Source: Desulfoscipio gibsoniae DSM 7213 (GTDB lineage: Bacteria; Bacillota; Desulfotomaculia; Desulfotomaculales; Desulfallaceae). Taken from it: a DNA stretch of 64,000 nucleotides. Below are positions 1 to 64,000 of this stretch, piece by piece (within the stretch, counting starts at the first letter, position 1; each line of letters begins with the position of its first letter). The position numbers and the translations under genes are program-made. The notes beneath the pieces were generated by a model, which was not told the origin of the DNA, did not search any database, and saw only the letters and a list, made by a program, of their open reading frames with translations. The stretch covers positions 1,760,001-1,824,000 of the forward strand of contig NC_021184.1 of NCBI RefSeq assembly GCF_000233715.2, read 5' to 3'.

Positions 1-579
<579 letters not shown>

Positions 580-678
580 GATTTTCGGTGGTTAATGATA
601 GCATTTCCTTGCTGATAAAACTTGCTAAGCTGTGCATTTTTGAGGGAATACGAAGTTCCTGAAAAGTTTATAAAGTTT

Positions 679-831
679 TCTGGTGACCATACTGAAGAGG
701 ATACACCCGTTCCCATCCTACCCCTCCGGGGCACACGCGAACACGGAAGTTAAGCTCTTCGAGGCCGATGGTACTTGGGCTTGTCCCTGCTGTGTGCCCC
801 GAAGGGGTAGGAGAGTAGGTCGTTGCCGGAA
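679..831 (+). rRNA. 5S rRNA with two insertions
   Basis: Canonical 5S landmarks are present: ttctggtgacc at the 5' end, gaacacggaagttaagctc in the middle, and gagagtaggtcgttgccgga at the 3' end. The gene spans about 152 bases instead of about 117. One insertion (719-738) splits the usual cccatcc/gaacacgg loop. The other (788-809) sits before ggagagtagg. The insertions are reverse complements at 17 of 18 positions, and each also holds a small CCCC/GGGG hairpin. Expanded 5S rRNAs are known from some Clostridia and haloarchaea. The gene is in the normal place after 23S and is probably functional. Confidence 0.9.
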
Positions 832-844
832 TTAATTTTAAGCA

Positions 845-877
845 AACCCCCTGGTTATGTGCCGGGGGGGTTTTAAT
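845..877 (+). terminator. Terminator of the rRNA operon
   Basis: A C-rich/G-rich hairpin (aaccccc, loop, gggggggtt) is followed by a T run about 15 bases after the 5S end. Close copies follow the 5S tails at 32456 and 39952. Confidence 0.85.
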
Positions 878-1090
878 GTTATAAGTATATTAGTGGTGAA
901 AAAGAGTTTTGCGGCATAGTACAGCGAAAATTACTTTTGAGCAAATCTTTCGCTTTTTAAGTGAGAAAGTTGAAAATCTTTTATTTTCAATTTTCAACAC
1001 TTGGCACTAGCTAAACGGCACCAGCTTATTGGGGCAGCGTCATCATAACTAGCATCCTAATGGAGTAATAGGCAAAAACGGGGTGAGATA

Positions 1091-1279
1091 TTGCTCAGCC
1101 AGCTGAGATTTAAAAAGTTTAAAAGCTTTACCAGAGCGGCCATGCCTGTGGAACCGATAACTATTTTAATAGGGGCTAATGCCAGTGGCAAAAGCAATGC
1201 CATTGACGGGCTGCAAATTTTGTTGGGGCTGGCTCGGAAATATTTTAAAAACAACAGTTTTTTCGGTAAAGTAAATTAG
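1091..1279 (+). pseudogene. Truncated AAA/RecF-like ATPase, N-terminal fragment
   Basis: The 62-residue product reads like the start of an ABC-type or RecF-like AAA ATPase: a beta strand LSQLRFKKFKSF followed by the Walker A motif GANASGKSN. Such proteins normally have 350-600 residues, so nearly everything after the P-loop is gone. A TTG start follows ggggtgag. The reading frame stops 60 bases before a copy of the 100-bp R1 repeat, and an unrelated NACHT fragment lies beyond. The family suggests an OLD/defence-type ATPase, but the fragment is too short to decide. Confidence 0.6.
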
Positions 1280-1340
1280 GTGTTGAGTAATGAAATTTTC
1301 CTTGGTAATAAATGGTGCAGCAGTGGTTAGAGGGTTCACG

Positions 1341-1442
1341 AGCTTTGCTTTAATTTGCTAAACTATTAACGTGGTGAGGGACTGTCCCCTTGGTGGTAGG
1401 TTTTGGGAATGGCGAAAGCCAGACCCAGAACCTACCGAGCAC
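1341..1442 (+). repeat. R1 structured repeat, copy 1
   Basis: About 100 bases, also found at 32494-32595 and 39997-40111. It contains a hairpin with arms 1395-1407 and 1424-1436 that encloses a GGC-GAAA-GCC mini-hairpin. One base difference between copies turns an A-T pair into G-T and so preserves the stem. The other two copies directly follow 5S rRNA tails and terminators. This copy lies about 460 bases after the real 5S terminator. Confidence 0.8.
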
Positions 1443-1482
1443 TTGAGCGGCAATAGGGATTTCTCCGCTTTCCAGAGCAAGC

Positions 1483-2696
1483 TTGAGGCCATCCCTGGTT
1501 TTCAGCTTGTTTATTGCGGGTGAAACCCTGGGCCGTTATAGAGCAAGTATCTATAGCCAAATAGTAGAACAATGGTTGAAACCTTCTGAAAGGGAACAGG
1601 TTGTTCAATTAGAAAAGAGTACGGCGAGACGCTCCTTGGAGATAATAGGCTGGCTGCTTTTAAACGGTTCTAAAAATGACATAGACTACGATCGGGAAGA
1701 GTTACACGGGGATTTAGGAAAAATATTCGCCCGGGAATTGGATATTGCCAAACTTGCAGCAGAGAATCTTGCCGAGCAATGCATCCGCTATTGGCAGGAA
1801 GCAGGAATGCTGGAATATTTGGCCTTTGGAACGCAGGGAGTGTATACTTTTGTCCATTTAACTCTCGGTGAATATGCTTCTGCTCGATATCTGGCCGCTC
1901 TCGATTATGCTGAGATAAATGATTGGTTACAGAGAAACTTCCGGTATCCCCACTGGCGGGAGACAATTTTACTAGCTTTTGGAGCAGGAGCGGTAGAACC
2001 AATTGTCAAACAACTATTATGTCAGGAAGATCTGAATGACCTGGTGACAATAGGTCCCACCACCCTGGCAGCGGACGTGCTGGCGGAAGCTGATAGTGCT
2101 CCATTATCCTTAACGCGTATGGTTCTGGAAACATTAATCGAACGATTGAAGTCCTCTGTCCCGATCGTTGCTTATGAATCGGCTCATGCGGCAGTAAATA
2201 TAGTAGCAAATGATTGTTATTATGTTGCGAGTGTGATTCAACCACTATTTACACATGAACAGGAATGGACCCGGCTTGCCGTGCGGCTTTCTTTAGCCTG
2301 CGGGGATGAATATGTGGACGTTAATGTTTTAAAACGTGTCCTGTCGTCAAAACCCCCAAAGACTAAAGATGTGAAATCTTGGAACGAGCATGTAGCAAAT
2401 CCGATCTTATCGGTATTATACCCCGTGTGCCTGTTAATACTGAATGGGAGCGGGGCAATGAAGGCGGCTTGCTGACTGAACATTTGGTTAATGCATTATC
2501 CCACCCATCCAGGATAATAGCCATTGCGGCTGCGAAGCTACTAGCATCAAGGCCTGATGGAAAAACGGCCAAGTTGGCTGAAGAGGTTCTTCAATACGGA
2601 AATGACCAGGCTATTGATGATGAAGATCCTGAGGTGAGAAACCAGGTGGTAAAATCATTACGGATACTTAACTTTGCTCCTGGGGAAAACGGATAA
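1483..2696 (+). pseudogene. NACHT/STAND NTPase with HEAT-like repeats, C-terminal remnant
   Basis: Two frames together give about 400 residues. The first (1483-2475) carries the region after a NACHT domain: SIYSQIVEQWL, then the typical winged-helix end YTFVHLTLGEYASARYLAAL, followed by alpha-helical repeats. The second frame (about 2440-2696) continues the repeats (LTEHLVNALSHPSRIIAIAA, DPEVRNQVVKSLRIL). A frameshift near 2440 joins them. The P-loop part is missing, and the fragment begins 40 bases after repeat R1. NACHT proteins with HEAT repeats often act in phage defence. This copy cannot bind nucleotide and is a relic. Confidence 0.7.
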
Positions 2697-2777
2697 ATAT
2701 TTATAGAAGAATTAACTGAATGGATTTATTAAGATTAATGTATTGTCCTACTCGTTGACATATTGTCGCATAACACC

Positions 2778-2813
2778 CATGTTGAGACAGTGGTAAGGAT
2801 AGAAAAAAGATAG
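2778..2813 (+). repeat. Att-like 36-bp repeat, copy A
   Basis: Shared core ggtaaggatagaaaaaagat. Read in one frame, all three copies encode a short C-terminal peptide HVExVVRIE(R/K)R followed by TAG, and differences between copies are mostly synonymous. The other copies are at 3823-3858 and 11544-11578. Together they bracket the AT-rich island, which suggests that each is the duplicated 3' end of an integration-target gene. Confidence 0.6.
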
Positions 2814-2992
2814 CACGTAAAATCAATGGTTTAAATCTTGTTTCAAACAGATAGTCTTGTGTGTTTTAAGTGCGTGGAAACAGAAATTAATTGAAAAATG
2901 GCGAGGAATTTACCAAGATGGTTTTAACTTTTGGCAAAACGATACGTTAAATTATAAATATAAAACGAACAAAAATTTGAAAGGGTAATACA

Positions 2993-3697
2993 ATGCAAAA
3001 GAGAAAATTCGAGATAGAGGATATCCCAGCAGTTGAATGGGGAGAGAAAAAAGAGCATGTGTTTATTGCCGTGCATGGAAATATGTCTAATAAAGAAGAT
3101 ACGGTTATTAAATTACTTGCAGAAGTGGCTGTTGAAAAAGATTGTCAGGTATTAAGTTTTGATTTGCCACAGCATGGTGAACGGAAAAAGATAGATATTC
3201 CTTGTAAAGTACAATTTTGTGTAAAAGACCTTAAAACTATTATGCTGTATGCAAAACAACATTGGAAAAACATAAGTCTGTTTGCTTGCAGCATAGGGGC
3301 ATACTTCAGCCTTTTAGCATATAAAGAACAAGCGTTAGAACAGTGTCTCTTCTTATCTCCTGTTGTGGATATGGGACGTATCATTAGCAATATGATGATG
3401 TGGTTCAACGTAACTCCAGAGCGTTTGCAAAAAGAACAGGAAATAGAAACTACGATTGGTCAAATTCTTTATTGGGATTATTATTGCTATGTCAATGAAC
3501 ATCCAGTAGATAAATGGAATGTTGCCACGGTAGTTCTTTATGGTGCTAAAGATGATTTGTGCGAATATGAAACAATAAGTAATTTTGCTAAACGGTTCCA
3601 CTGTCAGTTGGAAATTATGCAACAAGGTGAGCATTTTTTTCATACTAACGAACAGTTAAATGTATTTAAAAATTGGTTAAAAAGGTATATTGTTTAA
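2993..3697 (+). CDS. Alpha/beta hydrolase
   Basis: This 234-residue cytoplasmic protein has the alpha/beta-hydrolase layout: an oxyanion strand HVFIAVHGNMSNK near residue 25, a nucleophile elbow FACSIGAYFS near residue 103 (Ser in C-S-I-G, with Ala/Cys in place of the usual first Gly), an acid in YGAKDD near residue 186, and a catalytic His in GEHFFH near residue 212. Length is typical for small esterases or BAAT-like hydrolases. The ATG follows aaagggtaat. The gene stands alone between repeat copies A and B and is AT-rich like the rest of the island. The substrate is unknown. Confidence 0.8.
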   Translation: MQKRKFEIEDIPAVEWGEKKEHVFIAVHGNMSNKEDTVIKLLAEVAVEKDCQVLSFDLPQHGERKKIDIPCKVQFCVKDLKTIMLYAKQHWKNISLFACSIGAYFSLLAYKEQALEQCLFLSPVVDMGRIISNMMMWFNVTPERLQKEQEIETTIGQILYWDYYCYVNEHPVDKWNVATVVLYGAKDDLCEYETISNFAKRFHCQLEIMQQGEHFFHTNEQLNVFKNWLKRYIV

Positions 3698-3822
3698 TAA
3701 ATTTATGTATAGATCATGAGTATTAATCTACCCCACTTACTATCTTAAATGGTTATTTTTGTTAAATGGTACATAGCTGGCAGTTGTGTATGGTTAAATT
3801 GTTTAAAAGGTACCTTATCTCG

Positions 3823-3858
3823 CATGTGGAGTGCGTGGTAAGGATAGAAAGAAGATAG
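3823..3858 (+). repeat. Att-like 36-bp repeat, copy B
   Basis: Best-preserved copy. The frame cat-gtg-gag-tgc-gtg... encodes HVECVVRIERR and a TAG stop at 3856-3858. It lies between the hydrolase gene and the DUF6155-like gene, 26 bases before the latter. Confidence 0.6.
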
Positions 3859-3883
3859 CTGAGAAAAATAGGGAGCGATTTAG

Positions 3884-4675
3884 TTGGGTAATAAAAAAAG
3901 TGAATTAACTGTTACGGAATTAAAGCAGCGACTAAGTAAAATGTCAGTGGACGAGGTTTACAAGCTTCTCATTGAATGTTTTAAGTCTAGTAAAGAAGCC
4001 AAAAATTTTATTAGTGTAAAGCTAATTGGTAAAAAGGCAATAAAAAACCTTTGGGAGACCTCTAAAGAAAAAATAGAGAATGAATTCTTCCCTGAACATG
4101 GGTTTGGTAAATTGCAATTATCCGTAGCAAAAAAAGCTATTTCGGATTTCAAAAAGGTGTCTAAAAATAATAGACTTACCATTGATTTAATGATTTTTTA
4201 CATAGAAATGTGTGTTGATTTTTTTGATACCTATGGTGGTGCCAGTGATAGCTTGATAAACAGTATGTGTAGCATGTTTGACTCGGTAATAAAAATGCTC
4301 AATAAGGAAGATAAGCCTGATCTATTTTTAGAGTATCGAGTCAGGCTTGAAAACCTTATTAGTAGAGCAGATGATTTTGGATGGGGTATTCAAGACGCAT
4401 TTGATGAATCATATCAGAATTTGAAGTGGCTAGAAGAATATGAAGAATCTGTTGATGGTAAAAATGCTAAGGAAAATGTAACAGCGGAAGAAAAATGGCT
4501 TAGGATTCCCCAGGATAGCAGAGAAAAAATTTTAAAAAATGTATGGTGCGTGGCATGTAAAGGTGCTGTAAATATAGTTAATTATCATGTTAATGAGGAT
4601 AAGTTTGGGATCGTTTTAGAAGGAAAATGTAAAAATTGTGGCCATGATGTGGCCAGGCTTGTGGAAATGGATTAA
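3884..4675 (+). CDS. DUF6155-like protein with C-terminal zinc ribbon
   Basis: The 263-residue product starts at TTG 3884. The N-terminal 160 residues (TELKQRLSKMSVDEVYKLLI..., all alpha-helical) resemble the DUF6155 family as I recall it. The function of that family is unknown. The last 45 residues add CVAC and CKNC pairs 25 residues apart, a likely zinc ribbon. A charged linker near residue 190 separates the two parts. The gene sits between repeat copy B and the ScoMcrA-like head gene, with no operon partner. It may be a small nucleic-acid-associated protein, but that is only inferred from the zinc ribbon. Confidence 0.55.
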   Translation: MGNKKSELTVTELKQRLSKMSVDEVYKLLIECFKSSKEAKNFISVKLIGKKAIKNLWETSKEKIENEFFPEHGFGKLQLSVAKKAISDFKKVSKNNRLTIDLMIFYIEMCVDFFDTYGGASDSLINSMCSMFDSVIKMLNKEDKPDLFLEYRVRLENLISRADDFGWGIQDAFDESYQNLKWLEEYEESVDGKNAKENVTAEEKWLRIPQDSREKILKNVWCVACKGAVNIVNYHVNEDKFGIVLEGKCKNCGHDVARLVEMD

Positions 4676-4749
4676 TGGTACAGGCGATGGGAAAGAAAAG
4701 TTTACATACCTACATGGAATTCCAATAATGATTTATAGGAGCTATTTTC

Positions 4750-5205
4750 ATGGATTCAAAAGAAAACCTTGAAAAAATTAAATTCAAAGATGAAACGCAA
4801 ATCACTAAAGTACAGTGGAAAAATATATTGCTGAATAAAGAAATAACTAACGAACTTGATTTAAAAACTGTTCTCACTGTTTTTAATAGCCCCGAAAACA
4901 GATCAACTGCAACCGAAATAGCAACAATACTTGGGGAGAATAACTATCACATTATTTCATCCGGAAATACAAGCTTTTCTAGAAGAATATGTGCTTATCT
5001 GAATATAAAACCGCCAAAAAACAATAAAGGTGGCAATAGGTGGTGGACTATTCCGTATTGGGGTAAATCAAAAGGAGATGGAAAGTGGTTTTACATATTA
5101 CGCCCCGAACTTAAGGAAGCAATTGAAGAATTAATATTTGAAGGTAAGTTGAACCTTAAGGATATTGTTGGTAGCGCACGTGAAACAAAAGACTCCCAGC
5201 TTTAA
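4750..5205 (+). CDS. ScoMcrA-like head-domain protein (stand-alone paralogue of the 8097 endonuclease)
   Basis: The 151 residues match the first 140 residues of the HNH endonuclease at 8097-9317 almost throughout (both contain ISSGNTSFSRRICAYLN and GGNRWWTIPYWGKSKGDGKW). The DNA is conserved too. Homology ends at LNLKDIV and a short unrelated tail ISARETKDSQL-like segment closes the frame, so the reader and HNH nuclease parts are missing. A good RBS (aggag) precedes ATG 4750. In ScoMcrA-type modification-dependent enzymes the N-terminal head takes part in DNA recognition. This may be a truncated duplicate or a functional DNA-binding accessory. Confidence 0.65.
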   Translation: MDSKENLEKIKFKDETQITKVQWKNILLNKEITNELDLKTVLTVFNSPENRSTATEIATILGENNYHIISSGNTSFSRRICAYLNIKPPKNNKGGNRWWTIPYWGKSKGDGKWFYILRPELKEAIEELIFEGKLNLKDIVGSARETKDSQL

Positions 5206-5304
5206 TATAGTTGGTGAAAGCTTTGCGGAAGACTTCTGAACATCTTGATATTTTACGTATTAACAACATGCTGAAATTTATTAAGGCATAAGCAAAAAAC
5301 AGCC

Positions 5305-5364
5305 GTGTATTGACACTAATTAGAACACAGGGTATACTAATCTTGTATACGTGTATTGACACTA
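5305..5364 (+). promoter_or_regulatory. Strong promoter with duplicated operator-like box
   Basis: TTGACA (5310-5315), a 17-base spacer and TATACT (5333-5338) make a near-consensus housekeeping promoter. The 14-mer gtgtattgacacta occurs twice, at 5305-5318 (over the -35) and 5351-5364 (just after the predicted start). Its core GTGT-N4-ACAC is a dyad. This layout fits repression by the HTH-containing product of the next gene. Confidence 0.7.
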
Positions 5365-5388
5365 TTTTTTAGAAAGGGGTAGAAAAAA

Positions 5389-6852
5389 CTGAATGAAACA
5401 ATAACTACATTAGCATTTATACAGGAAGTATTAAAATCTTATAAAAAAACCGCTTCTTTGCAGAAGACAGCTGATGAACTGAAAATTTCATATGCAAAGG
5501 TTAGAAAAATTCTTATAACATTAGGGGAATATACAACGGATTTTAGCCTGGAGGTTGGAAAAAGAAGAAGTATGGGTAAGAGTATTTTAGAAATTGCTAC
5601 TGAATTGAATACTTCAACAAACAGAGTTACTGCATTCTTGCCATATGAAAAAAATCTTTATAATGGTCCGGAACTAACAACAGATGCTAAAAAGAGTGAA
5701 GTATATAGAAAAAGAATTAAAATTGCCCGTGAAAAGTTTGTAAACAGAGCAATAAATAAAGATGAAAAAAGAAATTTATCAATAGGAAAGGAAAAGTTTA
5801 TGACAAATGAATGTTATAACAATACAAATGCGTTTAAAACAGTACATCTTCATTTGGAATTAAAAAACGACCATTTAGATGACGCAGAGAAAGAGATTCT
5901 GCGCAAATACGGAGAATCATCAACAGGAGACTCAATCAGCAGAAATATTTTAATTCCTTCAGATATGCCCCTTCATAATTTGCACTATGCTATACAGAGA
6001 TTATTTGGATGGCAGAATTCTCATTTACGCAGATTTGTTCTACCTGAGGAAATCTATAATAGGCTAACAGGTGGAACTGTAAAAGGGTGGGCTGATTTAG
6101 TGGGTATACTTTTTCAGCCTCCTGTTGAGTGTGAGCATGATGTTTTTTGGGATGATGACTACCAAAGTGGGAGCATAAAAACATGGCTTAAGAAAAAGTA
6201 TACAGGACCATACTTCTTCCATGGTATTACGGAAGATTATGAATGGGCTCAAAATGATATTAAACAATTAATTGAGCGTTTTCCAATTCTTGAGGTTAAG
6301 GAATCTTTCAGTGACTATATGAATAGGAGCAAGGGGAAGGATAAAGCAGAACCAAGAATTATAAAAAAAGCACCACTTATTGAATTAACTCTGGAAGAAA
6401 TGAACAATTCCATTACTATGGAGGGTGGAACAGAGAGCTTGCTTGAACGACTTGAAGTAGCAACGGTTCTAGCTTTCAAGGATGAAGATGTTTGTAATGA
6501 TAATGGTATCTTTCCAGTAACACATAAACTAATCTACAATTATGATTTTGGAGATGATTGGACAATAACCATTACTAAGGAAAAGGATTGCAATGAATTA
6601 CTTCAAAAGGGCTATATTTCAAAGGATGAACTATTAGATGCAGAAGCGACAGTATTGACAAAACATAAACCTATATGCATTCATAAGGACGGAGTATTTG
6701 TTCTTGATGATGTAGGAGGGTTGCATGGCTTTATAAGTTTCCTGAAGGAGATTTATGAAGGTGAAGACAAAGAAGAACGAAGTAATTATAAGGCATGGGC
6801 ACAAAGCCTTGGATGGAGCAAGAGAAAAATATCAAATAAACTGATTTTGTAG
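5389..6852 (+). CDS. pRiA4b ORF3-like protein with N-terminal HTH
   Basis: The C-terminal 330 residues carry the plasmid pRiA4b ORF-3 domain, recognisable by LHNLHYAIQRLFGWQNSHL and YNYDFGDDWTITI near the end. Its function is not established; relatives occur beside mobile elements. The N-terminal 60 residues contain two HTH-like helices (QKTADELKISYAKVRKIL, SILEIATELNTSTNRV). No ATG, GTG or TTG fits the RBS: the in-frame stop at 5380 leaves CTG 5389 as the codon correctly spaced after aaagggg (5373-5379). A TTG at 5458 would cut the first HTH. Expression probably depends on the promoter with duplicated box just upstream. Confidence 0.7.
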   Translation: MNETITTLAFIQEVLKSYKKTASLQKTADELKISYAKVRKILITLGEYTTDFSLEVGKRRSMGKSILEIATELNTSTNRVTAFLPYEKNLYNGPELTTDAKKSEVYRKRIKIAREKFVNRAINKDEKRNLSIGKEKFMTNECYNNTNAFKTVHLHLELKNDHLDDAEKEILRKYGESSTGDSISRNILIPSDMPLHNLHYAIQRLFGWQNSHLRRFVLPEEIYNRLTGGTVKGWADLVGILFQPPVECEHDVFWDDDYQSGSIKTWLKKKYTGPYFFHGITEDYEWAQNDIKQLIERFPILEVKESFSDYMNRSKGKDKAEPRIIKKAPLIELTLEEMNNSITMEGGTESLLERLEVATVLAFKDEDVCNDNGIFPVTHKLIYNYDFGDDWTITITKEKDCNELLQKGYISKDELLDAEATVLTKHKPICIHKDGVFVLDDVGGLHGFISFLKEIYEGEDKEERSNYKAWAQSLGWSKRKISNKLIL

Positions 6853-6876
6853 AGGGAATGTAATAAGAAATTTTTA

Positions 6877-6987
6877 TGTGTAGAGTACCGTGCTATCTAC
6901 TATATCAATGAGGATGGTAAGTTAGTAATTGTTGCCCTTATTGGAACTTGGGAGAACATATATAAGGAATTGGCTAGAAGGCTATGA
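6877..6987 (+). pseudogene. RelE/ParE-type toxin, C-terminal remnant
   Basis: The open frame encodes EYRAIYYINEDGKLVIVALI and ends LARRL-stop. That is the last half of a RelE/ParE-fold toxin, where the pattern Y-R-x-x-Y...D-G is typical. There is no start codon and no N-terminal half. It lies directly after the pRiA4b-like gene, and no antitoxin is visible. Confidence 0.45.
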
Positions 6988-7482
6988 AATCCCTGTAACG
7001 TGGTTTATTTTTTTACCTAAAATCAGAAAGGTAATATGAAAAAAAGCAACCATATTACATCGCAGCCATAAACCTTATGGCGTAAAACTTGCTTGCCTTT
7101 TTATTTATGGTTTTGACAGATTTAATAACCCCGTCAATGTGCGATTGCCGATAGTTGTCGGAATATTCATCAAGGAAAAATAAACATCTAACCAGTAAAA
7201 TTAAGAAGTTAATAAGAATAGTTGTGGATGTTCCTAATTTCGCACAAATTATATACCTCTAAGATTTATACAGACATTACTATCCACGAAAAATATACCG
7301 GACAAGACTTTACACTAATAAAAAAATTGATAGCAAATCAGCCGGGAGCGTTGGGGGATGTTGGGTTTTTTAATCTTTGACGCTAATAGTTAATGCCATC
7401 TTAATCTTGGCTTTCCAAACAAACCCAGGTTTATCAACCCGCAAAATATGCGGAACTGTTTAAATAAGGAGTGTATTGATTT
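6988..7482 (+). other. AT-rich stretch, no confident gene
   Basis: There is no RNA gene, repeat or terminator I can support here. One open frame at 7222-7380 (52 codons, ending QPGALGDVGFFNL) reads as coding-like but has no recognised family and only a TTG start. It may be a gene relic. Confidence 0.4.
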
Positions 7483-7890
7483 ATAATTAATAAAAAAATA
7501 AAAAAAATATCACCATCTATCGATGAATGGCTCAAAGAAGCAAAAGCGGATCCAATGGCTTTACAGGAAGGTATGTTTTTAGTCCATAATGGCGTTGTGC
7601 GTCAGACGCCCAAAGCCAAGGTCCGCCAAGGGCTTGATGATGGTTCGTTGGTAAAAGGAATGGAATTTGCTTATGATGCAGTGAAAGTGGATGCGGCGAT
7701 TGCGGAGACTTATAAAATGGATGGCATCTTCTATGTTAAAGTTTGGCTTAATGAAGGTCGGCTTGAGGTTGGTGATGACATAATGTATGTACTGATAGGC
7801 GGCGATATTAGACCACATGTTGTAGATGCCCTGCAATTTCTGGTTGAAAAAATCAAAACCGAATGTGTTACGGAAATAGAGCAAAAATAA
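7483..7890 (+). CDS. MoaE-like molybdopterin synthase large subunit
   Basis: The reading frame matches the MoaE family: VRQTPKAKVRQG, the central FAYDAVKVDAAI and VKVWLNEGRLEVGDDIMYVL. MoaE forms the molybdopterin synthase with MoaD and inserts sulfur into precursor Z. Homology-like sequence (PSIDEWLKEAKADP) begins before the first ATG at 7555 and runs back to a stop at 7477. An RBS (aaggag 7466-7471) is placed for ATA 7483 or ATT 7486, so the original ATG may have been lost. No moa/moe partner lies nearby. A short coding-like tail (DLQEAAKIHKCSVSDLRL, stop 7986) follows in another frame. Confidence 0.6.
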   Translation: MINKKIKKISPSIDEWLKEAKADPMALQEGMFLVHNGVVRQTPKAKVRQGLDDGSLVKGMEFAYDAVKVDAAIAETYKMDGIFYVKVWLNEGRLEVGDDIMYVLIGGDIRPHVVDALQFLVEKIKTECVTEIEQK

Positions 7891-8096
7891 AACTCGAAAG
7901 TGATCTTCAAGAAGCGGCAAAAATACATAAATGTTCGGTGAGCGATTTAAGGCTTAATATCGATTACCCGGAAGATATCGAGTGGTAATAAATTATTTGA
8001 TTATGCATCTGTCTTGGCAAGACCATTATAATTGACAAATACAGAATATGGATTGGTATAGGGAACCTGAAAATTATAAAATGGGAGTTACTTTTT

Positions 8097-9317
8097 ATGG
8101 TTTCAAAAGAAAAACTTGAAAACATTGAATTTAAAGATGAATCACAAATTTCGAAATTACAGTGGAAAGACATATTGCAAAATAAGGAAATCACAAGTGA
8201 GCTTGACTTAAAAACTGTTCTTACTGTTTTTGAAAGTCCACAATATAGGTCAACTGCAACTGAAATAGCGTCAGTACTTGGAGAGTCAAACTATCGTATT
8301 ATATCATCCGGGAATACCAGCTTTTCTAGAAGAATATGTGCCTATTTGAACTTAAAACCACCGAAAAATAATAAAGGCGGCAATAGGTGGTGGACTATTC
8401 CATATTGGGGTAAATCTAAAGGTGATGGAAAGTGGTTTTACATATTACGCCCAGAACTTAAAGAAGCAATTGAAGAATTAATATCTGAAGGTAAGTTGAA
8501 TCTTAGGGATATTGTTGATCGTATTCCTAAAATCAGAATAATACCTATGAGCAAAACAATAGAATTTAATAACCAATCAATTGAAGTTGTACAGCAGGAG
8601 TTTTTTAAAAAAGATTTAAAAAACAGATATGATTGCTTATTTTATCTGAGAACCGGAGGAATTTACTGTCCTAGAAATACATTGCTTCTTTTTCAATATG
8701 ACAATAGGATTATTGCATGTGCTAAGCTCATTAAAGTAATAAAATATCAAAAACCATATGATGGTGTTTATAATGAAGCCTTATCTCTGGATAGAAGCAG
8801 CATTCAGGTTTTTGATCCGATAACGCCAAATGAATTAAAAGTCATTGATCATGATTTTAAAAAAATCAGCCAAGCTAGGCAGTTAATAAATATTAATTGT
8901 TTGACCAGTTTATTAAAATTGATAAATGATAAAAAAGATTACCAAATAGCGGAGGAAATACCGGAAGAAAATGTAGATAAATTATTTGAAGGGGCAAAGA
9001 GGCAAATTGCTGTTAATGCTTATGAAAGAAATTCTAAAGCGAGAGCCAAATGTATTGAACACTATAGAAAGCTAAACAATGGTAAGATAGTCTGTCAGAT
9101 CTGTGATTTTGATTTTGGAGCATTCTATGGTAAAGAATTGGAAGGAAAAATTCATGTTCACCATTTAAAACCCTTGTATGAGATAGGTGAGGGCTATGAG
9201 GTTAATGCAATTAATGATTTAATTCCTATTTGCCCAAACTGCCATTTGGTAATTCATTCAAAAGAACCAGCTTATACTCCACAGGAAATTAAGAATATGC
9301 TAAGAAATAAGAGGTAG
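8097..9317 (+). CDS. ScoMcrA-like HNH restriction endonuclease
   Basis: The product has 406 residues in three parts. Residues 1-140 are the head domain shared with the gene at 4750. Residues 150-270 are a mixed alpha/beta domain (YDCLFYLRTGGIYCPRNTLL) in the position of the SRA-like modified-base reader of ScoMcrA-type enzymes. Residues 315-406 are the HNH nuclease with CQICDFDFG, IHVHHLKPLYEIGEGYEVNA and CPNCHLVIH. The HNH catalytic His and the zinc cysteines are all present. Such enzymes cut DNA carrying methylated or phosphorothioated bases. There is no methylase beside it, as expected for a type IV enzyme. It starts at ATG 8097 after gggag. Confidence 0.8.
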   Translation: MVSKEKLENIEFKDESQISKLQWKDILQNKEITSELDLKTVLTVFESPQYRSTATEIASVLGESNYRIISSGNTSFSRRICAYLNLKPPKNNKGGNRWWTIPYWGKSKGDGKWFYILRPELKEAIEELISEGKLNLRDIVDRIPKIRIIPMSKTIEFNNQSIEVVQQEFFKKDLKNRYDCLFYLRTGGIYCPRNTLLLFQYDNRIIACAKLIKVIKYQKPYDGVYNEALSLDRSSIQVFDPITPNELKVIDHDFKKISQARQLININCLTSLLKLINDKKDYQIAEEIPEENVDKLFEGAKRQIAVNAYERNSKARAKCIEHYRKLNNGKIVCQICDFDFGAFYGKELEGKIHVHHLKPLYEIGEGYEVNAINDLIPICPNCHLVIHSKEPAYTPQEIKNMLRNKR

Positions 9318-9540
9318 TCAATAATTCAAGTATTTATCTACTTGTAGGTTTGCTTTAATGGATGATTAAACATGTCGAAGGGTGAAATTTTTATGAAGCT
9401 GTTTGTAGGGGTTACTTACCTCAAACAATCCGCCTAAAGATTCGTAAGCATTGATTCTTCTAAAATAGGCAAGGAAGATATACAGAATATAGCAGGTCGT
9501 CCCATGTGCGATTTGCGCATCAAAGTCTCTGGATTGGCAG

Positions 9541-9879
9541 GTGCCCAGCTTCAAGCATTTGATTCTAGGCAATCACGACCATAAATGGGTTAAGAACTGT
9601 AATTTGCAAAAACATTTCGCATCTGTATCTTACTATCTTGAAATAAAGGACGGAGAAAAAAGAATTGCGCTTTGCCATTATCCCATGCTTTCATGGGGCG
9701 GAGCAGCACGAGGGGTTTTTCACATCTACGCTCATATACATAACAAAAAAGAGGGATTAGTATTTGAAACATTGAAGCAAATGGATAATGCATTTAATGC
9801 GGGTGTCGAAATTAGCAGCTATAGACCAGTTGCTTTGGACGAGTTGATTTTGAATAATAGAAGGTTTATGAACGGTTAA
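9541..9879 (+). pseudogene. Metallophosphoesterase, 5'-truncated
   Basis: The fragment keeps the second half of a calcineurin-like phosphoesterase: HLILGNHDHKW (the GNHD metal motif), ALCHYPMLSW and the closing HIYAHIHN. The first metal motif (D-x-H), normally 50-60 residues before GNHD, is absent. The only possible start is a GTG at 9541 without an RBS, and the 200 bases upstream show no matching frame. The gene is therefore probably inactive. It is followed 18 bases later by the DUF6557-like gene, which has its own RBS. Confidence 0.65.
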
Positions 9880-9897
9880 GGGAAAGGGGGTAATTTA

Positions 9898-10494
9898 ATG
9901 ACCTTTAAGGAATTATTGAAAACCGTTACATTTGATGATGTTTGGACAGAACTGGATAAAGAATATTCTTTGAAGGATGAAGCATTTGAGGCATATCTGA
10001 GGGTTTTCAATCAACTGGAGGAATTAACGCCGGAGCCAAATCATGATGGCTTTCGTTTGGCTGTCGTAAAGGTTGAAGACGAGTTTAAACCGGGGAAATT
10101 TGTCTATGATGTTTTTGGAATTAAGTCTGAAGATAAAGAGCATTATGCATTAGAAATGTTGCCTTGGAAAGAATGGCTATCCTTAATAGTTGTCGAAAAA
10201 TGCACTGAAACATATGGTTCAGCGACTGTTGTGGCACATTCATTATATGAACTTACTTTTTTCGGTTATGATGCTGTTGATGTTGAAGCAGGAATTGAAA
10301 AGGAATTTGAAATATTAAAAGAACGCCAGGAAGAAATCGAAAATGATACAGCGAAGTATGTTTCCTGGGATGAATTGTGTAAGGAGCTTGGATATGTGGA
10401 TGACCTTACAGAGGAAGAAAAAGAGCTGGAGCGTAAACAATTTAAACGTATAATGGCTGAAAATAAAAGAGTTTATGAAATGTTATTATCATAA
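9898..10494 (+). CDS. DUF6557-like protein
   Basis: This is a 198-residue acidic cytoplasmic protein. The opening TFKELLKTVTFDDVWTELDK and the KEWLSLIV segment resemble the DUF6557 family as I remember it, which has no known function. The C-terminal 60 residues are strongly charged and probably helical. ATG 9898 follows aaaggggg. Relatives are often found in islands of immunity-type or antitoxin-type proteins, and neighbours here are likewise single small genes. No catalytic motif is visible. Confidence 0.5.
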   Translation: MTFKELLKTVTFDDVWTELDKEYSLKDEAFEAYLRVFNQLEELTPEPNHDGFRLAVVKVEDEFKPGKFVYDVFGIKSEDKEHYALEMLPWKEWLSLIVVEKCTETYGSATVVAHSLYELTFFGYDAVDVEAGIEKEFEILKERQEEIENDTAKYVSWDELCKELGYVDDLTEEEKELERKQFKRIMAENKRVYEMLLS

Positions 10495-10663
10495 AAACTT
10501 ATCGCCAAAGGGGTACTAGGCTTGAGATGATGAACTTGATATTCCGGTTTCGCAGGACAAAAAATCAGGTAAAAATATAGTGGAGCAATTCAGGAGCATG
10601 CTTGAATGATTTGGCCACAAAGGAGTAGTAAACTATCGATAATAGATAGAGAGGACGAGTATA

Positions 10664-11386
10664 ATGGAATTGGATAAAATTTGTCAGAATTGCAGCAGCT
10701 TTTTTCAAGACAGCAAAGATTTGGAAACAGATTTGGGCGTATGCTTGAACGATGATGTATTTGAACCTTTTTTGGATGAAATTATGGAAAATGCTGATTT
10801 TTCAAATTGCTATGAGATATACCTGAAAAAGCGGTTTGACGGCGGAAGGGAACCCTGTGACCAATATGAAGAACCAGAATTCATTGAAATTCCGGATGGT
10901 CAGGATATTAATGCTTATCTTCACATTGAACATATGAAGCATCAGAATGTTGATGAGATTATCAAATACTTATATGATGCCGATAACAAGATCGTAAATA
11001 ATGCGATATCAGTTATTTCAAAGTATGTATATATTGGAAATGAAAGTGCTTATAAAGGTCTCATCAAATTTTATATGGGTTTGGGTCCGGCAGAAAGCCT
11101 TGAAGACGTTTATAGCAGAATGAAAATTGTAGATATACTTTCTTCAAAGGAATCAGAAAAGAATACGATAGACGCATATGTAAATGAGCTTGCCAGGACT
11201 CCATCCAATAATACGACAAGACAACTATATACGGAAATACTAAAACGATTAAGCAGATGTCCTCATGAAATGGTTCAGGAGCCGCTTTTGGAATTGTTTA
11301 GTAAAAGGAAATATAGCTATAAAATTAAGAACAGGATTATGGAGGTTGCAAGAGCAAGCGAAACAGATGAATACTGGTATAAATAG
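10664..11386 (+). CDS. Hypothetical protein, Cys-rich N terminus plus HEAT-like helices
   Basis: This 240-residue soluble protein is not assigned to a family. The first 75 residues hold five cysteines (CQNC near residue 8, C29, C50, C66) in a pattern like a small metal-binding domain seen at the start of other bacterial proteins of unknown role. From residue 85 the chain is a series of paired helices (NVDEIIKYLYDADNKIVNNA) like HEAT or ARM repeats. ATG 10664 follows agagagga. It is the last intact gene of the island before repeat copy C. Confidence 0.5.
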   Translation: MELDKICQNCSSFFQDSKDLETDLGVCLNDDVFEPFLDEIMENADFSNCYEIYLKKRFDGGREPCDQYEEPEFIEIPDGQDINAYLHIEHMKHQNVDEIIKYLYDADNKIVNNAISVISKYVYIGNESAYKGLIKFYMGLGPAESLEDVYSRMKIVDILSSKESEKNTIDAYVNELARTPSNNTTRQLYTEILKRLSRCPHEMVQEPLLELFSKRKYSYKIKNRIMEVARASETDEYWYK

Positions 11387-11543
11387 GGTTTTAAACGGGG
11401 TTGTTTATTTTGACCGGTTACTTCTTCGGATTCCTAGCACAGTGTGTTTGAAAAATTAAACCTAAATGGGTGATTTTTTTAAAAGATACCCTGACGCCAA
11501 GGCCCCACCAGCTTCAAGTGTCATCTTTTTTGTATCCTCAAGG

Positions 11544-11578
11544 CATGTGAGCGCATGGTAAGGATAGAAAGAAGGTAG
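11544..11578 (+). repeat. Att-like 36-bp repeat, copy C
   Basis: It matches copies A and B but lacks one base (gtgag for gtggag), which breaks the HVExVVRIERR frame. It ends with the same in-frame TAG. It lies 160 bases after the last intact island gene, so it marks the right limit of the island. Confidence 0.6.
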
Positions 11579-11707
11579 AGGCAAAAGGAGAAGGGTTACT
11601 AACAACCTTACTAATCTAAAGTAACTTAGATCAATAAGAAATATCAATAACCCTATTTCTCTACCTCAAAAAAATAAGAGTTACCAAAAGCTAATGGCCG
11701 ATACTGA

Positions 11708-11911
11708 TATGGATTTATTAGGTTAAGGAATATTGAAGGGAAGCAAAAGGAAAATTATGCCCAAACAGCAGTAGTAGTCCATGAAGTACCTATTTTTACT
11801 TTTTTTGATCCAACGAGTGAAATACCAAGGGTAGAAGAATTTTTTCTTAGGAACTTTCCGTCAATAGCATTAGGACTGAAAACAGGGGGGATATCAAAAT
11901 TAACAAGGTAG
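11708..11911 (+). pseudogene. Unrecognised gene fragment
   Basis: A 67-codon open frame without a start reads like real protein (AQTAVVVHEVPIFTFFDPTS, then EEFFLRNFPSIALGLKTGG). I cannot assign a family. Together with the HNH tail at 12186 it may come from one decayed endonuclease gene, but the spacing is long and the frames differ. Confidence 0.35.
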
Positions 11912-12185
11912 GCTCCTGTAACAGCCTTAATGATATTGATAGTAGTTAATTCAATTCCGGCTAATCCAATAAGGCAATTGCCTTCTTAGTAGCTGAAATA
12001 TTCATTTTTTAGAGCCCTCTTTCTTTTTTAATCTAGTTTTTTATAATTAGCTAGATTGAAAGAGTTTTTTCCAACGAATTCTATTTTATTTTTTAAGTTA
12101 GCACCCCACAGATCCCAGTCCCCTTTACCAAGCAGATTGCATAAGCCCATCAGCCGATTTGAACGAGGAAAGCTAACCCACGGTT

Positions 12186-12281
12186 CATCATAAGGTAAGA
12201 TTGGCTGATGGTGGAGAGGATACTGTTGATAACGCAATCGCTGTTTGCTCAAATTGTCATAGGAAACTTCATTTTGGATAA
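12186..12281 (+). pseudogene. HNH endonuclease, C-terminal remnant
   Basis: The frame encodes HHKVRLADGGEDTVDNAIAV, CSNCHRKLHFG and a stop. That is the HHxxxLxxGG...N...CxxCH end of an HNH nuclease. Nothing upstream in frame continues it (a stop lies six codons before), so only about 30 residues remain. Confidence 0.6.
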
Positions 12282-12334
12282 TTGTTAATATGTAAACTTG
12301 TATATGTAAGCTTTATAGAAGCGAGGTTATAGTT

Positions 12335-12643
12335 ATGAGCATTATTTTGAACTTTGCAAATTGTAAGAAGAATGTAAGCGAAGTAGTTAGAAAATATCAA
12401 TTATTGTTACATTCCGAAATGATAAGTTCTTTTGCGGATAAAAATGCAATAAATAATACAATAGATGAGTTTATTGGTAACTTAAATTCAAATTTTAATA
12501 ATTCTTTCATCTCTAGAACCGAATGTATTCGATGTGGGGAGTGCGTAAAAATATGTCCTGCAAAAGCTATAAAAAAGGGATTGAATTTTAGAATCTTAAC
12601 TTCCTGCCCTGCACGGCAGTCGGACAAAGGCGTAGGTGCATAA
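12335..12643 (+). CDS. Small ferredoxin-like protein, possibly truncated
   Basis: The 102-residue product has one 4Fe-4S motif, CIRCGECVKICPAKAI, at residues 66-81, after a helical N-terminal part. The second cluster expected in a bacterial-type ferredoxin is missing. The last 15 residues (SCPARQSDKGVGA) look unrelated, so the 3' end was probably replaced. ATG 12335 follows gcgaggttatagtt. A terminator lies 75 bases downstream. The original parent could be a larger Fe-S oxidoreductase, but it cannot be named. Confidence 0.45.
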   Translation: MSIILNFANCKKNVSEVVRKYQLLLHSEMISSFADKNAINNTIDEFIGNLNSNFNNSFISRTECIRCGECVKICPAKAIKKGLNFRILTSCPARQSDKGVGA

Positions 12644-12716
12644 AAAACGGCTGCACAATTTCGAAGCCGGCTGATTTCCACATCTTTTTCAAGTTATAAA
12701 TTGTAAAAATATACTT

Positions 12717-12758
12717 GGGCTGTCTATGAAAGAATTGCATTTCATAGGCAGTCCTTTA
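12717..12758 (+). terminator. Terminator before the van regulators
   Basis: gggctgtctatgaaa (12717-12731) pairs with tttcataggcagtcc (12740-12754), followed by tttata. It separates the island from vanR. Confidence 0.75.
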
Positions 12759-12799
12759 TATTAGTATGGGAAATAGATTAAAGCCTATATTAATAAAAC

Positions 12800-12816
12800 C
12801 TTAAGGTTTTCATAAG
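12800..12816 (+). promoter_or_regulatory. VanR-type box pair before vanR
   Basis: CTTAAG (12800) and CATAAG (12811) start 11 bases apart, the spacing of OmpR/PhoB-family direct repeats. TATAAT-like sequence lies at 12853. Similar arrays at 14711 and 15833 support a shared regulator. Confidence 0.65.
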
Positions 12817-12893
12817 AAAATTATTATGATATAAATTTTTGTTTTGCAGTACTATAATAATGAGTGTTTAATCAGGAAGAAGGGATAGAACTT

Positions 12894-13592
12894 ATGAGTA
12901 TCAATATTTTGGTTGTAGACGATGAGCAGTCCATAGCGGACCTAATTGAAGTTTATTTAAAAAATGAAGGTTTTACAATATACAAATTTTATAACGGTCA
13001 AGATGCGTTCCGGTGTGTTGAGTCGGAACAGTTAGAGCTTGCGATACTTGATGTCATGCTGCCGGATATTGATGGCTTTACTCTCTGCCAGAAAATTAGA
13101 GAAAAACATAATTTTCCGGTTATCATGCTGACAGCCAAAGAAGAAGAAATCGATAAGATTACCGGGCTGACATTAGGTGCGGACGACTATATCACCAAGC
13201 CGTTCCGTCCATTGGAACTTGTTGCCCGTGTCAAGGCGCAGCTCCGGAGATTTACCAAATATAATTCTGCGGAGCCAAACAAGGAAGAACACTTGATCGC
13301 CTTTTCCGGCTTGGTATTGGACATGGATACCCATGAATGTACGTTGAATGAAAAAAAGCTTTCTCTCACTCCTACAGAATTTTCCATTCTTTGGGTCCTT
13401 TGCTCCAATCGCGGACGGGTGGTCAGTTCGGAAGAATTGTTCCATGAGGTATGGGGAGACAAGTATTTCACCAACAGCAATAATACAGTAATGGTTCATA
13501 TCCGACATCTAAGAGAAAAAATGCACGACAGCGCAGAGCACCCTAAATATATCAAAACGGTATGGGGGGTTGGCTATAAAATTGAAAAGTAA
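12894..13592 (+). CDS. vanR: VanR-type response regulator
   Basis: OmpR-family regulator of 232 residues. The receiver domain (residues 1-120) has the acidic pocket VVDDE, the phosphorylation Asp in LAILDVMLPDIDGF and the Lys of ITKPFRP. The winged helix (135-230) ends in the recognition helix NTVMVHIRHLREKM. In van clusters VanR-phosphate turns on the resistance genes. The start is ATG 12894 after aggaagaaggg rather than the upstream TTG. vanS overlaps its end. The box arrays at 12800, 14711 and 15833 are its likely binding sites. An equally good alternative is any VanR-like regulator of a D-Ala-D-Ala peptidase. Confidence 0.85.
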   Translation: MSINILVVDDEQSIADLIEVYLKNEGFTIYKFYNGQDAFRCVESEQLELAILDVMLPDIDGFTLCQKIREKHNFPVIMLTAKEEEIDKITGLTLGADDYITKPFRPLELVARVKAQLRRFTKYNSAEPNKEEHLIAFSGLVLDMDTHECTLNEKKLSLTPTEFSILWVLCSNRGRVVSSEELFHEVWGDKYFTNSNNTVMVHIRHLREKMHDSAEHPKYIKTVWGVGYKIEK

Positions 13593-14715
13593 AAGTGATA
13601 AAAGAAGTAATGATTATACAAAAATAAAAAGAAAAGTATTTTTTCGAATGCTCCTAATTATTTTTGCCACGGCTGCAACTGTTTACTTCCTGCGTTTTTT
13701 CATTCAAAAAAACTTTAGTGTTGGAGATACTATTGTCCGCTTTTTAATGAATACGTTTCATTTGCGCGAAAACGCTGCTGTAATAATTTATTGGTTTACA
13801 TTTTATAATAATATAGAAGTTATTACATTAATTGTAATTCTCGTATTCTTGGTTATTATATTTAAATTTTCAATTGCTTGGTTTACTAAATATTTCGATG
13901 AAGTCAGTGCTGGAATGGATAAACTTGCTGAGGAATCCGATGATGAAATTACATTATCACCGGAATTGGATTTTATGGAAAATAAGCTTAATCAAATAAA
14001 AAACAATCTGGAAAAACAAAAGAAAGCTGCACTTGATGCCGAGCAGCGCAAAAATGATTTGGTAGTTTACTTGGCTCATGATATAAAGACACCTCTGACC
14101 TCCGTTATAGGATACTTAAGTCTTCTGGATGAAGCTCCTGATATGCCTCCTGAACAGAAGGCAAAATATGTCGGTATTACCTTGGAAAAAGCTTATCGAT
14201 TAGAGCAGCTTATAAATGAGTTTTTTGAGATCACAAGATTTAATCTTCAAACTATTGTTTTGAATAAAGAAAAAATCAATTTACAGTTCATGCTCCAGCA
14301 GATGGCCGATGAATTCTATCCAATGCTGACTCCACAGGAAAAGCAGGTGTCCGTCAATGTGCCTGACGGCTTAACACTGTGGGGAGATGCCGACAAACTG
14401 GCCCGTGTGTTCAATAACATTCTGAAAAATGCGATAGCCTATAGCTATGAAAACAGCGTCATTGACATTTCTGCTAAACAGCAGGACAAAAATATTGTTA
14501 TAACTTTTACTAATCAGGGAAATCCAATCCCGCAGGTAAAGCTTGAAACTATTTTTGAAAAATTTTACCGATTAGATTCTGCACGTTCAACAAACACCGG
14601 TGGAGCAGGGTTAGGTTTGGCAATCGCCCAAGAAATTGTCACAGCTCACGACGGAACTATCTCTGTGGAAAGCAACCCAGAAAATACGACATTTACAGTA
14701 AAGCTTCCGTTATAA
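13582..14715 (+). CDS. vanS: VanS-type sensor histidine kinase
   Basis: Membrane sensor kinase with two transmembrane segments (about residues 20-45 and 70-95) and a short outside loop, as in VanS. It has an H box LAHDIKTPLTSVIGYLSLL, an N box FNNILKNAIAYSYEN and glycine motifs ending GGAGLGLAIAQEI. It phosphorylates the partner regulator in response to glycopeptides or cell-wall stress. The start is TTG 13582 (spacing from gggggg) or TTG 13570; both overlap vanR, showing translational coupling. Sequence and gene order fit the VanG/VanE branch. It appears intact. Confidence 0.85.
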   Translation: MKSKSDKRSNDYTKIKRKVFFRMLLIIFATAATVYFLRFFIQKNFSVGDTIVRFLMNTFHLRENAAVIIYWFTFYNNIEVITLIVILVFLVIIFKFSIAWFTKYFDEVSAGMDKLAEESDDEITLSPELDFMENKLNQIKNNLEKQKKAALDAEQRKNDLVVYLAHDIKTPLTSVIGYLSLLDEAPDMPPEQKAKYVGITLEKAYRLEQLINEFFEITRFNLQTIVLNKEKINLQFMLQQMADEFYPMLTPQEKQVSVNVPDGLTLWGDADKLARVFNNILKNAIAYSYENSVIDISAKQQDKNIVITFTNQGNPIPQVKLETIFEKFYRLDSARSTNTGGAGLGLAIAQEIVTAHDGTISVESNPENTTFTVKLPL

Positions 14716-14738
14716 GAAAATCTTAAGAAGTTCATAAG
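14711..14738 (+). promoter_or_regulatory. VanR-type box array before the D,D-carboxypeptidase
   Basis: TATAAG (14711), CTTAAG (14722) and CATAAG (14733) begin exactly 11 bases apart. They are followed by ggaattccaacat, which recurs almost unchanged after the array at 15833 and may contain the -10. The array overlaps the end of vanS. Confidence 0.7.
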
Positions 14739-14753
14739 ATGGAATTCCAACAT

Positions 14754-14800
14754 AGCTCCTTGTTCTGTGGTTGAATAATATCAGCACAGAATAAGGAGCT
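14754..14800 (+). promoter_or_regulatory. 5'UTR hairpin that pairs with the ribosome-binding site
   Basis: 14754-14769 pairs over 16 positions (one G-T) with 14785-14800. The 3' arm contains the RBS aaggag of the gene starting at 14809. The hairpin can hide the RBS, or it can act as a terminator of vanS, because gttttatt follows. Confidence 0.7.
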
Positions 14801-14808
14801 GTTTTATT

Positions 14809-15834
14809 ATGGTACGAAAAGTAAAAAAGAAAAAGTCAGGAATACGCATATTTGTAACTTTTTTGTTGACAGTTGTCATTGCTGCTTTGGCTTACAAATC
14901 TATCATTTCTCCAGGAAACCATCATATATTTGAGAAAGAATATGACGATAAAACCTCGTCATATTCTTCTTTAAAGATAACACCCGATTCTTTTGACGAT
15001 AGAACAGCGCCGGTTCCTTCGTCAAAGATAGAACCCGATCCCTCTGTTTCTATATCTTCAGACAAGCTGAACAGTCCTAATGCGATTCTGATCCGTTTAA
15101 AAGATCATACCATCCTGATGCAAAAAAATAGCGAAGAAAAAATCTATCCTGCTTCTTTGACTAAAATGATGACAGCCATTGTTGCGATAGAAAATTTACC
15201 TGATCTGAAGGAAGAAATCAAACTTACCAATTCTACGTTTCAGGGGCTGTACCAAGCAGATGCATCAATGGCAGGTTTCCAACCGGGTGAGCAGGTCAGG
15301 GCAATCGATCTGTTATACGGAGTAATGCTGCCGAGCGGCGCGGAGTGCTGTATTGGACTTGCTGATCAGGTTGCGGGATCAGAGCAGAATTTTGTAAAAA
15401 TAATGAATCAAAAGGCGGCAGGTCTTGGTATGGACAATACCCATTTTGAAAATGCGATCGGACTTCACAATGAAAACCACTACACAACAGTCAAAGATCT
15501 GGCTATTCTTCTAAGCTATGCTTTGCAAAATGATACTTTCCGGGAGATTTTTACTTCATCCCGTCATTCCACACCACCTACTAATAAGCACCCTGGCGGA
15601 ATAACCTTTTACAGTACCATGTTTGAAGAACTCAACAATCAAAACATTATTGATGGGGAAATTTTAGGAGGAAAAACTGGATATACTGATGAAGCCGGTC
15701 TATGTCTCGCGAGTCTCGCCAAAGTGGGTAAACAAGAATATATTCTGATTTCAGCTGGTGCAAAAGGAGATCACCATTCGGAACAGTATAATATTACCGA
15801 TGCATTAGCTGTATACAACAGCATAAGAAAATAA
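14809..15834 (+). CDS. Serine D-Ala-D-Ala carboxypeptidase (VanY-position, S11 family)
   Basis: 341-residue membrane-anchored penicillin-binding-type D,D-carboxypeptidase. It has one N-terminal transmembrane helix (FVTFLLTVVIAALAY), a Ser/Thr/Asp-rich linker to residue 90, and then the peptidase domain with S-x-x-K in PASLTKMMTAI, SGA in LPSGAECC (the usual third residue Asn is Ala) and KTG in GGKTGYTDEAG. It removes the last D-Ala from peptidoglycan precursors, lowering glycopeptide targets. Its place after vanS, with VanR-type boxes and a hairpin over the RBS, indicates control by VanRS. It is not the zinc-type VanY of other clusters. Confidence 0.85.
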   Translation: MVRKVKKKKSGIRIFVTFLLTVVIAALAYKSIISPGNHHIFEKEYDDKTSSYSSLKITPDSFDDRTAPVPSSKIEPDPSVSISSDKLNSPNAILIRLKDHTILMQKNSEEKIYPASLTKMMTAIVAIENLPDLKEEIKLTNSTFQGLYQADASMAGFQPGEQVRAIDLLYGVMLPSGAECCIGLADQVAGSEQNFVKIMNQKAAGLGMDNTHFENAIGLHNENHYTTVKDLAILLSYALQNDTFREIFTSSRHSTPPTNKHPGGITFYSTMFEELNNQNIIDGEILGGKTGYTDEAGLCLASLAKVGKQEYILISAGAKGDHHSEQYNITDALAVYNSIRK

Positions 15835-15871
15835 TAAGTTCTTCATAAGAATTTATTAAGATTTTGATAAG
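15833..15871 (+). promoter_or_regulatory. VanR-type four-box array
   Basis: AATAAG (15833), CATAAG (15844), ATTAAG (15855) and GATAAG (15866) start every 11 bases, followed by ttgaaattccaacat as at 14741. The array overlaps the stop of the carboxypeptidase gene. It probably was the promoter of vanW-vanG-vanXY-vanT before the transporter operon came in between, and it now faces that operon. Confidence 0.7.
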
Positions 15872-15887
15872 TTGAAATTCCAACATC

Positions 15888-15992
15888 GCCTGCCTGATTT
15901 CGATAAGATGAAATTGTCGAATCGGACAGGCTTTTATATTGACGAAAGGAGGCGCGGACATGTTGCTTGGTCCATCACGATTAGGGTGGTAA
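15888..15992 (+). promoter_or_regulatory. Leader hairpin and 10-codon leader ORF
   Basis: 15888-15903 pairs imperfectly with 15917-15931, followed by ttttatatt, like a terminator. The strong RBS aaaggaggcg (15945-15954) precedes ATG 15960, which opens only MLLGPSRLGW before TAA 15990-15992. The permease ATG follows two bases later. The RBS can also pair with the 5' arm (cgcctgcc). This may be the start of the lost vanW. Confidence 0.5.
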
Positions 15993-15994
15993 AG

Positions 15995-16867
15995 ATGAGA
16001 ACTGGAAAATTAAAAACTAATAACGGCTGCCTGGCCTGGCTTTTCCTCGGGCCCAGCTTGCTGGGTTTTTCTCTTTTTTATTTGCTCCCGTTTGTCACCG
16101 GCTTTTACTATTCCCTGGTGGACAGTCCCATTAACGGTACTTTTGTTGGATTACATAATTACGGCGCTTTGTTAAAAAACCCGAGCTTTTTATCAGCTCT
16201 AGCGAATACAGCCAAGTTTACTTTAATCTGTGTACCTCTTAATATGATTCTCTCCCTGGGAGTGGCCTTGTTATTGAACCAAAAAATCCAGGGCCGGAAC
16301 CTGTTTCGCACCATCATGATAACTCCTTTGGTGGTACCCGTAGCCTCGGTTGTTTTGGTCTGGCAGGCTTTCTTTGATTTAAACGGCGTTTTAAATTCCC
16401 TGATCCATGCCCTGGGTTACCCGCCCGTGGACTGGATGAAAACCAACTGGTCCAGGATGGTGGTCCTGGTGGTTTATCTATGGAAAAACATTGGTTACAG
16501 CGTAATCCTGTTTCTGGCCGGATTGCAAAATATACCGGCTGAATACTACGAAGCGGCCAGGATCGACGGGGCCGGCCGCCGGCAGGAGTTTTTCCGAATA
16601 ACCCTGATTTACCTGACTCCCACAACTTTTTTTGTTTTTGTTATCTCGATTATCAATTCATTTAAAGTGTTTCGGGAGACGTATCTTATCTCCGGAGAAT
16701 ATCCCCATAACAGCATCTATATGCTGCAGCACTACATGAACAATATGTTCACGGCTCTGGATTACCAAAAATTGACTTCCGCGGCCTTCATTATGGCTGC
16801 CTTTATCGTGGCCGTCGTTTTACTGCTTTTTATCGTGGAGAGAAAGATCACCAACATGATTAATTAG
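15995..16867 (+). CDS. ABC importer permease, MalF/UgpA type
   Basis: 290 residues with six membrane helices. The binding-protein-dependent permease loop EYYEAARIDGAGRRQEFFRI (residues about 190-209) contacts the ATPase. This is the first of two permeases for a carbohydrate-type (CUT1) importer, with the second at 17077, the ATPase at 20675 and the binding lipoprotein at 21930. ATG 15995 is chosen because it begins just before the first conserved segment. Initiation is probably coupled to the 10-codon leader ORF. Codon use is more GC-rich than in the flanking van genes, so the operon is a separate acquisition. Confidence 0.85.
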   Translation: MRTGKLKTNNGCLAWLFLGPSLLGFSLFYLLPFVTGFYYSLVDSPINGTFVGLHNYGALLKNPSFLSALANTAKFTLICVPLNMILSLGVALLLNQKIQGRNLFRTIMITPLVVPVASVVLVWQAFFDLNGVLNSLIHALGYPPVDWMKTNWSRMVVLVVYLWKNIGYSVILFLAGLQNIPAEYYEAARIDGAGRRQEFFRITLIYLTPTTFFVFVISIINSFKVFRETYLISGEYPHNSIYMLQHYMNNMFTALDYQKLTSAAFIMAAFIVAVVLLLFIVERKITNMIN

Positions 16868-16901
16868 AATCTCAGGATAAACAAATATCTACACAGATGT
16901 C

Positions 16902-16954
16902 AGGGGACACACCTCTTATTTAGGGTCAAGGCTTTGGGGGCGAGGTATGTCCCC
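16902..16954 (+). repeat. REP-like palindrome, copy 1
   Basis: ggggacacacctc (16902-16914) is inverted, with one mismatch, at gaggtatgtcccc (16942-16954), with tcaaggc in the loop. A related sequence lies at 20584-20655. Such ggggacacacctc palindromes are common between genes in this bacterial group. Confidence 0.65.
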
Positions 16955-17076
16955 AATTAATACAAGGAAAATTGCGCAGCGCACGGAGGGAACCACCGGA
17001 GCGCCAGATACAAGTAACTTAAAAACTTTTTTCATGGGTGGTAACAAACTTAGAACCGGCGATAGGGGGGTGTGTG

Positions 17077-17961
17077 TTGAATCGTAACCACCGAATAAAA
17101 AATATACTCCATATTACAGTTTTACTGGTACTGGCTGTCATATTCATGTTTCCCCTGGTTGTAACCGTCACCAATTCATTTATGAGTGAACAGGAAATCG
17201 CCCATAATTATGACCCGGTGACGGACAAAAATTTAAGCAGCTATAACGATGACACCGCGAGTCACTTCGCCCGGTTCCGGCTTATACCTGACGTGGTGGT
17301 GCTGAAGCAGTATTATAACGTGCTCATAAAAAAGACCCAGTTTCTTTTCATGTTCTGGAATTCCGTGCTGATTACCTTCCCTATCGTCATTGGGCAAACA
17401 ATTGTTGCAACCCTGGCTGCCTATGCCTTTGCCAAGCTGAAATTTAGAGGCAGGAATTTCTTGTTTTTTTTGTATATCACAGTGATGCTGATGCCATTCC
17501 AGGTAACTCTTGTGCCCAATTATTTAATGGCCGGCCAGCTGGGCCTGCTTAATAGCTACTGGTCCATTATCTTTCCCGGCATCTTCAGCACCTTTGGCGT
17601 ATTTCTTTTAAAACAGTATATGGAGCAAATACCGGACTCCTATATTGAAGCGGCCCGGGTGGACGGAGCCAACCAGCTCCAGATTTTCCTCAAAATCATC
17701 GTGCCCATGTCCAGGGCCGGCATAGCAGCCATGGCCATACTTGTTTTTATCGATAACTGGAACATGGTCGAACAGCCGTTGATTTTTTTACAGGATGCGG
17801 CCAAACAGCCTCTTTCACTCTATCTTTCCAGAATCATCGACGGTGAAAAAGGATTGGCCTTTGCCGCGTCCACTTTATATATGATGCCGGTGCTGCTGAA
17901 CTTCCTTTACGCCGAAAAATACTTGCTGGAAGGGATCCGGCTTTCTGGAATTAAAGGCTGA
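17077..17961 (+). CDS. ABC importer permease, MalG/UgpE type
   Basis: 294-residue permease partner with six membrane helices and the ATPase-coupling loop SYIEAARVDGANQLQIFLKI near residue 188. It has a longer first outside loop (residues 35-90) than usual. TTG 17077, 6 bases after gggggg, is the best start; GTG 17074 is possible. It pairs with the permease at 15995. The REP-like palindrome lies between the two genes. The substrate is unknown. CUT1 importers usually take up oligosaccharides or glycerophosphodiesters. Confidence 0.85.
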   Translation: MNRNHRIKNILHITVLLVLAVIFMFPLVVTVTNSFMSEQEIAHNYDPVTDKNLSSYNDDTASHFARFRLIPDVVVLKQYYNVLIKKTQFLFMFWNSVLITFPIVIGQTIVATLAAYAFAKLKFRGRNFLFFLYITVMLMPFQVTLVPNYLMAGQLGLLNSYWSIIFPGIFSTFGVFLLKQYMEQIPDSYIEAARVDGANQLQIFLKIIVPMSRAGIAAMAILVFIDNWNMVEQPLIFLQDAAKQPLSLYLSRIIDGEKGLAFAASTLYMMPVLLNFLYAEKYLLEGIRLSGIKG

Positions 17962-18051
17962 GCAACTAGTGCCTTGTTATATAAATTCTTGCACACTTAC
18001 TCTACAAGGGCTATTGTGTCGCTGCACTAGTCCAGGAAGGGAGACAGAAAA

Positions 18052-19218
18052 TTGGGGAATGAAGCAATTGCAGGTGATGCGCAAAGAAAAAAGTTGACCG
18101 GAAAGTTGAGCCTGCTGTTCCTAATGGCGATGATCGGGTTAACTTTCTTCTCCAATACCATCAATAACTTTACTCTGCCCAGGGTCCAAACGGCCCGGCT
18201 GACGAACGGAGCGTTAATCAAAGAAATATTCGGTGAAGGGACGGTCGAGGTCAAATCAACCCGGGAGGAATACGCAGATGCCAATTTGCGAGTAAAGGAG
18301 GTCATGGTAGAGCAGGGGGACAGGGTTAGCAAAGGCCAGCCCATCATCATCCTGGACGTGAACGAACTGAAGTCGAATTATCAGGATGAACAGGCCCGCT
18401 ACCGGCAGCTGCAGCTATCCCTGGCTGGGGCCCGGGAAGAGCAGGCGCAAAAACAAAGGGATTACGATAACCTGAAGTACCTGTTTGATAATGAAGCCGA
18501 AACGGCGGTAAACCTGCAAAATGCCGAAAAGAACCTGGCGGACGCGAAAAGAAACTGTGAGGACATTCAGCTTAATCTGGAAATACAGGCCAGAAAGGTG
18601 GATACCCTGGCCAAACAGGTGGCAAAGAACGGCGTGTATACAGCGCCCGTGGACGGCATGATCACAGAACTGAATTTCGCCGAAGGGGCTATGACCAATA
18701 ACTCTCTGCCCCTGTTTAAATTGGCTGATCTAGGGCAGGGGTTCCGGCTGATAGTGTCAATTGACAATGATTTGGTTGATTACGCCAAACCCGGAGATAC
18801 GGTGAGTGTTAATATTCTCTCCCTGGGGGATCAAAAAACCGAGGGGAAAATTGACAAGATAGTTGAGAACAGCCAGCACAACGGGGATGAGAAGGATTTG
18901 TGGATCGACGTGTCTCTGGAAGGCCTTACAGGCGGCGAAAAGGGAGAAATTTATTTAAGCAAAAAAACAAAGCCTTACGCCACTCTCGTACCTGACAGCG
19001 CGGTTTATGACGACAGCGGCGGCTCCTATGTCTTCGTTCTGGAATCAAGAAAAGGACCTTTGGGTACGGAGAACTATTTGCAAAAGGTGGAAGTCAATGT
19101 GGAAGACAGCGATAATGAAAAGTCCGCTCTCACAGATATGGTGATGGGCGAAGTGGTGATGCAAAGCAATAAGCCGGTGGAGGACGGGGATAGAGTTCTG
19201 AAGGAGGCGGCAAATTGA
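18052..19218 (+). CDS. Membrane-fusion/periplasmic adaptor protein (HlyD/MacA type)
   Basis: 388 residues with one N-terminal transmembrane helix (LSLLFLMAMIGLTFFS), then the two halves of a biotinyl-lipoyl-like domain (VKEVMVEQGDRVSKGQPIII and GVYTAPVDGMITELNFAEGA) around a coiled-coil hairpin (residues 105-185), and a beta-barrel region. This is the adaptor of a MacB- or YknXYZ-type ABC system. A TTG start follows ggaagggag. It overlaps the next gene by four bases, showing coupling to the MacB-like permease. Finding it between importer permeases and the importer ATPase is unusual. Confidence 0.8.
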   Translation: MGNEAIAGDAQRKKLTGKLSLLFLMAMIGLTFFSNTINNFTLPRVQTARLTNGALIKEIFGEGTVEVKSTREEYADANLRVKEVMVEQGDRVSKGQPIIILDVNELKSNYQDEQARYRQLQLSLAGAREEQAQKQRDYDNLKYLFDNEAETAVNLQNAEKNLADAKRNCEDIQLNLEIQARKVDTLAKQVAKNGVYTAPVDGMITELNFAEGAMTNNSLPLFKLADLGQGFRLIVSIDNDLVDYAKPGDTVSVNILSLGDQKTEGKIDKIVENSQHNGDEKDLWIDVSLEGLTGGEKGEIYLSKKTKPYATLVPDSAVYDDSGGSYVFVLESRKGPLGTENYLQKVEVNVEDSDNEKSALTDMVMGEVVMQSNKPVEDGDRVLKEAAN

Positions 19219-20600
19219 AACCGGCCCAATCAGCCTATCCGGCTTATCTTATGCTGGCCCTGGGCCTATTGGTTTTAATCTGGAGCACCGTTCTGGGGTC
19301 ATCCTTGCCCGCTAAATTGGCGGATCTTGGCGGCCTGCATAAAACCAACAAAATCACCGCTACCTGGCTGAGCAACTCCAATCAGCCGGAAGAAGGCTCT
19401 TTTTCTCTGCAAGATATGAGGCAGCTTACCCAATACAACCTCCGGGACTATGATCTGGCTTACGCCATGGAGGCTTTAACTTCCGCCGCCTATCAAAAAA
19501 ACCAGAGTTCAGCCCAAGTGTTAGGGGTGAATGACAGGTACGATCAATTTCATCAAATAGACCTGCGATCAGGCTGTTTTTTAACTTTCGAACAGGAAAA
19601 CCAGCAGGTTGCCGTAATTGATGAAGATCTGGCTCAGGCTCTTTTTCAGAACTGCAATGTGGTGGGCCGGAAAATAGAACTGTATGGCCGGGAATTTAGA
19701 ATAACCGGGGTGGCCGGGGCTGACCATTCCCTGATCGGGACTCTGACGGACAGGGGATACGGCACAGTGTACATACCGGTGAAAATACTGTTGGAACTGG
19801 AGGAAGATTGCAAAATAACCTCATTGGAAGTGGCAACAAAGGATGCCGGCACCACGGGCCGCAATACCGCCGTTTTAGAAACGGCCCTGGCTTCCATCGG
19901 TCAGGACCCCGCCGATTACAAAATCATCGATTATAACGTGGCGGATCTCCTGATGGAACAAGAGAACCTGCTGCGTAATTTCGTGGCGGGGATGGTGGCC
20001 ATGGTGATGCTTTTCGGCTTGCTCAGGCGAAAAATAAGGGGTATTTATCATTTCTGCCGCCTGAGGCTCCGGGATAAATATTGGTCGGAGATAATCAAGG
20101 GGGACGCCGCCAGGCTTGTGCCTGGTATGGCAGAGATATTAGCGCTTGTTGCGGTGATGCTTTTGTTATGGAAATTAATCAGCTTTACCTTATATATTCC
20201 GCCGGAAAACATACCCGATGAACTTATTGATATTTCATTTTGGGCCGACCTCATTAAAAACGGGATTCAAACCGGGCTGCAAAGCGCCGGATATGTGGCG
20301 CCGCCAGGAGAAGTTCAGTTGAATATTCTTAATACTATCCAGAACTGGAACTTGTTCTTAAACATCTTTGTTGGTTGGCCGCTGTTCTTGCTGGGACTTT
20401 ACCAGATCAATCTGTTGCAGGAAAGACTACTCAAGGTTGAAGTGTTTTGCAGCGTTTTCATGCTGGCCGCGTTAAGTTTGGGCGCCGCCTTGCTGTTGAT
20501 AATAAAAATGACTCCTGTCATGGAGACCAGGGAGGTGTTGCTGGTATTCAGTTCTATATTTTTAAGCGTGGTTATAAAGGTCAGGGGACACACCTGCTGA
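19215..20600 (+). CDS. MacB-like permease with altered C terminus
   Basis: 461 residues. It has an N-terminal helix, a MacB-type extracellular core (residues 40-235, e.g. FRITGVAGADHSLIGTL), and then four to five membrane helices with a second outside loop. It lacks the usual compact FtsX arrangement. The frame ends in VRGHTC-stop, and these last codons lie within a ggggacacacctg REP-like sequence, so the original 3' end was probably replaced. TTG 19215 follows aaggaggcgg and overlaps the adaptor stop. It may work with the adaptor and the ATPase at 20675. The transported molecule is unknown. Confidence 0.65.
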   Translation: MKPAQSAYPAYLMLALGLLVLIWSTVLGSSLPAKLADLGGLHKTNKITATWLSNSNQPEEGSFSLQDMRQLTQYNLRDYDLAYAMEALTSAAYQKNQSSAQVLGVNDRYDQFHQIDLRSGCFLTFEQENQQVAVIDEDLAQALFQNCNVVGRKIELYGREFRITGVAGADHSLIGTLTDRGYGTVYIPVKILLELEEDCKITSLEVATKDAGTTGRNTAVLETALASIGQDPADYKIIDYNVADLLMEQENLLRNFVAGMVAMVMLFGLLRRKIRGIYHFCRLRLRDKYWSEIIKGDAARLVPGMAEILALVAVMLLLWKLISFTLYIPPENIPDELIDISFWADLIKNGIQTGLQSAGYVAPPGEVQLNILNTIQNWNLFLNIFVGWPLFLLGLYQINLLQERLLKVEVFCSVFMLAALSLGAALLLIIKMTPVMETREVLLVFSSIFLSVVIKVRGHTC

Positions 20601-20655
20601 AGTCCTGGTATTTCTTTGGGGACAGGAATGTCCCCAATTAATAGGAATGTCCCCA
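20584..20655 (+). repeat. REP-like palindrome, copy 2 (overlaps gene end)
   Basis: ggggacacacctg (20584-20596), then ggggacaggaatgtcccc (20618-20635), then a second aggaatgtcccc. The tract is a rearranged version of the palindrome at 16902. It supplies the stop codon of the MacB-like gene. Confidence 0.6.
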
Positions 20656-20674
20656 ACTAATAGGAGGGTAGCGG

Positions 20675-21790
20675 ATGGCGAGTTTATATCTGAAAAATCT
20701 ATCTAAGACCTACCCCGGCAGGGTTACGGCAGTCAGGGATTTCTCTCTGGAAATAAAGGATCAAGAATTCTTAATCCTGGTAGGTCCCTCCGGCTGTGGC
20801 AAAACAACCGTTTTAAGGATGATTGCCGGGCTGGAGGAAATTTCATCCGGTGAATTATATATTGATGACCGGCTGGTTAATGACGTGGCTGCCAAGGATC
20901 GGGATATCGCCATGGTTTTTCAAAATTATGCTCTTTATCCCCATCTATCGGTCTATGACAATATGGCTTTTGGACTTAAGTTGAGAAAGATAGCCAAAGC
21001 TGAAATCAGGAAAAATGTGCAGGAAGCGGCCAGGATTCTGGCCCTTGAAGATCTTCTGAAACGCAAACCCAAGGAACTTTCCGGTGGGCAAAGGCAAAGG
21101 GTGGCCCTGGGACGGGCTATTGTCAGAAAGCCCAAGGTTTTCCTGATGGATGAGCCTCTGTCCAACCTGGATGCGCAGTTGAGAACCCAGATGAGAATAG
21201 AAATTGCCAAGCTCCATAAAAATCTGCAGACAACTTTTGTTTATGTAACCCATGATCAAACCGAAGCCATGACTATGGGTACCAGAATCGTGGTGATGAA
21301 GGATGGCCTGATCCAGCAAATTGACAGCCCGCAATCCATCTATGACCACCCGGTCAATATGTTTGTGGCCGGTTTTCTCGGCAGCCCCGGGATGAACTTT
21401 CTGGAAGCTTTAATTATCGAGCAAAACGGCTGTATTTTTGCCAAACTGGCCGACGCCCTACTGCCTGTTCCCACTGCCGGGGGACAAAAGTTAAAAGAGC
21501 AGGGGTATCTGGACCAGGAAGTGGTCCTGGGGATAAGAGCGGAGCATCTCTGCGGAAGCGGAGATTTTTTGGACCGCCATCCCGAGTGTGCTTTGCGCGG
21601 GAGGCTGGAGTTTACCGAATTGAGAGGGGCTGAAACTTACCATTATGTAAGGATAGCTGGCAGAGAGGTGGTTGTCAGGGTGAATCCGGAGTTGCGCGCC
21701 GAAACCGGACAGGAAGTCAGGGTGGGTTTTAATATGTCCAAGGCCCATTTTTTCGATCAAGAAAGTGAGGTGAACGTCAGTATTCAGTAG
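20675..21790 (+). CDS. ABC importer ATPase, MsmK/UgpC/MalK type
   Basis: 371 residues. Walker A GPSGCGKTT (residues 36-44), Q-loop VFQNYALYPHLSV, signature LSGGQRQRVALGRAI, Walker B VFLMDEPLSNLDAQ and switch His VTHDQ are all present. They are followed by a C-terminal OB-type regulatory domain (residues 240-371) as in sugar-importer ATPases. It energises the two permeases at 15995 and 17077. ATG 20675 follows aggagggtagcgg. Members of this type can serve several importers, and here it may also have to serve the MacB-like permease, which has no ATPase of its own. Confidence 0.9.
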   Translation: MASLYLKNLSKTYPGRVTAVRDFSLEIKDQEFLILVGPSGCGKTTVLRMIAGLEEISSGELYIDDRLVNDVAAKDRDIAMVFQNYALYPHLSVYDNMAFGLKLRKIAKAEIRKNVQEAARILALEDLLKRKPKELSGGQRQRVALGRAIVRKPKVFLMDEPLSNLDAQLRTQMRIEIAKLHKNLQTTFVYVTHDQTEAMTMGTRIVVMKDGLIQQIDSPQSIYDHPVNMFVAGFLGSPGMNFLEALIIEQNGCIFAKLADALLPVPTAGGQKLKEQGYLDQEVVLGIRAEHLCGSGDFLDRHPECALRGRLEFTELRGAETYHYVRIAGREVVVRVNPELRAETGQEVRVGFNMSKAHFFDQESEVNVSIQ

Positions 21791-21905
21791 ACAGTAGTCA
21801 GTAGTCAATCCGGAAGTCAGAATTCAGGAGTCATTAGACAGTAGTCAAGTTAGAATATCTTTTTGGGTTCAAATCCCTACTGAATTCTGGCTCCTGAATT
21901 CTGAA
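21791..21905 (+). repeat. Short-motif repeat and inverted repeat tract
   Basis: agtagtcagtagtca-type units are repeated (21793-21850). cagaattcaggag (21816-21828) is inverted at ctcctgaattctg (21891-21903). The tract lies between the ATPase and binding-protein genes and can form a hairpin of about 88 bases. It probably adjusts mRNA levels along the operon, which is inference. Confidence 0.6.
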
Positions 21906-21929
21906 TACTTAAAGAAAAGGGGTGTTTTG

Positions 21930-23309
21930 ATGATAAAAAACAAATGCGGAGTTGTCCTAATTCTGGTTCTGGTCCTCTCCATGGGGGTATTTACCGCCGG
22001 CTGCGGCAATACTCAGGTTACCAGGGAAGATAATAATCCTAATTCCCTGACCATTGCGGTTGTGCACAAAGATATGTACCTGGATACGGCAGTAAAAAAG
22101 TTTGAGGAACTTCATCCCGGCGTTAGTGTGGAAGTGAAAGAATACACCTCCAATCCTTCGGAAATAGGTGAAGGTGTCAGGGCGGTAGATCCCGGCGATA
22201 TTGAAAAATATGTCACGGCTATGAATACCCAGCTCATGTCCGGGCAGGGCAGCGATATAATTTTATTAAACAATCTGCCCTATCAGACCTATGCGGATAA
22301 GAATCTTTTAGTTGACTTGGGCGGGCTGATGCAGTCGGATCAAAGCTTCGACAGTGGAAAATACTACCAAAATATTTTCAAGGCTTTAGAATATAAAGAT
22401 AAACTATATGGGCTGCCGGTTAATATCGGTATCGATATGATTGCCGCCGATAGAACCTTACTGGATAATTCCCAGGTGCAAATCGACGATAGCAACTGGG
22501 ATTGGAACGATTTTGTCGAGACGGCGGAAAAGGTTATTAACGACAACCAAAACGGGGGAACCCAGGAGATGTATGCCTTGGCCGGGATGGATGAAAAAAG
22601 ACTGATTACGACTCTGGTTAAAGAAAACTATGACAACCTGGTCGATCCGGAGAAGAAAACAGCCAATTTTACCGGCCAAGAATTTCTTGATTTACTGAAC
22701 CTGAGTAAATATCTGATTGACCACAAACTGGTTAATACGGATACAGCCCAGACCAACATTACGGACCTGGCCTCCCGGGGTAAACTTGTTTTTAATTTCA
22801 CTTCTCTTAGAGGGTTTTTTGACCTGCAAGCGGCCAAGGCGATTTTCAGCGAGGGTGTTCAGCTTTTAAAGCCCCCCGGAAACGTGTTCTTTTCCACGGA
22901 CTCCATGTATGGGATCAGCAGTAAATCATCCAATCAAGAACTGGCCTGGGAATTTTTAAAATTTTTGGTTTCTGATGATATGATGACCCAGGGAGGAATG
23001 CCGATTAATAAGAGTGTGCTTCCCCAGATTGCCCAGAATTTCACCCAGGCTATACAAAAAAGGGGTGGGAGAATGATTATAAAGGACGACGGCATTCCAG
23101 GTCAATCTATAACACTGCAACCCCCCACGCAGGAGGATGTCGATTATATGGAAAACCTGCTGAGTCAAGCGAACGTCTACATCGGAACGGACCAGAAGAT
23201 TATTTCGATTGTTCAGGAGGAAACCGCGGCCTTCTTTACAGGACAGAAGACAGCGGAAACGACTGCCCAATTGATTCAGGACAGGGTGAGCACATACTTA
23301 AATGAATAA
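21930..23309 (+). CDS. Extracellular solute-binding lipoprotein, family 1
   Basis: 459 residues. A lipoprotein signal with lipobox TAGC places the modified Cys at residue 25. The body is a sugar-type periplasmic-binding fold (FEELHPGVSVEVKEYTSN; GIDMIAADRTLL; YGISSKSSNQELAWEFLKFL). It captures the ligand for the importer encoded upstream. ATG 21930 follows aaaagggg. A terminator 45 bases downstream closes the operon. Ligand class cannot be told from motifs. Confidence 0.88.
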   Translation: MIKNKCGVVLILVLVLSMGVFTAGCGNTQVTREDNNPNSLTIAVVHKDMYLDTAVKKFEELHPGVSVEVKEYTSNPSEIGEGVRAVDPGDIEKYVTAMNTQLMSGQGSDIILLNNLPYQTYADKNLLVDLGGLMQSDQSFDSGKYYQNIFKALEYKDKLYGLPVNIGIDMIAADRTLLDNSQVQIDDSNWDWNDFVETAEKVINDNQNGGTQEMYALAGMDEKRLITTLVKENYDNLVDPEKKTANFTGQEFLDLLNLSKYLIDHKLVNTDTAQTNITDLASRGKLVFNFTSLRGFFDLQAAKAIFSEGVQLLKPPGNVFFSTDSMYGISSKSSNQELAWEFLKFLVSDDMMTQGGMPINKSVLPQIAQNFTQAIQKRGGRMIIKDDGIPGQSITLQPPTQEDVDYMENLLSQANVYIGTDQKIISIVQEETAAFFTGQKTAETTAQLIQDRVSTYLNE

Positions 23310-23352
23310 TAGCAAAAGTTTTTAAGAGACCTTGAAAAACCAATGTGATAGA

Positions 23353-23384
23353 AGAGCACCGAATGGTTCGGTGCTCTTAATTAT
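23353..23384 (+). terminator. Terminator of the transporter operon
   Basis: agagcaccgaa, loop tgg, ttcggtgctctt, then aattat. This is an 11-bp perfect stem. Confidence 0.85.
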
Positions 23385-23880
23385 AATGCAATAAAGCAAT
23401 TTATGGAACTAATTCTATAGCTCAAATAGCTCGCGCAGGTAATCCCTGCGGCCGTGTAAGATTCGAATTCATAAAGCTATTACTCCTCTTTAAAATTATA
23501 TCACATACTTTAAAGGACTTTTAAATTATTCTAACATATGCTCTCGTATACACTCAGCTGGGTTCACACTAAGTCCTCCATTCACTACGACCGGGGATAT
23601 ACAAACACCCTTAGAAGTATCTTTTGCGAAAGTCCGTAATATACATTAATGGTTGTTAAAACCTTCAAAAGTTAATTAGAAAAGTACAAGAACAAGGATC
23701 TTCAAGATTTGGAAAATGGTGCATGGGCAAAGGTAGTGGTGGATAAACAAGGGGTCGGTCCGTGCTGGCATGATCACGGAATTTAGGACTGCCGGACCTT
23801 AGCTTTACCGGTTATAGCATGAAAGCCAGAGATATAATTAATCTCTGGCTTTTATAGGTTCTTAATTTTATAGGTTCTTA
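23385..23880. other. Intergenic stretch with one terminator
   Basis: There is no intact gene. 23822-23855 forms a perfect hairpin (aaagccagagat / atctctggcttt) that can end transcription from either side, including the minus-strand gene that stops at 23881. A coding-like tail (NGAWAKVVVDKQGVGPCWHD, stop near 23787) of unknown family precedes it. Confidence 0.5.
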
Positions 23881-24501
23881 TTAGATTGTTAATAGGTTAA
23901 TGGTAATAACTTGAGTTGTTTTGTCCCAGTTAACCTCGGTTCCTAACGATTCACTGATAAAGCGCAGTGGTACCATTGCGCGTCCATTTATGAGCTGGGC
24001 AGGTACACCCATGGTAACTTCTTTATTATTGACGTACGCTTTTGTTTGATCAATGGTTAGCTTAACGGTGTTGAGATGCCCCTGGTTGGTAAACTCGGCG
24101 TTTTCTTGGTTTTGATCAATGGTTGGCTCAAGGGTACTGTTCTCTCTGGCTGCGGTAATGGTTTTTGTGGATTCATCCCATTGAGCCTCTACGTTCAGAG
24201 CCTCAATAAAGGCCCGCAACGGAACTATAGTGCACCCATCTATTACCGTTGGCGGCACATCAGAAATGAGTGGTTCATAGTTTACATATACCGTGATGCC
24301 GCTGCCGATGGGGGGCGTGGGGCGTGGTGTGACAGTCGTTGAGCTGTCGCCGCCGTTGTAAACCTGATCAATTACACTTGGCTGGCCATCCTGTCCGTAG
24401 GTACTGTCGGTGACCGAAGATTGTTCCCCGTAAGCACTCAGAGTTAGCGCGAAAATCAGTGCAACTGAAACAAATAAACCAGCTGTTAATTTAAGTCGCA
24501 T
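23881..24501 (-). CDS. Secreted protein with two copper-amine-oxidase N-terminal-like (stalk) domains
   Basis: 206 residues. It has a signal peptide (LTAGLFVSVALIFALTLSAYG), a Pro/Thr linker, and two stalk repeats, each with the pattern V-P-L-R-x-(I/F)-x-E-x-L-x-x-x-x-x-W-D (VPLRAFIEALNVEAQWDEST and VPLRFISESLGTEVNWDKTT). Such domains occur in many cell-surface proteins of Desulfotomaculum-type Firmicutes and probably attach to the cell wall. No enzymatic domain follows. It is transcribed against its neighbours; ggaggtgctaat precedes its ATG. Confidence 0.8.
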   Translation of the reverse strand: MRLKLTAGLFVSVALIFALTLSAYGEQSSVTDSTYGQDGQPSVIDQVYNGGDSSTTVTPRPTPPIGSGITVYVNYEPLISDVPPTVIDGCTIVPLRAFIEALNVEAQWDESTKTITAARENSTLEPTIDQNQENAEFTNQGHLNTVKLTIDQTKAYVNNKEVTMGVPAQLINGRAMVPLRFISESLGTEVNWDKTTQVITINLLTI

Positions 24502-24825
24502 ATTAGCACCTCCTTTCTCAATAATTAACTTCTATGTAATTAATTGATTTCCTGCTGCTGGTACAAAGTGCCAGTCACCCAACTTATTATATGAAGTTGG
24601 CAGCGGATTACATGGAAGCGCGTTGCTGTGCTTTGAGATTCCCGAGCTGCGCTCACAATGACAGAGGTGAGAATAGTGTGGATAGCCGGGCATTTTAAAT
24701 TATATTAAAATATACGATATGGGAACAGTGTTTTTGAGGGACATATAGTTAATTCGTCGAAATTATGGATATATCAAAATTATGTATATTAATAAGCCAA
24801 ATTTCTATTTTTGGAGGTCGATTTG
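24502..24825. other. Intergenic stretch with a dispersed-repeat fragment
   Basis: 24630-24662 contains gagattcccgagctgcgctc and cacaatgacaga, a fragment of the widespread attgcgagcgcagcgaggaatctc type of bacterial dispersed repeat (here inverted). Otherwise there are only upstream regions of the two divergent genes. Confidence 0.5.
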
Positions 24826-25275
24826 GTGCGCGCGAAAAAGAAATTGCTTTGGACCGGTTTGCTGCTGCTGGCGATCTGCGTAGTGGGCTATGCGGGCCTG
24901 GCTTCAGCCGGGGAAGACGGTGCTTCCGGTTCATTGAATGATCCTTTAGTTACAAAAAGCTTTGTTGTAAAATATGTGCAAGAATGTTTGGCTCAATTCG
25001 ATCAGGCCGGTGGGGGAGGATCTATTGAATGGAGCACCTCTACTCTGGCGCCTGGCCAGGAGTTTATCGGTAAATCGGGCACCGAGTTTATTGTGCGCAG
25101 CGGTGAGGCCGTGGTGGTGGACCCGTCCGGCAGTGGCATTGTGGATATAACCGCCGGTAAGAATGTGACCGCCGGTCTGACGGCGGAAAAGAACCACCTG
25201 TTTACCCATTCCCAAGGAAGATGGCCGCGGGGTAACGGCCATTAAACAAACAACAATCATGTACAGAGGCAATTA
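24826..25275 (+). pseudogene. Secreted hypothetical protein, 3' frameshift
   Basis: GTG 24826 after ggagg starts a signal-peptide protein (KLLWTGLLLLAICVVGYAGL) with the segment SLNDPLVTKSFVVKYVQECL and a beta-rich C-terminal part. The present frame stops at 25245 with an odd end (SQGRWPRGNGH). Shifting one base at the ttt near 25202 restores LPIPKEDGRGVTAIKQTTIM and a stop at 25275, which reads like the natural end. One extra base therefore seems to break the gene, unless it is a sequencing error. The family is common but uncharacterised. Confidence 0.6.
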
Positions 25276-25569
25276 ACATTTAGGTATGTTTATAAAAATG
25301 CGTAAACCAAGTTAAATAGGAATTTGCTTTTTCCATCTCATTAATAGCATAGTATATTATTGCCCGTCAAACATAAAATTGTAGCCGGTTCATGCATATC
25401 TACCGGATAATAACCTGACTGATTCACTAAAAAGAATGGCAGGCATACTCTAATGCCAAATTATGCTCACACTCAAACAGGCCATAACAGGATTCCATAT
25501 AACAACACATGAACAATCCTAATAGCCTATACTGTCCAATCGTGAACCTATCTTGATAAGACCCCTAAG
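25246..25569. other. Left flank of the IS91-type element, no gene seen
   Basis: After the end of the frameshifted gene, there is no open frame with recognisable content and no clear terminal hairpin that would define the element border. Confidence 0.4.
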
Positions 25570-26963
25570 CTAAATACAGTCCTCATAAGGTGTCAACTGA
25601 GAATATTCATCCTCATACGGCATTTGGAAGATAGAATCATCATGGGTTATATCATAAGACGGTCCGGAAGGTTTTGGAGCAGGTATATACTGATGCTCCT
25701 GATAAAGATTAGGGGGATCATGATTTCCTGGCATCCACAGATCCAGGTGCAGCAATATCTTCTTGATGGTCTCTTCATCTTTGATAAAGGATATGATGCG
25801 CATGCAGCCATTGCACTTGGGGCATAGCAGCGGGTCGGCATGGTATACCTTTTGAATCAGGCGGACCCAGTTCCTGCGGAATGCCTTTTTTGAAATATCT
25901 GAATTAACTAGTGAAGGCACTTGGTTGTCAATCTCTGTTTTTTTGCGCATGCCCCGTGACTTATTTGAATAGTACCCGTAATACCGGACATGTTGTTCAC
26001 CCCTATTTGGTATATGTGTAACAAGACAGGCCAACCAATCCAGCGCCACAAAAGTTTCACGGACTCCGCTGTTTTTACCTTTATATATTACTCGTGCGAC
26101 ACCGTCATTCGATTCGGATGCCGGTATATAGAGCAGTCTTTCCTGTGCGATGGGAGCCCGGACAATATATTGCGCCAACTTTTCAATCCTCTCCTGGTCG
26201 GAAGGCCAGATGGATTCTCCACAATATACGTTAAACCCGCTGTGATGCCAACCCATCATATTTTCTATGATGAGATCAGTTATTTTTCCTTCCTTTTTCA
26301 GCATATTGAAGACCTCCAGGCGAAACAACCCTTCCAGGACTGAAGCGTCCGGTACGGTCCCAACCATAAACCGTCGTCTTGATCAAAACAGCCATCGGTG
26401 GCGATGATGTGAAGATGTGGGTTGGAATTCAGAAAATCTCCAAAGGTCTGCACAGCTATGACAGCACCTGGTTTAGGATCATCCAACGAAACCCCTTGCT
26501 TCAGGTAAACAGATAGAACCTTCCAGGCGCATCGGCTCAACTTGGCCAAAAGGCTGCGGTCATACATGAAATATAGTCTAAGCCTTTTGGGAATACTGAA
26601 GACCCATTGGCGATGGGGTACTTGTTTCAGCACCTCTCCACACAGGAACTCACCAAATTCAACTACACGTTTTTGATGGCAGGAAGGGCAAAAGTGCCGG
26701 CGTTTGCAGGAAAATGGAAGTAGATATTCATGGTTGCAGTCATCGCATTTCACCCGGGCAAAACCCAGATAAAGGTCACCGCAGTCCAGATATTTGTAGA
26801 TGATGTCCAGCACATAAGGCCGCCAATACCCATACTCCTTTTGGTACCTGTCTTCCCATGTACCTTCCAGTTCTTCAAAATGTGCTTCCACACACCGGTA
26901 ATATTGGTTTTTGTGGGGGCTTCGGGGTGTATACACTTCAGCCCTGGAGAAAGCAGTTAGCAT
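25570..26963 (-). pseudogene. IS91-family transposase, split by a frameshift
   Basis: The two frames 26298-26963 and 25570-26367 read as one rolling-circle HUH transposase. The first half has the zinc-binding part CDDCNHEY...CPSCHQKR, the conserved FSIPKRLRLYFMYDR and the HUH motif NPHLHIIATDG. The second half has the tyrosine motif HVRYYGYYSNKSRG and a terminal CPKC finger. The frames switch near 26345 (LWLGP... versus VGTVPDASVLEGLFRLEV). The gene is inactive unless the shift is programmed or is a sequencing artefact. It sits directly against the truncated 5' side of vanW and may have brought in or cut the neighbouring DNA. Confidence 0.8.
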
Positions 26964-27419
26964 GCATGGTTATCCCCCATACGGAACATATGTTCTATAA
27001 CGTTTCTGCATGCTCCCTTCACTATCGTAGAACGACATCCTCATCAGATTAAAGATTTTCCATGCCCGGATGAGGATGAGCCGGACGGCGTAGACGCCAC
27101 AGTCAGCGAAGGGTGGCTGGATTTAAAGGTTAAAAATAATACCAATTTTACCTTCCAAGTTGAAATATCCATTAATGGACTTTATATTTATGGCCGTATT
27201 TTTGTGGATCGGGCCATAGGGTATCGTTACGAGGTTATTAATCGAGATAAGAGCTTTTTTACAAAGGGTGGGAAAACCTTTGAGCGGGTTTCTGTCTTTC
27301 AGCGAAAGATAGACATCAAGTCAGAACAAATTATCTCAGAACAACTGCTTTATACGGATATATGTGAGGTCGGATATTCACTCCCGGAAGGAACCGTTAT
27401 CTTTGAAAACGAGGAGTGA
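26961..27419 (+). pseudogene. vanW: vanW, 5'-truncated
   Basis: The open frame contains the C-terminal half of VanW: FLHAPFTIVERHPHQIKDF, DGVDATVSEGWLDLKVKNNT and YTDICEVGYSLPEGTVIF. It stops at 27419, four bases before the vanG ATG. No start codon with RBS exists, and the IS91-type transposase gene abuts the 5' side, so the N-terminal half is gone. VanW is an accessory protein of VanB- and VanG-type clusters with unknown biochemical role. Its position before the ligase fits a VanG-type order. Confidence 0.7.
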
Positions 27420-27423
27420 TTAT

Positions 27424-28479
27424 ATGAAAAATGAAAAAAACAAAGTTGCCGTTTTATTCGGCGGATGCTCTACAGAGTATGAGGTTTCTCTCCAATCCGC
27501 CTATTCTGTAATAACGAACCTAAATCCAAATAAGTATGAAACCATATTGATTGGAATCACTCGGCAGGGAGCTTGGTTGAGATATTATGGCTCACTTGAA
27601 AAAATTCAGAATGACACATGGATGGATAGCAACGATTGTGTCCCAGCAATCATTTCACCTGATCGGAATATTCACGGACTGCTCGAATTTCGTGGTAATA
27701 AAGTGATTGCAACCAGAATTGATGTGGCGTTTCCTGTTCTGCATGGAAAAAACGGCGAGGACGGAACATTACAGGGATTATTAACGATAGCTGGTATTCC
27801 TTTTGCAGGGTGTGGTACGCTTTGTTCTGCAATGTGCATGGACAAGGACATCGCTCACAAAATAGCAAATCTGGCCGGTATCAAAACACCTCCGTCCGTC
27901 GTGCTGCGGTCCGGATTTACCGATGCCGAACTGATGAAGCAGATTAGCTACCTAACATTTCCTCTGTTTGTTAAACCGGCAAACGCCGGTTCCTCATTTG
28001 GTATTACAAAGGTTTTGCAAAAGGATGAGCTTTCCGATGCAGTCACCGTTGCTTTTCAACATGACAATAAGGTCATCATAGAGGAAGCCGTCGACGGTTT
28101 TGAGGTTGGCTGTGCCGTCCTTGGCAATGATTCGCTTGCCATCGGTGAGGTTGACGAAATAGAGCTGTCTCATGGGTTCTTTGATTACACGGAGAAATAT
28201 ACCCTGAAAACCTCTAAAATCCATATGCCTGCCCGCATTGATCCAGATACAGCCGAGCGTATTAAACAGACGGCTTCCGTCATTTACCGGGCGCTCGATT
28301 GCTCGGGATTTGCAAGGGTTGATTTGTTTCTGACACCGGAAAAAGAAATCATCTTCAACGAAGTAAATACAATTCCCGGTTTTACCTCTCACAGCCGCTA
28401 TCCCAATATGCTAAAAGGCATTGGAATGACATTCGGGCAGATTGTGGATGCAGCGATAAGTCTGGCGACAAACTCATGA
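27424..28479 (+). CDS. vanG: VanG-type D-alanine--D-serine ligase
   Basis: 351 residues, ATP-grasp fold: VAVLFGGCSTEYEVSLQSA at the N terminus, PLFVKPANAGSSFGITKV for ATP binding, the omega loop with EKYTLKTSKIHMPARI, and metal-binding NEVNTIPGFT. The EKY triad in the loop marks D-Ser-type ligases (VanC/E/G) rather than D-Ala ligases (EKY versus KKY forms) or D-Lac ligases. It makes D-Ala-D-Ser for peptidoglycan precursors with low vancomycin affinity. ATG 27424 follows gaggagtgat. The vanXY frame starts within its stop codon. The gene appears intact. Confidence 0.9.
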   Translation: MKNEKNKVAVLFGGCSTEYEVSLQSAYSVITNLNPNKYETILIGITRQGAWLRYYGSLEKIQNDTWMDSNDCVPAIISPDRNIHGLLEFRGNKVIATRIDVAFPVLHGKNGEDGTLQGLLTIAGIPFAGCGTLCSAMCMDKDIAHKIANLAGIKTPPSVVLRSGFTDAELMKQISYLTFPLFVKPANAGSSFGITKVLQKDELSDAVTVAFQHDNKVIIEEAVDGFEVGCAVLGNDSLAIGEVDEIELSHGFFDYTEKYTLKTSKIHMPARIDPDTAERIKQTASVIYRALDCSGFARVDLFLTPEKEIIFNEVNTIPGFTSHSRYPNMLKGIGMTFGQIVDAAISLATNS

Positions 28480-29240
28480 GAACACTGACATTACATTCGA
28501 ACAATATTGGAAGAGGCAGCTTGATTCTTGTGAATCCTTCCCATCCCATACGATGCGAAGCGGCGAAGGAAAATCTGATGGCCGTCTGTCCGGACTATCC
28601 GAGCGTCTTTCTTGAGAGGTAAACGGTAAGCATGTTAACTCAGGCCATGACGGTCGCCAATTGCGGGAACTATATTGTCCCCGTCAGCGGTTACCGGACA
28701 GGAAAGGAACAGCACGATCTGTATACCGATTCTTTGCGGGAAAATGGTACGGAGTTTACACAGAAATTCGTAGCATTGCCGGGATGCAGCGAACATCAGA
28801 CGGGACTTGCCATTGACCTTGCTGAAAACACGCCGGATATTGATTTTATCTGTCCGCATTTTCCTTATACCGGCATATGCCAGATCTTCCGGGAAAAATC
28901 GGTAAGGTATGGTTTTATAGAACGATATCCGGCAGGTTGCGAGCAATTGACACATATCGCGCAGGAACCCTGGCACTTTCGTTATGTCGGGTATTCCCAT
29001 TCTGAATTGATGAGAGAAAAACAGCTGACGCTGGAAGAATATACTGATTATTTAAAGAGATTCCCTTATAACGGCATTCACCTTCAATTTCAATTGGCCA
29101 AACGGAGTTTTGAAATTTGTTATGTTCCGGTTTTATCGGACAAGCTGGTGCATGTCGAAATACCGGATAAAACTCTCTATCAGATATCCGGGAACAACGT
29201 GGACGGCTTTGTGGTTACTCTGTGGAGGAATCCGGTATGA
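28476..29240 (+). pseudogene. vanXY: vanXY D,D-dipeptidase/carboxypeptidase with in-frame stop
   Basis: The natural start is ATG 28476, overlapping the vanG stop (MRTLTLHSNNIGRGSLILVN). After 48 codons a TAA (28620-28622) interrupts the same frame, which continues without shift to 29240. The downstream part keeps the VanX/VanY zinc site: SEHQTGLAIDL and EPWHFRYV. VanXY hydrolyses D-Ala-D-Ala and the D-Ala-ended pentapeptide. Restart at ATG 28632 would give a 202-residue protein without the first 52 residues and with only a weak RBS (gaggt). The gene is probably inactive, or it yields a truncated enzyme. Confidence 0.8.
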
Positions 29241-30952
29241 AAGAAAAAAGGGAATATGCAGGCATTGATTATTTTAGGGTGATTGCGGCATTTCTGGTTA
29301 TCACAATTTACACATCGCCACTATCCTCTGTAAATGAAATTGCCGATTTTATCCTTACAAGAGTCATTGCCCGTACAGTAGTGCCATTCTTTTTTATGGC
29401 CTCCGGGTTCTTCCTACTGCCAGGATATATTAGCGAGAAGAAAACAGGACCTGGGAAACTTCCAGCATTTTTGAAAAAGACCGCTATTCTATATGGTATT
29501 GCGAGTTTGATGTATTTACCGGTCAATATCTATGCGGGGTATTTTAAGTCACCACATTTGCTTCCAAATCTGCTGAAGGATCTTGTGTTTGACGGTACAT
29601 TTTATCATCTGTGGTATCTGCCTGCGGTTATGCTTGGAGCTATAATCACTTGTTTCATGCTTGGAAGGTTGAAAATAAATCATGCATTTGCCATAGCATT
29701 AGGTCTTTATGTTATCGGGCTATTTGGTGACAGCTACTATGGGATCGCTACTAAAGTACCATTCTTAAAATCTTTTTATGACGCGGTGTTCGTTTTAACT
29801 GATTACACCCGAAACGGCCTGTTCTTTGCACCGGTTTTCCTCATGCTTGGCGGATTAATTGCGAAGTATAGGAAACGTAGATTAAAGACGTGTATAATCG
29901 GATTCGCGGTATCCTCGACCCTGTTGATGATAGAGGGGTTGACACTCCATGGATTTCAAGTACAGCGGCACGACAGTATGTACTTCATGCTCCTTCCCTG
30001 TATGGTGTTTCTCTTTCAAAGCTTGATGTTTTGGGAGGGACGCGGCGGTCAAATCCTGCGGAACCTTTCCATGATGATTTATCTGATTCATCCGCTGATC
30101 ATTGTGTTCATTCGCGGTGTTGCTAAAGTTATAAGCCTCCAGCGACTGCTTATAGATAACAGTGTCGTTAATTTTCTCGCCGTTGCGTTATGCTCTTTTA
30201 TTGCTACAATGGCAATCGCATCAGCCCTGCGAAGGAAAAATAAAAAACAGCCGGTTTTGGAACAGGTATGCATGGACAGAGCATGGGCTGAAATTCATTT
30301 AGCCAATCTGGGTCATAACGTGAAGGTTCTGCGTGACATGCTTCCGAATGGATGTGAACTGATGGCTGTTGTAAAAGCTAATGCCTATGGGCATGGCGAC
30401 GTGGAGATAGCGTGTTACTTGAATAGAATTGGCGTTGCTTCCTTTGCCGTTGCAACGATAGAGGAAGGTATCCGCTTAAGAACACATGGGATTGAAGGTG
30501 ATATTTTAATTTTAGGTTATACCGACCCGCAAAGGGTTCCCGAACTCGTCAGGTATCGTTTATCACAGACGGTCACTGAATATAAACATGCAAAACAGCT
30601 GAATGCTTCCAAACAGCAAATCTCAGTGCATATCAAGATTGATACCGGTATGCACCGTTTGGGAGAAAGCTGCAATAATGCGGCGGAGATTGAAAGCATC
30701 TTTCAGTGTCATAACCTGAAAGTCTGCGGTATTTATACTCATCTGTGTGTGGCGGACAGTACGCAGGAAGATGACGTTGCATTTACCGAAGAACAATTGA
30801 GTCATTTTTATACTTTGCTGGAACAACTCAAGCAGCACCAGATTGCACTGCCCAAAATACATATTCAAAGCAGTTATGGTATTTTGAACTATCCCGAACT
30901 GCAATGCAGCTACGCCAGAAGGGGTAGGAGAGTAGGTCGTTGCTGGAATTAA
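29237..30952 (+). pseudogene. vanT: vanT serine racemase, 3'-truncated into a 5S rRNA tail
   Basis: The ATG overlaps the vanXY stop. Residues 1-335 form an acyltransferase-3-like membrane domain with about ten helices (FFFMASGFFLLPGYIS). From residue 345 the alanine-racemase-like domain begins, with the PLP lysine in VVKANAYGHG. At codon about 560 (LQCSYAR) the gene runs into gaaggggtaggagagtagg, the 3' end of a 5S rRNA, and stops at 30952. Roughly 150 residues are missing, including the second catalytic Tyr region. VanT supplies D-Ser for the ligase, and this copy should be inactive as a racemase. Confidence 0.85.
30918..30950 (+). repeat. 5S rRNA 3'-tail fragment at the vanT junction
   Basis: gaaggggtaggagagtaggt followed by cgttgctggaatt matches the insertion-bearing 3' end of the 5S gene (801-831). 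It is interrupted by the IS256-family element and continues as attttaaataacccc after it. Confidence 0.85.
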
Positions 30953-31022
30953 GGGAATGTGAAATATTACGTGTAAATGGTTTTTCCTCTTAACACAAAA
31001 CTATCTTAGTTAGAATCAACTA

Positions 31023-31145
31023 GGTAGCCCTTTATATGGAGAGGGGCCTGTGTTAGCCTGTTGCGGCGGGAGACCAAAGCGTAGCGTGGACTCCCCGGTG
31101 GGCTCCCAGAAACACAGGCCCAGAGGCTCCATGTCAAGGGCTACC
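31023..31145 (-). other. Long structured hairpin downstream of the IS256 transposase
   Basis: Three nested perfect stems: ggtagccctt (31023-31032) with aagggctacc (31136-31145), atggag (31036-31041) with ctccat (31127-31132), and gggcctgtgtt (31044-31054) with aacacaggccc (31111-31121). They enclose a GC-rich 56-base apical region. It lies 26 bases after the transposase stop. It may be a terminator that insulates the element, or a transcribed structured RNA. Confidence 0.6.
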
Positions 31146-31170
31146 GGTCGGTTTGTTGGCCGGCTAACTT

Positions 31171-32388
31171 TTATATGGCCATCTCTGATTCTATCCTATC
31201 ACCAAAGTATATGACAAATTGGGAGATGCAATTTTTCCAATCTTTAACTGGCATAGTCCATTTTTTTGCTGCTTCAACGGTGGCCAGGTAAATAATTTTC
31301 TTCAGTGCATCGTCTGTTGGATAGGCAGTTTTAGTTTTGGTTACTTTCCGTAGTTGCCGGTGGTAACCCTCGATGATATTAGTAGTATAAATCATTTTAC
31401 GGATTTCATATGGGTATTTAAAATAAGCTGTTAACTCAAGCCAATTCTTTTCCCAGGAACGAATTATAATGGGATGTCTTTTACCCCAGTTTTCTTTGAA
31501 TATTTCAAAGGCTAACTCAGCCTCTTCCAGGGTTAATGCCTGGTACACTTGCTTAAGATCAGCCATCAACTCCTTTTGTTCTTTGTATGGCACATACTTC
31601 AGGGAATTACGGATTTGATGGATTATGCAAAGCTGAATTTCGGTATGGGGGAAAACAGTGTTTATGGCCTCAGAAAACCCGGAAAGCCCGTCTTTACAGG
31701 TAATCAGGATATCTTGCACCCCCCTGTTTTTGAGGTCATTACATACACCAAGCCAAAAGCTGGCACTTTCATTTTCCCCAATCCAGATGCCAAGTATTTC
31801 TTTTTGGCCTGCCATATTTAGGGCCAACACACTGTAGGCCGCCTTGTTTATTATCCGGTTATCTTTACGTACCTTGAAATGGATAGCATCAAGGAAAACA
31901 ATAGGGTATATACGGTCAAGTGTCCGGGACTGCCACTCTGCAATCAGTGGTAGTATTTTGTCTGTTATCTTGCTGACCATGGTAGGGGATACGTCGATAC
32001 CGTAGATATCCCTCATGTGGTCCTCAATATCACGTGTAGACATACCCTTGGCGTACATGGCTATAATTTGGTCTTCAAGCTGGTTGGATGTCTTTTCATA
32101 TTTACCGATAAGCCTTGGTTCAAATTCACCATTACGATCCCGTGGGATTTCCACTTCTGTCTTGCCGAACTTAGTCTGGATAGTTTTCTTATTGTAACCG
32201 TTGCGACTGTTGCCAGTATTATTGCCTTCAATGCTGTGTTTTTTATACCCGAGGTGCTCTTCAATTTCAGCCTCGAATATCTGCTGCAAGGTGTCCTTGA
32301 ATAGATTCTTGAGCATCTCATGTACGTCTTCTACGGTGCGGCAATCCTTTGCTAATTCCTTGATCGTTTTGTCTTGCATGGCTTGCAT
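31171..32388 (-). CDS. IS256-family (Mutator-like) transposase
   Basis: 405 residues. The Mutator-type DDE pattern is visible: FLDAIHFKVR (first Asp), ITCKDGLSGFSEAI (second Asp), IHQIRNSLKYV and the Glu in YTTNIIEGYHRQLRKVTK. The N-terminal domain includes the typical GHLGYKKH/NSRNGYNKKT stretch. The length is normal and there is no frameshift, so the element may still move. ATG 32388 follows aaaggagatgacc. Confidence 0.92.
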   Translation of the reverse strand: MQAMQDKTIKELAKDCRTVEDVHEMLKNLFKDTLQQIFEAEIEEHLGYKKHSIEGNNTGNSRNGYNKKTIQTKFGKTEVEIPRDRNGEFEPRLIGKYEKTSNQLEDQIIAMYAKGMSTRDIEDHMRDIYGIDVSPTMVSKITDKILPLIAEWQSRTLDRIYPIVFLDAIHFKVRKDNRIINKAAYSVLALNMAGQKEILGIWIGENESASFWLGVCNDLKNRGVQDILITCKDGLSGFSEAINTVFPHTEIQLCIIHQIRNSLKYVPYKEQKELMADLKQVYQALTLEEAELAFEIFKENWGKRHPIIIRSWEKNWLELTAYFKYPYEIRKMIYTTNIIEGYHRQLRKVTKTKTAYPTDDALKKIIYLATVEAAKKWTMPVKDWKNCISQFVIYFGDRIESEMAI

Positions 32389-32455
32389 AAATGGTCATCT
32401 CCTTTATTGGTAGTTATAACCATTTACACTAAAGTAATTACGTTCTCGGAATTAA

Positions 32456-32595
32456 TTTTAAATAACCCCCTGGTTTTATGCCGGGGGTTTTAAAGCTTTT
32501 CTTTAATTTGCTAAACTATTAACGTGGTGAGGGACTGTCCCCCTGTGGTGGGTTTTGGGAATGGCGAAAGCCAGGCCCAAAACCTACCCAAGCAC
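32456..32595 (+). repeat. 5S-downstream terminator and R1 repeat, copy 2
   Basis: aaccccc-loop-gggggtttt (32463-32492) copies the terminator that follows 5S at 845. The R1 repeat follows directly at 32494-32595, with the ggttttggg / cccaaaacc stem closed by GGC-GAAA-GCC. This continues the 5S tail interrupted by the IS256-family element. Confidence 0.8.
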
Positions 32596-32642
32596 TAGCA
32601 GGGGGCGCAACTATTAGACAAGCCAGGGTTAGACACGCATTA

Positions 32643-32855
32643 TTGGGCATTGTTTTATTTCATTCTTTATTTATCGTTTCTCCCCAAGCAGGACAAAACA
32701 TTTTTGGTAACGCGGCCTTGGGGGAATATTTTAGGAGCTTTGTGGCCTATGGGACAATAGCTATAGCACTGGTATTAAATATGAAAAATAGAAATTATAC
32801 CAGTAATACCAAGGGAAGAGTCTCAAAGGAAGTGTCAACAATCTCGTCCCCTTAG
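32643..32855 (+). CDS. Small membrane protein or C-terminal fragment, unassigned
   Basis: 70 codons with two probable membrane helices (GIVLFHSLFIVSP and SFVAYGTIAIALVLNM) and a short charged tail. No convincing RBS is visible. The frame stays open upstream into the end of the R1 repeat, so it may be the 3' part of a lost gene. Nothing else is recognisable between 32596 and 32957. Confidence 0.3.
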   Translation: MGIVLFHSLFIVSPQAGQNIFGNAALGEYFRSFVAYGTIAIALVLNMKNRNYTSNTKGRVSKEVSTISSP

Positions 32856-32957
32856 CTCTTAATTTGCCCTACCTTGAAAATTGTTTTTATAAAATTTATT
32901 CAAAAGAAGCTATGAGCCGCCCTAACGGACGACTCATCATTACAACAAATCATTTAC

Positions 32958-33797
32958 TTATGCTTTGGTATGACTATTCCTAACTATAGTTCTTTCTCCT
33001 TCAGGAATAGGAGGCGGAATAGGCATGCCGGAAATCTTTGTTACTGCACCAAAACGAGGAGGGCAAGCTTCAAAGCAAGTTCCGCATTTTATGCATTTCT
33101 CCTGGTCAATTACATGAATCTGGTTCTTGGCGCTTATGATCGCTTCGGCAGGGCATCTTCTTGCGCAAGTCATACAAGCCTGGCACTTCTCCGGATCAAT
33201 ATAGTACGATACTATTTCACTAAATAACTTATCTATCTCGTTACTGGTGAAAAGTACGTCATATTCTTCTTGGTTCTTAAGGCGTGACGCCAATTTCTTC
33301 TTTTTTGTCAGCTTAATGTAGGGAATTAGCTTTGTAACTTCTTCAAGTTTGTATTTTAATGCATTTTCCTCTAAACCTTCACCTTTGCCAAGAGGTCCTA
33401 ACTTCTCCATCTTTGTGGCAAATTCATTCATAATATTAGCGAAGCGAATTCCTTCACCGGCAGATACCCATTCAATCCTTAACCTTTCAGGGTTTACCCC
33501 TATGTGTTCCAGTATTTTTTTACACAGCTGAACTATGCTTGCTGCATCGAAATTTCCGTTAGTAATATAATGGCAGTCGTTAAGATGACAACCGCCGATA
33601 AACACCCCGTCTGCTCCTTGTGAGAAAGCCCGAAATATATGCTTCATGTCGACTCTGCCGGAGCACATCACCCTTATAAGTTTTATATAAGGGGGGTATT
33701 GAAAACGAGAAACTCCAGCAAGGTCTGCACCTCCGTAGCAGCACCAATTGCATATAATACCTAACAGCCTTGGTTTAAACTTAATTCCTGTACTCAT
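32958..33797 (-). CDS. mvhD: MvhD-type hydrogenase/heterodisulfide-reductase delta subunit with ferredoxin domain
   Basis: 279 residues. Residues 1-130 are the MvhD/FrhD-type [2Fe-2S] domain: LLGIICNWCCYGGADLAG, IRVMCSGRVD and GADGVFIGGCHLNDCHY. Residues 200-265 add two 4Fe-4S clusters (CQACMTCARRCPAEAI and CIKCGTCFEACPPRFG). It passes electrons between HdrA and a partner dehydrogenase or hydrogenase. It follows hdrA by 51 bases on the same strand, so the two form an operon. ATG 33797 follows gagtgagat. The added ferredoxin domain is an MvhD fusion type seen in sulfate reducers and acetogens. Confidence 0.88.
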   Translation of the reverse strand: MSTGIKFKPRLLGIICNWCCYGGADLAGVSRFQYPPYIKLIRVMCSGRVDMKHIFRAFSQGADGVFIGGCHLNDCHYITNGNFDAASIVQLCKKILEHIGVNPERLRIEWVSAGEGIRFANIMNEFATKMEKLGPLGKGEGLEENALKYKLEEVTKLIPYIKLTKKKKLASRLKNQEEYDVLFTSNEIDKLFSEIVSYYIDPEKCQACMTCARRCPAEAIISAKNQIHVIDQEKCIKCGTCFEACPPRFGAVTKISGMPIPPPIPEGERTIVRNSHTKA

Positions 33798-33848
33798 TTT
33801 TATCTCACTCCTGAGGCAGTAATAACTGCTTTGTTCATAAATGATCTT

Positions 33849-36800
33849 TTATAAGTCTGCAAAGGCCGCATCAATTTGGCTTAAAAGCGCTTCATCAGTA
33901 TAGTGCTTTAGTGAAATAGCCCCTGTTGGACACTTTGCGTTACAGAGACCATCTCCTTTACAGAGAACTGGATTAACTACAGCTTTTTTGCCTTGTCGTA
34001 TTTCACGAAACTCTATGGCACCATACGTACAAGCCAAGATGCACTCTCCACATCCCATACACTTACTCTCATTTACCTCACAAACAGAGCCTGAGGCTAT
34101 GACTGTATCATTTGAGAGGAGTGTTAAGACCCGACCGGCAGCTCCATAAGCCTGGCTGACTGTTTCTGCTATAAGCTTGGGATAGTGAGCTATCCCACAC
34201 AGGTAAATGCCTTCTGCTCCAAAGTCAACAGGTCTTAATTTTACATGGGCTTCCTGGAAGAATTCATCCGGACTCAAAGCCACCTTGAATAATTGTGCTA
34301 CTTCCTTACTTTCTGTGGAGGGAATAACAGCGGCAGCTAAAGCGATTGCATCGGCTTCTATCTCAAGCTTCTTACCTAAAACAGGATCGGTCACGATAAC
34401 CCTTAAAACAGGCCGTCCCTCTTCATTCTCAGCAGCTTCAACCTGTGGTTTGGCATCAGGATCATAGCGGATGAATCTGACATCCTTACTTGCCGCTTCC
34501 CGGTAATAATTCTCTTTGAACCCATATGTTCTGATATCCCTAAAGAGGATATATATATTCATCTCGGGGTTTATTTCTTTTAGGGTCAAGGCGTTTTTTA
34601 TAGATTCGTTGCAACATATCCGACTGCAGTAATTTCTCTCTTCATTTCTGCAGCCCACGCATTGAATCATCACCAGGCTCTCTGAATTAATGAGCCTTTT
34701 GTTTCCTTTGGCGATTTGCTCCTCCAACTCCAGGTGGGTCATTACACGCTCATCTTCACTATAAAGGTATTCGGTGGGTTTATATACTTGGGCACCGGTA
34801 GCGATGATGGTTGCTCCATGTTTAATTTCTGTTATCCTTTTTTCAAATTCCACCCTGGTCACGAAATTCCCCACATAACCGCTAGCTTCAGTAATGATGG
34901 CGCCAGTATATACATGTATTAAGGGGTGCTGATACACCTTTGCTATAAGGTCGCGCAAATAAGCCTGAACATCCAGTCCTTCCAGGGTATAATGTAGTTT
35001 CCGAGCGATTCCTCCCAAGTCTGTGTCCTTTTCCACCAGGTAAACACTATGTCCCTGGTTAGCTATGGAGAGTGCACTGGTTAAGCCGGCCACGCCTCCT
35101 CCGACTACCAAAGCATTCTTGTTAACGGGCAGATCAAACTCTTGCAAGGGCTTCAAAAGGCAAGCCCGGGCAACTGACATTCGGATTAATTCCTGTGCCT
35201 TTTGGGTGGCCGCTGCCTTTTCTTTAGAGTGAACCCAGGAGCAATGCTCTCTAATATTAGCAAAATCGAAATAATATTGATTAATTCCGGCTTCCCGAAG
35301 GGTGTCCCGGAACAGCGGTTCATGTGTCCTGGGGGTACAAGCTGCGACAATCACGCGGTTGAGCTCTCTTTCCTGGATATCCTTTGCTAACATTGCGGCG
35401 GCTTCAGAAGAACATATAAAGAGGTTTTCTTCAGCATGAACAACATTTGGTAAAGTCTTGGCATATTCAACTGTAGCAGGAACATTTACCACTCTTCCAA
35501 TATTAGCTCCACAATGACATACATAGACACCCACCTTGGCCTGCTCTTGTGAGACATCCCTTTCGGGCGGGTACGTCCTTTCTTTGGCTAGGTTCCCTCT
35601 CCTGTAGTTCAGGAGTTCGCCACACTGGGAACCGGCCCCGCTGGCGGTTACAACCGACTCAGGGATATCTAAAGGACCTTGGAATGCCCCGCTGACAAAA
35701 ATTCCCGGGCGGGAGGTCTCCATAGGATTAACGGGGTTGGTTTTGCAAAATCCCTGCGCATTAAGCTCGATGCCGAACTTATCTGCCAGTCCCTTTGCAT
35801 CAACAGGCGGGTTCAATCCAACGGATAATACTACCATATCGAATTCTTCCTCTTTTACTCCATCCACGGTAGTAGAATATCGCACCGTGACATTCTTGGT
35901 TTCCGGGTCCTCTTTCACTATCGATACATAGCTTCTGATAAAGCGAACCCCGGGAAGCTTCGCTGTTCTTTGATAGAATCGTTCGAAATCCTTGCCATAG
36001 GAACGAATATCGTTATGAAATATCGTACACTCAGCCCCGGCGTCATGATCTTTTGTCAAAATTACATGTTTTTGAGCATAAGTGCAGCAAACAGATGAAC
36101 AATAGCTGTTACCGCCGGGAAGAACTTGCCTGGAACCAACGCATTGAATCCAGGCTATCTTATGGGGATGCTTTTTGTCGGAAGCACGCAATATTTCACC
36201 TTCGTATGGCCCGGTGGCACATAATAGCCGTTCATAGTCCATACTGGTTACAACGTTTGCAAACTCTCCGTAGCGATACTCCTCTCTCAGCTTGGGATCG
36301 AATGGCTCAAAGCCCGGGGACAGAATTATCGCTCCTACTTTTACTTCTACCTTCTCCGCCGTTTGATTGAAATCTATGGCTTTATTCTTACAAACTCCTT
36401 CGCAAATACGACATTTATTTTCTTTAAGGTAAAGACAACTTTCATCTATATAAGGTTTAAGAGGGATTGCTTGAGCAAAATATATATGGATGGCTTTATT
36501 CTTCGATATTTCCTGATTAAATTGATTAGGGTACAAGACCGGGCAGTATTCTACACAGGTAGTACACCCAGTGCATTTGCTTTCATTAATATATCTGGGC
36601 TTTTTATTCAGGATTACCTTAAAGTCTCCAGCTTTCCCTTCGACACTGTCAACTTCAGTATATGTCATGATCTCTATATTGGGATGCCTGTTACATTCAA
36701 CAAATTTAGGCGATTCAATACACATTGAACAGTCATTGGTGGGAAAGGTCTTATCAAGCTGTGACATGTGTCCGCCAATGGTCGGGGCTTTATCCACCAA

Positions 36801-36941
36801 GTAAACCTTAAAACCCGCAGTGCCAAGATCAAGCGCGGCTTGAATACCACTGATCCCACCACCTACAATCATGACATCTCCAAAAGTACTATTAACGTGA
36901 CTTTTAGAAATCTGTTTTATAATTTGTTCTTTTCCCATCAT
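33849..36941 (-). CDS. hdrA: HdrA-like iron-sulfur flavoprotein, double-length
   Basis: 1030 residues, about one and a half times a usual HdrA. Residues 20-480 are an extra FAD half (VMIVGGGISGIQAALDLG) with inserted clusters (CTGCTTCVEYC; CRICEGVCKNKAI). From residue 490 the standard HdrA follows: VYVCHCGANIGRV, ACTPRTHEPLFRDTL, a second FAD motif VVGGGVAGLTSALSI, and C-terminal ferredoxin motifs CMGCGECILACTYGAI and CNAKCPTGAI. The protein probably works in the cytoplasm and may confurcate or bifurcate electrons between ferredoxin, NADH or disulfides. No HdrBC lies next to it. No in-frame TGA suggests selenocysteine. Relics of a second copy lie just upstream. Confidence 0.88.
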   Translation of the reverse strand: MMGKEQIIKQISKSHVNSTFGDVMIVGGGISGIQAALDLGTAGFKVYLVDKAPTIGGHMSQLDKTFPTNDCSMCIESPKFVECNRHPNIEIMTYTEVDSVEGKAGDFKVILNKKPRYINESKCTGCTTCVEYCPVLYPNQFNQEISKNKAIHIYFAQAIPLKPYIDESCLYLKENKCRICEGVCKNKAIDFNQTAEKVEVKVGAIILSPGFEPFDPKLREEYRYGEFANVVTSMDYERLLCATGPYEGEILRASDKKHPHKIAWIQCVGSRQVLPGGNSYCSSVCCTYAQKHVILTKDHDAGAECTIFHNDIRSYGKDFERFYQRTAKLPGVRFIRSYVSIVKEDPETKNVTVRYSTTVDGVKEEEFDMVVLSVGLNPPVDAKGLADKFGIELNAQGFCKTNPVNPMETSRPGIFVSGAFQGPLDIPESVVTASGAGSQCGELLNYRRGNLAKERTYPPERDVSQEQAKVGVYVCHCGANIGRVVNVPATVEYAKTLPNVVHAEENLFICSSEAAAMLAKDIQERELNRVIVAACTPRTHEPLFRDTLREAGINQYYFDFANIREHCSWVHSKEKAAATQKAQELIRMSVARACLLKPLQEFDLPVNKNALVVGGGVAGLTSALSIANQGHSVYLVEKDTDLGGIARKLHYTLEGLDVQAYLRDLIAKVYQHPLIHVYTGAIITEASGYVGNFVTRVEFEKRITEIKHGATIIATGAQVYKPTEYLYSEDERVMTHLELEEQIAKGNKRLINSESLVMIQCVGCRNEERNYCSRICCNESIKNALTLKEINPEMNIYILFRDIRTYGFKENYYREAASKDVRFIRYDPDAKPQVEAAENEEGRPVLRVIVTDPVLGKKLEIEADAIALAAAVIPSTESKEVAQLFKVALSPDEFFQEAHVKLRPVDFGAEGIYLCGIAHYPKLIAETVSQAYGAAGRVLTLLSNDTVIASGSVCEVNESKCMGCGECILACTYGAIEFREIRQGKKAVVNPVLCKGDGLCNAKCPTGAISLKHYTDEALLSQIDAAFADL

Positions 36942-37067
36942 TTTTCTCCACCCTCATAAGGTTATATTGCCCGTACTCTTCTGAGTTTGAAAACTGCTTT
37001 ATAGCAGACAATTGCCTATAATTCCTAATAGCATTGGTTAAAAACATATGTTCTTTATTTTTACTTC

Positions 37068-37503
37068 TGAGGTGTAATAATCGCTTGGTTTACTAATGAC
37101 TTCTTTAATTTGAAACCGCCTTAATTTGGCTTAAGAGCTCATTATCGGTATAGTGCTTACTAAATAGCGCTGTTGGACACTTTGTATTGATCCGAATACA
37201 GGCCCCACATACATTAAACTTACGCACTTTACTTCACAAACAGAGTCGTAGGGACTACGACAGTACTAAAATGACATCACTAAGATGGAACAACTGCCTA
37301 TATAAGAACCTCGTCTGTTCCTTTTGAGTAAGCAGTTGAGTACATATGCTAGATCGACCCTGCTAGTGCACATGATGCGTATAAGTTTTGTATAAGTCGC
37401 ATATTGTTGTCTGGAAACTCCAGCCAAATCAGCAGCGCCGTTTGCTCACCAATATAACATAAAACTCAAGATCCTGGTTTTGAACTTAAGCTTTGCACCC
37501 ATG
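37068..37503 (-). pseudogene. Decayed copies of mvhD and hdrA ends
   Basis: 37068-37270 aligns with the mvhD-hdrA spacer and the 3' end of hdrA (compare ctgaggtgtaataatcgctt with ctgaggcagtaataactgct at 33807-33826, and ggacactttg near 37168 with 33930). 37290-37503 aligns with the first 70 codons of mvhD (aactccagcaaggtctgcac at 33711 against aactccagccaaatcagcag at 37412), including the reversed start codon near 37501. Frames are broken everywhere. The arrangement implies a former tandem of hdrA-mvhD units reduced by deletion. Confidence 0.7.
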
Positions 37504-37781
37504 CTTATCTCACCTCCCTTACTCAGTAATCCCATTCTTGTTGATAACCGAACTTCTACTTTATCATGGGATAGGAGAGTTAAAGCTCAGCAAGTAATTC
37601 TATAAGCTTGCCTAATCCTATTTTATAAGCAATTCATTGTACCCCGGATAGACGAAATTGGGCGGGTTAAAAAACAGTTCTCTAATTTGAATTGCTGCTC
37701 ATTGATAAATATTCAATAAAAACCACTAGATACCTTTATGACAGCGATAAATAATTTTTATCAGCATTTAAAATTAAATAA
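37504..37781. other. AT-rich intergenic stretch
   Basis: No gene, repeat or RNA that I can support. It separates the hdr relics from the terminator at 37782. Confidence 0.4.
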
Positions 37782-37809
37782 AAAAGCACTATCATATGAT
37801 AGTGCTTTT
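37782..37809. terminator. Bidirectional terminator
   Basis: Perfect 28-bp palindrome, aaaagcactatcat followed by its reverse complement, with A and T runs on the two sides. It serves the minus-strand fragment ending at 37809. Confidence 0.85.
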
Positions 37810-38147
37810 CAAGTAGTTTCCAGCACTTTTTGATAATCCAAGGGATTATCCATATCCAGCAATACTACTTGATCCTCGACTTCCACATCCAGGGCATCTA
37901 TTGCATAGTTACTAAGCAACGACCTTAACCCTCCAGGCTGGTTCCAGGAAAGTATACTTTTTATATACGCAGCAGAAATAAGCGGGGGGTGTCCCCTTAA
38001 CCCTTTAAAATTGGGATATATAATGCCAGCCTTGCTCTCCCGGTAAACCTGTATTATCTCCCTGATGGTTTGCGGTTTGACCAGCGGATTATCCCCGGGC
38101 AGCATAAAAAATGCCTGCACCTCGGGTCCTTTGGAAACTATTATCAA
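37809..38147 (-). pseudogene. MobA/MocA-like nucleotidyltransferase, 5'-truncated
   Basis: The fragment carries the central and C-terminal parts of a NTP-transferase of the molybdenum-cofactor type: AFFMLPGDNPLVKPQTIREI (the acid-containing metal site), GLRGHPPLISAAYIKSIL and LLDMDNPLDYQKVLE. The N-terminal GxGxSxRxG nucleotide-binding loop, about 90 residues, is missing. The open frame ends in AT-rich DNA at 38147. It is therefore inactive. Family members transfer CMP or GMP to molybdopterin. The only other molybdenum-cofactor gene in the window is the MoaE-like gene at 7483. Confidence 0.7.
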
Positions 38148-38284
38148 TTAATAAATTATTTTGTTTTACATTATCCGTTCAACCGACCATCGGGGCTATA
38201 CAATTTACCGTCTTTATCATAAAAATAAATCCAATAAAAATTATTTATTAGATTTATTTAATAACTTTATGATAAAATACTTTC

Positions 38285-38380
38285 GGGGAGAATGGGGATG
38301 GTCCCCCCGCGGGCCGCAAACCCGTTGGCCTGCCCGTAACCAGGGTGGGAGTCCGGTTCGATTCCGACTTCTCCCCTCCA
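38285..38380 (+). tRNA. tRNA-Sec-shaped tRNA with GCA (Cys) anticodon (selC*-like)
   Basis: 96 bases including CCA. An 8-bp acceptor stem (38285-38292 with 38369-38376). D arm ggggatggtcccc with 4-5 bp and a minimal loop. Anticodon stem cggg/cccg with loop ccgcaaa, giving anticodon GCA at 38316-38318. Bases gttgg follow, then a 7-bp variable arm (38329-38335 with 38343-38349). The T arm is gtc(c)gg-ttcgatt-ccgac, 5 bp with one bulged C (38353 or 38354). Eight plus five pairs, the long variable arm and the tiny D lo​op are tRNA-Sec features, but the anticodon reads Cys codons. Position 33 is C instead of U. Such tRNA-Cys variants of selC have been reported in a few bacteria. Confidence 0.7.
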
Positions 38381-38383
38381 CAT

Positions 38384-38459
38384 TGGGGCGTAGCCAAGTG
38401 GTAAGGCACCGGTACTGGCGACTTTGGCATCTCGTTGCAAATCCAGCCGCCCCCAGCCA
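38384..38459 (+). pseudogene. Decayed tRNA, Gln-like
   Basis: tggggcgtagccaagtggta at the 5' end and ccagccg...agcca at the 3' end match tRNA-Gln outlines, and the length (76) is right. The acceptor 3' strand has one C too many, the T arm lacks the ttc of its loop (cgttgcaaatccagc), and no sound anticodon stem forms around gactttggc. It lies 3 bases after the selC*-like tRNA. It is probably a relic. Confidence 0.55.
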
Positions 38460-38478
38460 GCTTTTCATTTGTACATAA

Positions 38479-38554
38479 GGGCCATTGGCTCAATTGGTAG
38501 AGCAGGCGACTCTTAATCGTCAGGTTGAAGGTTCGAGTCCTTCATGGCCCACCA
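38479..38554 (+). tRNA. tRNA-Lys (CTT)
   Basis: A complete cloverleaf: acceptor gggccat/atggccc, D arm gctcaattggtagagc, anticodon stem ggcga/tcgtc around loop ctcttaa (anticodon CTT), T arm gaaggttcgagtccttc, and encoded CCA at 38552-38554. It is followed directly by a terminator, so it closes the small tRNA unit. Confidence 0.95.
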
Positions 38555-38586
38555 AAGGGAGTTCTTTCTAAGACTCCCTTTTAAAA
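38555..38586 (+). terminator. Terminator of the tRNA cluster
   Basis: aagggagt (38555-38562) pairs with actccctt (38573-38580), followed by ttaaaatt. Confidence 0.85.
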
Positions 38587-38606
38587 TTACATGGAAGTGA
38601 TGTTTG

Positions 38607-38822
38607 ATGGATGAAGAACTTAACAAAATAAAATTAAAGATGAAAGCACTTGGTTTTACCCAACAGCAAATTGAATCTATTATAGAGAAAACCCATTCCG
38701 GGAAATGTTGGGATGAAATGAGTGACCCAGAAAAGCAGCAAATACTAAGATCAATAAATGAAAGAATAATTTTTGCTAGAAAATTTTTTCAGATTTTAAG
38801 TTGTAATACCTGTTATAAATAA
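38607..38822 (+). CDS. Small helical protein of unknown function
   Basis: 71 residues beginning at ATG 38607 (TTG 38604 is in frame just before). The sequence is amphipathic and helical (ELNKIKLKMKALGFTQQQIE; DEMSDPEKQQILRSINERI) with a C-terminal CNTCYK. It resembles many short Clostridial proteins that lack a named family. The RBS ggaag is weak. It stands alone between the tRNA unit and the 23S fragment. Confidence 0.45.
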   Translation: MDEELNKIKLKMKALGFTQQQIESIIEKTHSGKCWDEMSDPEKQQILRSINERIIFARKFFQILSCNTCYK

Positions 38823-38934
38823 TATTAGCCTCATATTTATTTGCTATCTAATAGTAGGTAATCTGTATAAACCATTGGGTCACATATTGGTCTTAAGAAG
38901 GTGCAATTAGTTGTTAATAAGAAAGCTGCTATTA

Positions 38935-39890
<956 letters not shown>

Positions 39891-39891
39891 A

Positions 39892-39951
39892 GGTATTTGG
39901 GCATCTACCCTGCTGTGTGCCCCGAAGGGGTAGGAGAGTAGGTCGTTGCTG
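39892..39951 (+). repeat. 5S rRNA 3' half fused to the 23S fragment
   Basis: ggtatttgggc, then the insertion tgctgtgtgccccgaagggg, then gagagtaggtcgttgctgg match 768-831 of the 5S gene, including its second insertion. So this tail derives from the same expanded 5S type. Confidence 0.85.
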
Positions 39952-39965
39952 GAATTAATTTTAAA

Positions 39966-40111
39966 TAACCCCCTGGTTTTATGCCGGGGGTTTTAAAGCT
40001 TTTCTTTAATTTGCTAAACTATTAACGTGATGAGGGACTGTCCCCCTGTGGTAGTCCCCCTGTGGTAGGTTTTGGGAATGGCGAAAGCCAGGCCCAAAAC
40101 CTACCCGAGCA
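39966..40111 (+). repeat. 5S-downstream terminator and R1 repeat, copy 3
   Basis: The terminator aaccccc...gggggtttt (39967-39995) and R1 (39997-40111) follow as at 32456. This copy has gtccccctgtggta in tandem (40048-40061 and a second unit), so it is 13 bases longer. Stem ggttttggg/cccaaaacc is conserved. Confidence 0.8.
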
Positions 40112-40173
40112 GCTATCTCCAGACCTAATGTGGTAGAATGATTAAAAAGACGGTATAATATCATTAGGGGTGA

Positions 40174-40734
40174 ATGATAATGACTGTGGTAAACCCGCAT
40201 ATTAAATTCACATACGAGGACTACTGCCTGATGCCGGAAGACCGGCGTTACGAGTTGATCGGGGGGGAGTTTTTTATGGTTCCGTCGCCCAGCGTCATTC
40301 ACCAGAGGGTGGCTGCCAACCTGGAGGCCATTTTGCGTCAGTTTGTAATAGAAAAAAATTGCGGGGAGGTTCTTGATGCCCCGCTTGATGTGGTATTATC
40401 TTCCCAGGATGTGGTGCAGCCTGATATCATGTACATTTCCAGAGAGCGTTCCCACATCGTTACTGACATCAATATTCAGGGCGCGCCGGATCTGGTGGTG
40501 GAAATCCTTTCTCCCTCCACGGCGGAAAGGGATCGTACCATAAAAAAGAAGCTTTACGCCCGGCACGGGGTTAGGGAACTGTGGTTGGTCAACCCGGGGG
40601 CACAGGTGGTGGAAGTGTACTCCCTGGAAAAGGGTGAAGAAAAAACCCCTCTTTTATATGCCCGTTCCGAGCGCCGCCGGCTGGTTTCACCCCTTTTAAC
40701 CGGTTTATCAGTAAATCTGGATGAAGTGTTTTAA
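40174..40734 (+). CDS. Uma2-family restriction-endonuclease-like protein
   Basis: 186 residues of the Uma2/DUF820 family, PD-(D/E)XK fold. The start TYEDYCLMPEDRRYELIGGE, the acid in VVQPDIMYIS and the ExK in VVEILSPSTAERDRTIKKKL are preserved, so the nuclease site looks complete. The role in bacteria is not established; many copies occur in Cyanobacteria and in Peptococcaceae. ATG 40174 follows aggggtga. It is monocistronic, with a terminator at 40821. Confidence 0.88.
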   Translation: MIMTVVNPHIKFTYEDYCLMPEDRRYELIGGEFFMVPSPSVIHQRVAANLEAILRQFVIEKNCGEVLDAPLDVVLSSQDVVQPDIMYISRERSHIVTDINIQGAPDLVVEILSPSTAERDRTIKKKLYARHGVRELWLVNPGAQVVEVYSLEKGEEKTPLLYARSERRRLVSPLLTGLSVNLDEVF

Positions 40735-40820
40735 AAGGATTTCCGAATTGTTACAGGGATTTTAAGTGTGTGGTGCCGGCCTATCGTATGGCCATGGCCC
40801 CGGGTATAGTTTTAATGAAG

Positions 40821-40864
40821 ACAAGGGATTCCCACGATTGAAGTGAGAATCCCTTGTTATTTTG
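40821..40864 (+). terminator. Terminator after the Uma2 gene
   Basis: acaagggattcccac (40821-40835) pairs with gtgagaatcccttgt (40843-40857) with one mismatch, then tatttt. Confidence 0.85.
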
Positions 40865-40937
40865 GGGGGGATGGATTCGGTACTGTATACCGCGGGAGAT
40901 CTGACGAATCATTAAAGCTAATGGTTAGGAAGAAATA

Positions 40938-41430
40938 TTACGAAGTAAACGTTAAAAACTTTTTCCCCTCCTGTTTGCAGAGAGTTTGTACCAGATTGCG
41001 GCCTGAATATAGCACAGGTGGAATTCCGGCGGCAGATAGTACCCATTGGCCGGCCATATAGAAATTAGCCAATCCCGGCAGGGTCATAGGGATTGTGGTT
41101 CTTACCGTTTCGGGTGTGGTTAGCCAGCCAGCCAATATAGGAACCCCGGTGATTGCGGGTATAACGCCAAAAAGTATACGGCGTGGCCACATCAGTTATT
41201 TCTACAAGGGAAGAAATACCGGGGTAAAGTGTTTCCAATTGGTGGAGCACATTATTAGCCAACTTTGCTTTTTCAGTTTTATAAAGGGCTCTATTTCCTT
41301 GCAAATAATACCAGTGGTCAAAATCTGTGTCCAGCAAAACCTGAATTACCGTTTTCCCTTCAGGTGCAAAAGAAGGGTCGTTGTTTAAAACCCGTCCCCT
41401 TGACACCTTATTAGAAATAAAAGCACTTGC
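40938..41430 (-). pseudogene. FAD-dependent oxidoreductase (CrtI/phytoene-desaturase-like), C-terminal remnant
   Basis: Read leftwards, the first frame gives FAPEGKTVIQVLLDTDFDHW, then ISSLVEITDVATPYTFWRYT and RGSYIGWL. After a frameshift at the ccagccagcc run near 41125, the second frame continues TTPETVRTTIPMTLPGLANF, YMAGQWVLSAAGIPPVLYSG and stops at 40938. This is the substrate-binding and FAD-closing end of a CrtI-type amine-oxidase-fold enzyme. The N-terminal FAD-binding part is absent. Confidence 0.7.
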
Positions 41431-41460
41431 GAAACGGGCCTTTTTTCTATATGATTTAAT

Positions 41461-41482
41461 TATACCGGGCGGTCGGTTTATA
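41461..41482 (+). promoter_or_regulatory. TetR operator, upstream of tetR
   Basis: tataccgggcggtcggtttata is a near-palindrome with half site tataccg. It closely resembles 42126-42146 and lies 22 bases before the tetR start. Confidence 0.7.
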
Positions 41483-41503
41483 GAAATCAAAAGGAGCGGG
41501 TTC

Positions 41504-42109
41504 ATGACTAAACGCAGACACGAAGGAGAACAAACAAAGCAGCATATCATTGACCAGGCTAAGATCTTGTTTTCCCAAAAGGGATACACCGGCACTTCCA
41601 TCAAAGACATCTGTGACGCTACGGGCTGTAGCAAAGGCAGCATTTATTACCATTTTAAAAACAAAGAAGATATATTTCTCAATTTGGCGGAACAAACCTT
41701 CACGCAATGGTGGGAGCAGTGGGAAAAAATATCCTCTCAATATGAATTGGTTGCCAATAAACTTTATGCATACGCAGACTATAAAGCTGATAACTTCCAA
41801 AAACCGATGAACAAAGCCGGGGAAGAGTTTCTTAGCAAAGTGGGAGCTAATTCGGAAGCCGGTAAAACATTTTTAGCTATTATTAACAACTTTCTTGCAG
41901 GCTACGAAAAACTCATGTCAGAGGGGATCGCCAGGGGCGAGTTCAAAAATGATGATCCCAAGGAATTGGCCGGTATTTTCGTAAGTTTACATACAGGATT
42001 AAGCCATAGTTGTTATGTCTTGAATATGAATTGTGACGTTATGAAAGCATTTTTTCGCAAAGGAACTGACGTTTTCTTACAAGGTATAAGTACAAGTAAA
42101 AACACATAA
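41504..42109 (+). CDS. TetR-family transcriptional repressor
   Basis: 201 residues. The N-terminal HTH (IIDQAKILFSQKGYTGTSIKDICDATGCSKGSIYYHFKNK, given here as adjoining motifs at residues 14-53) is typical of TetR; the C-terminal 140 residues are a helical ligand-binding domain. ATG 41504 follows aaaggag. Matching palindromes before this gene (41461) and before the hydrolase gene (42126) indicate that it represses both itself and that hydrolase. Inducer unknown. Confidence 0.88.
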   Translation: MTKRRHEGEQTKQHIIDQAKILFSQKGYTGTSIKDICDATGCSKGSIYYHFKNKEDIFLNLAEQTFTQWWEQWEKISSQYELVANKLYAYADYKADNFQKPMNKAGEEFLSKVGANSEAGKTFLAIINNFLAGYEKLMSEGIARGEFKNDDPKELAGIFVSLHTGLSHSCYVLNMNCDVMKAFFRKGTDVFLQGISTSKNT

Positions 42110-42125
42110 TTTTTTTAAAATTTAT

Positions 42126-42146
42126 TATACCGAACGGTCAGTATGT
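42126..42146 (+). promoter_or_regulatory. TetR operator, upstream of the hydrolase
   Basis: tataccgaacggtcagtatg shares tataccg-N2-cggtc-gt with the site at 41461. It lies about 75 bases before the hydrolase ATG. Confidence 0.7.
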
Positions 42147-42219
42147 TAATTTTGTTAATAAGGAATGACATCAGTTTAATTGCGTCTTTTGAAAAATAAT
42201 AAAACAGGGGGGTATTTAA

Positions 42220-43107
42220 ATGGTAAAAAGATTCAAAAGCATGGAAGGAAAACAACTGATTTATGAGTCTTATAACAGACTGCTGGAAAGATGGGAAGTT
42301 GATAAAGAGGAAATGGATATTGAAACCGGGTATGGGAAAACTCATGTCATTATCTCAGGTAACCGGGCAAATCCCCCTCTCTTACTTTTTCATGGCACTG
42401 GTGATAATTCGGCAATGATGTGGTTACTTAACATACAGGAATTAGTAAAACATTTTTATATAATGGCTGTAGATTCTCTCGGGGGGGCGGGAAAAAGTGA
42501 ACCTAACGAGAGTTATCTTAAAAAATTCGACTTGGCTGTATGGGTAGATTACATATTAGATGCATTAAATATTAACAAAACCAACATAGCCGGGGTATCA
42601 TACGGTGGTTACATGTCACTGGCCTATGCAGCAAGAAACCCGGACCGGGTAAGTAAGATTGTTTGTATGGCCAACTATCCCTCTGTAAAAGGTATAAAGT
42701 CCCATTTACTAATACTAAGAAGTGTAAAAGTTTTTTTGCCGGAAATTTTAAATCCTACCGAAGAAAATGCGGTAAAGCTACTTCAAAAACTAACTGGTCC
42801 AAACTCTGATGTATTCTCACTAAACAAAGAGATGATGAAGCATTGGTTATATATATTGAAATATAGCGTGGTTTCAAAAAATAAAGTGATACATTTTGAT
42901 AATGAAGCAATGTCCGTATTCCGGGATAAAGCGCTATTTCTGATCGGTGACAGCGACAGAGTGATATATCATCCAGCAGTTATAAAAATATTGAACGATA
43001 ATAATTTAAATTATAAAATTATAAAAGATGTTGGGCATGCCATTAACCATGAACAGCCGAAGTTAATTAACAGAGAAATTATTGATTATCTTTTAGTTAG
43101 TGCGTAA
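42220..43107 (+). CDS. Alpha/beta hydrolase under TetR control
   Basis: 295 residues. Oxyanion strand PPLLLFHGTGDNSAMMW, nucleophile elbow NIAGVSYGGYMSLAYAAR (G-x-S-x-G, residue about 130), acid in FLIGDSDRVI and catalytic His in DVGHAINHEQP are all present. It resembles lipase- or esterase-like hydrolases such as MhpC/YcdJ. ATG 42220 follows caggggggt. Location behind a TetR gene with matching operators suggests induction by a small lipophilic molecule, perhaps its substrate. Confidence 0.85.
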   Translation: MVKRFKSMEGKQLIYESYNRLLERWEVDKEEMDIETGYGKTHVIISGNRANPPLLLFHGTGDNSAMMWLLNIQELVKHFYIMAVDSLGGAGKSEPNESYLKKFDLAVWVDYILDALNINKTNIAGVSYGGYMSLAYAARNPDRVSKIVCMANYPSVKGIKSHLLILRSVKVFLPEILNPTEENAVKLLQKLTGPNSDVFSLNKEMMKHWLYILKYSVVSKNKVIHFDNEAMSVFRDKALFLIGDSDRVIYHPAVIKILNDNNLNYKIIKDVGHAINHEQPKLINREIIDYLLVSA

Positions 43108-43184
43108 ACCAGTTTTACAATGGACGCCAATGTTAAAACACGATTTCTTAAATTCAAAGCTATGTAAAGTGAATTAATTAGAAA

Positions 43185-43250
43185 GCATGGCGGTCTCCAG
43201 ATGGAGGGGATATTTCCCCTCCATCCACAACATGCAGCCGCTGCTTGCGG
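43185..43250 (+). promoter_or_regulatory. Structured leader before the DUF418 gene
   Basis: A perfect 10-bp hairpin atggagggga / tcccctccat (43201-43210 with 43215-43224) is enclosed by gcatg/catgc (43185-43189, 43231-43235) and followed by ccgc/gcgg (43238-43250). It ends two bases before the RBS ggagg and has no T run. It does not match a riboswitch I know. Confidence 0.45.
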
Positions 43251-43268
43251 TCGGAGGTACTAATTTTG

Positions 43269-44486
43269 ATGATAAATGGAACCGGGGAGCTAATTCCTGT
43301 TACCGGTAAAGAGAGGATCGTCACTTTGGACATAATCAGGGGCTTTGCCCTGCTGGGAATTCTGCTTGTTAACATGCTGCTGTTTATGGCCCCCCTGCTT
43401 TATATTAACCTGACTGAAACGCAGTGGTGGACAACAACCGGCGACATACTGGCAGATTATTTTATTACCACCTTTGCCGAAGGAAAATTCTACACCATTT
43501 TTTCATTCTTATTCGGGTACGGATTTTACATATTCATGGAGCGTGTCAGGGAAAAGGGTAAACCGGTTGTTAAGCTGTATGTGAGAAGGATATTGGTACT
43601 GCTGCTTTTCGGCATTATGCATATAACCCTGCTGTGGTGGGGGGATATCCTGCATTTTTACGCGGTGATAGGGTTGTTTTTGTTATTGTTCAGGAATAAA
43701 AATGAAAAAACGTTACTGATCTGGTCCGCCATGCTTATCATTATACCCATTGTCATAATGGGCGGATTAACTGTCCTGGTTGCTGCAATCGGCGATGCGG
43801 ACATAGCCGGTCAAGACTTTGAGCAAGTGCAAACGTCGGTGCAAGTTTATAGTCAAGGCAGCTTTATGGAGATCACACGGCAAAGACTGGCCGATTTCTC
43901 ATTCGTGGCAGGGGGTATGTACATCATGGCCCCGCAGGTCCTGGCCATGTTCTTGTTGGGTACGTATGCCGCCAAAAGGCGTTTGATCCAGGACGCTAAT
44001 ATTAACGGGCCATTGTTGAAAAAAATATGGGTATGGGGCCTCATAGTGGGAATACCTTTTGTTTTTCTGCAATTTATCGGTAAATACAACTTGCTGGGAA
44101 CTTCATTTATGTCCAGTCAGTTTTACTATTTGACAGGGACGGTTATCGGTGGTGCGGCATTTTGTTTTCTCTATATAACAACGATCATATTCTTATTGCA
44201 AAAGCCGGACTGGTTCAAAACACTGAGCCCGCTGGGAGATGTGGGGAGAATTGCGCTTACCAATTACCTGCTGCAGTCGATAATTGCCACCACCGTCTTC
44301 TACGGTTATGGGCTGGGGTTATTTGGCCGAGTTGGTCCTGCTTTGGGGATTATTTTGACATTTTTTATATTCATACTACAAGTGTATTTCAGCCGCTATT
44401 GGATGAAGCACTATCATTTCGGTCCCATGGAATGGCTATGGAGAACACTGACGTATGGAAAATTGCAACCGTTTAAAAGAACTTAG
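43269..44486 (+). CDS. DUF418 membrane protein (YeiB-like)
   Basis: 405 residues with about ten membrane helices. The family hallmark IVTLDIIRGFALLGILLVN lies at residues 16-34, and the C-terminal DUF418 part includes LSPLGDVGRIALTNYLLQS and the closing MEWLWRTLTYGK. The function is unknown, possibly transfer of acyl or other groups across the membrane. ATG 43269 lies 12 bases after ggagg; TTG 43266 is also possible. The structured leader lies just upstream. Confidence 0.85.
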   Translation: MINGTGELIPVTGKERIVTLDIIRGFALLGILLVNMLLFMAPLLYINLTETQWWTTTGDILADYFITTFAEGKFYTIFSFLFGYGFYIFMERVREKGKPVVKLYVRRILVLLLFGIMHITLLWWGDILHFYAVIGLFLLLFRNKNEKTLLIWSAMLIIIPIVIMGGLTVLVAAIGDADIAGQDFEQVQTSVQVYSQGSFMEITRQRLADFSFVAGGMYIMAPQVLAMFLLGTYAAKRRLIQDANINGPLLKKIWVWGLIVGIPFVFLQFIGKYNLLGTSFMSSQFYYLTGTVIGGAAFCFLYITTIIFLLQKPDWFKTLSPLGDVGRIALTNYLLQSIIATTVFYGYGLGLFGRVGPALGIILTFFIFILQVYFSRYWMKHYHFGPMEWLWRTLTYGKLQPFKRT

Positions 44487-44544
44487 ACAAAAGCCTATGG
44501 CAAAAACCCCATATGGCGTATCCTTATATCCTGAACAGGCCCTC

Positions 44545-44591
44545 TTTGGGGGGTTCTGGAAAACCGGTTAGGCTTTCTAGAGTTTCCCCTA
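44545..44591 (+). repeat. R3 palindromic repeat, copy 1
   Basis: ggggttctggaaaaccggtt then aggctttctagagtttcccc. It is a degraded copy of the palindrome at 45614. Confidence 0.6.
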
Positions 44592-44643
44592 TGTATGAGA
44601 ACTATAGCGAGGTCAGCTCGTTAATCTAAAAGGAAATAACAAT

Positions 44644-45111
44644 ATGAATATAAAGCGTCCACAAATACCAAAAGAACTTATTCAGATTGATGATTTTTCT
44701 TCCTATGCTCAGGACTTCCTATTGGAAGAATTGCCAATTTTTAAAATTAAAAGTTGTGAAGAACAAGCTGAAGGCGCGGCATTTTTTAAAATTGAAATCC
44801 GAAAGGGTATTTTCGAGAATTGTACTTTTCATGGTTGCAACTTTGAAAAAGCAAGTTTTGTTGATGTTGTATTTCAATCTTGTGACTTGTCAAACAGTAA
44901 ATTTTCTGGAGTCTATTTTGAGCGATGCCGATTTGTATCCTGTAAATGTATTGGCATAGATATGAGCGATACGGTTGTAAAGCAAACAACTTTTGAACAA
45001 TCAAATCTTCAGTATTCATATTTCAATAAAACGAAAATGATTGATGTTTTATTTGATCACATTGATTTTACTGAATCGTCTAAGATTGAATTTCCGCTCA
45101 TCAGCAAATAA
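44644..45111 (+). CDS. Pentapeptide-repeat protein, probably 3'-truncated
   Basis: 155 residues. From residue 50 the A(D/N)LXX-like pattern is clear (FENCTFHGCNFEKASFVDVV; CDLSNSKFSGVYFERCRF), forming a right-handed quadrilateral beta-helix. Qnr- or YjbI-like proteins of this type usually have about 210 residues with a second block of repeats; here the chain ends at KIEFPLISK, so the last third is missing. ATG 44644 follows aggaaataacaat. A 120-bp copy of its 5' end occurs at 46771. Confidence 0.65.
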   Translation: MNIKRPQIPKELIQIDDFSSYAQDFLLEELPIFKIKSCEEQAEGAAFFKIEIRKGIFENCTFHGCNFEKASFVDVVFQSCDLSNSKFSGVYFERCRFVSCKCIGIDMSDTVVKQTTFEQSNLQYSYFNKTKMIDVLFDHIDFTESSKIEFPLISK

Positions 45112-45134
45112 CTATGGTGAAGGGAGATACAGTA

Positions 45135-45527
45135 ATGTTGATTAAACTACTCTTACTATTCACCTTGGTTCCTCTGCTGGAATTATGGATTCTAATTAAA
45201 TTGGGCGGGTTGATTGGAATGTTGCCGACCATTCTAATCGTGGCTTCTACCGGGTTTGCCGGAGTATTGCTGGCAAAATCGCAGGGTTTGAACGTGCTCA
45301 ATCGGATGCAGCAAGACATTAAACAGGGGATTCTTCCCGGCAATAAGCTAATTGACGGAGTTTTTATCTTGGTAGGCGGCGCTTTTTTAATTACCCCGGG
45401 CTTGCTAACAGACCTTTTCGGATTTTCTTTGCTGGTACCGCTTACCAGAGGCTGGTTAAAGAGCGCCGCCCGGCACTACATTCAACAAATATTGGACAGC
45501 GGCACAGTTTACACCTGGCAGCGTTAA
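45135..45527 (+). CDS. fxsA: FxsA-family membrane protein
   Basis: 130 residues with three to four membrane helices: LLLLFTLVPLLELWILIKLG and PTILIVASTGFAGVLLAKSQ are typical of FxsA. E. coli FxsA relieves exclusion of phage T7 by the F plasmid; the role elsewhere is unknown. ATG 45135 after agggag is preferred over the GTG at 45114. The hairpin at 45557 ends the transcript. Confidence 0.88.
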   Translation: MLIKLLLLFTLVPLLELWILIKLGGLIGMLPTILIVASTGFAGVLLAKSQGLNVLNRMQQDIKQGILPGNKLIDGVFILVGGAFLITPGLLTDLFGFSLLVPLTRGWLKSAARHYIQQILDSGTVYTWQR

Positions 45528-45556
45528 GTAAAGCTGGTCTGAACATATGCCGAAGG

Positions 45557-45581
45557 AAATCCAAACGTTTGGATTTTTTAC
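45557..45581 (+). terminator. Terminator after fxsA
   Basis: aaatccaaacgtttggattttttac is a perfect stem with a T run. Confidence 0.88.
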
Positions 45582-45613
45582 GTCATACCTAAGAGAGATT
45601 ATTGTCACACATT

Positions 45614-45662
45614 GCTCGGGGGGATCTGGAAAGCGATTAGGCTTTCCGGACCCTCCCCGAGC
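45614..45662 (+). repeat. R3 palindromic repeat, copy 2
   Basis: gctcggggggatctggaaag on one side and ctttccggaccctccccgagc on the other form an almost perfect hairpin with loop cgattagg. This is the most complete of the three copies (44545, 45614, 48847). Confidence 0.75.
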
Positions 45663-46103
45663 AAGGTAACTTATTACGTTCTCTTACGATCCGTCTTCAA
45701 GGTTTGATAGGGTAGCATGACCGAGAAGGTACTCCAAAATCAATTATAGGATCTTTACAAACGATGTTAAATCATGTTAAGGTCATAATAATTACGCCCC
45801 TATCTAAACAATGGATGCAAGGGAAAGCACCAATATTAAGATAATACGTAGAAGTAACATGGAGGGCAAAGATGATGAGAACAATGCTCACTCCATTATG
45901 GTATTTCAAACAGAAATAGTACTAGAAAAGGAATAGATATATTACATTCCCGATAAAATTGTTCTAAACGAAGAAAAAAAACATTACTTATACCTATGCT
46001 CGAGTAGTTTTGGGGCCTGGCTTACGCCAAATTATTCCCATATTATTTAGTTTAATCTTACTTACCAAGGGTAAATGCAAGGAGAAAGGAGTCAGCTATT
46101 AAA
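45663..46103. other. Intergenic stretch, nothing recognised
   Basis: No open frame with familiar content and no RNA motif. It ends with the RBS aaggagaaagga before the ExoD-like gene. Confidence 0.4.
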
Positions 46104-46745
46104 ATGAGTTGTCCGTCAGGATCTAAACCTCCAAGCGAAATAATTCGCGATACCATTGGAAAGAAAGAATGTATCCTTACCGTCGAGGATTTAATCAATG
46201 CTTTCGGTTCTCAAAGTTTTGGTTTGATGTTTATAGTTATGGCGTTACCGTTAACTATCCCCTTACCTCCAGGCATAGGTTTTATTCCGGCAGCTCTTCT
46301 TTGCGTTTGGTCCTTTCAAAGAATGTTGGGGAGAACCACTCTGTGGGTACCTAAAGCAATTGGTAAAAGGGAGATATCTCAGACGCTTATCAGGAAAATT
46401 GATGCTAAAGCGCTGCCTTTGTGTGCAAGATTAGAAAGGTACTTCTTAAATTGCAGCCAACCAAATATGCTTAACGAATCGGAGATTCGGTTGGCATCAT
46501 TGGCTGTAGTGCTCATGAGCATGCTAATTATGTTGCCGACGCCATTTTTGAATACCATTCCTGCCGTAATTATAATTCTGATGGGGTTAACGATCTTAAA
46601 CAGCAACCGTAGATTACTCTGGATTAACATGAGCTTTAGCTTATTAGCTTTGAGTTTTATCGGCTCTACTTTATACGTCGGATCGGAATTTGTGCTTGAA
46701 GAGATTAGTGATTTCTTAAAAGCAAACCCAAGCCTTCTAGATTAG
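46104..46745 (+). CDS. ExoD-family membrane protein
   Basis: 213 residues. Residues 20-60 carry the ExoD start (LTVEDLINAFGSQSFGLMFI; ALPLTIPLPPGIGFIPAALL), and the rest has three further membrane helices (LASLAVVLMSMLIMLPTPFL). ExoD-like proteins affect exopolysaccharide production in rhizobia; in Firmicutes the function is unknown. ATG 46104 follows aggagaaaggag with some distance. It is transcribed alone. Confidence 0.82.
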   Translation: MSCPSGSKPPSEIIRDTIGKKECILTVEDLINAFGSQSFGLMFIVMALPLTIPLPPGIGFIPAALLCVWSFQRMLGRTTLWVPKAIGKREISQTLIRKIDAKALPLCARLERYFLNCSQPNMLNESEIRLASLAVVLMSMLIMLPTPFLNTIPAVIIILMGLTILNSNRRLLWINMSFSLLALSFIGSTLYVGSEFVLEEISDFLKANPSLLD

Positions 46746-46770
46746 AAGGCTTATCTACCACTTAGAAAAT

Positions 46771-47027
46771 AATATCCGCAAATATCAAAAGAACCCATTC
46801 AGATTAAAGATTTATCTTCCTATGCCCAGGACTTTTTATTGGAAGAATTGCCAATTTGTAAAATTAAAAGTTGTAAAGAACAAGCTGAAGGTATGTACAT
46901 CGTAGGGGGGCCCCAAATAACGGATGAACGTGATTGTTGTCTCTACCTTATGGACGGCGGCACCGAGCCGGCGCTGGTGGACGCAGGGCTTTGTTATTCC
47001 ATCCGGGCTATTTTGGCCCCTCGGTAA
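46771..47027 (+). pseudogene. Chimeric relic: pentapeptide-repeat 5' end joined to MBL-fold N terminus
   Basis: 46771-46890 copies the first 120 bases of the gene at 44644 (atcttcctatgcccaggact, then gaagaattgccaattt). At 46893 it switches in frame to MYIVGGPQITDERDCCLYLM DGGTE-like sequence (first 40 residues of a metallo-beta-lactamase-fold hydrolase). It ends within the 3' end of the MerR gene. The zinc motif HxHxDH is not reached, so neither part can work. Confidence 0.65.
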
Positions 47028-47952
47028 TTCCTAACTCATCGATAATTAAATTTAAACTTTCAGTAAACTTGAGCCTGTTTTGAGAATACTCCCGAAAATC
47101 ACTGCTTAGAATTTTCAAGTTGTCCACAAAATTTTCGTAGTAACCCAAGCTTTTAATTTTACTTTTCAATTCTCCGGACAATTTAATCGAACTTAGCATC
47201 GTTACATTGACTTGTGGACTGGCGATCAAGTTTTTTATGTCTTTGGTAATTTTTTCCTTTTCCAAATACAATTCCTCTTTAGTAATGTTTAGCCATTTTT
47301 TTATGTCCTCGGCAATAAATTGTTCATGTTTTTTCAAGTCTTCCTCGGTTAGCTGTTCATAAATTTTTTTCATATCATCCGAATACTCAATATCATCAAT
47401 ATCATCAAGGAATTGGACTATTTTAATCCAGGCTTCTTCCTTTTTTAAAGTATCCACGGGTTCGTTTAGAAATGGACTGTAATATGCAATCAGCATCCTG
47501 CCAAAGTTGCCCGGGAAAATACGCTGCAACTGGTTTTTCATAAAACCTTCCCTGTTACGTCCATCCATTTCCATAGCCTTATTTAATGCTGATAAATGTT
47601 TGGTCAACTGCTGCAATCCGTTAAAACTGTCAAAGCTTTTGAGGCATAATTGTAAAATATACCTGTTCCTTTCTATTCTTCTTGCTTCATCAGTCAGTCT
47701 TTCCAAATGTTGTTCCAGAAAGTCTTTTAGCTTGTCAGGCTCGGCTATGATTTCTTTAATCTTTTTAATTGGCATATCAAATTGACGCAATACAGATATT
47801 TGTGTTAAGGCATCTACATCATGTTGTGAATACTCCCGGTAACCATTATTGGAATCGACAATGGGTTTTATTAGACCTTCTTGTTCGTAATAATTGATAG
47901 CCTTTTTGGTAAGGGCTGTATATTTTTGCACTGCACTGATTTTCATTTCCAT
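47008..47952 (-). CDS. MerR-family regulator with long effector domain
   Basis: 314 residues. The N-terminal winged HTH (ISAVQKYTALTKKAINYYEQ; REYSQHDVDALTQISVLRQF) and coiled coil to residue 120 are typical of MerR. The remaining 190 residues are helical and charged, an effector-binding part of unknown ligand (not the short metal-binding type, since there is no Cys pair). ATG at 47950-47952 follows ggggggatgg. It diverges from the methyltransferase remnant at 48051 and probably controls the neighbouring gene or itself. Confidence 0.8.
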   Translation of the reverse strand: MEMKISAVQKYTALTKKAINYYEQEGLIKPIVDSNNGYREYSQHDVDALTQISVLRQFDMPIKKIKEIIAEPDKLKDFLEQHLERLTDEARRIERNRYILQLCLKSFDSFNGLQQLTKHLSALNKAMEMDGRNREGFMKNQLQRIFPGNFGRMLIAYYSPFLNEPVDTLKKEEAWIKIVQFLDDIDDIEYSDDMKKIYEQLTEEDLKKHEQFIAEDIKKWLNITKEELYLEKEKITKDIKNLIASPQVNVTMLSSIKLSGELKSKIKSLGYYENFVDNLKILSSDFREYSQNRLKFTESLNLIIDELGITEGPK

Positions 47953-48050
47953 CCCCCCGCGAGTATGAATATAATACATCACCTTGGGGAACAGTCAAGA
48001 ATTTTTTTATTGTTGCCTGCATTAACAGTGTCTGTGCCAAATCGGAGGAA

Positions 48051-48662
48051 ATGCTTGACTAGTACCACGAACAAAATGAAACCATCCTGGCCATGATTCC
48101 CTTTGAAAGGTCGAAAGCTGTCAAAGTACTGGATTTAGGATGTGGGACCGGAATTTTATCATACCTCATATTAGTTGCGTTTCCCAATGCACGGGTGGTG
48201 GCATTTGATATGGCTGAGAACATGCTCGCCGCCTGTTCCCAGAATCTCAGCGTTTACAAGAACAGACTAACCTTATTTCAAGGGAACTTTGGTTCTGATG
48301 ATTTTGGTGGCGGATACGATATCATAGTATCCGGATTATCTACCCATCATCTTGATGACACGGAAAAACCCGGGCTTTATAAAAGAATCTATGATGCCCT
48401 CAACCAGGGAGGGGTTTTTATTAACAGGGAAGTGGTACTGGGAGAATCATCATCATTAACCGACAGGTATCATTACCTTTGGCGCGAGTACATAAGAAGT
48501 AATGGCGAAGACGATGAAAAATGGTTTAATAGATATTTAGACGAGGATATCCCGGCACCGGTGGAGGTACAAACAAATTGGCTCAAAGAAATTGGCTTTA
48601 TCCATGTCGGTTACCATTGGCGGTATTTTAACTTTGCCATCTTTGGTGGGACCAAGCCATAA
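48051..48662 (+). pseudogene. Class I SAM-dependent methyltransferase with early stop
   Basis: The SAM-binding motif I VKVLDLGCGTGILSYL and the post-motif VVAFDMAENMLAACSQN are intact, as is motif IV YDIIVSGLSTHHLDD. The natural frame extends upstream of ATG 48093 (EEMLD, stop, YHEQNETILAMIPF), with TAG 48060-48062 breaking it. ATG 48051 has the RBS ggagga, but only three codons precede the stop. From ATG 48093 a 189-residue protein without the N-terminal helices could be made, but no RBS precedes that ATG. Function unknown. Confidence 0.65.
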
Positions 48663-48744
48663 AAACTGAATTTGTCTTTATTTGCACCCGGCGTGATTCA
48701 TGAAGCAGGAGAAACAGTTTTAGATCGTTAATATTCAGATAAAA

Positions 48745-48834
48745 TGGATTGACCAAGGTGAAAAAAAAGGGATCCAAAAAGGTATTGAAAAAGGCATGCA
48801 ACAAGGAATCCAAATGGGATGGATGGAGGCGTAA
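48745..48834 (+). pseudogene. Rpn/PD-(D/E)XK nuclease-type C-terminal tail
   Basis: The frame WIDQGEKKGIQKGIEKGMQQ then GIQMGWMEA-stop is the repetitive (G-x-x-x-G) helical tail that ends many recombination-promoting-nuclease (Rpn, transposase_31) proteins. The catalytic domain is missing. Confidence 0.5.
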
Positions 48835-48846
48835 TTACTCGGTGAA

Positions 48847-48890
48847 GATCCGGAAAGCCTAACCGGTTTTCCGGATCCTCCCATAGAGGA
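48847..48890 (-). repeat. R3 palindromic repeat, copy 3 (inverted)
   Basis: gatccggaaagcctaaccgg then ttttccggatcctccc is the reverse complement of the unit at 45614, with the same gga-loop-tcc stem. Confidence 0.65.
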
Positions 48891-48917
48891 CATCCCATAG
48901 AGGGCCTGTCCCTCTAA

Positions 48918-49721
48918 TTATAAAAAGAATACTGGTTCCTTTCGTTCTTTAAACTTTTCACTTACCCTTATTGCAGCGTCTTTGACCAGGCCAGGTTTCA
49001 TTGTTTTGGCATTTTGGGGACAGCGCTTAATGCAAGCACAACATAAGATACATTTTTCCGTATCAATCACAGAACTATTTTCAAAATCGATAGCCCCAAC
49101 AGGGCACTCCTCTGCACAAACTCCGCATTGCGTACACTGATCACTAACTGCTATAAAATCAACAATCCATGTCTTCGTTTCTCCTCTATAGGGATAGTTG
49201 CCCGGTACATTCATATCAGAAATTTGATCGATTGATGAAATAGATAGTATTTTTTCATTAATTTTACGCCCAAAAAATTCTGCGTGGTTTAAGTCGCTTG
49301 CGTCAGGACGAGCTACGGCAATTGGCGTTTCGGAACTAGAAAAGGAGTGTTCCCCAATAAATGCTGCACAGGCGATCGGTATACATCCACGTTTTTTCAA
49401 AATTCCTTTAAGCTCAAGCAGTGCATCGTCATAATCACGGTTACCATAAACGACAACACATACAGTAGGCGTATTATGAGCTTCAATCGTATTAAGCCAT
49501 TCATTTACAAGAGTCGGCACCCTTCCGACATAAACTGGCACAGCAACAACAAGCAATTCATTTTCTGATGTTTGTAATTGTTGTTTTCTCGCATCTGGTT
49601 TGGTAATATCTAATATTTCCATAGTGGTGCTTTGATTAATTCCCCTCGCAATACCTTGAATAATTACATTTGTTGTCCTGGTAGGTGAAAAACAAACCAG
49701 TTTCAGTGATTTTATTTTCAT
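48918..49721 (-). CDS. EFR1-family flavodoxin-ferredoxin fusion protein
   Basis: 267 residues. The N-terminal flavodoxin fold (LVCFSPTRTTNVIIQGIA as the FMN phosphate loop; LLVVAVPVYVGRVPTLVNEW) is joined to a C-terminal ferredoxin with two 4Fe-4S clusters (CTQCGVCAEECPVGAI and CILCCACIKRCPQNA). This architecture is the EFR1 family of Firmicutes, probably an intracellular electron carrier. The ATG follows aggaggatatcg. Gene stands alone. No signal peptide. Confidence 0.88.
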   Translation of the reverse strand: MKIKSLKLVCFSPTRTTNVIIQGIARGINQSTTMEILDITKPDARKQQLQTSENELLVVAVPVYVGRVPTLVNEWLNTIEAHNTPTVCVVVYGNRDYDDALLELKGILKKRGCIPIACAAFIGEHSFSSSETPIAVARPDASDLNHAEFFGRKINEKILSISSIDQISDMNVPGNYPYRGETKTWIVDFIAVSDQCTQCGVCAEECPVGAIDFENSSVIDTEKCILCCACIKRCPQNAKTMKPGLVKDAAIRVSEKFKERKEPVFFL

Positions 49722-49867
49722 CGATATCCTCCTTTGAATCTGCAGACTTTCTGCAGTTAAATAAGAATTTTTTTTTTGCTTTACAAGTGTTTCTCGAATT
49801 CATAGTAATACAAGTTTTATAATGTTAATAGGAGTAAAATTATACTGGTATAAATTATAATAGATAG

Positions 49868-50250
49868 ATGATGATGAATTTGAATAATGAGAAATATCGA
49901 TATAAAGAACTGGCCGATTTTTTAAAAACGCGAAGAGCAAAAATTTTACCATCACAAGTAGGGCTTTCAACAACAGCAACCCGCCGGCGTACTCCTGGAT
50001 TGAGAGGGAGGAAGTAGCACAGTTAGCCGGTATTAGCATAACTTGGTATACCTGGCTTGAACAAGGAAGGTCTATTCGTGTTTCAACTCAAGTAATAGAA
50101 AGCCTGTCTAAAGTTTTATTGCTTGATAAACAAGAACGCATTCATCTTTACCTTTTAGCGAACCAGCCGCTTCCGGCCGATATACCGGGATACCAGGGAA
50201 CAGTAAGTCCAATACTTCAACATGTTCTGGATAGTTTAACTTTCCCGCCG
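49868..50250 (+). pseudogene. MmyB-type HTH regulator, frameshifted and interrupted
   Basis: The start ELADFLKTRRAKILPSQVGL and the pair RRRTPGLR / REEVAQLAGISITWYTWLEQ belong to the MmyB-like helix-turn-helix regulators. One base is missing near 50005 (ttgaga-ggg for ttgagacggg), so the frame stops at 50015. The other frame continues to SPILQHVLDSLTF at about 50245 and there meets the left end of the IS200/IS605 element. The whole ligand-binding half (about 160 residues) is lost. Confidence 0.75.
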
Positions 50251-50371
50251 GGAAGTCCCCGTCCTGAGCCTTCCTTGCTCGCGAAGCGAGGGCGAAGGGC
50301 GGGGATGAGAGGCGGGCCTTGTTTTTCCAGGAACCCTTGTCTTATTTTGGTTCTGTTGTTACAATATAGCC

Positions 50372-50776
50372 ATGAAATACCAACTTGATAGAGGCTGTCA
50401 TTCAGTATATTCCCTTCGTTTCCATTACATCTGCTGCGTCAAATACCGGCGCAAAGTTCTCACGCCGGAAATATCAGAGTATCTAAAGAAGGTAAACCAA
50501 GACATAGCCGGCAAGTTTGGTGTACAGATAATTGAGCAAGAAACTGATAGGGATCACATCCACATTATCTTTGCATCAAAACCGGAAGTTCAGCTTTCCA
50601 AGTTCATCAACTCCTTAAAGTCCACTTCAGCCAGGCTGATATTCCGAGATCATCCCGAAAATAAAAAAGAGCTTTGGGGCGGCAACTTCTGGTCGCCAAG
50701 CTATTTCTTATCCACTGTGGGGGAGGTGAAACTGGAGGATGTCAAAAAATATGTCCAGTCCCAAGGAAATCCGTAA
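50372..50776 (+). CDS. tnpA: IS200/IS605 transposase TnpA (Y1, HUH)
   Basis: 134 residues. HUH motif in DRDHIHIIFASKP (residues 60-72), catalytic Tyr in DVKKYVQSQ near the C terminus, and the RFHYICCVKYRRKVL start are all standard. It cuts and joins single-stranded DNA at the element ends. The tnpB start lies within its last codons. Confidence 0.92.
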   Translation: MKYQLDRGCHSVYSLRFHYICCVKYRRKVLTPEISEYLKKVNQDIAGKFGVQIIEQETDRDHIHIIFASKPEVQLSKFINSLKSTSARLIFRDHPENKKELWGGNFWSPSYFLSTVGEVKLEDVKKYVQSQGNP

Positions 50777-51863
50777 TTACAAATTTCGTATCTACCCAAA
50801 TAAAGAGCAGGAAAGTAAGCTAACTAATTGGTTGACCACCTGCCGTATAATTTACAACTCGGCACTGGCCGACCGGAAAAACTACTATGAACGCACGGGC
50901 AACGGGCTAACCAGGATAGCACAACAAGAAACTCTCAAAGCCGATAAAGCAAAGCACCCGAAGGTTAAAGAAGTTCATTCGCAAGTAGCCCAGGAGGTTT
51001 TGTTCCGCGTGGAACGCGCCTACAACAACTTTTTTCGTCGCGTGCAAGCCGGAGAGAAACCCGGTTATCCCAGATACAAAGGACCGGGGCAGTATAAATC
51101 CCTTACCTTCACCCAGTTTGGCGATGGCCTTGGTGCCTCGTTCCAAAATGATAAACTAAAACTATCCAAGATCGGCTTGGTTAAAATAGATTTGCACCGG
51201 GAGATACACGGTCAAGTCAAGATATGTACCATAAAGCGTGAACAGTCCGGCAAATGGTACGCCGTACTGGCGGTGGAAGAATACCCGGTGTTATTCTCCC
51301 CCAATTGGCAGACCATTGGCCTGGATGTGGGAATAAAGGAGTTTGCCGTACTCTCCAATGGAGAGAAAATAGCCAACCCCAAGCATCTGCAAAAATCCGA
51401 ACGAAAACTGAAAACACTGCAAAGAAGCTTATCACGTAAGAAGAAAGGTTCAAAGAACCGAGCCAAGGCCAGGAATAAACTTGCCAGGCAACACGAAAAG
51501 ATACGCCACCAGCGCAAAGACTTCCACCATAAGATATCCGATCAATTGGTATGGAGATACGGCAAGATCGTAGTGGAAGACTTGCAAATAACAAACATGG
51601 TACAAAACCATAAACTGGCCAAGAGCATATCCGACGCCGGGTGGGGCGAATTCATCTCCATGCTAACCTACAAGGCTGAGAGTGCCGGTAGGATGGTGGA
51701 GAAAATACCGCCTTACGGGACAACGCAGGAGTGCAGCCGGTGCGGTAGTATTGTCAAGAAAGACCTGTCGGTAAGAATACATGCCTGCCCACATTGTGGC
51801 CTTGTCCTTGACAGGGACCACAATGCAGCAATAAATATTCTACATAAGTCTAAAGCATCATAG
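50751..51863 (+). CDS. tnpB: TnpB RNA-guided nuclease
   Basis: 370 residues. N-terminal KFRIYPNKEQESKLTNWLTT, then the split RuvC nuclease: first Asp in TIGLDVGIKEFAVLSNG, Glu in KIVVEDLQI, last Asp in GLVLDRDHNAAINIL; the zinc ribbon is CSRCG...CPHCG. All catalytic residues are present. TnpB uses a guide RNA made from the right end of the element, overlapping its own 3' end and downstream region (about 51800-52010), to cut DNA next to the TAM, which helps keep the element. ATG 50751 or 50739 starts it. Confidence 0.92.
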   Translation: MSSPKEIRNYKFRIYPNKEQESKLTNWLTTCRIIYNSALADRKNYYERTGNGLTRIAQQETLKADKAKHPKVKEVHSQVAQEVLFRVERAYNNFFRRVQAGEKPGYPRYKGPGQYKSLTFTQFGDGLGASFQNDKLKLSKIGLVKIDLHREIHGQVKICTIKREQSGKWYAVLAVEEYPVLFSPNWQTIGLDVGIKEFAVLSNGEKIANPKHLQKSERKLKTLQRSLSRKKKGSKNRAKARNKLARQHEKIRHQRKDFHHKISDQLVWRYGKIVVEDLQITNMVQNHKLAKSISDAGWGEFISMLTYKAESAGRMVEKIPPYGTTQECSRCGSIVKKDLSVRIHACPHCGLVLDRDHNAAINILHKSKAS

Positions 51864-52019
51864 TTCAAAAAACTGTGCCGCTGGGACGGCGGTCATATGC
51901 CTGGGGAGCTAGGTTGCAGTAAGGACCTACTATGAACCAGGAAACTCCGTAACTTTGTTTTGCTCATGGAAGCCCCTTCCTGAGCGGAGCGAAGGGAGGG
52001 GTAGTTCACGGAGTATAAA

Positions 52020-52615
52020 TAGAACAGCTGAATTGGACAAAGCTTTCAGGTGCAGTGGCCAAATCTTACTGGCCGGAACCGATATATATGCTAGCAAAGA
52101 TGTAGCAGGTATTCGGTGCCAGGTGGGACTGGTATTTCAAACCCCGGTGGCACTGCCTTTAAGCATAAAGGAAAATGTTCTTTTCGGCCCGCGCTATTAC
52201 GGGGCCAGTAAAAAACAACTGCCTGTAATAGTTGAAAAATGCCTATTCCAGGCCGGTCTGTGGGATGAAGTCAAGGATAAACTGGATGAACCTGCGGCCG
52301 AACTGTCTGGTGGTCAGAAGCAAAGGCTGGCCATCGCCCGAACGCTGGCAGTTGAGCCGGATGTGCTACTGCTGGATGAACCTTGCTCCAATCTGGACCC
52401 TGCCTCCACACTGCTTATTGAAAAACTTTTGGTTGACCTGTCCGCGCAACTGACCATAGTTATTGTAACTCACAATCTTTTTCACTAAAAGGGTGGCACA
52501 AGAGACAGTATTTATTGCTAATGGCCAGGTGGTAGAATACGGAATGACCGAGGCTATGTTTTATCACCCGAACAAGGAAGAAACCAGAGCCTTTTTTTCC
52601 GGTTTAACGTGGTAG
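52020..52615 (+). pseudogene. PstB-like ABC ATPase, 5'-truncated and frameshifted
   Basis: Read from just after the IS right end: GIRCQVGLVFQTPVALPLSI (Q-loop), AAELSGGQKQRLAIARTLAV (signature), VLLLDEPCSNLDP (Walker B) and VTHN (switch His). Walker A is missing. After HNLF the frame shifts near 52487 and continues RVAQETVFIANGQVVEYGMT to TAG 52615. It resembles phosphate-type or tungstate-type import ATPases. The IS200/IS605 element occupies the position of the lost 5' part. Confidence 0.75.
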
Positions 52616-52736
52616 ATAATGTTCGCTAGATGATGATACACTTGCTAAGCTGTGCATTTTTGAGGGAACTAAGCTATCAGAAGGTCCCAAGCATCTGAAA
52701 ATTAGCTTTAGCTTCCTAACAATTTTATATAAAGTT

Positions 52737-52948
52737 TTCCGGTGACCAGACTGGAGAGGATACACCCGTTCCCATCCTACCCCTCTACCCCTTCGGGGCA
52801 CACGCGGGGCATACCCCTACGGGGCACAGGCATGCGAACACGGAAGTTAAGCTCTTCGACTTGTGCCCGCCGTGTACCCCGAAGGGGTGGAACGGGTAGG
52901 CTGATAGTACTTGGGTTTTAAACCGCGGGAGAGTAGGTCGTTGCCGGA
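52737..52948 (+). pseudogene. 5S rRNA-like sequence with large insertions
   Basis: 5S landmarks are conserved: ccggtgaccagactggagag, cccgttcccatcc, gaacacggaagttaagctc, gggagagtaggtcgttgccgga. Two insertions, 52778-52835 (58 bases) and 52860-52898, stretch it to 212 bases. The first is in the same loop as in the gene at 679; the second sits before the gctgatagtact segment, a different place. The two are complementary over about 35 positions. The upstream spacer (cttgctaagctgtgcatttt) also matches that of the first 5S. No 23S precedes it. It may be a decayed copy or an orphan expressed 5S. Confidence 0.75.
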
Positions 52949-52958
52949 ATTAATTTTT

Positions 52959-53012
52959 AAAGGGGCTGTTGCATAACGAGCTAAATAGTTCGTAGTGCGT
53001 AGCCCTTTTTTT
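52959..53012 (+). terminator. Terminator after the second 5S-like sequence
   Basis: aaaggggctg (52959-52968) pairs with agccctttt (53001-53009), and gcataacga pairs with tcgtagtgc inside; a T run follows. Confidence 0.8.
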
Positions 53013-53144
53013 ACTCTAAATACAAACTGCGGGTCCCGAAGAACCCGCAGCAGTAGTATAATTTAATTTAGGGTTGTTCAGTAGGCCCTAATTAATATTA
53101 TGGTAATTTTATCAAAGAAACATTTACTTGAAGGGAGAGAAATT

Positions 53145-54524
53145 ATGCAGCAACAAAGAGAATTATTTTCATCACGGTTAGGGTTTATTCTAATCTCTGC
53201 AGGCTGTGCCATTGGACTAGGTAATATTTGGCGCTTTCCATATATTACAGGTCTTTATGGAGGCGGTCTTTTCGTACTTACCTATATTTTGTTTCTCGTA
53301 ATCCTTGGGTTGCCAATTCTTGTTATGGAGTTTTCCGTTGGCCGAGCAAGTCAAAAAAGCGTTGCCGCATCTTTTGATGCTTTAGAGCCCAAAGGCAGTA
53401 AATGGCACAAATATAAATGGTTTGCTATAGCGGGAAACTATTTATTAATGATGTTCTATACTACTATTGCAGGTTGGATGTTGGCCTATCTTTTCTTTAT
53501 GCTAAAAGGTGATTTTGTTGGCAGTTCACCGGCAGAAGTAGAAGCAATTTTCGGTGGTCTTACATCTAGTGCCGGACTAAGTATACTTTTTATGGTTATA
53601 ATTTGTATTTTAGGTTTTTCAGTATGTTCCCTAGGGCTGCAAAAAGGAGTTGAAAGAATAACCAAGACTATGATGTCTTTCCTTTTGATCATATTGATTG
53701 CCCTGGTGATTCGTTCTCTGACCCTGCCCAATGCAATAGAAGGACTTTCTTTTTATCTTTTACCAAATATTGATAGTATTGCGGAATATGGTCTTTGGAC
53801 AATGATTTATGCAGCAATGGGGCAAGCTTTTTTCACCCTAAGTATTGGAATGGGAAGTATGGCGATATTTGGCAGCTATGTTTCCAGGGAACGAAGTTTG
53901 CTTGGAGAGGGCATAAACATCACAATTCTTGATACCTGGGTAGCTATTATGGCAGGGCTAATTATTTTTCCAGCATGTTTTGCCTTTGGTGTAAACCCCG
54001 GCACCGGTCCCGGCCTTGTTTTCGTTACCCTGCCTAATATTTTCAACTTTATGCCGGCTGGACTATTATGGGGTACCGCTTTTTATATATTTATGGTTTT
54101 TGCTGCTTTATCTACTGTTATTGCAGTATTTGAAAATATTATGTCCTTTGGTATTGACCTTTTTAATTGGTCAAGAAAAAAAGCGGCAATTATCAATTTT
54201 ATAGCCATCACTATTTTATCACTACCGTGTGCACTTGGATTTAATGTTTGGAGTGGTTTTACTCCGTTGGGAGAGGGCACTAATATTCTAGATTTGGAAG
54301 ACTTTATAGTAAGCAATAATATTCTGCTTTTAGGTTCTATTGTTTACGTTCTTTTCTGTGTTAGCCGGTATGGATGGGGCTGGAAAAACTTCATAAAAGA
54401 AGCCAATACAGGGGTAGGGATTAAGGTCCCGCACAAAACAAGATTTTATCTTACCTACATCCTGCCATTTATTATTTTGATTGTTTTTATCTTTGGATAT
54501 ATAGAAAGATTTGGTTTAATGTAA
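53145..54524 (+). CDS. Sodium-dependent neurotransmitter-symporter (NSS) family transporter
   Basis: 459 residues, about eleven to twelve membrane helices. The family hallmark in helix 1, ISAGCAIGLGNIWRFPYITG (residues 17-36), includes the unwound substrate and Na+ site; WTMIYAAMGQAFFTLSIGMG is helix 6. It imports an amino acid or related amine with Na+. ATG 53145 follows aagggaga. It stands alone; the substrate cannot be told. Confidence 0.9.
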   Translation: MQQQRELFSSRLGFILISAGCAIGLGNIWRFPYITGLYGGGLFVLTYILFLVILGLPILVMEFSVGRASQKSVAASFDALEPKGSKWHKYKWFAIAGNYLLMMFYTTIAGWMLAYLFFMLKGDFVGSSPAEVEAIFGGLTSSAGLSILFMVIICILGFSVCSLGLQKGVERITKTMMSFLLIILIALVIRSLTLPNAIEGLSFYLLPNIDSIAEYGLWTMIYAAMGQAFFTLSIGMGSMAIFGSYVSRERSLLGEGINITILDTWVAIMAGLIIFPACFAFGVNPGTGPGLVFVTLPNIFNFMPAGLLWGTAFYIFMVFAALSTVIAVFENIMSFGIDLFNWSRKKAAIINFIAITILSLPCALGFNVWSGFTPLGEGTNILDLEDFIVSNNILLLGSIVYVLFCVSRYGWGWKNFIKEANTGVGIKVPHKTRFYLTYILPFIILIVFIFGYIERFGLM

Positions 54525-54675
54525 AACAATAATTCTGCTCCATGCGCTCCATGAGAGCTGCTTTGGGAATCTCTATTGTATTCTAGTCAATATATAAAGG
54601 TGCTATCTTATCAGTCCGGTCATGGCTGCGATTGTTATTTTTGGCAATTTCGCATGATAAAAGCGTGTTTAAGGG

Positions 54676-56784
54676 TTATTTTTTACGCCGGATGTTGTGC
54701 TGTCTGAGCTTCTTATACAAACAGGTCCGGCTGATGCCGAGCAACTGGGCGGCTTTGGTCCGGTTTCCCTCCGTCCTTTCAATGGCCTGTAGTATCATCT
54801 CTTTTTCCGCACTGGCCACGGTGGAAAACAAGTCTATATTATCTTTTTCTGTTGCTGCTTGCGTTTCAACGGTTTTTTCGTTAGAAGGACTTTGCAGGTA
54901 TTGGGGAAGGTGAAGAGGTATTATTTTTCCTTTCTGGGTAATATTTAACGCCCGCTCGATTACATTCTCCAATTCTCTCACGTTTCCCCGCCAGTGATGC
55001 TTCCTTAAAAGCTGTATGGTTACAGCATCAAGGCCCGTAACCCTGGTGTTCAAGATACGGTTGTACTTGTCAATAAAATATGATGCCAGAGAGCGTATGT
55101 CATCTATTCTTTCACGTAAGGCAGGAATACGCACGGTAATCACGTTCAGCCGGTAGTAGAGGTCTTCCCGGAATTTTCCTTCTTTTATCAACTGCTCCAG
55201 GTCCCGGTTGGTGGCCGCAATGACCCTTACGTTGACTTTAATTGTTTTAGTGCCCCCGACCCTTTCAAACTCTCGCTCTTGCAGTACTCGTAAAATTTTG
55301 GCCTGCAGTAGGGGCGACATGTCACCTATTTCATCCAAAAGCAGTGTACCGCCGTCTGCGAGTTCGAATTTACCCGGTTTACCTTCCTTGCGTGCACCTG
55401 TGAAGGCTCCCCCCTCGTAGCCAAAGAACTCGGATTCAAGAAGGTTTTCTGGTAAAGCTGCGCAGTTAATTTTGATAAATGGACCCGGGCGCCGGGACTC
55501 ATTATGAATAGCGCTGGCAAAAATGCCCTTGCCCGTACCGCTTTCCCCGATCAGCAGAACTGTAGAGATACTCTGGGCAGCCAGGCGGCACATATTTATA
55601 ACCTGCTGGATTACAGGACTGTCACCCACAATATCATCCAGGTGTATATCATTACGGGAAACCCGGGACAGCTCATTGCGGTAGAAAGAAATCTGGTTCT
55701 CCAGTTTTTCCAGTCGGTTGACGAGATCCGGCAGGCGATGAAGGTCGCGAAAAGTCAGTTTTGCCACGGCGCCCATAACTTTTCCGTCGCGAATCATGGG
55801 TAACCTGTTAACGATACACCTTACTCCCCTGATACTCCGCACGTCACCCTGGTCCCTGAGGCCGGTCTGAATAATTTCTTCCAGCTCCAGTTCCGGTATT
55901 ATTAACTGTACTTCTTTTCCCAGCAGATCTTCCTCTCTCAGTTGAAGGAATTCTAAAATAGCCTGGTTAACAGTGGTAACAACTCCATTCTGGTTAATTA
56001 CCAGCAGGCCGTCATAAGCCATTTCCAATACCGTGGCAAAAGTCTGCTGCAGCTTTTTTACACTTTCCAGTTCCTGCGCCACCTGCTCGTACTCTCTCAG
56101 GTCATGCAGTACGGCAATGGCACCGTTGATAAGGCCGTGCCGGAATACGGGCAAATATCTGGCAACCAGCCCGGGAGAGCCGGCGATCTTTGTCCAGTTT
56201 TCCATCTTACCTGTAAACAGTATGTCGCTCAATTTAATTTCCGGAAGAACGGTGGTAATTTCCCGTCCCAGCATATTTTTGGACTCCACGCCCAGCATTT
56301 TTTCCGCTGCCGGGTTGAGTACCGTGATTATTTTTCGGCGGTTAATGGCCAGCACGCCATTTTCTAAGGCATTCAACAGAGAGGCCAATTCCCCGGCCAT
56401 CCTTTCACTCCGGCTGTGTAATTTTTCTATTAAATTGAGTTTTGTTACCATACCAACCGGCCTATCCTTGTGTTTGGTAACCACAACCTGGCCGATCCTT
56501 CTTCTTACCATGGTCATGTACACTTTTTCAAAGGGGTCTTCCTCTTGTACCTTTATGGCCGGGCGGGTGTACAGATCGGCCAGCGGCACATCCAGGGACA
56601 AGTTATCTAACAGCGCTTTATAGAGGTTGTGCTTGGTCATGACCCCCAATACTTTATTTTCTTCATTGACCACGGGGATTGCATCCAGGCGCGCCCGGGA
56701 AAAGCTGACAATGGCCTCCTGTAGAGTGTCCTCAGGTTTCAAAAAAACCGTTAGATTGTTACAGATGGTTCCGGCATTGTCCAT
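54676..56784 (-). CDS. Sigma54-dependent activator with CBS and PAS domains
   Basis: 702 residues. Residues 1-120 are a CBS pair (LDAIPVVNEENKVLGVMTKH; IGQVVVTKHKDRPVGMVTKL), 130-350 two PAS domains (LENGVLAINRRKIITVLNPA; MAYDGLLVINQNGVVTTVNQ), 390-625 the AAA+ domain with GESGTGKG, the sigma54-contacting GAFTGA, GGTLLLDEIGDM and arginine fingers, and 660-702 a Fis-type HTH (GNRTKAAQLLGISRTCLYKK). CBS domains sense adenosyl ligands, and PAS may sense redox or small molecules. It is divergent from the acyl-CoA operon, whose sigma54 promoter lies 130 bases away, so it very probably activates it. ggaggtatac precedes the start. Confidence 0.9.
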   Translation of the reverse strand: MDNAGTICNNLTVFLKPEDTLQEAIVSFSRARLDAIPVVNEENKVLGVMTKHNLYKALLDNLSLDVPLADLYTRPAIKVQEEDPFEKVYMTMVRRRIGQVVVTKHKDRPVGMVTKLNLIEKLHSRSERMAGELASLLNALENGVLAINRRKIITVLNPAAEKMLGVESKNMLGREITTVLPEIKLSDILFTGKMENWTKIAGSPGLVARYLPVFRHGLINGAIAVLHDLREYEQVAQELESVKKLQQTFATVLEMAYDGLLVINQNGVVTTVNQAILEFLQLREEDLLGKEVQLIIPELELEEIIQTGLRDQGDVRSIRGVRCIVNRLPMIRDGKVMGAVAKLTFRDLHRLPDLVNRLEKLENQISFYRNELSRVSRNDIHLDDIVGDSPVIQQVINMCRLAAQSISTVLLIGESGTGKGIFASAIHNESRRPGPFIKINCAALPENLLESEFFGYEGGAFTGARKEGKPGKFELADGGTLLLDEIGDMSPLLQAKILRVLQEREFERVGGTKTIKVNVRVIAATNRDLEQLIKEGKFREDLYYRLNVITVRIPALRERIDDIRSLASYFIDKYNRILNTRVTGLDAVTIQLLRKHHWRGNVRELENVIERALNITQKGKIIPLHLPQYLQSPSNEKTVETQAATEKDNIDLFSTVASAEKEMILQAIERTEGNRTKAAQLLGISRTCLYKKLRQHNIRRKK

Positions 56785-56821
56785 TGTATACCTCCTGCAT
56801 GAATAGTTACAATATTCACAC

Positions 56822-56929
56822 TTGATTTTATCTTAATACAATTGTAATCAAATGCGAACTAATTATTCTGTCAACAAATTGGAAAATCAACAGAAAGGCC
56901 TGTGATCCGGCGCTGGCATAAAAATTGTT
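56822..56929 (+). promoter_or_regulatory. Sigma54 promoter with upstream activator-like palindrome
   Basis: tggcataaaaattgtt (56914-56929) matches the -24 GG and -12 G(C/T) pattern with correct spacing. ttgatt (56822-56827) and aatcaa (56846-56851) form an inverted repeat about 65-90 bases upstream, a typical enhancer position. It also holds the regulator's own upstream region. Confidence 0.7.
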
Positions 56930-57032
56930 ATTTAGAAGAGCGATAGGTTTAATTGTTTGAAAAGGCACAATATTTTCAAAATTAAGTCATGAGGACCAGC
57001 CCCATGGCTCCTAAAAAAAGGAGGGTCTGCTT

Positions 57033-58184
57033 ATGGATTTCAATTTAACTAAGGACCAGCAGATGATAAGGGATGTGGTACGGGATTTTGCCCAGAGTGA
57101 AATTGTTCCGCGTGCGGCCGAAATTGACAAGGCAGGGGAATTCCCCCTGGATATCGTGAAAAAACTGGCGGAGATGGACCTGATGGGATTGCCTTTCCCG
57201 GAAGAATACGGCGGCGCGGGCGCCGACTACATCAGTTACTCACTGGCGCTGGAAGAGATATCCCGTGCCTGCGGCTCCACAGGGCTAACCTATGAGGCTC
57301 ACATTTCACTGGGATGTATGCCCATCTACCTTTACGGCACCGAAGAGCAGAAGAAAAAGTATTTAACCCCGCTGGCCCAGGGCGAGTGTATGGGTTCATT
57401 CGGTCTTACCGAGCCCAACGCCGGTTCCGATGCGGGAGGTACCCAGACCACTGCGGTCCTTGACGGGGATGAATGGGTTATCAACGGCACAAAGTGTTTT
57501 ATTACCAATGCAAGTTTTGCCCGCTTCGTGACCACCACAGCTGTAACCGACAAGGGAAAAGGTACCAGCGGGATCAGTGCCATTATAGTCCCCACCGATG
57601 CCCCCGGGTTTACCGTGAATGCCAATTATGAAAAATTGGGGCTGCACGGCTCCAATACCACGGAATTATTCTTTGATAACGTCCGGGTTCCGAAAGAGAA
57701 CCTTGTTGGCAAAAGGGGGGAGGGCTTTAAGCAGTTCCTGGTAGTTCTGGACGCCGGAAGAATTGGAATTGCGGCAATGTCCGTGGGCATCGCCCAGGCC
57801 TGCCTGGATGCCGCCCTGAAGTATGCGCAGGAGAGAAACCAGTTCGGTAAGCCCATCGGCAAGTTCCAGGCCATCCAGTTTAAGCTGGCTGATATGGCAG
57901 CGAACATAGAACTGGCCCGGCTGATGTACCTAAAGGCTGCCTGGCTCAAGGACCATAATCTACCGTACACCAAGGAAGCTGCAATTTCCAAGTTGTTTGC
58001 CTCCGAAATCGCCACCAAGGCGGCACTGGAAGCTATTCAGATTCACGGTGGGTACGGTTACATGAAGGAGTTTCCTGTGGAGCGTTACCTGAGGGACGCC
58101 AAGCTTTGTGAAATCGGTGAAGGTACATCCGAGGTCCAGCGCATAGTGATTGCCCGTCAATTACTGAGTCCTGAGTGCAGGTAG
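57033..58184 (+). CDS. Acyl-CoA dehydrogenase (short/branched-chain type)
   Basis: 383 residues with normal family layout: FAD-binding middle LTEPNAGSDAGGTQTTAVLD and CFITNASFARFVTTTA, C-terminal ALEAIQIHGGYGYMKEFPVE with the catalytic base region GEGTSEVQRIVIARQL. It oxidises acyl-CoA to 2-enoyl-CoA with electron-transfer flavoprotein as acceptor. As the first gene of a cluster with ligase, carboxyltransferase, hydratase and HMG-CoA lyase, isovaleryl-CoA is the best guess for substrate. ATG 57033 follows aaaaggaggg. No etf genes in this window. Confidence 0.92.
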   Translation: MDFNLTKDQQMIRDVVRDFAQSEIVPRAAEIDKAGEFPLDIVKKLAEMDLMGLPFPEEYGGAGADYISYSLALEEISRACGSTGLTYEAHISLGCMPIYLYGTEEQKKKYLTPLAQGECMGSFGLTEPNAGSDAGGTQTTAVLDGDEWVINGTKCFITNASFARFVTTTAVTDKGKGTSGISAIIVPTDAPGFTVNANYEKLGLHGSNTTELFFDNVRVPKENLVGKRGEGFKQFLVVLDAGRIGIAAMSVGIAQACLDAALKYAQERNQFGKPIGKFQAIQFKLADMAANIELARLMYLKAAWLKDHNLPYTKEAAISKLFASEIATKAALEAIQIHGGYGYMKEFPVERYLRDAKLCEIGEGTSEVQRIVIARQLLSPECR

Positions 58185-58285
58185 GATACAGCAGGGCCCT
58201 TGTAATTAATTAGCTGTTAAAGGTTTTATCTAAAGGAACCATCAACAAGGATTTTTATTAGATCATTGATAAAGGAGGCGAAACT

Positions 58286-59929
58286 TTGGAATCAAAAGTC
58301 GGCACGATTACGATAGGAGAGCTTATTGATGAGATGGCGGAGCGCTATCCCGAGAACGATGCGCTGGTTTACCCGTTCCGCAGCCTAAGATACAACTACC
58401 GCCAATTTAGAGACGTCTGCAACCAGGCTGCAAAAGGCTTGATGCGCCTGGGGGTTAATACAGGTGACCATATAGCCATGTGGGCCAATAACGTACCGGA
58501 ATGGGTGATTACCCAGTTTGCCACCGGAAAGATGGGAGCCGTCCTTGTTACAGTGAATACCAACTACCGCAGCTTTGAGCTTGAATACCTGCTCAAACAG
58601 TCAGATTCTACCACTATTATACTGGTTGGTGGCGTTAGAGATTCGGATGAGTATGTGAACATTATGTATGAGCTGTGCCCGGAACTGAACCAGTGTAAGC
58701 CGGGTGAGCTCAAATCCCAGAGATTACCCAAGTTGAAAAATGTAATCTATATAGGTGAGGAAAATTACCCTGGGATGTTTAACTGGAACGATATCATGAC
58801 CATGGCTGACCATGTAAGTGAGGAAGAGCTGGAAAAAAGGCAGGAGGACGCTAAGCCTGATGATGTGGTAAATATGCAGTATACATCAGGGACCACAGGT
58901 TTTCCCAAAGGAGTTATGCTTACTCATATAAATTTGATAGGCAATGCAGTGAGTATGGCAGAATGCCTAAATTTTTCTTCTGAAGATCGGTTATGTATAC
59001 CCGTACCTTTCTTCCATTGTTTTGGTTGTGTGATTGGTACTCTGGTTTGTGCAGTTACAGGTGCTGCGATGGTTCCGGTGGAGAAATTTGACCCGGCTAA
59101 AGTACTGGAAACTGTTGAGGTTGAAAAATGTACTGCCGTTCACGGAGTTCCTACAATGTTTATAGCCGAGCTGGAGGAAATGAAAAATAAGAAATATAAC
59201 ACCGCCTCCCTTCGAACCGGTGTTATGGCCGGGGCACCTTGTCCCACTGAGGTTATGAAAGCGGTTGTTAACACCATGGGTGCCAGCGAAATATGTATCA
59301 CTTACGGTCAAACGGAAGCCTCCCCCGGCATAACCATGACCAGGACGGACGATCCCATTGAATTGCGCGTAAGCAGCGTGGGGAGAGCTCTACCCAATGT
59401 GGAAGTGAAAGTAGTGGATCCTGATACGGGCCGGGAAGTGCCACCGGGGATACAGGGAGAGTTATGCACCAGGGGCTACCACGTGATGAAGGGATACTAC
59501 AATATGCCCGAAGCTACCGAATCAGCCATAGATAAAGATAACTGGCTGCATACCGGCGACCTGGCAATTATGGACGAGAACGGCTACTGCAAGATCACCG
59601 GACGCCTCAAGGATATGATCATCCGCGGCGGCGAAAATATTTACCCGCGCGAAATTGAGGAGTTTTTATACACTCACACCAAGGTTAGGGACGTTCAAAT
59701 TGTGGGTGTGCCCAGTCAAAAATATGGTGAAGAGGTGGCGGCATTTATCCAGCTGAAGGATGGGACTTCCGCCACGGTGGAAGAATTTAAGGAATTCTGT
59801 ACCGGCAAAATTTCCCGCTTTAAAATACCGAAATTTTTTATCTTTGTTGACGAGTATCCCACCACAGCCAGTGGGAAAATCCAGAAATTCCGTCTTCGCG
59901 AACAAGCGTTAGAAGCGTTGGGAAGATGA
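58286..59929 (+). CDS. AMP-forming acyl-CoA synthetase
   Basis: 547 residues. Signature motifs: P-loop YTSGTTGFPKGVMLTH, ITYGQTEASPG, HTGDLAIMDENGYCKITGRL and the acylation Lys in TASGKIQKFRLRE. It activates a carboxylic acid with ATP and CoA. Length and sequence fit medium- or short-chain (AlkK/FadD13-like) ligases. In this operon it would activate isovalerate or a similar branched acid for the dehydrogenase encoded upstream. TTG start 58286 after aaaggaggcg. The gap of 100 bases to the dehydrogenase gene shows no terminator. Confidence 0.92.
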   Translation: MESKVGTITIGELIDEMAERYPENDALVYPFRSLRYNYRQFRDVCNQAAKGLMRLGVNTGDHIAMWANNVPEWVITQFATGKMGAVLVTVNTNYRSFELEYLLKQSDSTTIILVGGVRDSDEYVNIMYELCPELNQCKPGELKSQRLPKLKNVIYIGEENYPGMFNWNDIMTMADHVSEEELEKRQEDAKPDDVVNMQYTSGTTGFPKGVMLTHINLIGNAVSMAECLNFSSEDRLCIPVPFFHCFGCVIGTLVCAVTGAAMVPVEKFDPAKVLETVEVEKCTAVHGVPTMFIAELEEMKNKKYNTASLRTGVMAGAPCPTEVMKAVVNTMGASEICITYGQTEASPGITMTRTDDPIELRVSSVGRALPNVEVKVVDPDTGREVPPGIQGELCTRGYHVMKGYYNMPEATESAIDKDNWLHTGDLAIMDENGYCKITGRLKDMIIRGGENIYPREIEEFLYTHTKVRDVQIVGVPSQKYGEEVAAFIQLKDGTSATVEEFKEFCTGKISRFKIPKFFIFVDEYPTTASGKIQKFRLREQALEALGR

Positions 59930-59984
59930 ATCAATTTAAAAGAATAAAGATGCCTGGAACCTCATAAACAAGGAGATGAATAAC

Positions 59985-61532
59985 ATGAACGAAAATGACC
60001 TCAAAAACCTGGAAAAAGAAATAAACGAAAAGGTGGAACAGATATATAAAGGTGGGCAATCCAAATACCATGAAAGCAACACAAAAAAAGGTAAGATGTT
60101 TGCCCGGGACCGGGTTAAAATGCTGCTTGACCACGAGAGTCACTACAGTGAGGATGGGCTTTGGGCCAACAATCTGGCCGGAGATCTTCCGGCGGACGGG
60201 GTGGTCACCTGCACCGGCAGAATTAACGGGCGTACCGTTTGTGTGATGGCCAATGACTCCACTGTAAAGGCAGGCTCCTGGGGCTGGCGCACGGTGGAGA
60301 AAATCATCCGCATCCAGGAGATAGCCATGGATATGAAAGTCCCCATGCTCTACCTGGTGGACTCGGCAGGGGCCAGGATCACCGACCAGGTGGAAATGTT
60401 TCCGGGCCGGCGTGGAGCCGGTAGGATCTTTTACAACCAGGTCAAAATGTCCGGCATGATACCTCAGGTTTGCTTGCTTTTCGGCCCTTCCGCCGCCGGC
60501 GGTGCGTATATCCCGGCCTTTTGTGATGTTGTTTTCATGGTGGATAAAAATGCCAGCATGTACCTGGGATCGCCGCGTATGGCCCAGATGGTGATCAGCG
60601 AAAAAGTAAGCCTGGAAGAAATGGGCGGGGCACGTATGCACTGCAGCGTCAGCGGCTGCGGTGACCTGCTGGCCAAAAACGAAGAAGAAGCCATCCAGGC
60701 CTGCCGTACCTACCTGGGCTATTTTCCCCAGAACTACCGGGGTACCCCACCTAGGGCCATTGCCCAGCAGCCGTATGACGGCCGGTCGATAGAAGAGATC
60801 ATTCCCGGGCGAGCCAACGAGCCCTTCGACATGTACGAACTGATTGACCGGATTATAGATGCAGGAAGCTGGTTTGAGATAAAAAAACTTTTCGCTACAG
60901 AGTTAATTACCGGTCTCTGCCGCATTGACGGCCAGACGGTGGGTATCCTGGCCAACCAGTCCAGAGCAAAGGGAGGGGTCCTTTTCGTGGACTCCGCGGA
61001 CAAAGCAGCCCGCTTTATGAACCTGTGCGATGCCTTTAACATCCCCCTGTTGTTCTTGATGGATGTCCCCGGTTTTATGATCGGGTCGGATGTGGAGCGC
61101 CAGGGCATCATTCGCCACGGGGCCAAAATGATCTCCGCTATGTCCGAGGCCACGGTACCCAAGATTTCCGTGGTAGTACGAAAGGCATACGGGGCAGGGT
61201 TGTACGCCATGTGCGGCCCCTCCTTCGAACCCGACTGCTGCATGGCTCTTCCCACCGCGCAAATAGCAGTAATGGGACCGGAGGCGGCGGTTAATGCTGT
61301 GTACGAGAATAAGATCAATGCGCTGCCGCCCGAAGAAAGACCTGACTTTATAAAACAGAAACGCGAGGAATACATGAAAAACATTGATATCTATAAACTG
61401 GCCTCGGAACTGGTTGTCGATCATATCGTCAGTGGGAAAGACCTGCGCCAGGAATTGATAAGCCGCTTTAAGCTTTATGAATCAAAGGACGTCAGGTTTG
61501 CCGAGCGCAGGCACCCTGTTTACCCGGTTTAA
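59985..61532 (+). CDS. Acyl-CoA carboxylase carboxyltransferase subunit (PccB/MccB type)
   Basis: 515 residues. Two crotonase-like halves: the acyl-CoA side with LVDSAGARITDQVEMFPGRR and LLFGPSAAGGAYIPAF, and the biotin side with VDSADKAARFMNLCDAFNIP, FLMDVPGFMIGSDVERQGII and VVRKAYGAGLYAMCG. It moves a carboxyl group between carboxybiotin and an acyl-CoA. In context methylcrotonyl-CoA is likely. The biotin carboxylase and carrier subunits are not in the window and may lie downstream, or the enzyme may act as a decarboxylase partner. ATG 59985 fits aaggag better than ATG 59976. Confidence 0.88.
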   Translation: MNENDLKNLEKEINEKVEQIYKGGQSKYHESNTKKGKMFARDRVKMLLDHESHYSEDGLWANNLAGDLPADGVVTCTGRINGRTVCVMANDSTVKAGSWGWRTVEKIIRIQEIAMDMKVPMLYLVDSAGARITDQVEMFPGRRGAGRIFYNQVKMSGMIPQVCLLFGPSAAGGAYIPAFCDVVFMVDKNASMYLGSPRMAQMVISEKVSLEEMGGARMHCSVSGCGDLLAKNEEEAIQACRTYLGYFPQNYRGTPPRAIAQQPYDGRSIEEIIPGRANEPFDMYELIDRIIDAGSWFEIKKLFATELITGLCRIDGQTVGILANQSRAKGGVLFVDSADKAARFMNLCDAFNIPLLFLMDVPGFMIGSDVERQGIIRHGAKMISAMSEATVPKISVVVRKAYGAGLYAMCGPSFEPDCCMALPTAQIAVMGPEAAVNAVYENKINALPPEERPDFIKQKREEYMKNIDIYKLASELVVDHIVSGKDLRQELISRFKLYESKDVRFAERRHPVYPV

Positions 61533-61597
61533 TTGAAAGAGACAGCCTGTGACAATGTTAAAAGATAATATATTTTAAAGCTAAGGAAGTGATCCCC

Positions 61598-62380
61598 GTG
61601 CAGTACGAAACCATCGAAATAGCCCGGGAAGAGCATATAGCCATAGTAAAAATAAACCGGCCCCAGGCCATGAATGCACTCAGTACCCAGACCGCCCGGG
61701 AACTGCTGGCGGTGCTTGAGGAACTGGAACTGGATAACGAGGTGTTCGCGGCGGTCCTCACGGCAGCCGGCGACAGGGCTTTCTGTGTGGGCGCGGACCT
61801 CAAAGAAAGAAAAAACATGAATCGTGATCAAATGAAGAAACAGCGGGCGCTCTTTGTCAAAGCCTTTACCGCTGTGGCCCAGTTCCCCAAGCCGCTGGTG
61901 GCAGTGGTAAACGGGTTCGCCCTGGGCGGCGGGTGTGAGTTCGCCCTCTGCTGTGATTTCATTATAACCTCGGAAAAAGCGGCCTTCGGCCTGCCGGAAG
62001 TGGGATTGGCCATCATTCCGGGAGGCGGGGGCACCCAGCTGCTGCCGCGGGTGATCGGCCGGGCCCGGGCCAAGGAACTTATTTTCACCGGCCGCCGCAT
62101 TCCGGCCCAGGAAGCTTACCGGCTGGGCCTGGCCAACCACGTAGTGCCGCCGGAAAAATTGATGGAAAAGACAATGGAAATAATGCGCGAGATTACCAAG
62201 AACGGTCCCATTGCTCTGCAGCAGGCCAAGCGTTCTATCAACCTGGGAGTGGAACTGGAACTAAATACAGCCCTGGCCCTGGAAGCAGAGTGCTACAATG
62301 TTTGCCTGGCCACGGAGGACAGGGACGAGGGGCTGAGGGCGTTTAACGAGAAACGAAAGCCGGTTTACCGGGCCAGGTAA
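61598..62380 (+). CDS. Enoyl-CoA hydratase/isomerase (possible methylglutaconyl-CoA hydratase)
   Basis: 260 residues of the crotonase family. Oxyanion-hole stretches FCVGADLKERKN and VVNGFALGGGCEFALCCDFI, then AAFGLPEVGLAIIPGGGGTQ with the catalytic Glu. It adds water to enoyl-CoA. The AUH-like features (KERKNM, long positive helix) and the neighbours suggest 3-methylglutaconyl-CoA as substrate. GTG 61598 lies eight bases after aaggaag and is preferred over GTG 61589. 65 bases after the carboxyltransferase gene. Confidence 0.88.
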   Translation: MQYETIEIAREEHIAIVKINRPQAMNALSTQTARELLAVLEELELDNEVFAAVLTAAGDRAFCVGADLKERKNMNRDQMKKQRALFVKAFTAVAQFPKPLVAVVNGFALGGGCEFALCCDFIITSEKAAFGLPEVGLAIIPGGGGTQLLPRVIGRARAKELIFTGRRIPAQEAYRLGLANHVVPPEKLMEKTMEIMREITKNGPIALQQAKRSINLGVELELNTALALEAECYNVCLATEDRDEGLRAFNEKRKPVYRAR

Positions 62381-62472
62381 GAAAACCTCTTCAGCTAAGA
62401 AATCCTGTGTTTTAAAAAAGTACTTTGCCAATTAGTAGTTGGAAAATTAATTAATTAAAAGGTGGGGATTTT

Positions 62473-63489
62473 TTGTTTTCACTGAATTATCCAAAAAAAG
62501 TGGTTATTGGAGATATCACCGTGCGGGACGGCTTTCAGCATGAAGAAAAATTTATTCCCACCCGGGCTAAGCTCTGGTGCCTGGAAGAGCTGATCCTGGC
62601 AGGGTTCAAGCGCATCGAGGTTTCAAACTTTGGCAACCCCAAGGGGATGCCCCAGTTCGCCGATGCCAACGAACTCTTCAAAGCTATCCACACCAGCAAG
62701 CGGGTAAAGGATAAACTGGACGATGTGGAAATGACCGCCATCACCATCCGGGAAAGAGCGGTGGACCGGGCTATCGAGGCCAAAAAGGAGGGCTACGGAC
62801 CTAATCGCATTTTAATGATGGTATCCACATCGCCCTCTCACATGATCAAAAACTCCGGCCTGGATCATAAGGAATACTGGGCCGAAAGCGAACGCTGCAT
62901 TAAAAAGGCCCATGATGCCGGAATAAAGGTCTGCGGCACGGTGAGCACTATCTGGGGCTGCCCCATCGAGGGTCCCACCGAACTGAAAAAGGCGGTGGAA
63001 TTTACAAAGTATTACTTGGATATTGGCGCCGACGACATTGAGCACGCGGATCACGACGGCTCGGCGCCCCCTGACAAGGTTTATGAATACTTTTCCATGA
63101 TTATGGATGCTCTCCCCACCCCCGAACTGCACGTGGCCCATTTCCACGTTACCCGGGGCTGGGGCCTGGCCAACGTCCTGGCGGCTCTGCAGGCCGGTAT
63201 AACCCACTTTGAGGGCACTATGGGCGGAATAGGCGGCCAGCCCACCAACTTCATCGGCGGCTGCCCCGTGGCCGGTACGGGCGACTATTACTACCAGGAT
63301 CCCAACATCGTCGGCCTGGTATCCACTGAGGACATGGTGGTAATGATGGACGAGATGGGCATCGACACCGGGGTAGACGTAAACCGGGTGCTGGAAATAG
63401 GCCGCACCATGGAAAAGATTGTGGGGCGCCGGCTGCGGAGCGAATGCATCAAGACCGGGCGTATTCCCAAGGAGCCCACCGGGTTTTAG
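62473..63489 (+). CDS. HMG-CoA lyase-like aldolase (HMGL family)
   Basis: 338 residues, TIM-barrel of the pyruvate-carboxyltransferase/HMGL family: DITVRDGFQHEEKFIPT with the catalytic RDGxQ motif, VSTIWGCPIEGPT, ELHVAHFHVTRGWGLANVLA (metal-binding His pair) and FEGTMGGIGGQPTNFIGGCP. HMG-CoA lyase splits 3-hydroxy-3-methylglutaryl-CoA to acetyl-CoA and acetoacetate. The family also includes other aldolases, so the substrate is inferred from the cluster. A TTG start at 62473 follows aggtgggga. Confidence 0.85.
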   Translation: MFSLNYPKKVVIGDITVRDGFQHEEKFIPTRAKLWCLEELILAGFKRIEVSNFGNPKGMPQFADANELFKAIHTSKRVKDKLDDVEMTAITIRERAVDRAIEAKKEGYGPNRILMMVSTSPSHMIKNSGLDHKEYWAESERCIKKAHDAGIKVCGTVSTIWGCPIEGPTELKKAVEFTKYYLDIGADDIEHADHDGSAPPDKVYEYFSMIMDALPTPELHVAHFHVTRGWGLANVLAALQAGITHFEGTMGGIGGQPTNFIGGCPVAGTGDYYYQDPNIVGLVSTEDMVVMMDEMGIDTGVDVNRVLEIGRTMEKIVGRRLRSECIKTGRIPKEPTGF

Positions 63490-63537
63490 CCGGGAATGTG
63501 CGATACGATTCTTCAATGAAAAGGAGGTATATAATTC

Positions 63538-64000
63538 ATGAAAAAGCTGCTTTGGGAACCGTCCGAACAGCACATTAAGCAGGCCAATATGACCCGTTTC
63601 ATCAGATTTGTCAATGAAAAATTCGGGCTGGAGCTTAAAACTTATGCAGACCTTTACCAGTGGTCCGTCACCAGTATCCCCGACTTCTGGGAGGCCATGT
63701 GGGAATTCGGTGACATCAGGGCTTCCCGGGACTATGACACCGTCGTGGAAAATTTGGATGATATGCTTGGCTCCAGGTGGTTTAAGGGCGCCGAACTGAA
63801 CTTTGCCCAGAACCTGCTCCGTTACCGGGATGACCGGACCGCCATAATCTTCAAAAGTGAAAAGCAGGACCCGGTACGGTTGTCCTATGCCGAGCTGTAT
63901 GACAATGTGGCCCGCCTGGCCCGCTCGCTGCGGGACATGGGTGTTCAAAAGGGAGACCGGGTGGCCGGTTTCCTGCCCAACATGATGGAAACCGTTATTG
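63538..64000 (+). CDS. Acetoacetate--CoA ligase, N-terminal part (runs off the window)
   Basis: The first 154 residues are visible: KLLWEPSEQHIKQANMTRFI and FWEAMWEFGDIRASRDYD are typical of acetoacetyl-CoA synthetase (AacS), then LSYAELYDNVARLARSLRDM begins the adenylation domain. It would convert the acetoacetate made by the HMG-CoA lyase-like enzyme to acetoacetyl-CoA. ATG 63538 lies after aaaggaggtata. The 3' end, including the ATP signature motifs, is outside. Confidence 0.85.
   Translation, partial: MKKLLWEPSEQHIKQANMTRFIRFVNEKFGLELKTYADLYQWSVTSIPDFWEAMWEFGDIRASRDYDTVVENLDDMLGSRWFKGAELNFAQNLLRYRDDRTAIIFKSEKQDPVRLSYAELYDNVARLARSLRDMGVQKGDRVAGFLPNMMETVI

What the first reader, a model, noticed from the sequence alone, without database searches (positions are those of the whole stretch)
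38285..38380. Selenocysteine-tRNA-shaped tRNA carrying a cysteine anticodon
The 8-bp acceptor stem, 5-bp T stem (one bulged C), minimal D loop and 7-bp variable arm are tRNA-Sec features, but the anticodon is GCA, not TCA. tRNA-Cys variants of selC (selC*, allo-tRNA class) have been described in a few bacteria. If charged with Ser or Sec by SerRS/SelA it would misread Cys codons; if charged with Cys it may serve special uses. C at position 33 and the bulged C are further oddities.
Basis: partly seen in the sequence, partly recalled or inferred. Interest (0 to 1): 0.8.

Follow-up and report, generated by a model that had tools for sequence, protein, structure and literature searches.

The report
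Selenium-linked cysteine tRNA shaped like tRNA-Sec
This is a real transfer RNA gene that carries cysteine signals on a body shaped like the selenocysteine tRNA; many of its relatives sit beside selenium-uptake and selenium-regulator genes, which gives a tRNA class of unknown purpose a testable link to selenium supply.

Summary
Confirmed: 38285-38380 (+) is an intact tRNA with an 8-bp acceptor stem, 5-bp T stem with one bulged C, 7-bp variable arm, anticodon GCA, U73 and encoded CCA. It is a selC*-type tRNA-Cys, a class known in Firmicutes, not a recoded tRNA-Sec. Among 66 distinct genes of the kind, U73 is in 66, GCA in 64, C33 in 4. Added here: a selenium link. 17 of 66 lie directly before the putative selenium transporter gene yedE; 27 of 66 have a selenium-linked gene within 600 nt (control: 0 of 20 distinct other tRNA places, 1.5 kb); all 28 genomes with the tRNA in a 398-genome sample carry selD; a LysR-type box (ATAAA-N5-TTTAT) precedes 40 of 66, the window copy included (shuffles 5.9). 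Most likely it is a cysteine-charged tRNA of the selenium regulon, read at UGU/UGC; expression, charging and purpose are inferred. The window copy has no such gene beside it, lies among decayed genes and may be weak.

The parts
38285..38380 (+). selC*-type tRNA-Cys: Sec-shaped body, anticodon GCA (38316-38318), C33 at 38315, bulged C at 38353 (or 38354), U73 at 38377, encoded CCA 38378-38380
38234..38248 (.). ATAAAAATTATTTAT, perfect ATAAA-N5-TTTAT inverted repeat (T-N11-A, LysR-type box), 36 nt before the tRNA
   Evidence: 40 of 66 loci, this one included, have at least 9 of 10 letters
38273..38278 (+). TAAAAT, likely -10 element; the 7 aligned orthologues have TAATAT or TATTAT there
   Evidence: alignment; the generic promoter scan did not report it
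38384..38461 (+). decayed tRNA (Gln-type body, recalled) between selC* and tRNA-Lys; the sister species has a better preserved copy with an 8-nt anticodon loop
   Evidence: Rfam tRNA 19.9 bits, below 29; L042 tRNA-??? (ggcg)
38479..38554 (+). tRNA-Lys(CTT), next to selC* also in L040, L041, L042, L044 and, 276 nt away, L046
38607..38822 (+). small ORF, 71 aa, ends in SCNTCYK; beside selC* in 8 of 66 loci, this one included; no Pfam or NCBIfam match

Best explanation
The gene makes a selC*-type tRNA-Cys: a tRNA with the 13-pair acceptor/T branch and long variable arm of tRNA-Sec but with cysteine identity (U73, GCA). The host's single CysRS charges it with cysteine, and EF-Tu delivers it to UGU/UGC codons beside the normal tRNA-Cys. 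The class belongs to the selenium regulon: many of its genes sit in front of or among yedE, tusA, double-cubane reductase, selD and LysR_Se genes and share a LysR-type box, so it is probably made when selenium is scarce, alongside the putative selenium importer. Shown: sequence, fold, identity elements, paralogues, gene context, co-occurrence with selD, shared box. Inferred: charging, decoding, the regulator, the physiological purpose. The window copy belongs to a tRNA-Lys-linked subgroup without a selenium gene beside it; it keeps fold, box and -10, but has C33 and lies among decayed genes, so it may be a weak or ageing copy.
For: Fold by covariation. U73 and CCA 66 of 66, GCA 64 of 66. Closer to tRNA-Sec than to tRNA-Cys: model R1 scores three true tRNA-Sec 71.5, 69.2 and 50.9 bits, the normal tRNA-Cys 31.0. 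One cysS and one selB over cut-off in the genome. yedE directly downstream in 17 of 66 and a selenium-linked gene within 600 nt in 27 of 66; 0 of 23 control tRNA loci of the host (20 distinct places). yedE, double-cubane and activase proteins of the L003 locus pass NCBIfam cut-offs. LysR_Se beside selC* passes its cut-off in both loci scanned, L165 and L122. selD in 28 of 28 selC* genomes against 235 of 370 others, Fisher p 1e-5. Box: 40 of 66 against 5.9 in shuffles, 0 of 21 other-tRNA upstreams (20 distinct); also before selD of the same genome. In Methanococcus, yedE transcript rises 5.28 log2 on selenium starvation and a LysR-type regulator (HrsM) handles the Sec/Cys switch (PMC11097638 passages).
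Against: 38 of 66 loci show no selenium-linked gene within the flanks examined (up to 5 kb, often shorter), the window copy among them. yedE occurs in 19 of 28 selC* genomes, and 134 genomes of the sample have yedE without a selC* above 74 bits. The box was first seen in the same data set, and perfect sites are not enriched genome-wide (45 against 53 for the reversed control). Of 20 selD upstreams from 19 selC* genomes, 2 have a perfect box, 5 score 9 of 10 and 13 less. LysR_Se-type genes are in 40 of 41 relatives, carriers or not. The same Methanococcus paper says no tested transporter, yedE included, could be unequivocally tied to a selenium species. Co-occurrence tests ignore relatedness. 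Transcription, charging and decoding are untested. C33 and the decayed surroundings weaken the case for the window copy itself.
Confidence: 0.6

Rival explanations
1. The window copy is a decaying pseudogene of the selC* class, left in a region of broken genes.
For: Two paralogues elsewhere. Neighbours are broken: a C-terminal NTP-transferase fragment, a degenerate tRNA, a 23S fragment, HdrA/MvhD remnants. C33 is shared by only 3 other members of 66.
Against: All acceptor and T-stem pairs intact; against its orthologue L110 there are 6 differences, two of them forming a compensatory U-A to C-G change in the variable arm (pairing); box and -10 conserved; synteny with tRNA-Lys and the small ORF kept.
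Confidence: 0.25
2. It is a selenocysteine tRNA recoded to Cys codons: charged with Ser by SerRS, converted by SelA, delivered by SelB.
For: Sec-like body; tRNA-Sec with sense anticodons exist (PMC7609411 passages).
Against: U73 in 66 of 66 instead of G73; 4-bp D stem in the window and 5 in other members, where the host's tRNA-Sec folds with 6; a true tRNA-Sec(UCA) is present; below the Rfam tRNA-Sec threshold.
Confidence: 0.03
3. It is mainly a cis-acting leader: the tRNA structure in front of yedE controls that mRNA, by processing or by uncharged/charged state, and decoding is secondary.
For: In most of the 17 yedE-linked loci the CCA end lies about 6 to 20 nt before the likely ribosome-binding site of yedE, by eye (L117 is further away).
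Against: Anticodon, U73 and CCA are conserved also in the 49 loci without yedE directly downstream; the window copy has no such gene behind it.
Confidence: 0.12

Closest known systems
selC* tRNA-Cys (Mukai et al. 2017; known to me only through the review PMC7609411, section 5)
   Same: Anaerobes including Firmicutes; 8-bp acceptor, long variable arm, T-stem bulge, U73, GCA anticodon.
   Different: T stem here has 5 pairs, with a bulged C in 46 of 66 members, a bulged A in 4, no bulge in 9 and other forms in 7, not 4 pairs plus A51a; the anticodon stem is 5 bp; no second selB or cysS in this genome; selenium gene neighbourhood and LysR-type box, which that section does not mention (primary paper not held).
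Bacterial tRNA-Sec (selC, Rfam RF01852)
   Same: 8+5 acceptor/T branch, long variable arm; R1 scores true tRNA-Sec above the other tRNAs of the 7 loci tested.
   Different: U73 not G73, GCA not UCA, shorter D stem, below the gathering score.
allo-tRNA
   Same: Long acceptor stem and variable arm, unusual anticodons.
   Different: 12-bp branch and serine identity (PMC7609411 section 5); here 13 pairs and cysteine identity.
LysR_Se / YedE / YedF selenium gene set (Lin et al. 2015, PMC5322559, passages)
   Same: yedE, SirA/TusA-like, LysR_Se, HGD-D and activase genes recur as neighbours of selC*.
   Different: The passages read there name no tRNA-Cys as a member (main text holds 0 occurrences of selC).

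Membership tests
selC* tRNA-Cys | 8-bp acceptor stem | tested here: met
   GGGGAGAA/TTCTCCCC; 99.1% of cells paired in 29 sequences
selC* tRNA-Cys | U73 discriminator and cysteine (GCA) or opal anticodon | tested here: met
   66 of 66 U73; GCA 64, ACA 2; 16 of the 66 were found only by a pattern that demanded GCA and U73
selC* tRNA-Cys | 4-bp T stem with unpaired A at 51a | tested here: inconclusive
   A bulge is present, but it is a C and the stem has 5 pairs; whether the published Firmicutes members look the same could not be read
selC* tRNA-Cys | longer variable arm | tested here: met
   7 pairs in the window; the 8-pair helix has 93.9% of cells paired in 29 members
selC* tRNA-Cys | longer anticodon stem | tested here: not met
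   5 pairs; the host's own tRNA-Sec also folds with 5; hence filed as a selC*-type variant, not strict membership
selC* tRNA-Cys | partner SelB*/CysRS* (reported only for two delta-proteobacterial groups) | tested here: not met
   one selB and one cysS over cut-off in the host; not reported as a feature in Firmicutes
tRNA-Sec | G73 | tested here: not met
   U73
tRNA-Sec | UCA anticodon | tested here: not met
   GCA
tRNA-Sec | Rfam RF01852 gathering score 47 | tested here: not met
   42.4 bits
allo-tRNA | 12-bp branch (8/4 or 9/3) with serine identity | tested here: not met
   8+5 pairs, U73
any tRNA-Cys | aminoacylation with Cys by CysRS | not testable with these tools
   needs biochemistry

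The most novel reading that the evidence does not exclude
selC*-type tRNA-Cys is a selenium-starvation adaptor: LysR_Se switches it on together with the selenium importer, and its Sec-like body lets SelB (or wobble, as I34 made from the A34 of the ACA copies would pair with A) place cysteine at UGA-Sec codons, so that selenoproteins are made as cysteine versions when selenium runs out.
Probability: 0.1. Interest if true: 0.9.

Novelty: new variant of a known kind. Interest (0 to 1): 0.55.

Why it matters
The purpose of Sec-shaped cysteine tRNAs is open. A shared box, directly linked selenium genes and co-occurrence with selD in all 28 carriers of the sample turn it into a testable claim: these tRNAs answer to selenium supply. 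If so, a bacterium would tune which cysteine adaptor it uses by the availability of another element, a link between tRNA pools and trace-element homeostasis, in culturable sulfate reducers.

Tried and rejected
Recoded tRNA-Sec and allo-tRNA were considered and rejected on U73 and branch length. Dedicated partners (second selB or cysS) were sought in the host and not found. The single-sequence fold of the window copy differed from the cloverleaf in three arms; the comparative structure was used. The generic promoter/terminator scan gave nothing for the tRNA. The box upstream of selD and of unlinked yedE genes was mixed: perfect in 3 of 27 selD regions (G000, G010, G003) and 2 of 13 unlinked yedE regions (G003, G031), 9 of 10 letters in 6 and 7 more; G003 and G031 had no selC* match. 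I fetched these regions for 19 of the 28 selC* genomes (selD) and 11 (yedE), not all. Genome-wide the perfect box is no more frequent than its reversed control. Literature: of eight searches, the seven that could show it (listings and starts of abstracts) showed no paper that joins selC* with yedE or LysR_Se; the primary selC* paper is not held, so priority is not claimed. In the 398-genome sample, matches of 71.5 bits and less, listed or not, were not read except two, both TCA (L101, L102); the 74-bit line was drawn after seeing them, and 28 selC* genomes is a lower bound. The 3'-half copy L111b was dropped from the 67 rows before counting, leaving 66. The script reads L130 out of register; by eye its residue 33 is A. 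Of the 23 control loci three pairs overlap (20 distinct places), and of the 21 one pair is the same place (20 distinct); both sets include the true tRNA-Sec locus.

Full report
What is there. The sequence at 38285-38380 (+) was read directly and called tRNA-Cys(gca) by ARAGORN. It has an 8-bp acceptor stem, a 4-bp D stem with a 5-nt loop, a 5-bp anticodon stem with loop CCGCAAA (residue 33 = C, anticodon GCA), a 7-bp variable arm, a 5-bp T stem with one bulged C, U73 and an encoded CCA. Rfam's tRNA-Sec model matches at 42.4 bits, under its gathering score of 47.

Host. The window is C1:1760001-1824000 of a single-contig genome of 4,855,529 bp, the length published for Desulfotomaculum gibsoniae Groll (PMC4148979, Table 3 passage; now Desulfoscipio, recalled). 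Same-genus genome G006 has a contig of 4,259,676 bases, the length given for Desulfoscipio sp. strain L (PMC12896167, start of abstract in a listing). The genome holds a true tRNA-Sec(UCA) (L001), a normal tRNA-Cys(GCA) (L023), and three Sec-shaped Cys tRNAs: L003 (GCA), L005 (ACA) and the window copy. One selB and one cysS pass their cut-offs; selD is present; selA was not searched.

Family. BLASTN with the window gene gave matches in 24 of 41 related genomes, own genome included, some of them partial. From 29 full-length members (A3) the structure was tested: 96.5% of cells paired, 16 of 31 pairs with changes on both sides (shuffled mean 6.9; 0 of 500 as high), and slid structures far worse. 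A covariance model R1 was run over 398 genomes of the phylum, and a pattern over genome contigs gave 29 stretches, 16 of them titled with Desulfo- genera such as Desulfoscipio, Desulfotruncus, Desulforamulus and Desulfofundulus. After merging duplicates and dropping one 3'-half copy, 66 distinct genes remain. U73 and CCA are in 66 of 66, GCA in 64, ACA in 2 (the host's own L133 and L137); residue 33 is U in 61, C in 4 (window, L111, L115, L178) and A in one, L130, by eye. Sixteen of the 66 were found only by the pattern, which demanded GCA and U73, and R1 was built from such genes, so conservation is partly by construction. R1 scores three true tRNA-Sec 71.5, 69.2 and 50.9 bits and the normal tRNA-Cys 31.0: the body is Sec-like. 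The T stem has 5 pairs with a bulged C in 46 of 66, a bulged A in 4, no bulge in 9; 7 do not fit either form.

Selenium context. L003 and L005 lie directly in front of yedE (L003: TIGR04112, 503.7 bits against a cut-off of 200), followed by a TusA-domain gene (L003: Pfam TusA 68.1 over 28.6; the YedF model, 61.1, stays under its cut-off of 110); L003 also has a divergent double-cubane reductase gene (NF040772, 499.6 against 350) and its activase (226.6 against 125.4). Over the 66 loci (flanks up to 5 kb, often shorter), yedE is within 200 nt downstream on the same strand in 17, a double-cubane gene is present in 10, LysR_Se directly upstream in 4, selD in 2; any such gene within 600 nt in 27, within 5 kb in 28, none in 38, the window copy among these; 0 of 23 other tRNA loci of the host (20 distinct places, 1.5-kb flanks). 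Two of the four LysR genes were scanned and both pass the cut-off of the selenium-metabolism LysR family (L165 296.4, L122 261.0 against 250). L165, L167 and L168 have the order LysR_Se - selC* - yedE - tusA; L162 has yedE - selC* - tusA. These are genes that Lin et al. 2015 linked to selenium (PMC5322559, passages). In the 398-genome sample all 28 genomes with selC* above 74 bits, each read with GCA, have selD, against 235 of 370 others (p 1e-5); yedE is in 19 of 28 against 134 of 370 (p 0.002). These tests ignore relatedness, and weaker matches were not read.

A shared upstream box. In the 130 nt upstream, ATAAA-N5-TTTAT with at least 9 of 10 letters occurs in 40 of 66 (shuffles 5.9 +- 2.3, largest 14), perfect in 19 (shuffles 0.43, largest 4); after removing similar upstreams 33 of 56 (4.7, largest 11); 0 of 21 other-tRNA upstreams of the host, 20 of them distinct (first look). 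The spacing gives T-N11-A, the usual layout of LysR-type sites (recalled). The motif was noticed in the same data, which inflates it. More independent: in the host, perfect boxes, 45 genome-wide and not more than the reversed control's 53, fall before selD, between the double-cubane gene and selC* of L003, and before the L005 and window copies. Elsewhere the picture is mixed: among 20 selD upstreams of 19 selC* genomes 2 are perfect, 5 have 9 of 10 and 13 less; among 11 unlinked yedE upstreams of selC* genomes none is perfect and 7 have 9 of 10; perfect boxes also stand before selD and yedE of G003 and yedE of G031, which had no selC* match. LysR_Se-type genes occur in 40 of 41 relatives, with three over the cut-off in the host, so the regulator itself is not specific to selC* carriers.

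The window copy. It belongs to a subgroup followed by tRNA-Lys(CTT) and/or a 71-aa ORF (8 of 66 loci hold the ORF, this one included). It keeps the box (38234-38248) and a -10-like TAAAAT (38273-38278) aligned with 7 orthologues. Against orthologue L110 it has 6 differences; on the pairing two of them make a compensatory U-A to C-G change in the variable arm, one removes the last pair of that arm, one is U33C. Its surroundings are decayed: NTP-transferase fragment 37809-38147, degenerate tRNA 38384-38461, 23S fragment 38832-39936, HdrA/MvhD remnants near 37002-37427. So the gene is intact, yet the copy may be weak.

Mechanism. With cysteine identity elements, one CysRS and no selB*, the simplest reading is Cys charging by CysRS and decoding of UGU/UGC through EF-Tu (inferred). 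The selenium context suggests production under selenium control. In Methanococcus maripaludis the yedE transcript rises 5.28 log2 on selenium starvation and the LysR-type HrsM represses the Cys isogenes when selenium is adequate, although no tested transporter could be unequivocally tied to a selenium species there (PMC11097638, passages); starvation induction is therefore the favoured sign (inferred by analogy). Why such a body is useful is unknown: it might resist or buffer Sec mischarging, since CysRS can charge tRNA-Cys with Sec and Sec then enters at UGU/UGC (PMC3636253, abstract and passages), or it might meet SelB. The bold version, cysteine at UGA in starved cells, echoes the opal selC* of delta-proteobacteria (PMC7609411, section 5) but has no direct support here.

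Known or new. The class is known (selC* tRNA-Cys; review PMC7609411 section 5 read, primary paper not held). One descriptive feature is not met (longer anticodon stem) and one not literally (4-bp T stem with A51a), so I file it as a selC*-type variant. The selenium linkage is not in the review section read and did not appear in the listings of the seven searches that could show it, but I cannot say that the primary paper lacks it.

Noticed in passing
L042 / L134 (Desulfoscipio strain L), and window 38384-38461: Between selC* and tRNA-Lys the sister species has a Gln-type tRNA (type recalled) with an 8-nt anticodon loop (ARAGORN: four-base anticodon ggcg); the window counterpart is degenerate.
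   Followed up: partly
window 38607-38822: 71-aa ORF ending in a CxxC-like SCNTC tail, beside selC* in 8 of 66 loci (this one included), no Pfam or NCBIfam match.
   Followed up: partly
L133 (own genome) and L137: Two yedE-linked copies carry anticodon ACA; A34 is rare in bacteria (recalled) and, if made inosine, could also read UGA.
   Followed up: no
window 30915-30952 and 39921-39958; 38832-39936: The 3' tail of a 5S rRNA gene (as in 798-835) sits inside a truncated ORF that reads like a membrane-bound racemase (by eye, not searched) and at the end of a 23S fragment, pointing to rearrangement through rRNA operons.
   Followed up: partly
window 37002-37427 against 33736-33937: Decayed second copy of HdrA/MvhD-like genes upstream of the tRNA; HdrA/MvhD genes also adjoin selC* in L179 and L172.
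   Followed up: partly
L111 4519-4615: A 3'-half copy of selC* 1.3 kb downstream of the whole gene in Desulfofundulus thermobenzoicus, as integration at a tRNA gene would leave.
   Followed up: no
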